From contig JAFGAO010000263.1 in assembly GCA_016933615.1 (NCBI GenBank), positions 1 through 41,947 on the forward strand: a DNA stretch of 41,947 nt, given 5' to 3'. This document shows positions 1 to 41,947 of the stretch, piece by piece (position 1 is the stretch's first letter; each line of letters begins with the position of its first letter). The position numbers and the translations under genes were made by a program. The stretch is from Acidobacteriota bacterium (GTDB taxonomy: Bacteria > Acidobacteriota > UBA6911). Below the pieces are notes generated by a model. The model made no database searches and was not told the DNA's origin. It saw only the letters and a program-made list of their open reading frames with translations.

Positions 1-54
1 AAGGCAGCCTCGGAGTTTTGTAGCGATCGTTAAATTACGGGGATTCTATTTTTT

Positions 55-84
55 GTACGGGGCGAACACAAGGTTCGCCCCTAC
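55..84. repeat. Palindromic intergenic repeat, copy 1
   Basis: GGGGCGAAC (59-67), loop ACAAG, then GTTCGCCCC (73-81): a 9-bp perfect inverted repeat with GTA/TAC flanks. The same unit recurs at 4083-4102 and twice within 4134-4174. It lies just downstream of lemA and could form a hairpin in the 3' end of that transcript. This is a dispersed REP-like unit; no function is assigned. Confidence 0.8.
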
Positions 85-119
85 ATCCATCATTTGGGGG
101 TTAATACCCGATTTGGCGG

Positions 120-731
120 TTATTGCGTGAAATCCACGACGGGCGCTTCCTCGCTTCCCGGTTCAGACTGGAAGTATTCCTTCTTCTGAAAACCGAAAAT
201 GCGGGCAAATATGTTGTTGGGGAATTGCATGACGGTTGTGTTGTAGGTTTGCGCCACCTGGTTGAAGCGCATGCGTTCGACCGCGATGCGGTTTTCCGCG
301 CCTTCCAGCTGGCTCTGCAATTCAAGGAAGTTCTGGTTGGATTTCAGTTCGGGGTAGCGCTCCACAACCAGGAGCAGCCGGGACAGCGCCTGGGACAATC
401 CTGTCTGGGCCTGTTGAAATTGCTGAAATGCCTCCGGATTGTTCAGAATATCCGGGCTTACCTGCATGGATCCCACCTTGGCGCGCTCCGCAACGACGGA
501 TTGGAGCACGTCCTTTTCCTGGGCGGCGAAACCTTTGACCGTGGCGACGAGATTGGGGATCAGGTCCGCCCGCCTCTGGTAAACGTTCTCCACCTGGGCC
601 CACTGCGATTCCACCGATTGCTGCTGGGCGACCAGGGTATTGTAAGTGCCGCAGGATTTGGTTCCCAGCACGAGAACGATGATCAATACGATACCCAGAC
701 ATCCGAGTCCGGCGATTGCACCCTTTTTCAT
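120..731 (-). CDS. lemA: LemA family protein
   Basis: This 203-residue protein has an N-terminal hydrophobic segment (about residues 6-27) followed by a long helical domain. The LemA signature is visible: LVAQQQSVESQWAQVENVYQ, then RRADLIPNLVATVKG, and further on FNQVAQTYNT and FP. LemA proteins are membrane-anchored four-helix proteins whose biochemical role is not settled; in some bacteria they accompany secreted or membrane proteases. The ATG at 731 has GGAGG about 7 bases upstream. The gene stands alone here, facing away from any rightward neighbour, with murB upstream on the same strand after about 230 bp. The C-terminus (EEAPVVDFTQ) is intact. Family assignment is secure; function is not. 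Confidence 0.95.
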   Translation of the reverse strand: MKKGAIAGLGCLGIVLIIVLVLGTKSCGTYNTLVAQQQSVESQWAQVENVYQRRADLIPNLVATVKGFAAQEKDVLQSVVAERAKVGSMQVSPDILNNPEAFQQFQQAQTGLSQALSRLLLVVERYPELKSNQNFLELQSQLEGAENRIAVERMRFNQVAQTYNTTVMQFPNNIFARIFGFQKKEYFQSEPGSEEAPVVDFTQ

Positions 732-958
732 TATAAAACCTCCGGTTCAGACTCAATCCCAAAGTAAAGAGATCCCTGAATGCCTTGCCTCCCGACTGCT
801 CCGCAATTTGCCGATAATGGCTTCAAAACCGGCGAGATTGAATTTTCACATGCATGCCTGCCGCAATTCAAGGGGATCCGTTTCTCCGCGCTTCTCAAAA
901 TCGGGATTGAGGTTCAGTTGGATCGATACCGCCCGCAGCCTTAATGCCGTCGGGCGAA

Positions 959-2056
959 TTATCCATCGTGTTCTAAAAAGCCCAAAAGAGTGGGTTCCGG
1001 GACCAGCGCCAGCCCGAATTCCGATTGGACCTTTTCCCGGATCCGGTGCATCAGGTCGATAAATTCCCGGGCCTGAGCGCCGCCGTTGTTGACCAGAGCC
1101 AGAGGGTGCCTGCTCGAGACTCCCACGTTTCCCAGGGTGTATCCCTTCTGAAAGCCGGCCCTTTCAACGAACCACGCGGCAGGCAGTTTCACCCTGTCTC
1201 CAGGGGCGGCCAAGCGCGGCAGGTTTTCCGTTGACGCCAGATGGCCCCTGTCGCGCGCCGAGTTCTCGATTTTTCCCGCTTCGCCGGGTTCGAGGATGGG
1301 ATTTTTAAAGAAAGATCCGGCGCTTTTTATGTCGCCCTCCGTCCCGTTGAGGACCATCCCCTTGGATTCCCGGATTTTCACGACCGCCCGGCGCACCTCT
1401 CCTATATTCGGGGCTTTCGACCTGCCCCGGAAATATTCCTCCAGGTCCGTGTACCGAATCCTGGGCCTGCCGAACGGGCGCAGGGAGAAGGCGACCTTAA
1501 GAATAATGTAGCGGTCCCGGCCGGTTGAATTGAATATGCTTTCACGGTAATTGAAGCCGCATTCCCTGCCGCTTAATTCCTGAATTGCGCATGTTTCCCG
1601 GTCCAGGACCCGGATGGATACAATGACGTCGCTGATTTCCTGGCCGTAAGCCCCGATGTTTTGCACCGGGGCCGCTCCGACCGTTCCCGGAATCCCGCTG
1701 AGGCACTCGACGCCCGCCAGGTTTTGATCGACGCATCGCTGAACGAAGCCGTCCCACATCTCCCCCGCGGCCACCGATATAAATTCGCCGTTTTCCTCGT
1801 CCAGGGGCCAAATGCCCCGGATTTCCATACGGAAAACCATGCCCGGATATCCGGCATCGGAAACGAGGATGTTGCTGCCTCCGCCGAAAACAAAAACCGG
1901 GCACGCGCGGGCGCGCGCGAACTCCAGGGCTTCGGGAATCTGGTCTTCATGCCTGATGGAGGCCAGAAAGCGTGCCGCCCCCCCGACTCCGAGCGTGGTA
2001 TACGGCGCCAGAGGAACGTTTTCTCGAATGGACAGCGCGGCTCCTGGTTTCTTCAT
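959..2056 (-). CDS. murB: UDP-N-acetylmuramate dehydrogenase (MurB)
   Basis: MurB is the cytoplasmic FAD enzyme that reduces UDP-GlcNAc-enolpyruvate to UDP-MurNAc with NADPH in peptidoglycan precursor synthesis. The 365-residue protein shows the N-terminal PYTTLGVGGAA segment, the FAD-binding GGGSNILVSDAGYPG loop, SGIPGTVGAAPVQNIGAYGQ, and the GSFFKNP segment with the catalytic serine. The insertion containing NYRESIF is typical of the longer, E. coli-like type I enzymes. The C-terminal LALVNNGGAQA and FGLALVPEP motifs are present, so the gene looks complete. The ATG at 2056 lacks an obvious strong Shine-Dalgarno. It is divergent from dsbD (113 bp apart), so the two genes probably have back-to-back promoters. 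Confidence 0.97.
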   Translation of the reverse strand: MKKPGAALSIRENVPLAPYTTLGVGGAARFLASIRHEDQIPEALEFARARACPVFVFGGGSNILVSDAGYPGMVFRMEIRGIWPLDEENGEFISVAAGEMWDGFVQRCVDQNLAGVECLSGIPGTVGAAPVQNIGAYGQEISDVIVSIRVLDRETCAIQELSGRECGFNYRESIFNSTGRDRYIILKVAFSLRPFGRPRIRYTDLEEYFRGRSKAPNIGEVRRAVVKIRESKGMVLNGTEGDIKSAGSFFKNPILEPGEAGKIENSARDRGHLASTENLPRLAAPGDRVKLPAAWFVERAGFQKGYTLGNVGVSSRHPLALVNNGGAQAREFIDLMHRIREKVQSEFGLALVPEPTLLGFLEHDG

Positions 2057-2169
2057 GTTTCAATCACAATAGGGATCCTGAAAGGGGAACATAGCATATG
2101 GGGTTGCCGAGATGAATAGAGTTTGAAAATTTTGCCGTTTAGGCACGCCCTTGGCTATAATCAAATTCC

Positions 2170-4068
2170 ATGAAAACGGATCTCGGAAGAACCCCGGCAT
2201 TCCTTTGTCTTTTCTTCTGCGCGGCAGCGCTGGCATCAGGCCCGGACCGGATCGTGACGGTTGGAGTGGTTCCCCCACCCGGGGCGGTTGAAGCCGGGGC
2301 CGCGGCCGTCATCAACCTGCAGCTCGATATTCGAAGTCCGTACCACATCAACTCCAGTCAGCCCCTGGAGGACTATCTCATCCCGACTTCCGTTACACTG
2401 GAGCCGGTACCGGGCCTGGAGGTAGGGAATATCATTTTCCCGGCCGCCCGGATCAAAAATACGGCAATTTCCGACGAGCCGATGGCCCTGTATGAAGGCA
2501 CTGTGAATATCGCCGTGGAAATTGTCCCCTCGGCGTCCCTGGCCGGCGGCAACGTGGCGCTGAAGGGAATCGTCCTCTACCAGGCCTGCGACGATTTCAC
2601 CTGCCTGCCCCCTGAAACGGCGCCTTTCGCCGCTCAATTTTCAGTCTCGGCCGGCATCCCGGAGAAGCCGGAGCGGGCGCTCCTTTCCCCCGGGCCCGCC
2701 GTTTCCCTGCCGGAAGCGCCCGATCCCTCCCCGGTAATTGCAGGGCAGGCGGACGGCGCTGCCGGGAGTTCCGGGCCCTGGAATCTGGACGAAGCGAGTT
2801 TCCCGCTCCTGCTGCTGCTTGTCTTCGCGGGCGGCCTGGCGCTGAACCTTACCCCGTGCGTCTACCCGATGATTCCGATAACCGTATCCTATTTCGGCGG
2901 GCAGGCGCAGGGCAGGAAAGGGAGCGTCATCGCGCATGCGGCACTGTACGTCCTGGGCATGGCCGTCACGTATTCCCTTCTCGGGGTCATCGCGGCGCTC
3001 ACCGGCGGGCTTTTGGGCGCGGCGCTGCAGTATCCTCCCGTACTGATCGGTATCGCACTGGTTATGGTTTTTTTGGCCCTCAGCATGTTTGACGTTTTTG
3101 AACTGCGCATGCCGGCTTTCCTGAACCGGCTGGCCGGAGGAAACCGGAAAGGCTTTGCCGGAACTTTCCTGATGGGCCTGACCGTGGGAATCGTTGCCGC
3201 GCCCTGCATCGGCCCTTTCGTTTTCGGTCTGCTGACTTACGTAGGAAACAGAGGCAACGCCGTGCTGGGATTCCTGCTTTTCTTCTTGCTCGCACTCGGG
3301 CTGGGGATCCCGCTGCTCCTGCTGGGAATCTTTTCCGGGAGCATCCGGAAACTGCCTCGTTCCGGACAATGGATGTTATGGGTGCGGAAAGTGTTCGGAT
3401 TCATCCTCCTGGCGATGGCCGTATTTTTCCTAAAGACCCTTTTCGTCAACCCCCTTGTCTTCCCGCTGGCGCTTGCCCTGATCCTGGTCCTTGCCGGCGC
3501 GTACCTTGCCTGGATCGTTCCGGTGGCCGAAGTGGGGAGGTGGTTTGCATGGATTCGCAATATCGTGGGACTGGGCTTTTTTACCGCGGCGCTTTTCGCC
3601 GCGGCAACCGGGCTGCATTCCTACGTGGAAACAATGATCGCGGATAAAAGCCCGATGCCGTCGATCGGTTCCGGCGCCTATGAAAGCCGGGCGATAAACT
3701 GGATCCCCTATTCGGAGGAGGCGCTCGACAGGGCTTCCCTCGAGGGGAAGCCTGTTTTCATCGATTTCTACGCGGACTGGTGCGCCCCGTGCAAGGAGAT
3801 CGACCGGCATACATTCACCGATCCCGGGGTCATACAACTTTCTAGGGAGTTCTTCATGCTGAAGGTCGATCTCACATCGGCCGGCGATCCCGTGTCGGAA
3901 GCCATGCGGCAAAAGTACCATGTCGTGGGGGTGCCGACGCTTGTATTTTTACGCCCGGACCGCGGTGAAATCGAAAGCCTCAGGGTCACCGGATTCGAGC
4001 CCCCGGATGTTTTTCTTCCCAGGATGCGGCGGGCGTACGAGATGAGTTTGATGCAAAGCGGCGGCTGA
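2170..4068 (+). CDS. dsbD: Thiol:disulfide interchange protein DsbD
   Basis: DsbD carries electrons from cytoplasmic thioredoxin across the inner membrane to periplasmic thiol proteins. All three modules are visible in this 632-residue protein. After a signal peptide (to about residue 24) comes the periplasmic alpha domain with the cysteine pair in YQACDDFTCLPP. Next is the multi-pass beta domain from about residue 210, with redox cysteines in NLTPCVYPMIP and AAPCIGPFVFG. A C-terminal thioredoxin-like gamma domain carries FYADWCAPCKEID. All six expected cysteines are present, so it should be functional. The ATG at 2170 has no clear Shine-Dalgarno. Its downstream region holds copies of the palindromic repeat, and it appears monocistronic. 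Confidence 0.96.
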   Translation: MKTDLGRTPAFLCLFFCAAALASGPDRIVTVGVVPPPGAVEAGAAAVINLQLDIRSPYHINSSQPLEDYLIPTSVTLEPVPGLEVGNIIFPAARIKNTAISDEPMALYEGTVNIAVEIVPSASLAGGNVALKGIVLYQACDDFTCLPPETAPFAAQFSVSAGIPEKPERALLSPGPAVSLPEAPDPSPVIAGQADGAAGSSGPWNLDEASFPLLLLLVFAGGLALNLTPCVYPMIPITVSYFGGQAQGRKGSVIAHAALYVLGMAVTYSLLGVIAALTGGLLGAALQYPPVLIGIALVMVFLALSMFDVFELRMPAFLNRLAGGNRKGFAGTFLMGLTVGIVAAPCIGPFVFGLLTYVGNRGNAVLGFLLFFLLALGLGIPLLLLGIFSGSIRKLPRSGQWMLWVRKVFGFILLAMAVFFLKTLFVNPLVFPLALALILVLAGAYLAWIVPVAEVGRWFAWIRNIVGLGFFTAALFAAATGLHSYVETMIADKSPMPSIGSGAYESRAINWIPYSEEALDRASLEGKPVFIDFYADWCAPCKEIDRHTFTDPGVIQLSREFFMLKVDLTSAGDPVSEAMRQKYHVVGVPTLVFLRPDRGEIESLRVTGFEPPDVFLPRMRRAYEMSLMQSGG

Positions 4069-4082
4069 CGCCCGATCCGGAT

Positions 4083-4102
4083 GGGGCGAACACAAGGTTC
4101 GC
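4083..4102. repeat. Palindromic intergenic repeat, copy 2
   Basis: GGGGCGAAC, loop ACAAG, then GTTCGC: the left arm is intact and the right arm is truncated. It starts 15 bases after the dsbD stop codon. Same unit as the repeat at 55-84. Confidence 0.75.
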
Positions 4103-4133
4103 ACAATGTTAAAAATGTCTGATTTGGAACAAA

Positions 4134-4174
4134 GGGCGAACACAAGGTAGGGCGAACACAAGGTTCGCCCCTAC
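4134..4174. repeat. Palindromic repeat, partial copy fused to full copy
   Basis: A partial unit (GGGCGAACACAAGGT, 4134-4148) runs directly into a full unit ending GTTCGCCCCTAC at 4174. The head-to-tail fusion suggests slippage or nested insertion of the same REP-like element found at 55-84 and 4083-4102. Confidence 0.75.
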
Positions 4175-4197
4175 AAGTTTAATTCGGAGATGACGAC

Positions 4198-4566
4198 TTG
4201 CTTAATTCCATGCCGACAAAAATAAAACGGGTATCGCCGGCCCGGACGGATATTTACTGGAGCGACGGACACGTCGGTTCCTACCCCTCGTGGTACCTGA
4301 GGGAGAGGTGCCCCTGCGCGGAATGTGTCGACGAATTTACCGGGAAAAGAAAATTAGCGCCCGGCAGCATTGCAGCCTCCCTCGAACGCGTGGATGTGAC
4401 ACTGGTCGGCAATTATGCCCTGCACTTCACCTGGAGCGACAACCACAGCACCGGTTTGTACACATTCGGATATCTGCGTTCGCTCTGTCCCTGCCCCGAA
4501 TGCCTTCCCGGCGGTTTGAAGGAACCTTCGCCGCGGGTGGGACCGGAAGGCTCCTTCGAAGCCTGA
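4198..4566 (+). CDS. DUF971 / gamma-butyrobetaine hydroxylase N-terminal-like protein
   Basis: A small (about 120 residues) cytoplasmic protein of the DUF971 family, related to the N-terminal domain of gamma-butyrobetaine dioxygenase. Diagnostic pieces are IYWSDGHVGSYPSWYLRERC, then CPCAECV, and near the end FTWSDNHSTGLYTFGYLRSL followed by CPCPEC. The paired cysteine clusters (CPCAEC and CPCPEC) are suited to metal binding. Stand-alone DUF971 proteins are often found near Fe-S or Mrp-type genes, but no such neighbour is present here. GGAG lies about 8 bases before a TTG at 4198, which I take as the start; ATG at 4210 is the alternative. The family is clear, the function unknown. Confidence 0.85.
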   Translation: MLNSMPTKIKRVSPARTDIYWSDGHVGSYPSWYLRERCPCAECVDEFTGKRKLAPGSIAASLERVDVTLVGNYALHFTWSDNHSTGLYTFGYLRSLCPCPECLPGGLKEPSPRVGPEGSFEA

Positions 4567-4944
4567 GACACAATCCCGGAAGGCGTGGCCAAACACAGGC
4601 GCCTGCCCCCGGTCCTCGACAGACGATGCCTGAGCGCACGCCCGTCCTTGCGGGAGAAAAACGCGCGCAGCCCGGGAGCCCTCGCGGAGCAAATTCCCTT
4701 AAACCCCGGGATTGAAATCATTTTCATCCTGAGGCTTGAAGTTGCTTTTTCGCGGATTTATATGTATATTCGATTGCGGTTCGGGTCCCGCCCCCTGCGG
4801 GGGCGCCGGGGAACCGGACGGTCTGGTGGATGATTTCCATATCCTATGGTTTCGAGTGGAACGAAAACAGACGGAAGTTGTCAAGCCCCTGCGCGTTTCG
4901 CAGTGGTGAGTAAAAAGTATTTTGCAATGAGATGAAGAGGGAAA
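4567..4944 (+). other. 378-bp gap including cold-shock gene leader
   Basis: No convincing gene. It holds a possible promoter (4736-4764), a GC hairpin with a 7-bp stem (CGCCCCC/GGGGGCG, 4789-4805), and the long untranslated leader of the cold-shock gene that follows. Short open frames on both strands have no recognisable protein character. Confidence 0.6.
4736..4764 (+). promoter_or_regulatory. Candidate promoter for the cold-shock gene
   Basis: TTGAAG (4736-4741) is separated by 17 bases from TATATG (4759-4764) in a locally AT-rich patch. Transcription from here would give a leader of about 175 nt, in keeping with the long structured leaders of many csp mRNAs. Judged from sequence only. Confidence 0.4.
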
Positions 4945-5154
4945 ATGAAAGAACAAGGCGTGGTTAAGTGGTTCAATAATGAAAAAGGCTACGGTTTCAT
5001 CCGGCGCGATTCCGGGGATGATGTTTTCGTACACCATTCCGCCATACAGGCCAACGGATTCCGATCGCTGAATGAAGGGGATCAGGTCGAGTTCAACGTG
5101 ACCCAGGGACCCAAGGGATACCAGGCTCAGGAAGTTACGAAAGTCGAGTCCTAG
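4945..5154 (+). CDS. Cold shock protein (CspA family)
   Basis: A 69-residue single cold-shock domain (OB fold) that binds single-stranded nucleic acid and acts as an RNA chaperone. The RNP1 motif KGYGFIRR and RNP2 motif VFVHHSAI are intact, preceded by the family-typical start [14 protein letters not shown]. The length matches the family. GAGGGAAA lies directly before the ATG. The gene is preceded by a long leader with a hairpin, which would suit leader-based control, although that is inference. A GC-rich stem-loop follows the stop codon. Confidence 0.97.
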
Positions 5155-5167
5155 ATCAGCAGCAACG

Positions 5168-5186
5168 CCCCGGCAATGCGCCGGGG
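5168..5186 (+). terminator. GC stem-loop after the cold-shock gene
   Basis: CCCCGGC, loop AATGC, GCCGGGG: a perfect 7-bp stem starting 13 bases after the stop codon. It is followed by only a short T run (ATTCCC), so it may be a weak terminator or an RNA 3'-end stabiliser. Confidence 0.5.
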
Positions 5187-5327
5187 ATTCCCGCCTCAGT
5201 AATTCCGCAGTTTGTCGTGGTCGAGCAGGAATCAGTCTGCCCGGATACCCGTCCGCCTGAGGGGCGGTGCGGCATCCGGTTGCGGGGCCCGGGCTTTCCT
5301 TGCCGTAAGCCGCACTCCCCGGACGCA

Positions 5328-6920
5328 TCATTGAGGTGCGACGGATACCGATTTCAGAACCCAGCCCTCCGGATCGATCTCTACCGACGACGGGCGCAAC
5401 GGGGCCGGCAGGCGCAGGCGGACGTCTTTGTCCCCGATGCGGATTCGCCGGATCTCTTCCCGGTTTCCGAACCGGATGACCAGATCCAGGGGCATGTCGA
5501 AAAGGCCGGTTTTCTGCATCTGGCGCACATCGACCGACAGGGCCCGGCTGCGCTCGTCCCATTTCCACTCCAGGCGGTATTCGGGCCATCCCGGCTGGTG
5601 GAGCCATTGCCTGAAAAAGGCGCCGAGGTCCCTCCCGGTCGCCGATTCCATCGCCTCGCGGAAATCTTCGGTCCGCACGTTGCCGCCGCCGTGTCGGCCG
5701 TAGTAGCGCCGGATTCCTTCAAAGAAAGCCCCGTCTCCGGCCAGCCCGCGCAGCATGTGGAGAATCCAGGCCCCTTTCTCATAATTCAAGGGGTTCAGCT
5801 TCTTCGTCAAATCCGCGAGGCCGGGATCGACAACCGGCCTGGAGCGGGCCGCCGGGTAGGCGAACACCCTTTCGGCATACCCGGCCATCACCTCCTTCAA
5901 ATTGAAGGCCCCGTCCGTCCGGGCGCAAAAGAGCGCGTCGAAGTAGGTGGCGAAGCCTTCGCTGAGCCACAGGTGGTCCCAGTCGGCCGGGGTGACGGAA
6001 TTCCCGAACCACTGGTGGGCTATTTCATGGGGCACGGGATCTTCGGACACGGGATCGGGGTAAAAAAGGGATTCACTGTAGAAAATAGTATTTGCGTTTT
6101 CCATCGCGGCCATCCGCGTCAGCGATTCCACGTGAGCCAGCTTTTCGAAAGGGTAGGGGCCGATCCGTTCGCAGAAATAGCGGAGCATGCCTTCGGTCCG
6201 GCCGAACTTCCGCTCCGCCGCCGCGGCGTCTTCCGGAAACACGTACCACGAAACCGGGACGCCGAGGGCCTCGATCCCGGATGTCACGGAAAATTCGGCG
6301 GCGCCGAAAGCCATGCTGTAAGTCGGGATGGCGGCGCTTTCGGTCCAGCGTGTCCTTTCCCGGCCTCCCGGCAGCCGTTCGGTCCGCACCAGGCGCCCGT
6401 TGGCGACGACCGTGTATTTCGCCGGAGCCGTGATCACGAAATCCACGGCGGCTTTGTCCGAAGGGTGGTCGATCGAGGGGAACCAGCGGCGGGCCAGATC
6501 GGGCCAGTTGTCGGAAAAATACACCCTGCGGCCGTGCCTGTTCTCGGCGATCCGCAGTCCCGTATTGCGGGCATTGCCGTGATAGCCGACTTCGACCTCG
6601 ACGGTCTCGCCCCGCGCGTATTCCCTGTCGAACCGGAACGAAAGCCGGCCCCCGCGGTGGGTAAACGGAATCGTCTTCCCCCCGATGCCCATGCGGTCCA
6701 CCTGCATGCCGGACAGGTCGAGCCACATGCCGGCGGCCCGCTCTCCCCGTATCCGGACGCGAATCCTGGTTGTGCCGGAAATGGAATCCGATCCGTCGTT
6801 CAGTTCTATCCTGATTTCATAGTGAGTGACGTCGACGTCGGGCTGGCGCGGATAGGCGTCCGGCCTGCCGGATGCGGCCTGAAGCAGCAGGATAAGGATG
6901 CACGCGGCTGCCCGTTTCAT
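5328..6920 (-). CDS. M1 family metallo-aminopeptidase, exported
   Basis: A 530-residue gluzincin aminopeptidase that removes N-terminal residues from peptides. A signal peptide (about residues 1-18) points to export. An N-terminal beta-sandwich domain precedes the catalytic domain, which carries the exopeptidase motif AAMENANTIFY (GAMEN-like) and the zinc site HEIAHQWFGN, with the third ligand Glu 18 residues on in LSEGFATYFD. The LNPLNYEKGAWILHMLR segment, which includes a catalytic-type Tyr, is also present. It lacks the long C-terminal helical domain of aminopeptidase N, as usual for the shorter bacterial forms. AAGGAAT precedes the ATG. It is convergent with the cold-shock gene. Confidence 0.95.
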   Translation of the reverse strand: MKRAAACILILLLQAASGRPDAYPRQPDVDVTHYEIRIELNDGSDSISGTTRIRVRIRGERAAGMWLDLSGMQVDRMGIGGKTIPFTHRGGRLSFRFDREYARGETVEVEVGYHGNARNTGLRIAENRHGRRVYFSDNWPDLARRWFPSIDHPSDKAAVDFVITAPAKYTVVANGRLVRTERLPGGRERTRWTESAAIPTYSMAFGAAEFSVTSGIEALGVPVSWYVFPEDAAAAERKFGRTEGMLRYFCERIGPYPFEKLAHVESLTRMAAMENANTIFYSESLFYPDPVSEDPVPHEIAHQWFGNSVTPADWDHLWLSEGFATYFDALFCARTDGAFNLKEVMAGYAERVFAYPAARSRPVVDPGLADLTKKLNPLNYEKGAWILHMLRGLAGDGAFFEGIRRYYGRHGGGNVRTEDFREAMESATGRDLGAFFRQWLHQPGWPEYRLEWKWDERSRALSVDVRQMQKTGLFDMPLDLVIRFGNREEIRRIRIGDKDVRLRLPAPLRPSSVEIDPEGWVLKSVSVAPQ

Positions 6921-7219
6921 ATTCCTTTTTTACCACAGGATGCGCCGGCCCTGCCGCGTTTAAATGGCCCCCCGCCGGATTGCCGCAAGATTCCGGGGGC
7001 GCCCGCTTTTTTCCGCCGGTCGCAGCCGTGCGTTGATTTATGAGCCCCGATCCGGCCGGAAAACCTGGGCGCAAATTATGAGTTTGTGGTGTGGTATGCT
7101 TCAAGTTCGGTGTTAGGATATCGGGGCGGGCACTTGGGGCGCGGTGCCGGGCGGAGTCGTCCGGGAGCGCAGCCGGGCGACGCCGTCATGGGTATGAAGT
7201 GAATGGAGGATCGGGAGGG

Positions 7220-8083
7220 ATGAGTCAAAGCCGGATTCCAATGCGCGGATATCGGGGCGATGCCGAGCTTTCGATCCTGGGTCTCGGGGGGATGACGCTG
7301 CTGGGCCTGGAGCCGCGGGAAGTCGACGCCATCATTGCCCTGTCCATCGATCGCGGCGTCAACTATTTCGATGTAGCCCCCTTCTACGGAAACGGAGAGG
7401 CCGAAGAATCCATGGGAAGGGCGCTGGCCCCTTTCCGGAAGAGAATTTTCCTTGCCTGCAAAACCCTGGAGCGTTCCGCGGAAGGGGCGGCCGCGGAACT
7501 GGAGCGGTCCCTTGGTCGCCTGCGCACGGACCACATCGACCTTTACCAGTTTCATGCCGTTTCGGACCGGGCCGAGGTGGAGGAGATTTTTGCCCCCGGC
7601 GGGGCCTGCGAGGCGTTTCTGGCCGCCCGGCGCCAGGGGAAAATACGGTACATGGGATTCTCGGCGCACACGGTCGAGGCGGCCCTGGAGATGATGGGCC
7701 GCTTCCCGTTCGATTCCGTTCTATTCCCGGTGAACTTCATCGCATACGCCCGGGGAAACTTCGGGCCCCAGGTCATGGCGCGGGCGCAGGAGCTGGGCGT
7801 CGCGCGCCTGGCGATCAAGGCGATGGCGCACGGACCCCGGCGCAGAAGCGACAGGGGAAAATATCCGAACTGCTGGTACCGCCCCATCGACAACAGGGAA
7901 CTCGCCCGCCAGGCGCTCCGTTTCACGCTGTCCGAGGACGTCACGGCCGCGATCCCGCCCGGGGACGGCGGGCTGTTTCGCATGGCCCTGGATCTGGCCT
8001 GCGACCTGCCTCCCCTGAGCGACGGGGAAAGGGAGGCGCTTCTGGCCGGGACCCAAAAGCTCCGTCCGCTTTTCAGAATGTAG
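7220..8083 (+). CDS. Aldo/keto reductase
   Basis: A cytoplasmic NAD(P)H-dependent oxidoreductase of 287 residues with a TIM-barrel fold. The catalytic tetrad is visible: Asp and Tyr in [17 protein letters not shown], Lys in FLACKT, His in IDLYQFH. Strand and helix segments such as [15 protein letters not shown] and [12 protein letters not shown] are typical. GGAGG lies about 10 bases before the ATG at 7220; the reading frame is open further upstream but is not protein-like. It is the first of three same-strand genes (with the Kbl-type enzyme and tricorn protease), with short gaps of 65 and 43 bp. Substrate is unknown. Confidence 0.93.
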
Positions 8084-8148
8084 GAAATTACAATTGTCGC
8101 CCGTCGCCATTCGCCGGGCATCACGAGGGCCGCCGACGGAGGATCCTG

Positions 8149-9357
8149 ATGGAGCAGGGGAAGACCGGAATCAGCGGACTGCAGTTCATTCTGGACGAAC
8201 GGAAACGCCTGGAGAAGGGAAACCTCCTCGTCAGCCCGCGAACCCTGGAGTCCGCGCAAGGCGCCTGGATAGACGTCGACGGCCGGCGGGTGCTGAATCT
8301 GGCTTCCAACAACTACCTCGGCCTGGCGAACCACCCGCGCCTTAAAGAAGCCGCGCGGGAAGCCGTCGACGCCTTCGGCGTTGGACCGGCGGCGGTGCGT
8401 TCCATCGCCGGGACCATGTCGCTTCACCTGGAGCTCGAAAGAAAACTCGCGCGCTTTAAGAAGGTTGAAGCCGTGCTCTCTTTCCAGTCCGGCTTCAATG
8501 CCAACATCGCCGTCATCCCGGCGCTGGCCGGAAGGAACGACGTCATTTTTTCCGATGCGCTGAACCACGCCTCCATCATCGACGGCTGCCGACTGTCGGG
8601 GGCGGCGGTCGTCCGCTACGACCACTGCAGCCCGGAATCCCTGGAGGGGAAGCTGCGGGAACACTGCCCGGACGGCTTCTCCGGGCGCGCCATGATCGTT
8701 ACCGACGGAGTGTTCTCCATGGACGGCGACATCGCGCCGCTGCCGCGGCTTGCCGGGCTCGCCGAAAAGCACCGTGCAATCCTGATGGTGGACGACGCCC
8801 ACGGCGAAGGCGTCCTGGGCCGGGGCGGGCGCGGCGTGGTCGATCATTTCAACCTCCACGGCAGGATAGCCGTGGAGGTGGGGACGCTGTCGAAAGCGTT
8901 CGGGGTCGTCGGCGGGTTCGCCGCAGGAAGCAGGGTCGTCGTCGATCATCTGCGCCAGAAAGCAAGGCCGTATCTTTTTTCGAGCGCCGCGACACCGGCC
9001 GATACGGCGGCCTGCTGCGCCGCGGTCGACGAGCTGGAATCCTCCGAGGCGCTTGTTCGCGGACTCTGGGCCAACACGCTCTATTTCAGGGAGAAAATGC
9101 AGGCGGCGGGTTTCGACACCGGCGGCAGCGAAACGCCGATTGTCCCGGTCATGCTGGGCGAAGCCGAAACCGCGCAGGTTTTCAGCCGCCTCCTTTTCGA
9201 GCGGGATGTATTTGCCGTGGCGATCGGATTTCCGACCGTTCCCATGGGAAGGGCGCGCATTCGCGTGATGATCTCGGCGACGCATTCGCGGAAGGATCTG
9301 GATTACGGCGTCGAACGGTTTTGCGAAGTGGGGAGGGAGCTGAAAGTGCTTCTTTAA
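8149..9357 (+). CDS. kbl: Glycine C-acetyltransferase / alpha-oxoamine synthase
   Basis: A PLP-dependent alpha-oxoamine synthase (402 residues) that condenses an amino acid with an acyl-CoA. It resembles 2-amino-3-ketobutyrate CoA ligase (threonine catabolism) more than BioF, but the two are hard to separate by eye. Key sites: [38 protein letters not shown], the PLP-ring region in [15 protein letters not shown], the Asp in [13 protein letters not shown], and the Schiff-base lysine K249 in [17 protein letters not shown] precedes the ATG by about 6 bases. No tdh gene (the usual kbl partner) and no biotin genes adjoin, so the substrate remains open. Confidence 0.9.
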
Positions 9358-9400
9358 CAGTCAGGATGCCCCTGCGGGCATCGAACGGGAGCGAGATAGA

Positions 9401-12400
9401 ATGATGCGATATTTATGGATGTTATTTCTGGCGGCCTTTCCGATTGTTATGAATCCGGCGGCGTCGGCTCTCGAGGAAACCCGTCTGCTGCGTTTCCCCG
9501 CGATTCACGGAGACCGGATCGTTTTCAGCTACGCCGGAGATCTGTACTCGGTCCCGGCCGAAGGGGGCGTCGCGCGCAAGCTGACCGGCGACGCCGGCTA
9601 TGAGATGTTTCCCCGCTTTTCCCCGGACGGGAAAAACATTGCCTTCACCGCGCAGTACGACGGCAATACCGAAGTCTACCTGATGGCGTCCGAGGGGGGC
9701 ATCCCCCGAAGGCTGACCCATACGGCGACCCTGGACCGTGACGATGTCGCCGACCGCATGGGTCCCAACAACATCGTCATGGGATGGAAAGGGAACGACC
9801 GGATCGTGTTCCGGTCCCGGAAGGACGAATGGAACTCCTTCAAGGGCGGGCTTTTCCTGGTTTCGGACTCCGGCGGCCTTTCCGAGCCGCTGCCGCTGCC
9901 GCGGGGCGGTTTCTGCTCCTATTCCCCCGACCAGAGGAAATTGGCCTACAACCGTGTTTTCAGGGAATTCCGCACCTGGAAGCGCTACCGGGGCGGCCAG
10001 GCGGACGACATATGGATCTACGATTTCGATACCCAGGAAACGGTCAACATCACGGACAATCCCGCGCAGGACATCATCCCGATGTGGGCCGGGGACACGA
10101 TTTACTTCATCTCGGACCGGGAAGAAAGCGGGAGATTCAACCTTTACGCATACGAGATCGCTTCCAAAAGGACGCGCAGGCTGACCGACTTCAAGGACTT
10201 CGACATCAAGTTTCCTTCCCTGGGCGATGCAGCCATCGTCTTTGAAAACGGCGGTTCCATCTACCGGTTCGGTCTCGAAAGCCGCCGGGTCGAAAAAGTC
10301 CCCGTCTCCATCGCCGACGACCAGGTTTCGGGGCGGGGCGGACGCATCCGGACCGGCGATTCGGTCTACAGCTATGAAATCGCCCCCGACGGCAGCCGCG
10401 CCCTCTTCAACGCCCGCGGGGATGTCTACACGGTTCCGGCCAAACACGGGCCCACGCGGAATCTTACGAACACTTCGGGCATCCACGAGAGAGCGCCCAA
10501 ATGGTCGCCGGACGGCAAATGGATCGCCTATATCTCCGACGCCTCCGGCGAAGATGAAATTTACATCGTGCCGCAGGACGGCTCGGGGCCGGCGAGGCAG
10601 TTGACCCGGGGCGGCGACACCTACAAGTTCTACCTCCTCTGGTCGCCCGACAGCCAGAAGATCCTGTGGTCGGATAAAAAACTCCGCCTGCAGTACGTAG
10701 ACGTCGCCACCGGGGAAGTAACGGCGGTGGCCACGGCGGAAGCCTGGGAGATTACCGAGTTCTGCTGGTCCCCCGACAGCCGGTGGATCGCCTACGCTCG
10801 CGAAGAGGTGAAGCAGATGAAGACGGTCTACCTCTACTCCATGGAGGGCGGCGGCACGTTCGCCGTTACCGAAGGCTGGTACGCTTCGGGGCTGCCCGCG
10901 TTCAGCGCGGACGGAAAGTACCTTTTCTTCGTCTCCGACCGCACCTTCAACCCGGCCGGGGACGGGGTGGAGTTCGACTACAGCTACAGCGACATGTCGA
11001 AGATCTACCTGGTGACGCTGGCCGGAGAGACGAAATCCCCCTTCGAGCCGAAGAGCGACGAGGTCGGGGTCAAGGAAGCGGAAAAACCTGCCGGCAAAGA
11101 GGGGGAAACCGAAGCGGAGAAGAAGGAACCTTCCGAAAGCGTCGCCGTTACGGTGGATGCGGAGGGTCTGCCTTCCCGCATCGCGGAACTTCCCGTTCCG
11201 GGAGCCTCCTACCGGCAGCTGGTTTCGGCCGGCGGCAGGCTTTACTACCTGCGGCAGAAAAGAGGCGACAAAAGCAAGCTGGTTCTGTTCGATTTCGACA
11301 AGCGGAAGGAGTCCGAACTGGCGGAGGTCAACGGCTTTGAAATATCGGCCGACGCCAAAAAGATCCTGGTGGGATACGACCGGTCCTACGCGATCATGGA
11401 CCTTCCCGCCGCCCCCGGGCCGGTCAGCGGGCAGCTCGACCTCTCGGACATGGCGATGAATCTCGACCGGACCGCCGAATGGAAGCAGATATTCCACGAG
11501 TCCTGGCGCCAGATGCGGGATTTCTTCTACGATCCCAACATGCACGGGGTCGACTGGGAACAGGTCCGGCGCAACTACGAGCCGCTTCTTCCTTTCGTGC
11601 GCCACCGGAAGGATCTCACCTATGTGATCGGGGAGATGATCGGGGAGCTCAACGTGGGGCATACCTATGTCGGCGGCGGGGACGCGCCCGAAAAAGAGCG
11701 GATCAAGACCGGCCTGCTGGGCGCGGTGCTCGAGAAGGACGCGTCTTCGGGATACTTCCGGATTGCGCGCATTCTCGAAGGCCGCAACTGGGACGAGAAT
11801 GCAAAGTCCCCCCTGACGGATATCGGCGTGGATGCCCGCGAAGGCGATTTCATCCTCGCCGTCAACGGGGAACCGACCGACGGGATGCCGGACATCTACG
11901 CATCCCTGGCGGGCACGGTCGGGAGACAGGTCCGGCTCAAGCTGAATTCGACTCCGTCCGAGGAAGGGAGCCGGGAAACGGTCGTCGTGCCCATCGGGGA
12001 CGAGAGCCCGCTTCGCTATCACGGCTGGGTGCAGGACAACATCGAAAAGGTCAGCCGGGCTACCGGCGGGCGGGTGGGCTACATCCATATCCCGGACATG
12101 CAGACCCAGGGAATGAACGAATTTGTCCGCTACTTCTATCCCCAGACGCGCCGGGAAGCCCTGATCGTCGACGTGCGCAGCAACGGGGGAGGGAACGTGT
12201 CGCCCATTATCATCGAGCGCCTGCGCCGCGAGGCGGCCATGATCGGCATCGCGCGCAACGTGGCCCCGGAATTCGACCCCGGCGGGATGCAGGCGGGGCC
12301 GAAAGTGGCCCTGATCGACGAGTTCTCGGCTTCGGACGGGGACATTTTCGCCTACCGCTTCCGGCACTACAAAATGGGCGAGCTCATCGGCAAGCGCACC

Positions 12401-12670
12401 TGGGGCGGCGTGGTCGGCATCCGCGGCTCTTTGCCGATCGTGGACGGGGGATACCTGCAGCGTCCCGAGTTTTCCCGCTACGACCTCGCCGGGACGGAGT
12501 GGATCATGGAGGGGCACGGTGTCGAGCCGGACATCGCCGTCGACAACGATCCCGCCAAAGAGTACGCGGGAGTGGACGAACAGCTCGACAGGGCCATCGA
12601 GGTGATACTGAAAAAGCTGGAGGCATCCCCGGTCCGGATACCGCCGCCGCCCCCCTATCCTGTGAAATAA
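9401..12670 (+). CDS. Tricorn-like protease, S41 family, exported
   Basis: A 1089-residue tricorn protease homologue. It has a signal peptide (to about residue 23) and two stretches of beta-propeller repeats, recognisable by FSPDGKNIAFTAQYDGN, WSPDGKWIAYISDASGEDE and WSPDSRWIAYA. A charged Glu/Lys-rich linker lies near residues 555-585. Then come a tricorn C1-like region (WRQMRDFFYDPNMHGVDW), a PDZ domain (EGDFILAVNGEPTD) and the S41 catalytic domain (LIVDVRSNGGGN, then the serine region DEFSASDGDIFAYRF, then KRTWGGVVG). Tricorn proteins degrade oligopeptides; the signal peptide suggests extracytoplasmic work, in line with the other exported peptidases here. It appears complete. Confidence 0.95.
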   Translation: MMRYLWMLFLAAFPIVMNPAASALEETRLLRFPAIHGDRIVFSYAGDLYSVPAEGGVARKLTGDAGYEMFPRFSPDGKNIAFTAQYDGNTEVYLMASEGGIPRRLTHTATLDRDDVADRMGPNNIVMGWKGNDRIVFRSRKDEWNSFKGGLFLVSDSGGLSEPLPLPRGGFCSYSPDQRKLAYNRVFREFRTWKRYRGGQADDIWIYDFDTQETVNITDNPAQDIIPMWAGDTIYFISDREESGRFNLYAYEIASKRTRRLTDFKDFDIKFPSLGDAAIVFENGGSIYRFGLESRRVEKVPVSIADDQVSGRGGRIRTGDSVYSYEIAPDGSRALFNARGDVYTVPAKHGPTRNLTNTSGIHERAPKWSPDGKWIAYISDASGEDEIYIVPQDGSGPARQLTRGGDTYKFYLLWSPDSQKILWSDKKLRLQYVDVATGEVTAVATAEAWEITEFCWSPDSRWIAYAREEVKQMKTVYLYSMEGGGTFAVTEGWYASGLPAFSADGKYLFFVSDRTFNPAGDGVEFDYSYSDMSKIYLVTLAGETKSPFEPKSDEVGVKEAEKPAGKEGETEAEKKEPSESVAVTVDAEGLPSRIAELPVPGASYRQLVSAGGRLYYLRQKRGDKSKLVLFDFDKRKESELAEVNGFEISADAKKILVGYDRSYAIMDLPAAPGPVSGQLDLSDMAMNLDRTAEWKQIFHESWRQMRDFFYDPNMHGVDWEQVRRNYEPLLPFVRHRKDLTYVIGEMIGELNVGHTYVGGGDAPEKERIKTGLLGAVLEKDASSGYFRIARILEGRNWDENAKSPLTDIGVDAREGDFILAVNGEPTDGMPDIYASLAGTVGRQVRLKLNSTPSEEGSRETVVVPIGDESPLRYHGWVQDNIEKVSRATGGRVGYIHIPDMQTQGMNEFVRYFYPQTRREALIVDVRSNGGGNVSPIIIERLRREAAMIGIARNVAPEFDPGGMQAGPKVALIDEFSASDGDIFAYRFRHYKMGELIGKRTWGGVVGIRGSLPIVDGGYLQRPEFSRYDLAGTEWIMEGHGVEPDIAVDNDPAKEYAGVDEQLDRAIEVILKKLEASPVRIPPPPPYPVK

Positions 12671-12869
12671 TCGTCCGGGAAGTCGGCATCGCCCCGGGCT
12701 AAAATTTCAGAATCCGGTGTCCGACGGTTTCAGGGGCCGCAGACGCCGCGTCGTCTTCGGGAACGGCAAAATCCGCCTTCACAACGGAGCCCGGGCATGT
12801 TACCCTCATGGGCGTCGTTCCATCCGGCGCCGTTTGCGCCGACGGTACGGCGCACCGCAGCGAAAGAGT

Positions 12870-12945
<76 letters not shown>

Positions 12946-12955
12946 ATCATCTCAA

Positions 12956-14275
12956 TTATTTACGGAAATTATGAAATTCTCCTTCATCTAAAATCGCTTC
13001 CATTTGCCCTCCACTTGCCTTTTGGCGGTCGAGGATGGTCCCTTCGAGCCGCCGTTTTTTGGGCAGGAAATGCGTGTAAATCGAAAGCGTGACGCCCGGG
13101 TTGGCGTGCCCCAGGTGCCGTGAAACGGAGCCGATATCCTCCCCGGCGGCGATCATCTGGCTTGCCCAGGTGTGGCGCAGCGAGTGCGGGCTCCGCTGGC
13201 GGACGCCCGCAGACTTCTGGGCGCCGTTCCACGCCCGCAGGAACCGGCTGTAGTTGACCGTGTGCCCGGATCTTTCGCAGAACAGGGCCTCGGGCGCCGG
13301 CTCTCCCCTGGCGAGCCACTCGACCCTGCGGCGCTTCAGCATCGCCTCCAGCGCCCGGCGGAAGTCCACGGACCAGAACTCCATCTCGCGGTCGCTCGCG
13401 TCGGTTTTGGCGCTGTCTTCGAGCTCGCCGGTTCCCGAGGGGATGTTCTTGTTGATCAGGATGGTTCCGCGCGCCCAGTCGATGTCGTGGACGGTGAGAG
13501 CGCAGGCCTCTCCGATCCGCATCCCTTCCCGGGACATCGCGAGCGCGAACTCGAAATACTCCGGATGCCTGACGGCGATCTGATCCTCCACGCTATGCAG
13601 TTCCTCGGCCGTGTACACGTCGGAGCGCTTCACCTCGCGGTCCTTTTTCTTCTTGCGGTAGAAGCGGCTCAGGCCGGCCACGGGGTTCATGGGAATGATC
13701 CCGTCCCTCACGGCTTCGGACATCAGCGAGCGCAGGGTCATCGTCATGATGCGGATGGTGTCCCGGCTGTACCGGCGCGCGTGTCCCTTGGGGCGCCGCT
13801 TCTCCTTCTCCTTGTTTTTCAGCGGCCGCCGGAACCGAGCCGTGCTGTAGGTCGAAACGGATTTCTCCGACAGGAAGTCGGCCAGGATGCGGTAGCTTAT
13901 TTCCGGCAGGAGCAGGTTCCCGAGCGCCGGGATTATGTGGCGGTCCAGGTTTACCCTGTACATGGCGAGCGTGGATCTCTTCAGGCCCGCGGACTCCATT
14001 CGTTTCATGAAAAGCCGGGCGTATTCCGAAACGGTGGGGATCGGCGCGCTGTCTTTCTGCGGCGTTTCGGGCTCGATCAGCCTGATGGCGTCCGGGCCGA
14101 ATTTGGCCCACGCCTCGTTCAGGAGCTTGGCCCTTTCGGACGCGGCGTCCCTGCCGGCGTCCCCGGTCCCGATCAGCTTCGTCTTGCGCCACCTCTTCCC
14201 CGAGGGGATCTGCCAGCGGATCCGAACCCACCATTTGCCGCTGCCTCGCGGCATCTCCACCGCTATGACCCCCAT
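12956..14275 (-). CDS. int: Tyrosine-type site-specific integrase
   Basis: A 439-residue tyrosine recombinase that would catalyse integration at, and excision from, tRNA-Lys. The catalytic residues are in place: R253 (GMRIGEA), H364 and R367 (HSLRHTW), H390 (LGHAN) and the nucleophile Y400 (IYTHF). The N-terminal half includes an SAM-like core-binding domain (SEYARLFMKRMESAGLKRST) after an arm-binding-type start (GKWWVRIRWQ). I place the start at ATG 14275, overlapping the stop of the excisionase-like gene as TGATG. The frame is open 71 codons further upstream, but that part is the shadow of the other gene. The coupling suggests the two are translated together. Confidence 0.95.
   Translation of the reverse strand: MGVIAVEMPRGSGKWWVRIRWQIPSGKRWRKTKLIGTGDAGRDAASERAKLLNEAWAKFGPDAIRLIEPETPQKDSAPIPTVSEYARLFMKRMESAGLKRSTLAMYRVNLDRHIIPALGNLLLPEISYRILADFLSEKSVSTYSTARFRRPLKNKEKEKRRPKGHARRYSRDTIRIMTMTLRSLMSEAVRDGIIPMNPVAGLSRFYRKKKKDREVKRSDVYTAEELHSVEDQIAVRHPEYFEFALAMSREGMRIGEACALTVHDIDWARGTILINKNIPSGTGELEDSAKTDASDREMEFWSVDFRRALEAMLKRRRVEWLARGEPAPEALFCERSGHTVNYSRFLRAWNGAQKSAGVRQRSPHSLRHTWASQMIAAGEDIGSVSRHLGHANPGVTLSIYTHFLPKKRRLEGTILDRQKASGGQMEAILDEGEFHNFRK
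13004..13028 (+). repeat. Candidate integrase arm-type site, left
   Basis: TTGCCCTCCACTTGCC followed by TTTTGGCGG, lying within the 3' end of the integrase gene. The same sequence, with one extra T, occurs at 27018-27043 inside the right end in the same orientation. A TACGGAAAT word also occurs near both (12961 and 27050). In the excised circle they would sit on either side of the att core, as arm-type sites do. Confidence 0.5.
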
Positions 14276-14517
14276 CAGCGGGCCGCCTGCGCGAATTCGC
14301 GGAATTCCTGAAGGATTTCGGTCACGACGGGATCCTTCTGAATCTGGCGCCTGGTCGAGCGCATGTATTTCTCGAACGCCTCGACGTCGACCAGGATCTT
14401 CCCCCGCGGAGAAAAACGGTGATGGGGCAGCTTGTGCCTGCGGATCAGCAAGCGGATCGTCTTCTCGCATAACGACGTTCGCTCGCACAATGTCTTTATC
14501 GGGACATATTGAGTCAT
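14275..14517 (-). CDS. Excisionase-like HTH protein
   Basis: An 80-residue protein with a winged-helix/MerR-like HTH of the excisionase type: VPIKTLCERTSLCEKTIRLL, then RRHKLPHHRFSPRGKILVDV, then a short helical tail. Such proteins direct integrase towards excision or act as small repressors. ATG 14517 follows GAGGTGAT, which outranks the ATG five codons upstream. Its stop overlaps the integrase start by one base, indicating translational coupling with int. Family by fold pattern; excision activity is inferred from position. Confidence 0.75.
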   Translation of the reverse strand: MTQYVPIKTLCERTSLCEKTIRLLIRRHKLPHHRFSPRGKILVDVEAFEKYMRSTRRQIQKDPVVTEILQEFREFAQAAR

Positions 14518-14614
14518 ATCACCTCGGCGCATCCTTAAAATATGGCGTGGAAGCCGCTCCGTTGCCCAGAATTACGCGTATTGATTGCCCGCCAGGCTCC
14601 CCGTAACGGCATAG

Positions 14615-14968
14615 CTAAACGGAGGGGCTCCTTTCCTGAAGCTGTTTGAATGCCTTTTTTGCCTCCTTGTGCAGCTGCGGCACGAAGCGCTCCTTCTCCG
14701 CCCTCTCGAGGTCCCTCTTGATGAAAAACCGGATGACGCGCATGGCGCTGTCCAGGGAGGGGAAATGCAAAAATTGGGAGCGGTTCCCCCGGGGCCGCAT
14801 GATCTCTATCCGGCAGTCCTGTCGGACCTCCACTCTCAACGTCACGCCGTCATCCTCCCTCGATAGCCCGCGCGGATCCGCCGCGCCGCCTCGGATATCA
14901 GGAGCGCGTCCGCCGTCGCCATGGTTAATTCCGATGATATCCATCTTCACAAAACATGCGTTACCCAT
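14615..14968 (-). CDS. Hypothetical protein of the element
   Basis: A 117-residue open frame on the phage strand. The first half is Gly/Asp-rich with no recognisable pattern. The second half is basic and helical (SAMRVIRFFIKRDLERAEKE, then HKEAKKAFKQL) and looks like a real protein. An ATG at 14944 is an alternative start. It lies between the excisionase-like gene and the broken ORF6N gene, so it may be a remnant joined during the same rearrangement. I do not recognise a family. Confidence 0.45.
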   Translation of the reverse strand: MGNACFVKMDIIGINHGDGGRAPDIRGGAADPRGLSREDDGVTLRVEVRQDCRIEIMRPRGNRSQFLHFPSLDSAMRVIRFFIKRDLERAEKERFVPQLHKEAKKAFKQLQERSPSV

Positions 14969-14984
14969 GCACTTGAGATTGCAT

Positions 14985-15293
14985 CCTGAAACCTCAAGTT
15001 GGGGTGGGCGTCGCTACCTGCCCTACGCTTTTACCGAGCACGGCGTTGCCATGCTTTCTTCCGTATTGAACAGCCCCCGCGCTGTGCAGATGAACATCCT
15101 GATCATTCGCGCCTTCGTAAAACTTCGTGAAATGCTGGCTACCCATAAAGACCTGGCCCGCAAGATCGAGGATCTCGAACGCCAGCAGAAAGAGCACGGC
15201 CAGCAACTTGCGGCAGTGTATTCCATCGTCAAGCGGCTGATCGACATTCCGCTCAAATCCTCGAAGCCGATCGGTTTCAGAGTGGACGAATAA
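14985..15293 (+). pseudogene. ORF6N-domain phage antirepressor-type protein, 5'-truncated
   Basis: The frame reads SSWGGRRYLPYAFTEHGVAM, then LSSVLNSPRAVQMNILIIRA and FVKLREML, followed by a coiled tail to a normal stop. This is the second half of the phage ORF6N domain plus its usual helical C-terminus. The N-terminal half of the domain and a start codon are missing: upstream in the frame is unrelated sequence opposite the hypothetical gene at 14615-14968. It is therefore a decayed phage gene. A 7-bp inverted repeat (ACTTGAG/CTCAAGT, 14971-14977 and 14993-14999) sits at the break. Confidence 0.8.
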
Positions 15294-15406
15294 ACACCTG
15301 GGTAGTTCTTTGATACCGTTTAATACCACTACTCCAACCGGCTTCCCGTTTTAATAAACAGTGCTCCGAAATGTTCCCGGGCAACTAAGCCCAAAGAAGC
15401 ATTCAA

Positions 15407-15908
15407 TCAAGAAATGCAGCCCAATAAATTGCATCGAACGTATTCCGCAATGGCCTTCATGAAAAGCGGCGGTACACAGTTACCGATCTGCCGGATTCCT
15501 TCATGGAATTGCCCGGCGAAAATGAAGGCATCCGGAAACGAACTGAAACGCTTGAATTCAGGGAGCGAGAATCCCTGGCAGGGAGGACGATCCGTCCAGA
15601 ACATCCAGTTCTCCCGGCTTCAGCTTCGCGATCCGGAGGCACTCCTCAACCGAGAGTTTTCCTATATCGCCGTGCCACACCAGAACGTCCGGGAAGTTAA
15701 GCTTGAATGTCTCGACCGCATGATCGTCCCACTCCACGGCGAGCAGTTCCTGGAATCCGGCCATGCTGTAGCCGAGCGAGGACCCGCCGCATCCGGCGAA
15801 CAGGGAAATCACCGTCGGCGCATCCGGATCCCGCGGCTTGAGATGTTCCTGCCAGCAGGCATCGAGGTAGGCCGGATAGTCGACTATTTTGGAAAGGAAT
15901 GTCCGCAT
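15407..15908 (-). pseudogene. C5-cytosine DNA methyltransferase, internally deleted and frameshifted
   Basis: The first frame (15908 down to 15558) gives a normal start with the SAM-binding motif I (ISLFAGCGGSSLGYSMAGF) and reads into LDVLDGS, the lead-in to catalytic motif IV. A one-base insertion there breaks the frame. In the next frame the motif IV core PPCQGFS appears, but it runs straight into the final motifs IX-X (FSSFPDAFIF, then IRQIGNCVPPLFMKAIAEYV). Motifs VI-VIII and the target-recognition domain, normally well over 100 residues, are absent. The enzyme cannot be active. The start overlaps the ParB-like gene by 25 bp, an original operon arrangement. Confidence 0.9.
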
Positions 15909-16396
15909 TCCGGGCAGGTAACCATCTTGACGTCGGCCGCCGCCGACTCATCGTACTCCGGCTGGTTCACGTCCTGGCCGAGCAAAAGGTCTGCCATCTC
16001 CTCGGGATTGAATCCCAGGAGGTCCAGGTTGAATTCGAGGCCCTTCAGGTCGAGCAATTCCGCACGCAGCAGGTCGTCGTCCCAGCCGGCATTGAGCGCG
16101 AGCTTGTTGTCAGCGATCAAATACGCCTTTTTCTGGGCTTCAGTCAGCCCGTCCAGGGTGATGCAGGGGACCTCGGCCATCTCCAGCCTTTTGGCTGCTT
16201 CAACCCTCGCGTGGCCCGCGATTATGTTGTTTTTTTCGTCAATTAGCACCGGATTTGTCCACCCGAATTCACGCAAAGAAGCCATAATCTGCCGGATCTG
16301 GGGCTCGGAGTGAGTCCGGGCGTTGCGCTCGTAAACTATTAAGGAATCAACGGTTCTGCGCTCGACCTGCCTGTTTGTCGCCTTCGTCTTGTTCAT
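15884..16396 (-). CDS. ParB/sulfiredoxin-fold nuclease-domain protein
   Basis: About 170 residues. The ParB N-terminal-like domain is clear: VDSLIVYERNARTHSEPQIR, then SLREFGWTNPVLIDEKNNII and the signature AGHARVEAAKRLEM, followed by VPCITLDGLTEAQKKAYLIA and DNKLAL. A C-terminal CPECGHSF gives a small zinc-ribbon-like half. Such phage proteins commonly sit beside DNA methyltransferases, as here, and are thought to act in phage DNA processing rather than partition. AGGA precedes the ATG at 16396; ATG at 16411 is the alternative. Its 3' end overlaps the broken methyltransferase. The gene looks intact. Confidence 0.85.
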   Translation of the reverse strand: MNKTKATNRQVERRTVDSLIVYERNARTHSEPQIRQIMASLREFGWTNPVLIDEKNNIIAGHARVEAAKRLEMAEVPCITLDGLTEAQKKAYLIADNKLALNAGWDDDLLRAELLDLKGLEFNLDLLGFNPEEMADLLLGQDVNQPEYDESAAADVKMVTCPECGHSFPK

Positions 16397-16545
16397 ATTT
16401 TTCCTGGCCATTTCCGGTTTTGACCCCCGGTCGGAATAAAGCGGAAATTCGGGGGACGCTGCGCGCCCGGTATAAGTCTAATGCTGTCTAGGGATTACAG
16501 CCCCATACCCCCTGCAGAATACGTCATAGGAAATAGTATCTATCC

Positions 16546-16887
16546 CTATCGCCCGTCCTCTTCCGCGGTCTTCCTTGAATGGCACGCCTTGCAGAGACCC
16601 TGCCAGTTGCCGCGATCCCAGAACAGGCTCATGTCTCCCCGATGCGGCTGCCGGTGGTCCACTTCGGCGGCAAGCACAGGAGGGCCGCACTTTATGCAGA
16701 AAGGATTCTTCTGAAGATAGTACTCCCTCGCTTTGCGCCATCGGTTTCCATAGCCCCGGCTTGCAGAGGATCCGCGCCGATTTTCATATTCCCGTTGTAT
16801 TTGCCGCCTATGTTTTTCGCACAGCCCGCCGTCGGTAAGCTCTGAGCATCCGGGTTGGGTGCATGGGCGCTTGGGGGCGTGGGGCAC
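16546..16887 (-). CDS. HNH endonuclease
   Basis: A 113-residue phage-type HNH nuclease. It has an N-terminal zinc-knuckle-like segment (CTQPGCSELTDGGLCEKH) and a basic linker (YGNRWRKAREYYLQKNPFC). The HNH core follows: CIKCG, then EVDHRQPHRGD, then NWQGLCKACHSRKT, with His in the DH pair, Asn and the final His in order. Phage HNH proteins of this size usually lie just before terminase genes and assist DNA packaging; here no terminase follows. The start is GTG 16887, one base after the upstream gene's stop codon, so the two are probably coupled. Confidence 0.88.
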   Translation of the reverse strand: MPHAPKRPCTQPGCSELTDGGLCEKHRRQIQREYENRRGSSASRGYGNRWRKAREYYLQKNPFCIKCGPPVLAAEVDHRQPHRGDMSLFWDRGNWQGLCKACHSRKTAEEDGR

Positions 16888-16888
16888 G

Positions 16889-17143
16889 TTAACTCACGAT
16901 CTCGCCCGGCCTGTGCATCCCGCCGGGATCGTTCCCGTTCCACCAGATCATCCCTCGGTGGTCCACGTACACATCGCTTGCGGACCTCGATGATGGCTGC
17001 AGGGTGCGGAATTTCAACGCGCCGTCGCGCGTAAAATAGGCGATGCCTGTACGGCAATGCTCGATCGCCCTCGCGTAACTGATGCGGTGCGGGCTTCCAG
17101 GGCGCGGATTCTCCACCAACACCGATTTCCTGAGTTTTGACAT
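16889..17143 (-). CDS. Hypothetical phage protein
   Basis: An 84-residue protein starting with ATG 17143 and ending one base before the HNH start, so co-transcribed with it. It has a basic N-terminus, then FRTLQPSSRSASDVYVDHRG and MIWWNGNDPGG. The tight spacing supports it as a real gene. No family recognised. Confidence 0.55.
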   Translation of the reverse strand: MSKLRKSVLVENPRPGSPHRISYARAIEHCRTGIAYFTRDGALKFRTLQPSSRSASDVYVDHRGMIWWNGNDPGGMHRPGEIVS

Positions 17144-17487
17144 ATTTTGATTGTCTGTGCCGGGCTCGATGCCGGCTCGCTATGCGGGCGCTGTTGATCG
17201 ACGAGTCAGCGTCTCGTTTCCGCCAATGCCGTGCTTCACATAGGGGAGTTTGAGAGGGGAACAGGTATTGCGTCAACAAATATTCGCATTGGAGATACAG
17301 AAACAGTGCAGATGTCGCAAGCGGTGGCAAGCATCGCACTTCGCGGACGGGAATCCCAATACGAATTTACTGAAGGTGAAAAATTTTCAATAGGCGGTGG
17401 ACGATTTTCTGAAGACTGCGTTCTTGTTTAATATAACGCTTTTTCTTGTCATGTAGCTGTCCGGTCTCTAAAGCCAAAGGGGTGAGC
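17144..17487. other. Divergent intergenic region at the cassette junction
   Basis: 344 bp between the leftward phage genes and the rightward regulator. A 66-codon open frame (17231-17431, +) is compatible with coding but has no recognisable feature or good ribosome site, so I do not call it. This is the left boundary of the inserted toxin cassette and probably holds promoters for both directions. Confidence 0.5.
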
Positions 17488-17853
17488 ATGGCTTACGATT
17501 ATCGGCTTCTGTTTGTGGAAATCGAAAGAATATTATCGTCGAACCCGATGATTCGTCTGATGGACCTGGCGGAACGACTCCAATGCAGTCATCCGATAGT
17601 GGAAAAATCGGTTATTTCACAAACGGGGTTCGCCTTCAGGGAATATAGCGATATCAAACTACTGGAACGATGCTTTGATCTTTGGGGCCAGGGACATTGT
17701 GTGAAGGACATAGCAAAGGAGCTAGGATACAAATGGCCGGATAATTTCTCCCGCTTCTTTAAAAATAGGACCGGATTATCACTTTCCAGGTTGAATCATG
17801 CGCCGTATCCGGGCCTTTCAGGGCGGCCTCGGAGCAAAAATGCTAACATATAA
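17488..17853 (+). CDS. AraC-type HTH mini-regulator
   Basis: About 121 residues. The C-terminal part matches the AraC/XylS DNA-binding domain: VKDIAKELGYKWPDNFSRFF followed by KNRTGLSLSRL, the second HTH and its recognition helix. The first half (LLFVEIERILSSNPMIRLMD, then LAERLQCSHPIVEKSV) could form the first HTH. There is no sensor domain, so it would be a stand-alone DNA-binding unit. ATG 17488 follows AAAGGGGTGAGC. It is read towards the RHS gene and lies just before two tandem 24-bp repeats that abut that gene's likely -35 box, which suggests it controls the toxin cassette. Confidence 0.8.
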   Translation: MAYDYRLLFVEIERILSSNPMIRLMDLAERLQCSHPIVEKSVISQTGFAFREYSDIKLLERCFDLWGQGHCVKDIAKELGYKWPDNFSRFFKNRTGLSLSRLNHAPYPGLSGRPRSKNANI

Positions 17854-17861
17854 TAAATTTA

Positions 17862-17909
17862 ATAAATGATAGTTAAATTATCTTGATAAATGATAGTTGA
17901 ATTTTCTTG
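17862..17909 (+). promoter_or_regulatory. Tandem 24-bp repeat, candidate operator
   Basis: Two adjacent copies of ATAAATGATAGTTRAATTWT followed by CTTG (17862-17885 and 17886-17909), differing at two positions. The second copy overlaps the -35 hexamer of the promoter that follows. Direct half-site repeats beside or overlapping a -35 box are the usual layout for AraC-family activators, and such a regulator is encoded immediately upstream. Confidence 0.65.
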
Positions 17910-17935
17910 ACATCGGGTTGAATCTTCATTTATCT
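17907..17935 (+). promoter_or_regulatory. Candidate promoter of the RHS gene
   Basis: A perfect TTGACA (17907-17912), 17-base spacer, then TTATCT (17930-17935), in an AT-rich region unlike the surrounding GC-rich DNA. A start site a few bases on would give a leader of about 270 nt before the RHS start codon. Confidence 0.6.
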
Positions 17936-18097
17936 TGCGGTTACCTATTTCGTCTTTATATACAAGGTACTATATCCTAAATCGGTCCGTGTCAGTTCGC
18001 AGGGCATATTTCGTTCGAGTGACGGCTGTATTCGCGTTTGAATATTTGCAGATATCGAGATCGCATAGCTTATATCTTGATTAAATCTCGATTCTGT

Positions 18098-18122
18098 CAC
18101 TCTTTCCCATCATGAAAGAGTG
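18098..18122 (+). promoter_or_regulatory. Inverted repeat in the RHS leader
   Basis: CACTCTTTC, loop CCATCAT, GAAAGAGTG: a perfect 9-bp stem about 90 bp before the RHS start codon. It is not followed by a T run, so it is not an ordinary terminator. It may be an RNA hairpin affecting expression or a dyad binding site for a repressor. Confidence 0.5.
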
Positions 18123-18211
18123 CTGGAAAAACGCCTGAACTTATAAAATAAGATTGGAGTCTGCTGCCGGATTCTTTCGATAGCAATAACAAATCTATTA
18201 AGGAGATTCCC

Positions 18212-18844
18212 ATGGTTTCGTCAAACCAGAAAAGGTTTTCCCTATTTTTTGGATTTGTACTCTTCTTTTGGTCGGCACTCTTTTTATTCCTGACCGCGGT
18301 TTCCTTTTTGCCTTCCGCTTATGCTTTCCAGGAGACGTCGGAATCTGGGATCGAAGACGAGAGCGAGGGACCTATAGTTGTTCCCTTCGGGGATCTGTCA
18401 TCGGAGGAAACCGTCGAATCGGAAACGCCGACCGTCGAGGATCCGGATGCGGTGGCTGAAGAGTCTCAACAATCCGTACAGGATAAAGAAAGCCTCGATG
18501 AATTCATAAAATCCCAGCTTGAGGGGGCCCCGCAAAACATGATGGCCGGCTCAGAGGGTGGAGTGGAGGAAGTCTGGCAGCCCAGGCGGCCGGTTCTTTC
18601 GCTACGGCCGATGTCTCCGGCTTTACAGGATCCGCCGTCGCCGGCATCCCGATCGAAGTGCCTCCGGGCAGGAGTGGAATGGAACCGAAACTTGCCTTTG
18701 CCTACAACAGCTCCGGCGGCAACGGCTGGCTGGGAGTGGGATGGGACATCAATATCGGTTACATACAGCGGTCCACGAAATTCGGACTGGACTACACGGC
18801 AAATGACTATGTTTCCGTTGTCAACGGATCATCGGAACTCGTAG
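18212..18844 (+). CDS. Secretion leader and N-terminus of the RHS protein (frameshifted)
   Basis: It starts at ATG 18212 after an ideal AAGGAG. The first 38 residues are a signal peptide (long hydrophobic core FLTAVSFLPSAYA before the likely cleavage site), then an acidic spacer (ETSESGIEDESEGP and onwards). Sensible coding ends near 18565. Beyond that this frame is Pro/Arg-rich noise, while the frame one base back reads SGGSLAAQAAGSFATADVSG, then FTGSAVAGIPIEVPPG, the normal SpvB-type start of the main RHS frame. A single missing base in the G-rich stretch 18559-18575 would join the two. So this is the N-terminus of the same protein, separated by a real mutation or a read error. Confidence 0.8.
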   Translation: MVSSNQKRFSLFFGFVLFFWSALFLFLTAVSFLPSAYAFQETSESGIEDESEGPIVVPFGDLSSEETVESETPTVEDPDAVAEESQQSVQDKESLDEFIKSQLEGAPQNMMAGSEGGVEEVWQPRRPVLSLRPMSPALQDPPSPASRSKCLRAGVEWNRNLPLPTTAPAATAGWEWDGTSISVTYSGPRNSDWTTRQMTMFPLSTDHRNS

Positions 18845-21800
18845 CCAGGTCAGAATGGGGGACGAACTATTACGGCGCCAAGATTGAAGGCGCTATGTCC
18901 AAATACTATTACAACAGTTCCAGCGGATGGGTGATGACGGCAAAGGACGGGACAAAGTACTATTTCGGGCAGACGACCGATTCCAGGGAATACAATGCCA
19001 ACGGCACCTTCAAGTGGTTGCTGGACGAAGTTGAGGACACAAATGGGAATTACATGACGATCGCATACGTCCGGTATGACGGCATCCTTTACCCATCCCA
19101 GATTCAATATACGGGACACTCCACGGCAAGCGCTTCAAACAGCGTGGAATTTATTCTGGAGACCAGGACCGATGTCGCGAACAATTATACGCAGGGTGTT
19201 TTGACAAAAACATCCATGCGGCTGAACCGGGTGGAAGTCAAAAACAGCGGGAACCTGGTCCGAAAATATGTCCTTGGTTATTCGGAAAGCCCCAGCTCCA
19301 AGCGTTCCTTACTTACTTCCATCACCCAGCACGGCAATTCAGGCGGGACGCTTCCGCCGAATACGTTTACTTATGATAATGACGGCCTGGTAGGAGACTA
19401 CAATCTCTACGACCAAACAACCACCCTGTCATATGGAAGCTATCAAAAATGCTTTACCGGGGATGCCAATGGGGATGGGAAAACAGATTATATGTGCGCC
19501 AACGAAGTCAACAATTATTACGTGCTTCAGGTGGCGTTGTCGAATGGAGACGGCACATTCACCACATATACTCAGCAGACCAACTGGCGTTTAACTGGTG
19601 GGAACGACCACGGGTTGATCTATCCGGGAGACTGGAACGGGGACGGCCTGACGGATTTCATGGCCGTGCTCCTTCTTCCCATTCAGGAAATGGAACCTTA
19701 TTTCTTCCTCAGTTTCTCAGCAGCCATCTCCAACATTGATGGCGGCTATTCTCTGTCGACATCTCAATATCAATATGTATTGCCTAACGGCCCTTGGGGA
19801 AATTATGTGCCCTTTTTCCCTTGGTTTGATTATTCTACAAAAACATTTATCAATGACGTTGATGGAGACGGCCTGTCCGATTTCACGTTTTTTACCTTAT
19901 CGAGTTTATATACATTTATAAATAACGGAAGCGGCGGTTTTAATTACGTCAATCCCCCCACCTACCCGGGTAATTTGACTTCATCCTCACTCCAATACCT
20001 GTCGACCGATATAAGCGGCGACGGCAAAAGCGATTTTCTGATAATCGGGGACTACGACAGCGACAATAAAGTGGAAATATATACCAGCATAAGCAACGGG
20101 GACGGCACCTTCAGCATCGCCGAACAAAACACAAACACAACCTTCTATGCGACGGCAGATAATTATTTTTTGTCCGGCAATGTGAACGGAGACGGCTATA
20201 CGGATTTGATATATGCCTACAACTATTCCAATTACGAACAGGTCGTGACGTTTTTCTCCAAGGGCAACGGCCAGTATGAGGCATCTTCGCCGTTTAATAC
20301 CAATTTAGTGTTCAAGCCGGGAAACCAGGTATGGTACTCCTCCGAAGCCAATGGAGACGGCATATCGGATCTTATTTATGTGTATTATCAAGATCACTAT
20401 ATACGAATAAAAACCCTGACGTCCCGAGGGGACGGCACGTATGTAACAAATACGTATCAAGAGGTAATGTATGAATCTTATTACACGTGGACGAATTCAT
20501 CCATATTCACATTGTCAGGGGATGTAAACGGGGATGGGAAAGCTGATTTTTCAAGCTACCATGCAAACAATGGGAAAATTCGATTCAGAGGAGGATTTCA
20601 CACTGCCCCGATCGACCTGCTGGAAAAGATCGACAACCCGATCGGCGGCAGCATGGAATTCACTTATTGGCCGTCTTCAAAGTGGATGCAGAGGCAGACG
20701 TACTACACTGTTTTAATGCCGTTTGTGACCCAGACGTTGAGGACGATCAAGCAGGATGACGGCAGGGGGCATCAGCAGTACACTTATTATGGGTATTACG
20801 GCGGCTTCTACGATTTTCCCACCCGCGAATTCAGGGGGTTCAACCGGACGTATTACAACGACTCCCCGTTTACGTACAGGAAGTGGACGGTTTTCAACCA
20901 GGGCGAGTTCGATAAAGGGATGGTCAAGGTGATAATATCGTACAACTCGTCGTCGCAGGTCCTGCAGCGCACCGACAATTCCTACAGCATCGATACAATA
21001 GGCGCGTCCAAATTCCCGCGGCTTTACAAATCGACAACGACCGTAACCGATCCGGGATATCCTTCCTACAGCCACCGCACGGAATATGTCTATGATTCCT
21101 ATCTGAACGTATCCCAGGTGCACAGGTACGGGGCTGGATCTGGAACAACGCCGGATGACGTCCACACCTATACGACCTACACGACATACACCTCGCCCTG
21201 GATCGTGTCGAAACCGACGATGGTGACCGTTCAAGACTCCTCCTACAGCATCAAGGCCCGGAAATGGATGGACTATAACGGCACGACCGGCAACCTCGAG
21301 ACGGAAGAAGTGTGCATCTCCGATACCCCATCTTCCGGATGCTCGAGCCGCAACGCCACGCAGAATGCCGTCACGACGTTCACCTATTACAGCGACGGGA
21401 ATCTGCATACCGCGAACGACCCCTTAAACCACACAACGACAATTACTTACGATTCGACAAAGGTTTACCCGCATACCAAAACCAATGCTCTCGGGCAGGA
21501 GACCACGACGGTCTATGACGCCAAATTCGGGAAACTGGATTACCTGATTCCGCCTCATCTGCAGGGGACTTCCTACGAATTCGACAACACATTCGACCAG
21601 TTCGGAAGAATTCAGACGGAAAGCCGCCCGGACGGCGGATACACGGCCTATGTTTACAATATTTCCGGCACACCCGCTTCCGACAATCAATACGTCCAGG
21701 TCCAGGAGCATGTCGTAGGCGGTGCTGCAACATTGGACACGTATCAGAAAGTGCTTTTTGACGGGCTCGGAAGGACGTACAAGACCGATACCTGGTCCGG

Positions 21801-24441
21801 CGGCACGCATGTCTACACCAAAACAGAATTCGACGGCCGCGGGAGGCTGTGGCGGGAGTATTCCTCCTCCTTCCAGGCGAATCCGCCGTATTACACCGAA
21901 TACGCCTACGACTGCCAGTCCCGGATAACGGACATCAGAACCCCGGACGACAAGCACGTCACCACCTCCTACCAGGGCCTGGATAGGATCGTCGTGGATC
22001 AGAACGACCACGACACGAAGTACAGCTACGACACCCTGGGCAGGGTGAAAACGGTCACGGATCCAGATTATACCCTTACCGAATATTCATATGACGTACT
22101 TGGCAATATCACCCAGGTCGTTGCGGCAAAAAATCAGGATGAGGAAAACACGACAACGATGACCTACGATTCGATGGGCCGCAAAAGGTCCATGACGGAT
22201 CCCGACATGGGATACTGGACCTACCAGTACGACAAAGCCGGGAATCTCCGCTACCAGACGGACGCCAAATACCAAACCGTTGAATTCCAGTATGACGAAT
22301 TGAACCGCCTGGAATACAAAATCTACCCGGACCGCACCGTAACCTACACATACGACGATCCTTCGATCGACTACTCCGAAGGCGCGCTCACTTCCGTTTC
22401 CGATCCCTCGGGCAGTTTGGTAAAATCGGATGTGATACAGGGATTCGACGTGATGCAGCGGATTACCCATAGCGAGAAAAGCATCGGGCCCGACTCGGTG
22501 GACATGGCTTCGAGCTACGACTCCACCGGAAGGCCCTATGAAATCACGTATTTTCCGGGCGGCGCCCAGGCGCGAACCTTCCGGTATTCTTTCGACGGTT
22601 TGGGGAACATGACCTCCCTGCGCGATGTCGCTGCCGGAAGGAACCTGGTCGAATACTCGAACTTTACGGCCCTGGGGCAGCACAGAATGGCCAAATACCC
22701 GAAATCGGGCACAAACAACTCCGTCATCACCGACTACAGCTACGACGCGGTCACGAACAGGCTTGCAGGCCTGGTTACGTCGAAGAACGTAAACGGCTTG
22801 CCCGTCGCCATTTACCAGGATCTTACCTACCAGACCTACACCAACAAGGGCCAGCTTTATGAGTTGGTCGACAATCTGTACGGCATTACCCACACCTACA
22901 CCCGCGACGCCCTCGATCGGCTCGTTTCGGCCACGGGTGTCGGCAACGGGGCTTACAACCAGAGTTACGAGTACGACCGGATCGGAAATATCAAATACAA
23001 ATCGGACGTAGGTACCTACTTATATGATGACTATATAACCAAGCCGCATGCCGTGCGCTCCGCGGGCGGCATCACGATGCAGTACGACGACAACGGCAAC
23101 ATGACGCAGAAAGTCTCGGGCAGCGTCACCCTGGATATCGAATACAACTACGACAACATGCCGGTGCTGGTCGAGAAGGGCGGCTCCGATTACGTAAAAT
23201 TCATTTACGACGGAAACGGCGTTCGGGTGAAGAAGCAGAATCTCTGGACAGGCAGCACGACGCTGTATTTCGGGGACGCGTACGAAGTGCGCGGATCTGT
23301 CGGCATCATGCATCTTTTCGGAGCCGGTGGGCAGCGCGTAGTGTCTATTCGCACGGACGGCGCCGAGCATTGCTACCATCCCAACCATCTTGGCTCGGCT
23401 TCTGCAATAACAGATGTAAACGGAAATCTTTTGGAAACCATTGAGTACTTCCCATTCGGCACCTATCGCGGTGCGAATCAAAATCCCAACGTCAAATACA
23501 CCTTCACCGACCAGGAGGACGACGACGATCTCGGCTTCTACAATTACAATGCAAGGCTCTATGATCCCATCCTGGGAAGGTTCCTGTCGGCGGATACCAT
23601 CGTCCCGGATCAGTATAACCTGCAGTCACTGAACCGGTACAGTTATGTGCTGAATGATCCTATAACCTACACTGATCCATCTGGATTTGAAGAGGAAAAA
23701 TGGGATCCATCAAAGGATCCAAATTTACCCAATTTTCCGATTGAATTATTGTACCTTTGGGATACGAATCAATATACAAAGGAAGAAATAATACAAATGT
23801 ATTTTGATTATCTTATGCCTCGATTGGGCTCTGATTACTTGCCAACGGCGGTAGCTGTTTCAGTTTGGGATGGATTTTCATATGCAGTAGTTGTTGGCGC
23901 CCAGATCAATAATCAAAATGTACAGGTACAGAAAGAAAAAACACTTCATACTGAAGTAAAAATAGGAGATCAAATTGTTTCTAGTGGGGAACGTAATATT
24001 TCTGTTCCATCTTCAACGATATTATATACTGGAACTATAACTGCACCACTTTCTTTCCCAGGTTTTTTGATTGGAGCATCACTAGGTGGTCTTACTGGAG
24101 CTGTGTTCGGGGCAACGATTGGAAATATGTTTGGTATCGGATTATCAGGAGCTTACGTCCCTTCGAATAAACAAATTGCTTTAGGATTAACAGGGGTTGT
24201 TGGTTTCCCATTAGGCGGAGGTTATAATGTAACTATTGCATTTATTGAAGCTCCACAAAGCCCAAGTACATTTGCTACTGGATGGGGTTTTACTGGAATC
24301 TCTCAATTAGGTCCAATATTTGGCCCCACGGTAATAATATCTCCAGGAAACGGAAAAACAGGAGCCTTTTCATTCGGATCTAGAGTCCCTGCATCATTCG
24401 GTGTAAACTATAACTGGTGTATATATAATTGTGGAAAATAA
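18658..24441 (+). CDS. Giant SpvB/VCBS/RHS polymorphic toxin
   Basis: A 1927-codon frame. Order: SpvB-like region (MEPKLAFAYNSSGGNGWLGV and WDINIGYIQRST), then seven Ca-binding-type loops of FG-GAP/VCBS kind between about residues 265 and 630 (DANGDGKTD, DWNGDGLTD, DVDGDGLSD, DISGDGKSD, NVNGDGYTD, EANGDGISD, DVNGDGKAD). Next come a TcdB-like middle and many YD repeats (about 880-1600). The RHS-associated core closes the shell (ARLYDPILGRFLSADTIVPD, then LNRYSYVLNDP and DPSG at 1673-1676). After it lie about 250 residues of unrelated, AT-rich sequence with a glycine-zipper hydrophobic stretch (GASLGGLTGAVFGATIGNMF) and a C-terminal WCIYNCGK. That layout is the one used by RHS toxins, whose core encapsulates the C-terminal effector. 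The toxin domain is not one I recognise. True translation begins at 18212. Confidence 0.92.
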   Translation: MPPGRSGMEPKLAFAYNSSGGNGWLGVGWDINIGYIQRSTKFGLDYTANDYVSVVNGSSELVARSEWGTNYYGAKIEGAMSKYYYNSSSGWVMTAKDGTKYYFGQTTDSREYNANGTFKWLLDEVEDTNGNYMTIAYVRYDGILYPSQIQYTGHSTASASNSVEFILETRTDVANNYTQGVLTKTSMRLNRVEVKNSGNLVRKYVLGYSESPSSKRSLLTSITQHGNSGGTLPPNTFTYDNDGLVGDYNLYDQTTTLSYGSYQKCFTGDANGDGKTDYMCANEVNNYYVLQVALSNGDGTFTTYTQQTNWRLTGGNDHGLIYPGDWNGDGLTDFMAVLLLPIQEMEPYFFLSFSAAISNIDGGYSLSTSQYQYVLPNGPWGNYVPFFPWFDYSTKTFINDVDGDGLSDFTFFTLSSLYTFINNGSGGFNYVNPPTYPGNLTSSSLQYLSTDISGDGKSDFLIIGDYDSDNKVEIYTSISNGDGTFSIAEQNTNTTFYATADNYFLSGNVNGDGYTDLIYAYNYSNYEQVVTFFSKGNGQYEASSPFNTNLVFKPGNQVWYSSEANGDGISDLIYVYYQDHYIRIKTLTSRGDGTYVTNTYQEVMYESYYTWTNSSIFTLSGDVNGDGKADFSSYHANNGKIRFRGGFHTAPIDLLEKIDNPIGGSMEFTYWPSSKWMQRQTYYTVLMPFVTQTLRTIKQDDGRGHQQYTYYGYYGGFYDFPTREFRGFNRTYYNDSPFTYRKWTVFNQGEFDKGMVKVIISYNSSSQVLQRTDNSYSIDTIGASKFPRLYKSTTTVTDPGYPSYSHRTEYVYDSYLNVSQVHRYGAGSGTTPDDVHTYTTYTTYTSPWIVSKPTMVTVQDSSYSIKARKWMDYNGTTGNLETEEVCISDTPSSGCSSRNATQNAVTTFTYYSDGNLHTANDPLNHTTTITYDSTKVYPHTKTNALGQETTTVYDAKFGKLDYLIPPHLQGTSYEFDNTFDQFGRIQTESRPDGGYTAYVYNISGTPASDNQYVQVQEHVVGGAATLDTYQKVLFDGLGRTYKTDTWSGGTHVYTKTEFDGRGRLWREYSSSFQANPPYYTEYAYDCQSRITDIRTPDDKHVTTSYQGLDRIVVDQNDHDTKYSYDTLGRVKTVTDPDYTLTEYSYDVLGNITQVVAAKNQDEENTTTMTYDSMGRKRSMTDPDMGYWTYQYDKAGNLRYQTDAKYQTVEFQYDELNRLEYKIYPDRTVTYTYDDPSIDYSEGALTSVSDPSGSLVKSDVIQGFDVMQRITHSEKSIGPDSVDMASSYDSTGRPYEITYFPGGAQARTFRYSFDGLGNMTSLRDVAAGRNLVEYSNFTALGQHRMAKYPKSGTNNSVITDYSYDAVTNRLAGLVTSKNVNGLPVAIYQDLTYQTYTNKGQLYELVDNLYGITHTYTRDALDRLVSATGVGNGAYNQSYEYDRIGNIKYKSDVGTYLYDDYITKPHAVRSAGGITMQYDDNGNMTQKVSGSVTLDIEYNYDNMPVLVEKGGSDYVKFIYDGNGVRVKKQNLWTGSTTLYFGDAYEVRGSVGIMHLFGAGGQRVVSIRTDGAEHCYHPNHLGSASAITDVNGNLLETIEYFPFGTYRGANQNPNVKYTFTDQEDDDDLGFYNYNARLYDPILGRFLSADTIVPDQYNLQSLNRYSYVLNDPITYTDPSGFEEEKWDPSKDPNLPNFPIELLYLWDTNQYTKEEIIQMYFDYLMPRLGSDYLPTAVAVSVWDGFSYAVVVGAQINNQNVQVQKEKTLHTEVKIGDQIVSSGERNISVPSSTILYTGTITAPLSFPGFLIGASLGGLTGAVFGATIGNMFGIGLSGAYVPSNKQIALGLTGVVGFPLGGGYNVTIAFIEAPQSPSTFATGWGFTGISQLGPIFGPTVIISPGNGKTGAFSFGSRVPASFGVNYNWCIYNCGK

Positions 24442-24443
24442 AT

Positions 24444-24686
24444 ATGATTTTATTATTGAAGATAGTTGGTGCATACGCCTTCCTTACCCTCTTTATCAAC
24501 GCGCTCATTATGGCTTTTTCGCCTAAAAGGTGGTTTAATCTTCCGAATTGGATTTGCTATAAAGGTTCGTTATCCGAAAAAAAATATTCTACTGGTTTAG
24601 GCTCTCTACAAATACGCATTGTTGGGATAATAATGAGTGTGACATTTATATTCTTAATCATTGACTTTTTATTTCGTAACGACTAG
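24444..24686 (+). CDS. Candidate immunity protein, two-TM small membrane protein
   Basis: An 80-residue protein whose ATG lies 2 bases after the RHS stop codon, so translation is probably coupled. Two hydrophobic segments (about residues 1-24 and 55-76) flank a polar loop with FSPKRWFNLPNWICYKGSLS and LGSLQIRIVG. Its low GC matches the toxin tail and not the rest of the element, so tail and small gene were probably acquired together. Position directly behind an RHS C-terminal domain, small size and membrane location fit an immunity protein against a membrane-active toxin. This is inference from context; I recognise no known immunity family. Confidence 0.7.
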   Translation: MILLLKIVGAYAFLTLFINALIMAFSPKRWFNLPNWICYKGSLSEKKYSTGLGSLQIRIVGIIMSVTFIFLIIDFLFRND

Positions 24687-24881
24687 GAAGAGTGATATAT
24701 CGGCATTATCTTTTATCTAACTATCTACATATACAAGGATTTGCACTATAGGCACGCCCGAAATCCCTTTCCAACCCCCCGATTCCGGCATAGAATTGCC
24801 GTCGGATTCGATTATCGGGCAAATTCAAAGCCCGAAGTTGACATAAGCCATTATCATAACTGCTCTGACTCCCTCGAACAA

Positions 24882-25106
24882 CTAATCCGTCTGCTGATGG
24901 GGACAGGGACTGCACCCGTTACTCCCTCGGCAAATCCGACAATACTCCTTTCGGGGAATGCGATAAAGCCGGCCGATCCTGACGGCCCTGATTTTCCCCT
25001 TTCGGATGAGGAAATAAACATAGCTCAGGCTCACCTGGAACCGTTCCGCAAACTCGTATGGCCGGTAATAGTGGCGGATTTCATTTACAGCATGATTTCC
25101 CTGCAA
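24882..25106 (-). CDS. Excisionase-family HTH protein
   Basis: A 74-residue HTH_17-type protein: YYRPYEFAERFQVSLSYVYF, then LIRKGKIRAVRIGRLYRIPR and KEYCRIC, the classic helix-turn-helix plus wing. No ATG is available; TTG 25106, overlapping the end of the helicase-loader gene by 22 bp, is the most plausible start. It belongs to the phage replication operon and may be an excisionase or small repressor. A second protein of this type sits next to the integrase. The toxin cassette begins downstream of its stop codon. Confidence 0.7.
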   Translation of the reverse strand: MQGNHAVNEIRHYYRPYEFAERFQVSLSYVYFLIRKGKIRAVRIGRLYRIPRKEYCRICRGSNGCSPCPHQQTD

Positions 25107-25813
25107 AGCCGATGCAGCCTGGCCGTCGCCGCATCCCCGAGCTTCGGCGCCAGGTCCCGGAGCGGCAGATTGCTGGTGACCGTGATCCCTAGCTGCCGGC
25201 GCTTTATCGTGTCCAGCAGGTCGAAGATCATCTCCGCGCGGAATTCCGACCGAGCCCCGGCCTTCTCGATATCGTCGATGAAAAGGTGCCCCGCCGGCGC
25301 CAGGTTGACCATCTGCAAGACCGGCGAAATGAACGCCTCGCGGTTTGAGTCGGCCGGCGCTTCGGCTTTCCGGAGCTCCTCCATGAGATCGCGCGCCGAC
25401 CGGAGGATGCACCTGTCCCCGGCAAGCGCCAGATTCCGGTACTGCGCGATCATGAGATGGGTTTTGCCCCGGGAAAATTGACCTGTGAAGAAATAGCTTC
25501 CCCGGGGATTTTCGCAAAGCGCGACATGCGCGTTCGACTGGCCTATGCTTTTTGGCTTGAAGCCTTCGAGCCTGGCGCCGGCGTACTCGGGCCAGTCTTT
25601 TAGGACGACGCGGATACGCTCTTCAGCGATCCTGCGCAATCTGCACGAGCATCTCCTGACCGTATCCCTGTGCGGCATGAGCTCCCAGCCCGTACCGCTG
25701 CACAATGGGCATTCATTCGGGGGGTCCTGCCCAGGGGGGGATTTCTGCCGGATTGAATTCCGGCTCGCCGAATGGCCCTCGGCGCTCACCGGGATTTCGG
25801 GAATCTGCTGCAT
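25085..25813 (-). CDS. DnaC/DnaI-type helicase loader ATPase
   Basis: A 242-residue AAA+ ATPase that would load the host replicative helicase at the phage origin. An N-terminal zinc finger (CPLCSGTGW, then RRCSCR) precedes the ATPase domain with Walker A TGQFSRGKTHL, Walker B HLFIDDIEKA, sensor region GITVTSNLPL and an Arg-finger-type end (DAATARLHRLCREI). I chose ATG 25813 because GGAGG lies 5 bases upstream; the GTG at 25834 is in frame but has weaker support. The start overlaps the end of the replication protein gene by about 100 bp, and the zinc finger begins right where that gene stops. Confidence 0.9.
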   Translation of the reverse strand: MQQIPEIPVSAEGHSASRNSIRQKSPPGQDPPNECPLCSGTGWELMPHRDTVRRCSCRLRRIAEERIRVVLKDWPEYAGARLEGFKPKSIGQSNAHVALCENPRGSYFFTGQFSRGKTHLMIAQYRNLALAGDRCILRSARDLMEELRKAEAPADSNREAFISPVLQMVNLAPAGHLFIDDIEKAGARSEFRAEMIFDLLDTIKRRQLGITVTSNLPLRDLAPKLGDAATARLHRLCREIML

Positions 25814-26555
25814 TATTTCCTCCAGTTCCGTCACGCTGCATTTGGCCTATCAGCGTGTCGAATTTATCTCGCAACTTCCTTCCGCTCAATATATTCGGAC
25901 CCCAGAAGCATCCCGGTTTCTGGCACCACGCAATAACGGCTCCAACTTCGTCCGGTGAACGCCTGTCGATCCTTAGCAGGAGGTCAATATCATGCGCCCA
26001 TTGCAGCAGGTTTTCGGTGTGTGCCGCCTTTGCGTTTTTATCGCGGACTTTAATTGCATTCCGTAAGGCAGCGGCAAGTTGTCGTGCTTCCTCGGAAGCG
26101 ACGATATGTTTTTTTTGTTTTTTATTATTATTTACAGAAGAAGATAAATATACAACATGTCGCATGTCATCGGGGTCCTTGTGACATGGGCGTGACATGT
26201 CCGTGACATCCGCGTGAGCTCGTTTTCTGCTCTGACGCAAACGCCACATTTCACGCTCTTTAGCCTCTCTCTTCATTCTGCGTGACACAACCGTGGCGAT
26301 CCCATTCCGCTCTGACACGTCGGCGGCTCCGGTGGCCTGAAGGTCGGTGAGCGCATCGGCAAGCTCGGCGGGTTGGCAGCGGGCGATACGAGCGAGTTGT
26401 TCGGTCGTACCGCACAGCTGTCCAGCCAGGCCGAGTTTGCGGATTGCGCACAGCAGATCAATCCAGACGCCGCGAGTCGCGGGCTTGCAGAGGGAAAGGC
26501 AGGGATCTGTCAGCCAATCATCGGGATCAAATTGAAACGACGGGAGCTTCGACAT
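25713..26555 (-). CDS. Phage replication initiator / replisome organizer-like protein
   Basis: A 280-residue protein opening with FQFDPDDWLTDPCLSLCKPA and TRGVWIDLLCAI, the winged-helix start of DUF1376/replisome-organizer phage proteins. TEQLARIARCQPAELADALT follows, then a basic linker, a Lys/Asn-rich spacer (VNNNKKQKKH, coded by long A runs) and a C-terminal domain ending in a Pro/Gly-rich tail. It is followed directly by the helicase loader, the usual phage pairing in which this protein binds the origin and recruits the loader. The A runs at about 26105-26135 are a possible slippage site, but the frame is intact. Confidence 0.8.
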   Translation of the reverse strand: MSKLPSFQFDPDDWLTDPCLSLCKPATRGVWIDLLCAIRKLGLAGQLCGTTEQLARIARCQPAELADALTDLQATGAADVSERNGIATVVSRRMKREAKEREMWRLRQSRKRAHADVTDMSRPCHKDPDDMRHVVYLSSSVNNNKKQKKHIVASEEARQLAAALRNAIKVRDKNAKAAHTENLLQWAHDIDLLLRIDRRSPDEVGAVIAWCQKPGCFWGPNILSGRKLRDKFDTLIGQMQRDGTGGNNAADSRNPGERRGPFGEPEFNPAEIPPWAGPPE

Positions 26556-26580
26556 ATGCCATTCCCGCTTTGAGCTTCCT

Positions 26581-26958
26581 TTATTTTCTGGTTTGTACCT
26601 GTATGGCGTATTTAAGAATGAGCGGCTTCAGCCGTGTCAGCGTTTTCGATACCCAGGATTCGGTTGATTCGAAAGTACCCCAATGCAAGTTAGTAGCCAT
26701 AAATGCCAGGTAAAACAGAACGCTTATGGCCTGGTCATCTTCCCGCTTGCCCGATAAGAATTCATGGCAGCGTCGGCAAACCGCCTGCAAATCCCGAAGG
26801 TCTTCTTTGCCGATGCGTTCATATGTGAGGTGATGAATGGAATCATATTCGCAGACCAAGCATCTCTCACACCTGCCCTGGCTTCTCTGCTTCACCTGTT
26901 CTTTCAGCAATGCCCATTCTCGACTGGCGAGATATTTCTGGTATTGAGCCTTGTCCAT
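26581..26958 (-). CDS. HNH endonuclease domain protein
   Basis: A 125-residue protein. The HNH pattern is RCERCLVCEYDSIHHLTYER, then IGKEDLRDLQAVCRRCHEFL. This includes the two Cys pairs and the HH, D/L and CH positions of the fold. A 60-residue hydrophobic C-terminal extension (ISVLFYLAFMATNLHW) follows. ATG 26958 has AGGAGG 6 bases upstream, better than the upstream starts. It is the first gene of the leftward replication operon at the right end of the element. Its role in this phage is unknown. Confidence 0.83.
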   Translation of the reverse strand: MDKAQYQKYLASREWALLKEQVKQRSQGRCERCLVCEYDSIHHLTYERIGKEDLRDLQAVCRRCHEFLSGKREDDQAISVLFYLAFMATNLHWGTFESTESWVSKTLTRLKPLILKYAIQVQTRK

Positions 26959-27017
26959 GAGCGCCCTCCTTTCCTTTAAATTGAGCAAGAATCCGCCGGG
27001 CAAATGGAGCCTTCCGC

Positions 27018-27043
27018 TTGCCCTCCACTTGCCTTTTTGGCGG
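27018..27043 (+). repeat. Candidate integrase arm-type site, right
   Basis: TTGCCCTCCACTTGCC followed by TTTTTGGCGG, 75 bp inside the right att repeat and in the same orientation as its counterpart at 13004-13028. TACGGAAAT follows at 27050, a word also found 15 bp inside the left att repeat. Confidence 0.5.
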
Positions 27044-27118
27044 GAAATATACGGAAATGCCTCGCTCTAAACGTTGCAAATGCTTGTAAATGTTGAGGGG
27101 AAAGAGGTTGTTGATCGC

Positions 27119-27163
27119 CTCTTAATCAGTAGGTTGAAGGTTCGATTCCTTCACGGCTCACCA
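27119..27163 (+). repeat. Right attachment repeat (attR core)
   Basis: An exact 45-bp copy of the tRNA-Lys 3' half, from the anticodon loop to CCA. It has no 5' half and is not a tRNA gene. Its last bases encode, on the minus strand, the final Trp and stop codon of the OstA-like gene. Confidence 0.95.
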
Positions 27164-27793
27164 GTCAATTTGAAATCTGTCGGACTTTATGCTCTGAACC
27201 ATCCCGCCGGTCAGAAAGAACTCCCGATCCGAGCGGCCCGATGTTTCGTAGAAGTAGCCTGAAACGTCATGGAGGATGACGGTTTTCGCATCCGGGTCGA
27301 ATTCGACGCCGGAACTCGTCAGGGATACCCTTTTCCCTCTGAATCCGGTTTCCCCCCTGGTCGACACCCGGAGAGTAAACCCGTCATATTCGGCTTCGTC
27401 GCAGGTGACCCGCATATCCAGAAATGTGATGACGACATTCCCGGCGGCGCGGTACAGGGTTCCGCCCGCTCTCTCCTGCCGGTCGGAAACCAAAACAAGC
27501 TTGTCCTCGCCGTAATACAGTTCCACGCGAATCTGAGTTCCGGGTTCTTCGGGGCTTTCCGCAGGATGCCCGGCATCGCCCCCCTTTTGAAAGGCGGCAA
27601 GCGCCGTCGTTCCCGGTGCGGTGCGCCAAGGGCCGGATCCAGGCATGGAGGCGGGCGGGTCTTCCTCGGCGGCCGCCGGTTCCTGAGCCGGTCCCGATGC
27701 AAATGCTCCCGCAAAAAAAAGCGCCTGCACCAGGGCCGTTTTAAGAATTAAGACGCCGCGGCGCCGGCCGCCGCCGGGGTGATTGGCTCTCAT
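27158..27793 (-). CDS. OstA/LptA-like periplasmic protein
   Basis: A 211-residue exported protein. A signal peptide (LILKTALVQALFFAGAFASG) and a Pro/Ala-rich linker precede an OstA-like beta-jellyroll: LVLVSDRQERAGGTLYRAAG, NVVITFLDMRVTCDEAEYDG, VEFDPDAKTVILHDVSGYF. OstA domains occur in LptA and at the N-terminus of LptD and carry LPS across the periplasm. The C-terminus, FFLTGGMVQSIKSDRFQIDW, resembles the point where LptD proteins continue into their barrel, yet here the gene stops. Trp and TGA are formed by the complement of the tRNA CCA end. It may be a short LptA-type protein or a gene cut off at the tRNA. Confidence 0.8.
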   Translation of the reverse strand: MRANHPGGGRRRGVLILKTALVQALFFAGAFASGPAQEPAAAEEDPPASMPGSGPWRTAPGTTALAAFQKGGDAGHPAESPEEPGTQIRVELYYGEDKLVLVSDRQERAGGTLYRAAGNVVITFLDMRVTCDEAEYDGFTLRVSTRGETGFRGKRVSLTSSGVEFDPDAKTVILHDVSGYFYETSGRSDREFFLTGGMVQSIKSDRFQIDW

Positions 27794-27878
27794 TCGATGC
27801 GCTCTCCCTCCACGCGTTTATCCTTTGTCCGGCAACCCAAAATCGATGGCTGCGGGATTTGTTCGGGAGACGCCGGAA

Positions 27879-28127
27879 TCAATCCGCCGGCGCTCCCTGC
27901 TTCGGCTCCTTTTTGCAGTCCGGCCACCTGGCGAACGCGACGTACAGCGGCAGTATGATGTCTCCAAAAGGCACAAGCATCAATAGCCCCAGCGGGCCGC
28001 TGAATCCCGCCCGGGTGCAGATCTTCCACATGGCGATCACTTTAAGGCTTATTGCCAGCAGGACAAAAGGGATTACGAAAAATAGAATCAATATCGGTAT
28101 CAGCGGCTCAAAGCCTGAATTTTGCAT
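27879..28127 (-). CDS. Small membrane protein, DUF5684-like
   Basis: An 82-residue protein with an N-terminal hydrophobic helix (LIPILILFFVIPFVLLAISL) and a second one. Between them is MWKICTRAGFSGPLGLLMLV, then PFGDIILPLYVAFARWP. That W-K-I-x(4)-G-F-x-G-x(6)-P pattern with a hydrophobic P-x-x-D/N-I-I-x-L run recalls DUF5684-type small inner-membrane proteins. GGAGG lies about 9 bases before the ATG at 28127. No function is known; it follows the signal-peptide gene on the same strand but has its own ribosome site. Confidence 0.7.
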   Translation of the reverse strand: MQNSGFEPLIPILILFFVIPFVLLAISLKVIAMWKICTRAGFSGPLGLLMLVPFGDIILPLYVAFARWPDCKKEPKQGAPAD

Positions 28128-28326
28128 CGGAAACTTCCTCCCTTTAAATTTTTAGGTCCTCACATCCCGTAAATGACGGATGATGAAATTTGGCAGGGGG
28201 TGCGCCCGAATCCATCTTTCCCCTGTCTGGGAGGGTGCTCGGGAAGAGTGCAGGATCCCGAAGACAGGTATTCCCCTGAAAAACCGGATTATTTCCGATC
28301 ATGCGGCGCCAACGGGCCCTTCCTGC

Positions 28327-28590
28327 TTAAGCGGCCCGCCTGGTGAACAGATTGTAGAGCCAGGCGAACAGGAATCCGCCGATGGCGCCGTCGACGATCC
28401 CGTACCCGGTTCCTACCAGTACATCCGCGAAAGTGCGTGAAGCGTGAAAGCCGGGATAGACGGAACTCATCACTTTCAGCAGTTCCATTCCGTAGGACGG
28501 AGACGCGAGATTGAATATCCCGACAACAAAGACGCAGCCGCCGCACAGGAGGGCCGCGGCGATCGCCATACCCCTGATGGATAGTTTCAT
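28327..28590 (-). CDS. Small two-TM membrane protein
   Basis: An 87-residue protein with TM1 at about residues 5-27 and TM2 at about 62-82. The signature is ELLKVMSSVYPGFHASRTFA, then DVLVGTGYGIVDGAIGGFLF and AWLYNLF. The SxYPG...G...D...G..FAWLYN pattern is shared by small membrane proteins often labelled holin-like in databases; I see no lysis genes here. The start Met 28590 and the C-terminal RRAA are intact. Function unknown. Confidence 0.72.
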   Translation of the reverse strand: MKLSIRGMAIAAALLCGGCVFVVGIFNLASPSYGMELLKVMSSVYPGFHASRTFADVLVGTGYGIVDGAIGGFLFAWLYNLFTRRAA

Positions 28591-28744
28591 GAAAAACCCC
28601 CCGGAAAATCACGTTTTTGTGCCGTCCGGTGATGCCCGCACGAACTTGGGCCTATTATAGGAGGACAACGCCGTACGTTCCATCTATATCTGTCGGCATT
28701 GCGGAAATAGTGGTACATTGAAGTCCTTTTGAGGAATCGTCCCC

Positions 28745-29341
28745 ATGGAACTGATTATCAGGATAGTGGCGCTTGTGTTCTCCGTCATCCTGCACGAGGT
28801 GGCGCACGGGTACGTGGCTTACCGGCTCGGCGACCCGACCGCCAGGAATGCCAACAGGCTGACGCTGAACCCCCTGCCGCACATCGATCTGATGGGATCG
28901 GTCCTGCTCCCCCTTTTTCTGATTCTGATGAAAAGCCCTGTCCTTTTGGGGTGGGCCAAGCCGGTCCCTTTCAATCCGGGATACTTCCGGGATACGAAGA
29001 AAGGAGTCATGCTGGTCGGGCTGGCGGGCCCCGTCAGCAATCTGATTCTCGCCGCCGCCGCCGCCGTAATTCTGCGGATATTTCCTTTGGGGGAGATATT
29101 CGGGCTTTTCCTGGCCCATGTCTGCATAATCAATGTGATTCTGGCGGTTTTCAACCTGATTCCCATCCCGCCTCTGGACGGCTCGCGGGTGGTCATAGGG
29201 TTCCTGCCGGACGATATGGTGCGCCCGTATTTGAGCCTGGAACGCTACGGTTTTCTCATTATCTTCGGGCTGCTGTATCTCGGAGTTCTCGACGCCGTCC
29301 TGATCCCGGCCGCCACCGTGCTTCTGCGCCTGCTGCTCTGA
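28745..29341 (+). CDS. M50 family site-2-type zinc metalloprotease
   Basis: A 198-residue multi-pass membrane protease that cleaves substrates within the membrane. The zinc site HEVAHGYVAYRLGD (HExxH) lies in the first TM segment near residue 19. The third ligand Asp lies in NLIPIPPLDGSR near residue 145. It is the short rhomboid-like-operon class of S2P without PDZ domain; LTLNPLPHIDLMGS and GWAKPVPFNPGYF are typical. GAGGAA precedes the ATG by about 10 bases. It is convergent with the M28 gene (11 bp apart). Substrate unknown. Confidence 0.95.
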   Translation: MELIIRIVALVFSVILHEVAHGYVAYRLGDPTARNANRLTLNPLPHIDLMGSVLLPLFLILMKSPVLLGWAKPVPFNPGYFRDTKKGVMLVGLAGPVSNLILAAAAAVILRIFPLGEIFGLFLAHVCIINVILAVFNLIPIPPLDGSRVVIGFLPDDMVRPYLSLERYGFLIIFGLLYLGVLDAVLIPAATVLLRLLL

Positions 29342-29352
29342 GGGGGCGCGGC

Positions 29353-30942
29353 CTATTTCAGTCCCGCGGCCTTCATGTCCGCATCCCGTTTTGCCCGGAA
29401 TTCCGTGCCTTCTTTCCAGTTCGGGAACGAGTCCTCGTTGCCGAGCCTGCAGCCGATCTGAAACAGCATTTCGAGGTCCTCGACCATGCCGGTCAGGTCC
29501 CAGCCGGGATCGTACTCGTCCGACGGCTTGTGGTAGTGGTTCTCGGTATATTCCGCCTTTTTTTCCAGAGTCCATTTTTCGCCGTGCTCGACATGGTCCA
29601 GTCCCGTGGTCACATAAAGGGCCGGGATGCCCTGCCTGGCGAAGCTGAAGTGATCGGCCCTATAGAAATACCCTTTCTCGGGTTCCGGGTCGGGGCGCAC
29701 GGTCCGGCCCTGCCCGGAGGCGGCCGCATGAACGTAGTCATCCAGTTCGGAATTCCCGTAGCCGATAAGGGTCACGTCCTTCATTTTTCCGTAGATATTC
29801 AGGGTGTCCATATTGATGGCGGCCACCGTCTTTTCGCGCGGGAAAATCGGGTGTTCCCCGTAAAAGTCCGAACCCAGGACTCCCTGCTCCTCCCCCGTCA
29901 CGGCAAGAAAAGCGATGGACCGCGCCGGCCGCGAGGGTAGCCTGGTAAAGGCCTCCGCCAGCTGGATCAAACCCGCGATCCCGGTGGCGTTGTCCAGGGC
30001 GCCGTTGTAAATCTGGTCCCCTTCCAGGGAAGGGTCCATCCCCAGGTGATCCCAGTGCGCCATATAAAAAACAAATTCGTTCGCCCGCGACCGGCCGGGC
30101 AAAACCGCAATGACGTTGTTGGAAACCGCCTGCCCGATCTCGTTTCTCAGGGAGACGGATGCTCTCAGCCGCATCGGGACGGCAGCAAAACCCCGTTTTG
30201 CCGAGTCGGCCTTGAGCCTTTCAAGATCCAAGCCCCCCTGGGAGAAAACCGCCCGGGCGCTTTCCAGTGTCAGCCAGCCTTCGACCGCGCAGCGTGTCCT
30301 GTTCCCGTCTTCGGTGCGCAGCCCGAACTGCCGGCCGCTCCAGCTGTTGCGGACCACCTCCCACGGATAGCCCGCCGGCCCGGTCTCGTGGATGATGAAG
30401 GCCGCCTCGGCCCCCTGGCGCGCGGCTTCCTCGTACTTGTAAGTCCAGCGTCCGTAGTAGGTCATGGCTTTGCCTTTGAACAGGGCGGGATCCCGGGTTG
30501 CAAATCCCGGGTCGTTTACCAGCATCACGACCGTTTTGCCGCGGACGTCGAGCCCTTCGTAATCGTTCCAGCTGTATTCGGGGGCGACAATGCCGTAGCC
30601 GACAAAAACCATTTCGGAATCTTCGAGGGATACGGTCTCCGATTCCCGTCTCGTCGCCACCATGCAGTCTTTGCCGTAGGCGAACGCGCCTGTTCCCCCG
30701 TTTCCCCGGACGGCAAGTTCCGTTTCCGGATCCGTCTTTATGGAAACCAGGGGAACTTCCTGGAAATAACTGTCGCCGTTTCCCGGCGCCAGGCCGAGCC
30801 TCTCGAATTCTCCCCTGATGTATCGGATGGTTTTTTCCTCGCCCCTGGACGCCAGTCCGCGCCCTTCAAATTCATCCGAGGAGACTATTCGGATATGTTT
30901 CGAGAGGTCCTGAACATTGATGCATTCCAGAGCGGATTTCAT
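29353..30942 (-). CDS. M28 family metallopeptidase with PA domain
   Basis: A 529-residue di-zinc exopeptidase. Zinc and catalytic residues are visible: H296 in FYMAHWDHLGM, D317 in GALDNATG, the Glu pair 351-352 in TGEEQG, Asp in AAINMDTLN, and the late His in YHKPSDEYD. An inserted protease-associated domain spans roughly residues 105-215 (DVRGKTVVMLVNDPGF, then FIIHETGPAGYPW). Unlike most relatives, this start (AAGGAG 8 bases upstream) gives no signal peptide: the sequence opens directly with the domain. It would therefore be cytoplasmic unless exported another way. It is last in the leftward TRAP-selenoprotein run, 117 bp behind the UGSC gene. Confidence 0.94.
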   Translation of the reverse strand: MKSALECINVQDLSKHIRIVSSDEFEGRGLASRGEEKTIRYIRGEFERLGLAPGNGDSYFQEVPLVSIKTDPETELAVRGNGGTGAFAYGKDCMVATRRESETVSLEDSEMVFVGYGIVAPEYSWNDYEGLDVRGKTVVMLVNDPGFATRDPALFKGKAMTYYGRWTYKYEEAARQGAEAAFIIHETGPAGYPWEVVRNSWSGRQFGLRTEDGNRTRCAVEGWLTLESARAVFSQGGLDLERLKADSAKRGFAAVPMRLRASVSLRNEIGQAVSNNVIAVLPGRSRANEFVFYMAHWDHLGMDPSLEGDQIYNGALDNATGIAGLIQLAEAFTRLPSRPARSIAFLAVTGEEQGVLGSDFYGEHPIFPREKTVAAINMDTLNIYGKMKDVTLIGYGNSELDDYVHAAASGQGRTVRPDPEPEKGYFYRADHFSFARQGIPALYVTTGLDHVEHGEKWTLEKKAEYTENHYHKPSDEYDPGWDLTGMVEDLEMLFQIGCRLGNEDSFPNWKEGTEFRAKRDADMKAAGLK

Positions 30943-31059
30943 GGCGTCTCTCCTTCCTTCCGATAGGATTGCGGAAAAGGGCGGAACCCTTTGCCGGCAT
31001 TCCTGAAGACATGGATCGGTTTGCCGAGGCGGCGCCCCGCGGAGCCGGACCGCTTGGGA

Positions 31060-32826
31060 TTATGCGCCGGAAGATTCGTATGCTCCGCGGGATTCTTCCG
31101 AACCGGGATCCCTTTTGCCCCGGGCGGCGTCGGATGGCCGCGCCATCCACTTGTCTACCGGGACCGAGACCGTGTGGTCGAGGTCGGAAATTTTCCAGAG
31201 CGGGCTGGTTTCTCCTCCAACCACCAGGACGTTGATCTTTCCCGGCTTGTGGTACGGCGCGATGACGGCATCGTCCGGGAGTTTTTTCCAGTCCGCATAC
31301 GGCTGCACCCCGTGCAGGGCCAGGGGCGTCACCAGCATGTCGATGATGTCGTTGCCCCAGAACTGTCCCGCCGTCATCGTGACGTTTTCGGCGATCCACC
31401 GGCCGACGTCCATGGGGGTCTCGAAGCCCTGGTGCTCTTTCAAATGCCTGGCCAGAATCGGGTCCAGGATCAGGGTGGCGCCGGAATAGAGCGCGGGAAG
31501 CGCCTGCATCTGGAGCCGGACCTCGTCTCCCCAGGAGCGCCTGGAGGCGGCCCCCGTACTGTTGATCAGGTTCCAGCCCCGGAACAGGCTGACGACGCTT
31601 TCTTCCCGCCTGTGGCCTTTCTGCACGTGGAAAGGCTCCCAGACGCTGCGCTCCTCGTTTTCGGCCATGCAGAGGTTGTTGTAGGTGTAGTTGTTGCCCT
31701 GGGATGTCCAGAAAGTCTGTTTGGGCCGGGCGTATCCCCAGAGGATGCTCATCAGGGTCCAGGCGCGCCCGATGACCGCGTTGGCGGGGCTGTAAGGCCC
31801 CAGAGCGCCCATGCCGGAGTTCATGCCGGCCGCCTTCCGTATGGGGCCGTTTACCAGCAGCGCGCTGGTGAATGGAAGCGTCGAGGGCTGGATGGCGGGT
31901 TGCCCGGTCGAGGCGACGGCAAGAAGCACGGGCAGATGCTCCGGTCCGGCCCCGGCCATGACGGCGGCCACGGCAACCGTTTCGACCGTGACCACGAGGT
32001 CTTCCTGGGTATCGACGATCAGGGATTTCCCGACGCGCCTGTCCGGCGCTTGGCCGGTCCCGGCGAGCATCGCGGCGACGCGTTCCTCCGTCGGAAGAAT
32101 GAAGGGCAGCCCGTCGCTCCAGCCGCGTTCCATGAAAACGCGCCGCAGGTTCTCCTCCGTGTCCGGCGCCAGCAGGCGCTCTCTGCGCGGCGCGGGGCGC
32201 ACGACGGCGAGGCTCCTGCTTTCATCCGCGCCGTAGGGCAGGGTAAGCGCTTCGAGCACTTCCTCCACGAGAGGTCTGCCGGTCACGGGATCCCGGCCCT
32301 CGATATATCCGCGCAGGACGGAAGGCGGCATGGACACCACCGGGTGCGGCGTGTACAGGAAGCGCAGCGGCGCGCCGAAAAACGACGTGTCCGCCCGAAC
32401 CATTTCCTGAAACGCGACGGTGGAAAGGGGCGCGGTCGGTATCCCGTACTGTAGCTCCAGGGTGCGGCAGCATCCGGCGACCGCCGTGACGCAGCCCGGT
32501 CAGCCGGCCACCCCGAAAATGACCGCGTCGCCTTTTTCCCCGATCTCCTCCCAGAGGTCTTTGGTGTCGTCCCTGAAGATGAACCCGGTTTTTCGCCGCA
32601 GGACAGTTTTCACCGACGGCATGTTTTCGGCGAACCACGCCTGAAACTGCTTCATGAAAAGCTCGCTGCCCCCGAATCCCTGGTTGACCAGGTAGACCGT
32701 TTTGCCTTCCAGCCGGTGGGGCCGCGGCGCCATGGTCCATGAGGCAACTCCGTTTACGGCCTCATCCGCGACCGGGATGCGGTCGGCTTCCGGGTTCAAA
32801 ACTCGAATCAGGGATTTCTTCGCCAT
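31060..32826 (-). CDS. UGSC-family selenoprotein with UPGC motif (in-frame UGA)
   Basis: The frame opens at ATG 32826 with AGGAG upstream and has an in-frame TGA at 32502-32500. It then continues with clear coding sense for 479 more codons to 31060: 588 residues with Sec at 109. The motif is GDAVIFGVAG-U-PGCVTAVAG, placed like the U-G-S-C redox motif of the UGSC family, so U109 and C112 form a selenenylsulfide-type U-x-x-C pair. The C-terminal part (GWSDGLPFILPTEERVAAML, ALLVNGPIRKAAGMNSGMGA, NNLCMAENEERSVWEPFHVQ) belongs to the domain fused to or next to UGSC modules. It follows dctM in the TRAP cluster. Function is not established; redox chemistry on the imported compound is a guess. An automatic caller would split it in two. 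Confidence 0.88.
32457..32502 (-). promoter_or_regulatory. Candidate bacterial SECIS hairpin
   Basis: Immediately after the UGA (32502-32500), CCGGGCUGCG pairs with CGCACCCUGG (32466-32457): nine pairs around one C-C mismatch. The 23-nt apical part can form a further small GGC/GCC stem with G residues in the loop. Bacterial SECIS elements are stem-loops just 3' of the UGA within the coding region, so position and shape agree. Confidence 0.6.
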
Positions 32827-32955
32827 TTGCCGTGACTCCTTTCTGTCCGGGGAACGATACGGTCTCAGTAAACAAGCAGCAGCCCGCCGTCCAGTGCGGT
32901 GCGTCTATTCTTGCATCCGTTCGGGGCGGTGACAATATTCTTTTGGCTGCATAAA

Positions 32956-34257
32956 TCATTTTCCCAGCATGATGCCGGGGAGCCAGAGGGACAGCTGCGG
33001 GAACCCAACGACGATGGCCAGAAACAGGAGGCAGACCGCCAGGAAGGGAACAACGGATTTCATCAGTTCCGGACTCGGCACTTTGAAAACGCTGCCTGTC
33101 AGGAACAGGTTTATCCCCATGGGAGGCGTGATGAGGCCTATCTCCATGTTCACGACATACCAGACGCCGATCCACAACGGATCGAAACCCATCTGCGTCA
33201 GTATGGGCACCAGGACCGGCACGGTCAGAAGCATGATGGTGATTCCGTCCAGGAAGCACCCCAGTGCCAGGAGGATGAGGTTGACCAAAATCACGATCAG
33301 CCACGGGGAAATGTCGGCGGCTTCTACGGCGTTTGTGATGCCCTCCGACAGGGCGGAGCTTCCGATCATGTAGGAAAAAAACTGCGCCCCGATCACCGTG
33401 ATCATGAGCATCGCATTGACGAGCGCGGCCTCCGTCAGCGCCCGGAACAAGGCTTTCCATCGCATGCCGTACAGGGTGAAAGCCAGGATCAGGACGACGA
33501 AGCATCCGACCCCGGCGGCTTCCGTGGGCGTTGCAATGCCCAGGTAGATTGTGCCCAGAATGGAAAAAATGATGGCCAGCATGGGCCAGATTTTCTTGAG
33601 CGAGGCGAACCGCTCTTTCCAGGCGACCGGTTCCGACGGCAGGCCCAGGGAGGGATTCCGGATGCAGAGTATTACCGGAAGGGCCGACAGCAGGAGGGCG
33701 AGGATGACTCCCGGGATGATTCCGGCGATGAACAGACGCCCCACGGATGCGTTCGTCAGTATGGCGAAAATGATCATGACCGCGCTGGGCGGAATCAGCG
33801 GTCCCAGTATCCCGCCCGCGAGAAGGGCGCCCAGGGCGAAAGGCTTCCTGTAGTTGAGCTTTTCCAGTTCCGGTACGGTGATCTTGCCGACGGCGACGAT
33901 GCAGGGGGCGCTGGCGCCAAGGGCGGCGGCCATCCCGGCTTCGGCCCAGATGGTGGCCGACACCACTCCTCCCGGAACCCGGGACAGCCAGTTTCTGCCC
34001 GCCCTGAAAAGGTCGGCGCCTATGGTCGTTTCCGCGATCAGGCATCCCAGCAGAACGAACAGCGGCAGGGGCGTCCACGCCAGGCTGTACAGAAAATAGA
34101 ATGTCTGGCCGCCCAGCTTGTCGAGCGCGCTCATGCCGAAAAACGCGATGCCGACCAGGATGGAGCTGGACAGAAGGGCCCACGCAATCGGCACCCCTAT
34201 CAGCAGGAGGGCAAGCATGACGGCGATGCACAGTGCTGCGGACGCGTTGTAGTCCAT
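32956..34257 (-). CDS. dctM: TRAP transporter large permease DctM
   Basis: A 433-residue inner-membrane protein with 12 or more hydrophobic segments, the ion-coupled transport subunit of a TRAP system. Family marks include PLFVLLGCLIAETTIGADLF, GGILGPLIPPSAVMIIFAIL, ATPTEAAGVGCFVVLILAF, CFLDGITIMLLTVPVLVPIL and NMEIGLITPPMGINLFLTG. It starts 28 bp after dctQ and is followed, after 129 bp, by the UGSC selenoprotein. The complete set of three TRAP subunits suggests a working importer; the substrate (commonly a carboxylate) is unknown. Confidence 0.96.
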   Translation of the reverse strand: MDYNASAALCIAVMLALLLIGVPIAWALLSSSILVGIAFFGMSALDKLGGQTFYFLYSLAWTPLPLFVLLGCLIAETTIGADLFRAGRNWLSRVPGGVVSATIWAEAGMAAALGASAPCIVAVGKITVPELEKLNYRKPFALGALLAGGILGPLIPPSAVMIIFAILTNASVGRLFIAGIIPGVILALLLSALPVILCIRNPSLGLPSEPVAWKERFASLKKIWPMLAIIFSILGTIYLGIATPTEAAGVGCFVVLILAFTLYGMRWKALFRALTEAALVNAMLMITVIGAQFFSYMIGSSALSEGITNAVEAADISPWLIVILVNLILLALGCFLDGITIMLLTVPVLVPILTQMGFDPLWIGVWYVVNMEIGLITPPMGINLFLTGSVFKVPSPELMKSVVPFLAVCLLFLAIVVGFPQLSLWLPGIMLGK

Positions 34258-34285
34258 GCGGTATGTTCCGCTCCGTAGGATCCCG

Positions 34286-34813
34286 CTACGATTCTCCGCG
34301 TCCGGCCGGTTTCCCGGCCAGCGCCCGGATGCCCTGGAAAAACTGGATCAGGGCGACGAGAAACAAAATTCCGTAACCGGCCGGTATCAAGGCTTTGACC
34401 GGGAAAAGAGGCTCCGACCAGGCCGAATTGCTGCGCTCCCCGATCCTGAGGGAAAACATCGCGGCCTCCCAGCCTTTCCAGGCCAGAACGGCGCTCGACA
34501 GCAGCGCGAGCAGGGGCGACAGGAGGGCGTTGACGAAGAAGCGGATGCTTCGTGGCATGCGGTTGAGAATGAAATCGCCCCGGAGATGCCGCTGCTGCCG
34601 CTGCACGGCCGCGACCGAAAGGACGAAGCACCACAGAAGCAGCATCATGCTGATTTCATAGGAATAGGGTTCGGGGCTGCGAAACAGGTATCGGCGCGCG
34701 ACGCCGTAGGTTGCGGCAAGCGCCATCATAAGGATCATGACGCCGCTCGCGGCGAGCAGCACCCCGGATATGCGGCCGACGGCGGCCGCGACGCGGCTTT
34801 CTTCGATGCGCAA
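34286..34813 (-). CDS. dctQ: TRAP transporter small permease DctQ
   Basis: A 175-residue membrane protein with four TM helices. The DctQ pattern is GVARRYLFRSPEPYSYEISM, then LLWCFVLSVAAVQRQQRHLR and GDFILNRMP, with a charged tail. It is the partner of DctM. The start is TTG 34813 with GGAGG 9 bases upstream. It lies 49 bp after dctP and 28 bp before dctM, consistent with one transcript. Confidence 0.93.
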   Translation of the reverse strand: MRIEESRVAAAVGRISGVLLAASGVMILMMALAATYGVARRYLFRSPEPYSYEISMMLLLWCFVLSVAAVQRQQRHLRGDFILNRMPRSIRFFVNALLSPLLALLSSAVLAWKGWEAAMFSLRIGERSNSAWSEPLFPVKALIPAGYGILFLVALIQFFQGIRALAGKPAGRGES

Positions 34814-34862
34814 ACTCCCTAACCTCCGGAAGGATCCGGACGGGGTGCGGCTTCCTTTCCCG

Positions 34863-35915
34863 TCAGCGGTGTTCGCCGTTGGCCCGGTCCATGATCTGTT
34901 TGATCTTTATCCCCAGCTCTCCCAGGCCGGCGATTTTCCCGTCGATGTACGGCTGTACGATCGATTTCCATCTTTCCCTTTCGGCTTCGGGTACGTCGTA
35001 TATTTCCGCGCCGAGCTCGATCAGGGCGCTGCGGTCCGTCTCCTTCCATGCCCGGACCTGGTACGCGTTCATTTCGTCGCAGGCCTTTACGGCCTCTTCC
35101 ATAAAGATGCGCTGCACGTCCGGGGGCATTGCATTCCAGACGTCCAGGTTGATGTTGTAGGAAAGGAAGGTCGGCTGGGCGTAAAAAACGGTGACGTATC
35201 TGGCCGAGTCGGTGAGCCGGTAGACGATGTCGGACCGCATCGAGTTCAGCACCGCGTCCACGGTGCCCTTGGAAAGGCTGGAGTAGAAATCGGTCCAGAA
35301 AACGGTAACGGGCGCCGCTCCCATGGCGGTCGCCAGCGCCGAACCCTGGGGATTCCCCGTGCCCACCAGCAGCCCTTTCCAGTCCTCCAGCGTTTTGACC
35401 GGCCGTTTGGATATCAGTTCCTGCGCGCCCGTGGTGTAGGCCGCAAGCCCCTTCATGTTCAGGTGCTTCTCGAAAATTTCCCGGCTGAGCAGCTCCAGGA
35501 GAGGCTGCGCGGCGGCGACGTTGGCCTCGATGCTGTCGTAGGACATCGGATACTCGGCCAGCCCCCTGTGGAGCCCCTCAAAAATACCTATGCCGACCAA
35601 GGACATTTCCACCGAACCCAGCCGCACGGCATCGTAGGTTTCGGGAACCTTCACCATCGTTTCGCCGGGAAATACTCTGACCTCGTAGGCGCCGGCCGTT
35701 CTCCGCTTGACGGCGTCGGCGAATTTTTCGGCATTCAGGGTAAGCTCGTCTCCCGGGGGATTGGGGATGGCCAGCCTTAGGGTCTTTTTTCCCGCCGGTC
35801 CGGAGGATGGCGATCCCGCGCCGGTTTGCGGCGGGGAGCAGGAGGCCGTGTTGAGGACGGCACAGATCAAGAGAATGGACAGGAAGGCGGGCGTGTTGCT
35901 TTCTGAAATTGTCAT
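34863..35915 (-). CDS. dctP: TRAP transporter substrate-binding protein DctP
   Basis: A 350-residue periplasmic binding protein. The N-terminus has a hydrophobic segment ending in LNTASC, a plausible lipobox, so it is probably lipid-anchored. The mature protein shows the family pattern: LRLAIPNPPGDELTLNAEKF, AVRLGSVEMSLVGIG, then VKTLEDWKGLLVGTGNPQGS. The conserved ligand-contacting Arg position around MRSDIVYRL and a C-terminal helix-rich end are present. It is first of the leftward cluster, so transcription probably starts in the 70-bp gap before it. Substrate is not predictable from sequence alone. Confidence 0.94.
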   Translation of the reverse strand: MTISESNTPAFLSILLICAVLNTASCSPPQTGAGSPSSGPAGKKTLRLAIPNPPGDELTLNAEKFADAVKRRTAGAYEVRVFPGETMVKVPETYDAVRLGSVEMSLVGIGIFEGLHRGLAEYPMSYDSIEANVAAAQPLLELLSREIFEKHLNMKGLAAYTTGAQELISKRPVKTLEDWKGLLVGTGNPQGSALATAMGAAPVTVFWTDFYSSLSKGTVDAVLNSMRSDIVYRLTDSARYVTVFYAQPTFLSYNINLDVWNAMPPDVQRIFMEEAVKACDEMNAYQVRAWKETDRSALIELGAEIYDVPEAERERWKSIVQPYIDGKIAGLGELGIKIKQIMDRANGEHR

Positions 35916-35985
35916 CTCCCTTGCTTTGCCTCTTATGAAAAAAAAACGGAGGGCTTACTGTATACGATAAGGGCGGCCGGAGAAA

Positions 35986-36924
35986 TCATTTTGTGCAGGG
36001 CGCCGGGCAGGAACGCATTTCACCCCTGCAGCGCAATACAGGCGGCGGCGCGCAGGCAAGCTCCATCCATTCGCCCGATTCCGGATGGTGGAAACCGAGG
36101 AGCATGTTGTGCAGGAAATAGCCCAGGTCCGAAGGCCGGGCGCGGCTGCCGGGTTTTGGGACGCCTCCTGCACCGTAAAGCGGGTCGCCGGCCAGGGGGA
36201 AGCCGGCGGCCGCCATGTGAATCCGGATCTGATGGGGCCGGCCGGTGGTGATGCGCACCTGTACAAGGGAACAGGCATCCCGCCTTTCCAGGACGGCTGC
36301 GTGGCTGTGTGCCGCCTTCCCCTCAGGGCAGGCGGCGAAAACACTCTTCAGGATGGGGTGAGCAACGGGGCCGACAGGAACTTCGATCCTGAATTCATCG
36401 GCATCGGGAAGGCCTGAAACCAGGGCGCGGTATACTTTGAGAACCTTGCGCCCGCTCCACTCCCGGGACAGCGACCGGCCGGCGCCGCCCGTCAATGAAA
36501 AGAGAACAATGCCCGAGGTGCCGCGCCCCAGCCGGTGCGCCGGGCTGGCTTCGGGGAACCGGCGGCGCACGAGAGCGAGGAGCGTGTTGTCCATAAAATC
36601 GCCCCCGCCGGGCATGGTGGGGAGCCCCGAGGGTTTTGCGACCGCCAGCAAATGGGCGTCCCGGTAGAGAATCGCGTACGCGCCAGGGGCATGCGGCTCT
36701 TTCCAGGGGGGGCGGACCCAGGTCAGGCGCTGCCCCGTCTTCAAGAGCTCGTCCGGGCGTGCAGGCCTGCCGTCGACAAGCACCCGCGCGCAGTCGATAC
36801 GCCGCAGCCACTCCGCCCGCGTGGAGGACGGGTAGCGTCGGGCCAGGTAGTCGATGACCCTTTCCCCGGCGGCTTCGGAGCCGACGAAGCTTCGATATTC
36901 GAACCCCCGATTCAAAGAAGCCAA
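35986..36924 (-). CDS. RluA-family pseudouridine synthase-like protein, catalytic Asp replaced
   Basis: A 312-residue protein with an S4-like N-terminal RNA-binding region (RVIDYLARRYPSSTRAEWLR, then RVLVDGRPARPDELLKTG) and the RluA catalytic fold: YRDAHLLAVAKPSGLPTMPG, then AHRLGRGTSGIVLF, then ITTGRPHQIRIHMAAAGFPL and GDPLYG. In active RluA enzymes motif II reads HRLDxxTSG with the nucleophilic Asp; here position 133 is Gly (HRLGRGTSG). That variant occurs in a subgroup of the superfamily whose chemistry I cannot state. Otherwise the fold is complete. The start TTG 36924 has weak ribosome-site support. Cytoplasmic, unlinked to its neighbours. Confidence 0.88.
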   Translation of the reverse strand: MASLNRGFEYRSFVGSEAAGERVIDYLARRYPSSTRAEWLRRIDCARVLVDGRPARPDELLKTGQRLTWVRPPWKEPHAPGAYAILYRDAHLLAVAKPSGLPTMPGGGDFMDNTLLALVRRRFPEASPAHRLGRGTSGIVLFSLTGGAGRSLSREWSGRKVLKVYRALVSGLPDADEFRIEVPVGPVAHPILKSVFAACPEGKAAHSHAAVLERRDACSLVQVRITTGRPHQIRIHMAAAGFPLAGDPLYGAGGVPKPGSRARPSDLGYFLHNMLLGFHHPESGEWMELACAPPPVLRCRGEMRSCPAPCTK

Positions 36925-37452
36925 TTTAGAAATCCGTTTTAATGTGGAACCGCTTCCTGCAGGAGACGTTGCCTTTATCGGGCGATTTTATTCAAACAAT
37001 TGTCCGTTTCCCGATGAACAGGAACGGGGGCATGCCCGCCGCCCGAATCAAGCCGCCGCATGAAACAGAAAACGTCAAAGACTTCGCGGATATACCGCAT
37101 CATCTCTCGGTGGTTCATTGTACCGGGCTGCTTCTTTTGCATTCTCATGGTACTGCACGCACCATCATAGGAGATTCGCGCCGGCGGCGCCAGATTTCTT
37201 GATTTATTCCGGCGGAATACGTCTATAATACCCGGTCGAGACCGGTGCATTTGTTTTCATGAACCCTACAACGACGAAGCGGTTCACTACGGCTATTGCA
37301 GGGGAACCGAGACCTACCGCTACGTCCGTGAAATCATGGAACGCTATAACCAGTACAGGCTTTTTATCTGATGACGCGGCGCCGGCGGCACGGAGATTCC
37401 GTGCGGCCGAAGGCGCGGGCGGGGAATTCAAGGTCGGGAAAGGAGGACGGTT
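36925..37452. other. 528-bp gap with gene remnants
   Basis: No intact gene found. One stretch (37261-37371) reads as a protein C-terminus and is listed separately. The rest has short open frames on both strands without protein character. A small dyad (CCGGTCGAGACCGG) lies near 37232-37245. Confidence 0.55.
37261..37371 (+). pseudogene. Possible 3' remnant of an unknown gene
   Basis: The frame reads EPYNDEAVHYGYCRGTETYR then YVREIMERYNQYRLFI and a stop. The rich Tyr/Glu/Arg composition and regular spacing look like a real folded C-terminus, unlike the sequence around it. There is no start codon or ribosome site and the upstream frame loses sense, so it is probably the tail of a deleted gene. 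Family not recognised. Confidence 0.35.
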
Positions 37453-37848
37453 ATGAGGTTTCAAGCGCTTGCCGTTGCGGCGCCTATTTTTTGCCTGATG
37501 GTTTTGGCGGCTGCGGCCGCCGATATTACCGGGACGTGGATCGCAGAAATGCCGGGCGGATCCGGCGGCAGTTTTACCTTCAATCTCAAGGCGGATGGAG
37601 CGAACCTGACCGGCACCATGTCCGGGCCCAGGGGGGGCGAAAACGAGATTGTCGACGGGAAAATCGACGGAGATAAAGTCTCCTTCGCCGTGAAGGTCGG
37701 CGGGACGGGAGGAAACGAAATGAAAATCAACTACAGCGGGACCGTTTCCGGGGAAGAAATGAAACTGACCTTTGAATTCGAGGGGATGGGCGGACCCGGC
37801 GGCGAGCCCGGAGCCGAACCCATGGAGCTGCTTGCCAGGCGTCGATAA
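37453..37848 (+). CDS. Small exported beta-rich protein
   Basis: A 131-residue protein with a signal peptide (to about residue 23, AAAAAD) and a mature part of alternating strands: GTWIAEMPGGSGGSFTFNLK, ANLTGTMSGPRGGENEIVDG, KIDGDKVSFAVKVGG, YSGTVSGEEMKLTFEFEG. The G-T-W start and repeated L-x-G-x(2)-G/S turns resemble small lipocalin-like or META-type beta-barrel domains often found in Acidobacteriota with no known role. AGGAGG lies 6 bases before the ATG. Convergent with the next gene (6 bp apart). Confidence 0.8.
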   Translation: MRFQALAVAAPIFCLMVLAAAAADITGTWIAEMPGGSGGSFTFNLKADGANLTGTMSGPRGGENEIVDGKIDGDKVSFAVKVGGTGGNEMKINYSGTVSGEEMKLTFEFEGMGGPGGEPGAEPMELLARRR

Positions 37849-37854
37849 TCTTCT

Positions 37855-38349
37855 TTATTGGAAAAGAAAAGCGATGCGGTCCCTGTTGACGATCACGTAG
37901 CGCAGGTTCCGGAACAGGCCGTATTCGGGCGCCGCGGCATCCGGAAGTCCCTGGAATGCGGGTTCTACGACGACAATGAAATCGCGGCCCGGGCGCGCAT
38001 TCGCGTCCAGTGCGCGCCTGTGGATCTTTCCCGAAATCTGCAGCGGCGCCGCGCTCGAGAAATAGGCCGTCATCCGGACCTCGTCCCGCTCCTGTTTCGC
38101 CAGGTTTCGAAGCACCGCGTCCCCGGTTTCCTCCGATTCGTGGGCGAACAGGATATCCCGGATGTGCACCTGCATCCGGGAGGCGGGGATGCGCTCCTTT
38201 CCCCCGTGCCTGAGAAGCACCGCCTCCTCCAGCTCGATGAAGCGCCTCCGGGCGTTGTTGAGGTAACCCGAGAGCCGCTCTTCCCCCGTCCTTACGTGTC
38301 CCTTGATCAGGAAGGAATCCGTGTAGAGCACATCCTTCAGGAATCTCAT
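37855..38349 (-). CDS. Conserved protein of unknown function
   Basis: A 164-residue protein starting at ATG 38349, 8 bp after the propeller-protein stop, so co-transcribed with it. Visible segments are DVLYTDSFLIKGHVRTGEER, LSGYLNNARRRFIELEEAVL, RDILFAHESEETGDA and the end NLRYVIVNRDRIAFLF. No signal peptide or TM helix. The second segment looks like a beta-strand-rich domain in which an upstream L-x-G-x-L/V pattern precedes a phospho-independent, unknown fold; I cannot name it. A linked function with the propeller protein is only positional. Confidence 0.65.
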   Translation of the reverse strand: MRFLKDVLYTDSFLIKGHVRTGEERLSGYLNNARRRFIELEEAVLLRHGGKERIPASRMQVHIRDILFAHESEETGDAVLRNLAKQERDEVRMTAYFSSAAPLQISGKIHRRALDANARPGRDFIVVVEPAFQGLPDAAAPEYGLFRNLRYVIVNRDRIAFLFQ

Positions 38350-38357
38350 AGGATTTT

Positions 38358-39743
38358 CTATTTCCCTATGCAGAACAGCGTCCCGTCGCTGCGCAGGATC
38401 AGGTTGCCGCCCGATATGGCCGGAGAGGCGACCATGCGCTCGTCGAGAGGATTTTGGGACAGGACGTTGGGTTCCCGGCCGGCTTCCAGAACGTACGTGT
38501 CCCCCGTTTCGCTGACCATATAAACTTTTCCGTCCCCGGCCACCGGGGATGCGAAGAAGATCCCGCCCAGTCTTTTCCGCCACAGGGTCTTGCCGTCGGC
38601 GGCGTCCGCGCAGGTTACGACCCCGACCTCGTTGGTGACGTAGAGCAGGCCCTCGTAATACAGGATCGAGGGAACGTAGGATGCGCCGCCGGACGAGCGC
38701 CACAGGATGCCGGTGCCGGTGACGTCGCCCCGGCCTCCGGGCCGGATGGCCAGGAAATCGCTGTTGCGGTACCCCCGGACCATGTAGAGGATCCCGTCAT
38801 GAAAGACCGGGGTCGGGACGGGCGTCTGCCGCCACGCGCCCGCGTGCCACAGCGGTTTTCCGGTGCCGGGATCGTAGGCGTCGATGCGTTCGCTGGAATT
38901 GATGATCAGCTCTTCTCCCCCGGCGCTGCGGATGGCCAGCGGCGTGCTGTGGGAAATCCACTCCTTGCCGCGGTCCGCCTTCCACCGTTCGGCCCCGGTC
39001 CTTTTATCCAGCGCCAGAAGGTAGGAATCCCCGGAATGGTCGCAGAGCAGGAAAAGGGAATCCCCGTGAAGAGCCGGGGAGCTTCCGTGCCCCCAGCGCG
39101 TGGTGAACGGGGAGTATTCCTCACCCAAATGGCGTTTCCATGCAACCCGGCCCTCCATGTCGAGCGCGAATATCTGTCCGTTTCCGAACCAGGCGTACAC
39201 CAGGGTTCCGTCCGTTACCGGTGTCGGCGTGGCGAGATTGTGCTTTTCGTGCAGTTCCGGAAGCATCCCGGTCGCAGGAGTTTTGAATTCCCAGAGCCGT
39301 TTGCCGTCGGCCAGGCGGAAAGACTCGACGATCAAATAAACCGCCCCGTCCTCCGCGTCCGGATTTGCTTCGCGCCCCCCGATCGGGTTTTCGCGGCCGG
39401 ACAGCTCCCGGTCGTCCCGGGCCAGCAGCGGGTACGTGCCCTGCTGCAGGCGTATGCGCCCCTGCTGGGAAGTGACGAAAATCCTGTCCCCCCAAACAAT
39501 GGGGGACGAGGCGCCCAATCCCGCCAGGGAAGCCTTCCATTTGACGTGCTCTTCGGCGTTCCAATGCGTGGGCAGACCGGAAGAGCCGGAAACGCCGCTG
39601 CTCGACGGGCCGCGCCATTGCGGCCAGTTTTCCGCCAGGGCCCAGGGCAGGCTCAGCAGCAGCGCGAGAAACGCGGCCGTGCACGCTCCCGCGGCGGAAG
39701 AAGAACGACGACGCGGGAAACCTCGGCCGGAGTGTTCAAGCAT
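38358..39743 (-). CDS. Exported PQQ-like beta-propeller protein
   Basis: About 461 residues with a signal peptide (FLALLLSLPWALA) and an eight-bladed-type propeller of PQQ-like repeats: WPQWRGPSSSGVS near the mature N-terminus, then FRLADGKRLWEFKTPA, FALDMEGRVAWKRHLG, ALDKRTGAERWKADRG, YDPGTGKPLWHAGAW, CADAADGKTLWRKRLG. Each unit carries the characteristic A-x-D-x-x-x-G-x-x-x-W. Stand-alone PQQ-like propellers of this type are not dehydrogenases; most are scaffolds of unknown role. ATG 39743 has GGGGAA 7 bases upstream; ATG 39815, 24 codons earlier, is the alternative. Confidence 0.9.
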   Translation of the reverse strand: MLEHSGRGFPRRRSSSAAGACTAAFLALLLSLPWALAENWPQWRGPSSSGVSGSSGLPTHWNAEEHVKWKASLAGLGASSPIVWGDRIFVTSQQGRIRLQQGTYPLLARDDRELSGRENPIGGREANPDAEDGAVYLIVESFRLADGKRLWEFKTPATGMLPELHEKHNLATPTPVTDGTLVYAWFGNGQIFALDMEGRVAWKRHLGEEYSPFTTRWGHGSSPALHGDSLFLLCDHSGDSYLLALDKRTGAERWKADRGKEWISHSTPLAIRSAGGEELIINSSERIDAYDPGTGKPLWHAGAWRQTPVPTPVFHDGILYMVRGYRNSDFLAIRPGGRGDVTGTGILWRSSGGASYVPSILYYEGLLYVTNEVGVVTCADAADGKTLWRKRLGGIFFASPVAGDGKVYMVSETGDTYVLEAGREPNVLSQNPLDERMVASPAISGGNLILRSDGTLFCIGK

Positions 39744-40224
39744 CGATTCGTTCCCCTGTGATGCGGCGGAACCGGCCCTGACTTCGGAGCGGCTCCCGGC
39801 GCTTGCGTTTTTCATGACAGGAGCATGACAGGATGAGAAAACGGAGTCAACAAAACCCTGAACCCCGCCGGATGCGCCTCTAAAAGGAATGCCCCGGCGA
39901 GAGACGGCTGTTTTATAAAAATCCCGCACGTGCCCGTGCTCCCGGGACGATAAGTACCATGAATGCGATCGTTGCCCGGGATGTTCTCTGCGCCGTCGGG
40001 AAGGCGCGCGGTCCGGCCTTCTGCAGGTCTGCAATCGCAATCGGGGCCCCGGGGGGCGCCTTTCGGGCGGAAAACCGGATCGGCACGGATGGTTTTGCAC
40101 CTGCATGCGGAGAATGCTTGAGATAACGCAAGTTTAATTATAAGATCCGTCGCCGGGGACCCTCTAAAATGAAAGAGCGGTCTTTGGGTCCTGAAATATC
40201 CTGTCTGTATGAGGATTGTGCTGC
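39744..40224. other. Intergenic region before the DD-peptidase gene
   Basis: About 480 bp between two divergent genes. The first 75 bp may encode an alternative N-terminus of the propeller protein. The rest has no protein-like frame, and I see no convincing promoter or hairpin in it. Confidence 0.5.
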
Positions 40225-41157
40225 ATGCCGTTTCTGAAAAGTCTTCATCGCGCTTTCTTCATCAAGATTCAGAACAGCTTTTTCAGCGCGAAAAAAATCC
40301 GGACTTCCCGCTCAAAACAGGCTTTCTGCAGAACAATCCGGACTAAAACCGCGATTGCCGTTCTTGCCCTGGCGGGTTTCCTGTCCAGCATCGAAGCGGG
40401 GCCTGCGGCCAAGGTCCGCGATCCCAGGCTTGGTTCCAGCGCCGTCGTCGTGCTGGACCAGAGCACGGACGAGTTCCTGCTGGCCAAGAAACCCCAGGCC
40501 GTGATGCCTATCGCGTCCATCACAAAGCTGATGACGGCCATGGTGGTCCTGGATTCGGGCATCAACATGGGGGAGCTGATTACGATAGGCGAGTCCGACA
40601 AGGACAGGATCCGCTACAGCCGCTCGCGCCTCCCCGTCGGCACGCGCCTGAGCCGCATGCAGGCCCTGCTTTTGGCCCTGATGGCCTCCGAGAACCGGGC
40701 AGCGCACGCCCTGGCGCGAACCTTCCCGGGCGGCAAGGACGAATTCGTCCGGGTGATGAATAAAAAAGCCCGGTCGCTCGGCCTCACGGAAACGCGGTTC
40801 GAGGACTCTTCGGGGCTTTCCGGGGGGAACGTTTCCTCCGCGCGGGACCTGTGCAGCCTTGTCAATGCCGCCTGCCGGTATCCGCTCATCCGGACCTTCA
40901 GCACCCGCAAGGAGCTTGTTCTCAAGAACGGGCGCAGACCCCTCCGCTTCGTGAACACGAATTCGCTGGTGCGCGCGGCCGGATGGGATATCGGCCTTTC
41001 AAAAACCGGATATATCCAGGAATCCGGGCGATGCCTGGTGATGCAGGCCTTGCTCGAGCACCGTCCCGTTGTCATTGTCCTGCTGAATGCTGCGGGCAGC
41101 CGGGCCCAGATAAACGACGTGCTTCGGATCAGGCAATGGCTCGAGAGAATCGGGTAG
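40225..41157 (+). CDS. D-Ala-D-Ala endopeptidase/carboxypeptidase, PBP7 type (S11)
   Basis: A 310-residue low-molecular-mass penicillin-binding protein that trims or cleaves peptidoglycan cross-links in the periplasm. The three active-site motifs are intact: S98-ITK101 in MPIASITKLM, S155-EN157 in MASENRAAHALA, and K260-TG in LSKTGYIQE. An N-terminal hydrophobic segment (TAIAVLALAGFLSSIEAG) after a long basic stretch acts as signal or anchor. The length and absence of a C-terminal amphipathic domain fit PBP7/8 (PbpG) rather than PBP5. I chose ATG 40225; an in-frame TTG lies 9 bases upstream. Monocistronic. Confidence 0.93.
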   Translation: MPFLKSLHRAFFIKIQNSFFSAKKIRTSRSKQAFCRTIRTKTAIAVLALAGFLSSIEAGPAAKVRDPRLGSSAVVVLDQSTDEFLLAKKPQAVMPIASITKLMTAMVVLDSGINMGELITIGESDKDRIRYSRSRLPVGTRLSRMQALLLALMASENRAAHALARTFPGGKDEFVRVMNKKARSLGLTETRFEDSSGLSGGNVSSARDLCSLVNAACRYPLIRTFSTRKELVLKNGRRPLRFVNTNSLVRAAGWDIGLSKTGYIQESGRCLVMQALLEHRPVVIVLLNAAGSRAQINDVLRIRQWLERIG

Positions 41158-41209
41158 TTCCCGGTTGGAAACCTTTTGTTCGCTCCTGCGGCCGGTTCGC
41201 GCGATTTTC

Positions 41210-41947
41210 CTACTGCTGAAAAAAAACAAAGGTGTTGTGGGGAATCTTTTGGGGATCGATGTCGTCCCCGTTGAGGATTTTACCGTCAGGGCAGCGGTAA
41301 TAGGTGGACGGGTAATTCCACTTCCTGCCTGCGATGCTGGCCGCCGGCCGGCTGGCTTTGACGCGGCCTCCGTATATATAGCCCACCAGGACCAGTGTTT
41401 TCCGCGGAGTTTCTTTCAGCAGCGCCCGCCCGGCGCTGTCCTGCTCCAGCTCGGCGCCGGTGCGGATCAGGCCGCTGGGGAAAAAATAGATCGTGGTGGA
41501 ACTCGCGTACAGCTCCCCGGCGAGTTCTTCGGCCGTATTCCCGTCTTTGCCGATTTCCAGGAACCCCTCGAAATTCTCGCTGTCGTCCATATCGTTCAGG
41601 GCGACGCTGGTCCCGGCCGGAATCCGGGCCCAGTCGTCGATCTGATCGCCGCTCTTCCGGGCGCCGTTCGGAAACGTGTAGATGGTGGAAGGATGATTGT
41701 AGCGTTCCCGGGCGATTTCCCAGGCGGAGTTGGAGCTGCTGATGACGGAAGATGTGTCGGGGATCTCGATTTTCGGAGGCGGCTTCAGAACCGCGCTTTC
41801 GATGGATGCCACCAGGACCGGTTCGGGCATTTCCGGGAAGAGGAACGCGGCCAGTTCCTTGTCGGCGTTTTTCAGGCGGCCTGCCTTCACATCCGGATCG
41901 TGGTCGGGCTGCGATTCCAGGCCGAGCCGGGCGCGGACTTCGGGCTG
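41210..41947 (-). CDS. Triple-repeat protein, 5' end outside window
   Basis: The frame is open to the window edge, so the start is missing (245 codons seen). The C-terminal part contains three related units of about 55-70 residues: AWEIARERYNHPSTIYTFPN then GARKSGDQIDD; AEELAGELYASSTTIYFFPS then GLIRTGAELEQD; ASIAGRKWNYPSTYYRCPDG then KILNGDDIDPQ. Each runs into a strand such as GTSVAL, KTLVLVGY or NTFVFF. The pattern A-x-x-I/L-A-x(6)-P/S-S-T-x-Y-x-x-P-x-G-x(4)-G has LysM-like features (strand-helix-helix-strand), suggesting cell-wall or glycan binding, but I cannot confirm the family. Convergent with the DD-peptidase gene. Confidence 0.65.
   Translation of the reverse strand, partial: QPEVRARLGLESQPDHDPDVKAGRLKNADKELAAFLFPEMPEPVLVASIESAVLKPPPKIEIPDTSSVISSSNSAWEIARERYNHPSTIYTFPNGARKSGDQIDDWARIPAGTSVALNDMDDSENFEGFLEIGKDGNTAEELAGELYASSTTIYFFPSGLIRTGAELEQDSAGRALLKETPRKTLVLVGYIYGGRVKASRPAASIAGRKWNYPSTYYRCPDGKILNGDDIDPQKIPHNTFVFFQQ

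Follow-up and report, generated by a model that had tools for sequence, protein, structure and literature searches.

UGSC-containing selenoproteins, and a fusion of the UGSC region with a second domain named Unknown_1, were described in 2008 from ocean metagenomes, and a likely Trx-like fold was proposed for them (Zhang and Gladyshev, PMC2398784). A 2026 review lists UGSC under NF041046, among families with largely uncharacterised functions (PMC13188914). A second described system of interest is D-proline reductase, for which it has been proposed that the substrate is bound to the pyruvoyl group of PrdA and attacked at its alpha carbon by the Sec of PrdB, giving a selenoether intermediate (PMC3091704).

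The gene described here occupies positions 31060 to 32826 on the minus strand of the window, i.e., the whole stretch of 41,947 nucleotides that was analysed (contig JAFGAO010000263.1 of an Acidobacteriota bacterium, assembly GCA_016933615.1). Its product shares with the UGSC/Unknown_1 fusion a Sec at the same place in a UxxC motif, an exchange of Sec and Cys among relatives, and a second conserved domain, which we liken to Unknown_1 by the published description and not letter by letter. It differs from the UGSC family in its U-P-G-C motif and in scoring below the NCBIfam cut-off. Because the fusion was already described in 2008, the gene adds a member to a known family. What a specialist would see as new may be the expansion of the family in this genus, the predicted export of its members and a possible link to the GrdB/PrdB reductase subunits; our literature search found no paper on the expansion or on the UGSC-GrdB link, both of which Haft and Gwadz (2023) and Haft and Tolstoy (2025) may cover.

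Reading Frame and In-Frame UGA Codon

The frame opening at the ATG at 32826, which is preceded by nine bases and a Shine-Dalgarno-like AGGAG read from the sequence (32836–32840, minus strand), contains 588 codons. As the first-pass annotation had described, its sole internal stop is the TGA at codon 109 (32500–32502, minus strand), after which 479 codons follow before the terminal stop. A 487-residue open frame on the opposite strand (30991–32454) overlaps the gene, so the length of the open frame was treated as weak evidence and discarded as proof of a gene. The homology-like patterning that the annotation had noticed beyond the UGA was confirmed by comparison with the gene at locus L011, whose protein is 84% identical and which retains the TGA at codon 109. 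Before and after the UGA alike, most codon differences were synonymous, with 29 synonymous and 21 nonsynonymous differences in codons 1–108 and 123 and 75, respectively, in codons 110–588.

Gene callers that end at the UGA split the gene into products of 108 and 447 residues, as had been foreseen, and a selenoprotein family that has multiplied in a genus is thus easily mis-annotated when such callers halve its members. The larger product was not, however, without a start as had been claimed, since the ATG at 32403 (codon 141) opens a frame of 447 residues. This ATG could start the second half if UGA109 were a true stop that separates a 108-residue protein from a separately started one, and the two domains are indeed separate genes in some Acidobacteriota. 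Against this reading, the stretch between the UGA and the ATG is conserved as protein (codons 110–140 differ from L011 by 8 synonymous and 3 nonsynonymous changes) and includes C112, which a start at codon 141 would exclude from the second product. Moreover, relatives occur with Cys and no stop at this position, and the small UGSC gene of the split forms itself keeps an internal UGA. We regard termination at UGA109 as highly improbable, and the gene almost certainly encodes one selenoprotein in which UGA109 is predicted to be read through as Sec.

Conservation of Residue 109 among Relatives

A search of genome contigs identified 34 loci encoding relatives. From 61 frames, 43 sequences were chosen for alignment; copies in L067, L068 and L069 were among those left out. 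Every one of the 43 aligned relatives matched Pfam UGSC and had UGA or Cys at the column of codon 109, and none ended at the UGA; homologues that do end there were what the annotation had named as counter-evidence. P12, residue 109 (Sec or Cys) and C112 were among the invariant columns, and the gene product thus has the Sec or Cys with Cys at +3 by which UGSC proteins are recognised. The motif that the annotation placed at the UGA holds as UxxC; the literal UGSC does not occur, the residues here being U-P-G-C. The CxxC-like positions that it had also reported downstream were not recovered, as no conserved downstream CxxC was seen in the protein apart from C112.

In a larger count of 102 frames, in which some rows represent one genome twice, the column held Sec in 84, Cys in 11, Met in one and no residue in six, so the alignment of homologues that had been proposed at this position returned mainly Sec, with Cys as the alternative. 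All 11 Cys forms came from records of Betaproteobacteria, Burkholderiales, Comamonadaceae, Xenophilus, Variovorax or Ramlibacter. A further 28 frames, chosen in part for lacking TGA, had UGA in 11, Ser in nine, no residue in two, and Thr, Asn, Gly, Ala, Leu and Met once each. Homologues with neither Sec nor Cys, which had been named as a reason to doubt the reading, were found in 15 of these 28 frames. The frames without Sec or Cys are more distant paralogues from the same genus.

Some of these paralogues adjoin one another. UGSC-family genes with Ser or another residue in place of Sec were found at L118, L119, L120, L121 and L122 (genomes G008, G005 and G009), partly in tandem arrays. A paralogue on contig C253 of the genome studied (L068, 10574–13735, minus strand) has UGA at the Sec column and no Cys at +3 (SWUGAATS). 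A C-terminal tail resembling C-x-D-G-x-C-G was present in 17 of the 84 Sec frames and in none of the 11 Cys frames; such tails were found in L013–L025, L036, L037 and L039, are absent from the gene at 31060–32826, and may form a mobile dithiol arm by which the Sec site is reduced.

SECIS-Type Hairpin

A SECIS-type hairpin lies just downstream of the UGA (32475–32486, minus strand). Counted from the T of TGA, bases 17–20 pair with bases 25–28, and the apical loop is GGTC (GGUC in RNA; 32482–32479). The signal is weak in the single sequence. The hairpin stretch of the gene folded better than its synonymous variants (z -2.7, p 0.014), its stem length was ordinary (a fraction of 0.77 of the synonymous variants reach it), and its fold did not stand out from dinucleotide shuffles (z -0.6). 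Among the 79 distinct Sec forms, i.e., the 84 frames minus five that were repeats, too short or contained N, 28 surpassed their synonymous variants in folding (p<0.05), compared with none of the 11 Cys forms. The 18-27 pair, in which both bases are third codon positions, was formed in 66 of the 79 Sec forms and 3 of the 11 Cys forms.

Covariation was evaluated in 18 close relatives (from 21 with a like motif, three repeats being left out). Across these sequences 91.7% of the hairpin pairs form, and the 18-27 pair is G-C in 12, A-U in five and G-U in one. The covariation score was 0.355 compared with 0.177 for shuffled alignments, and none of 500 shuffles was as high; pairs in which both bases had changed numbered two, which was not unusual, as 136 of 500 shuffles of the 18 sequences reach this count. 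When the register was slid by -3, 88.9% of cells were still paired and the covariation was 0.142.

Selenocysteine Machinery

The genome contains selA, selB, selC and selD, the set that the annotation had suggested looking for. The selA and selB gene products scored over cut-off (560.9 and 382.6 bits, respectively), one tRNA-Sec (UCA) was present, and two selD genes, likewise over cut-off, were detected (373 and 356.5 bits; L060 on contig C97 and L061 on contig C203), each with one in-frame TGA. A candidate second tRNA-Sec on contig C14 was discarded after ARAGORN assigned it as tRNA-Ser(UGA). SelB and tRNA-Sec would thus decode UGA109 as Sec, aided by the downstream hairpin.

The genome is an incomplete MAG (82% complete, 298 contigs), and an in-frame TGA in such an assembly could also reflect reassignment of UGA to another amino acid, a pseudogene or an assembly error. 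The UGA recurs, however, at the same column in genomes of several named phyla and is accompanied by the SECIS signal and the full Sec machinery, which makes these explanations barely credible compared with insertion of Sec.

Among relatives, selB passed its cut-off in 15 of the 16 genomes with the Sec form and in 6 of the 11 with the Cys form. This survey drew on 28 of the 34 loci, minus L020; the other six bear isolate names that the 28 already include. The Sec-form genome without selB over cut-off (L013) is perhaps incomplete. Since selB was found in 6 of the 11 Cys-form genomes, the Cys form is not simply a result of the loss of the machinery. The presence of selB among relatives in general was rejected as a discriminator, as 52 of 60 have it.

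Family Assignment and Domain Architecture

Pfam UGSC (PF24696) matched residues 28–168 (32323–32745, minus strand) with 56.4 bits against a cut-off of 25, and the match spans the UGA. When the two halves were searched separately, as the annotation had proposed, the first half alone matched (Pfam, 27.9 bits) and the second half had no Pfam or NCBIfam match. The NCBIfam model NF041046 requires 125 bits and gave 43, and by this narrower model the predicted product is a divergent UGSC member. Its membership of the UGSC family is nonetheless close to certain as judged from sequence. The UGSC-type selenoprotein reading of the annotation is thus supported by the Pfam match across the UGA, the Sec/Cys column and the Sec machinery of the genome, and the two parts of that reading, read-through and family membership, very likely hold together.

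The product would have two domains, an N-terminal UGSC domain with the redox site Sec-Pro-Gly-Cys and a C-terminal domain of some 350 residues (approximately residues 212–563; 31138–32193, minus strand), for which no Pfam or NCBIfam family was found. A PDB search with the 43-row profile gave no match. In some Acidobacteriota the C-terminal domain has a gene of its own, next to a small UGSC gene. At L124, the small UGSC gene (4506–5186, minus strand) has an internal UGA, and the partner gene with the C-terminal domain (5274–6986, minus strand) begins, by reading, with a thioredoxin-like stretch that contains the motif D-C-P-T-C. L092, L093 and L094 are split into two genes in a similar manner.

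Possible Relationship to GrdB/PrdB Reductase Subunits

For an hhalign comparison with the UGSC domain, 13 proteins were taken from other Acidobacteriota; they match PF07355 weakly and in its last part only (the rows listed over cut-off have 23–53 bits, and two are lower), so that the similarity reported here is to PF07355-like proteins and not to authentic GrdB or PrdB. The motif site of these 13 proteins is UGA in eight, Cys in two and neither in three. The two profiles aligned over 68 columns around the UxxC, Sec on Sec, with a probability of 86, an E-value of 4.8e-6 and a score of 45.6, and the shared features include a U-P-x-C motif with a helix and a G-I-P-T-like strand after it. Masking of U and C in both profiles lowered the score to 30.3 and the probability to 19; the best of 60 column shuffles scored 26.1 and the reversed GrdB-like set 16.0. 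A profile of 95 UGSC sequences gave a probability of 85. In contrast to members of PF07355, neither the gene product nor its 43 relatives matched that family in a Pfam scan, which reported UGSC alone, and the UGSC domain is fused to a C-terminal domain that has no match to the GrdB-like set. No PF07355 match was found in the genome itself. From the profile similarity we infer that the UGSC domain and the GrdB/PrdB reductase subunits are distantly related.

By analogy, this relationship suggests reductive chemistry with Sec as the nucleophile in the UGSC domain, and chemistry like that of GrdB/PrdB is a real possibility that we hold to be somewhat less than probable. The selenolate of Sec109 would probably attack a small activated substrate at a carbon and displace a leaving group, with release as a Se-S bond with C112 that is later reduced by a thiol system; binding or activation of the substrate is probably the role of the C-terminal domain. 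If the link is true, a family without an assigned function would become a testable enzyme class.

The UGSC domain could instead be a thioredoxin-like thiol oxidoreductase or peroxidase, as proposed in 2008, the fused protein acting in redox repair or in the reduction of peroxide. UxxC is a common thioredoxin-type motif, and among 110 neighbour genes of relatives three match FAD and three pyridine-nucleotide oxidoreductase families. However, hhalign against six AhpC/TSA proteins, a small set comprising six of the seven matches in the genome, gave probabilities of 0.9–1.1 compared with 85–86 for the GrdB/PrdB-like set, and we consider a thioredoxin-like function rather unlikely, although with so small a set a remote thioredoxin relationship may still exist.

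Genomic Neighbourhood and Predicted Location

All neighbouring genes discussed here are on the minus strand. Directly upstream of the selenoprotein gene is the TRAP transporter large permease gene dctM (32956–34257), followed by those for the small permease DctQ (34286–34813) and the solute-binding protein DctP (34863–35915); an M28-family peptidase gene lies downstream (29353–30942). The TRAP transporter may import the substrate in this species, although a supply of substrate by this system seems doubtful. A conserved operon with the TRAP and peptidase genes was rejected, as among the loci searched the arrangement is kept only at L011 and L082, apparently one genome. A common partner gene was likewise discarded, the neighbours being mixed oxidoreductases and transporters. 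Neighbour Pfam families were tallied for 111 of 119 frames in the genome and in G006 (eight left out) and for the 110 frames at loci of relatives; no family had more than five members among the 25 families listed of each tally. The neighbour frames were greedy picks, of which some may be false.

N-termini were judged by reading and by hydrophobicity in the genome studied and in G006. Signal-peptide-like N-termini were present in 29 of 34 UGA-bearing copies (13 of 16 and 16 of 18, respectively). The protein encoded at 31060–32826 is one of those without such a start, together with L070, L101 and L102; L066 is truncated. A lipobox flag for the 31060–32826 protein lies upstream of the ATG, and in the orthologue at L083 a hydrophobic stretch also lies upstream of the likely ATG. 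A Tat-like RR motif was seen in eight rows from other genomes.

Multiplication of UGSC-Family Genes in the Genus

Pfam UGSC matches numbered 16 in the genome and 10–27 in nine other genomes of the genus, not every match carrying a TGA; among 50 further relatives in the phylum, four had a UGSC match, one each. Sixteen frames in the genome had UGA at the Sec column. In G006, which is 98% complete and for which 19 UGSC matches are listed, all 18 fetched frames had the UGA. This one genome therefore holds at least 18 UGA-bearing UGSC-family genes, compared with 39 selenoproteins in the largest whole prokaryotic selenoproteome reported by 2022 according to a review (PMC9312934).

Twelve of 17 frames of the genome had a reciprocal best match in G006 with 69–99% identity, which argues that the copies are old. 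Orthologues of the 31060–32826 gene in G001, G004, G006, G008 and G009 were 74–84% identical, and L011 and L012 are apparently within two of the ten genus genomes. One reciprocal pair, L064 and L114, was 98.9% identical compared with 69–81% for the other 11, suggesting recent transfer or bin contamination.

The paralogues would be versions for different substrates, working mostly outside the cytoplasm. It is conceivable, and offered here tentatively, that the genus built a private set of reductive selenoenzymes, each joining a GrdB/PrdB-like Sec domain to a substrate domain, with 10–27 copies per genome that are mostly exported, each for a different substrate, and one with four Sec residues. 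If the GrdB/PrdB link holds, it can be asked which compounds are reduced in these organisms and what explains the exported appearance of most of the copies examined.

Four Sec codons seem to be present in one paralogue, as predicted from the genes of two species in which all four TGA codons are kept (L067, 1103–2983, minus strand, contig C14 of the genome studied; L117, 3970–5817, minus strand, contig C289 of G008). It has a lipoprotein-like start, and a fifth TGA in L067 precedes the likely start. The four codons comprise a tandem TGATGA (U-U-G-C) and a TGA-GTC-TGA (U-V-U) near the C-terminus. In a survey of 297 phylum genomes, with at most four candidates scored per genome, these two were the only ones with four or more TGA codons among the matches listed. 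L067 and L117 have 399 identical codons, 135 synonymous differences and 79 other differences; past the last UGA, 17 codons are identical, four differ synonymously and two otherwise. Hairpins follow both UGA pairs.
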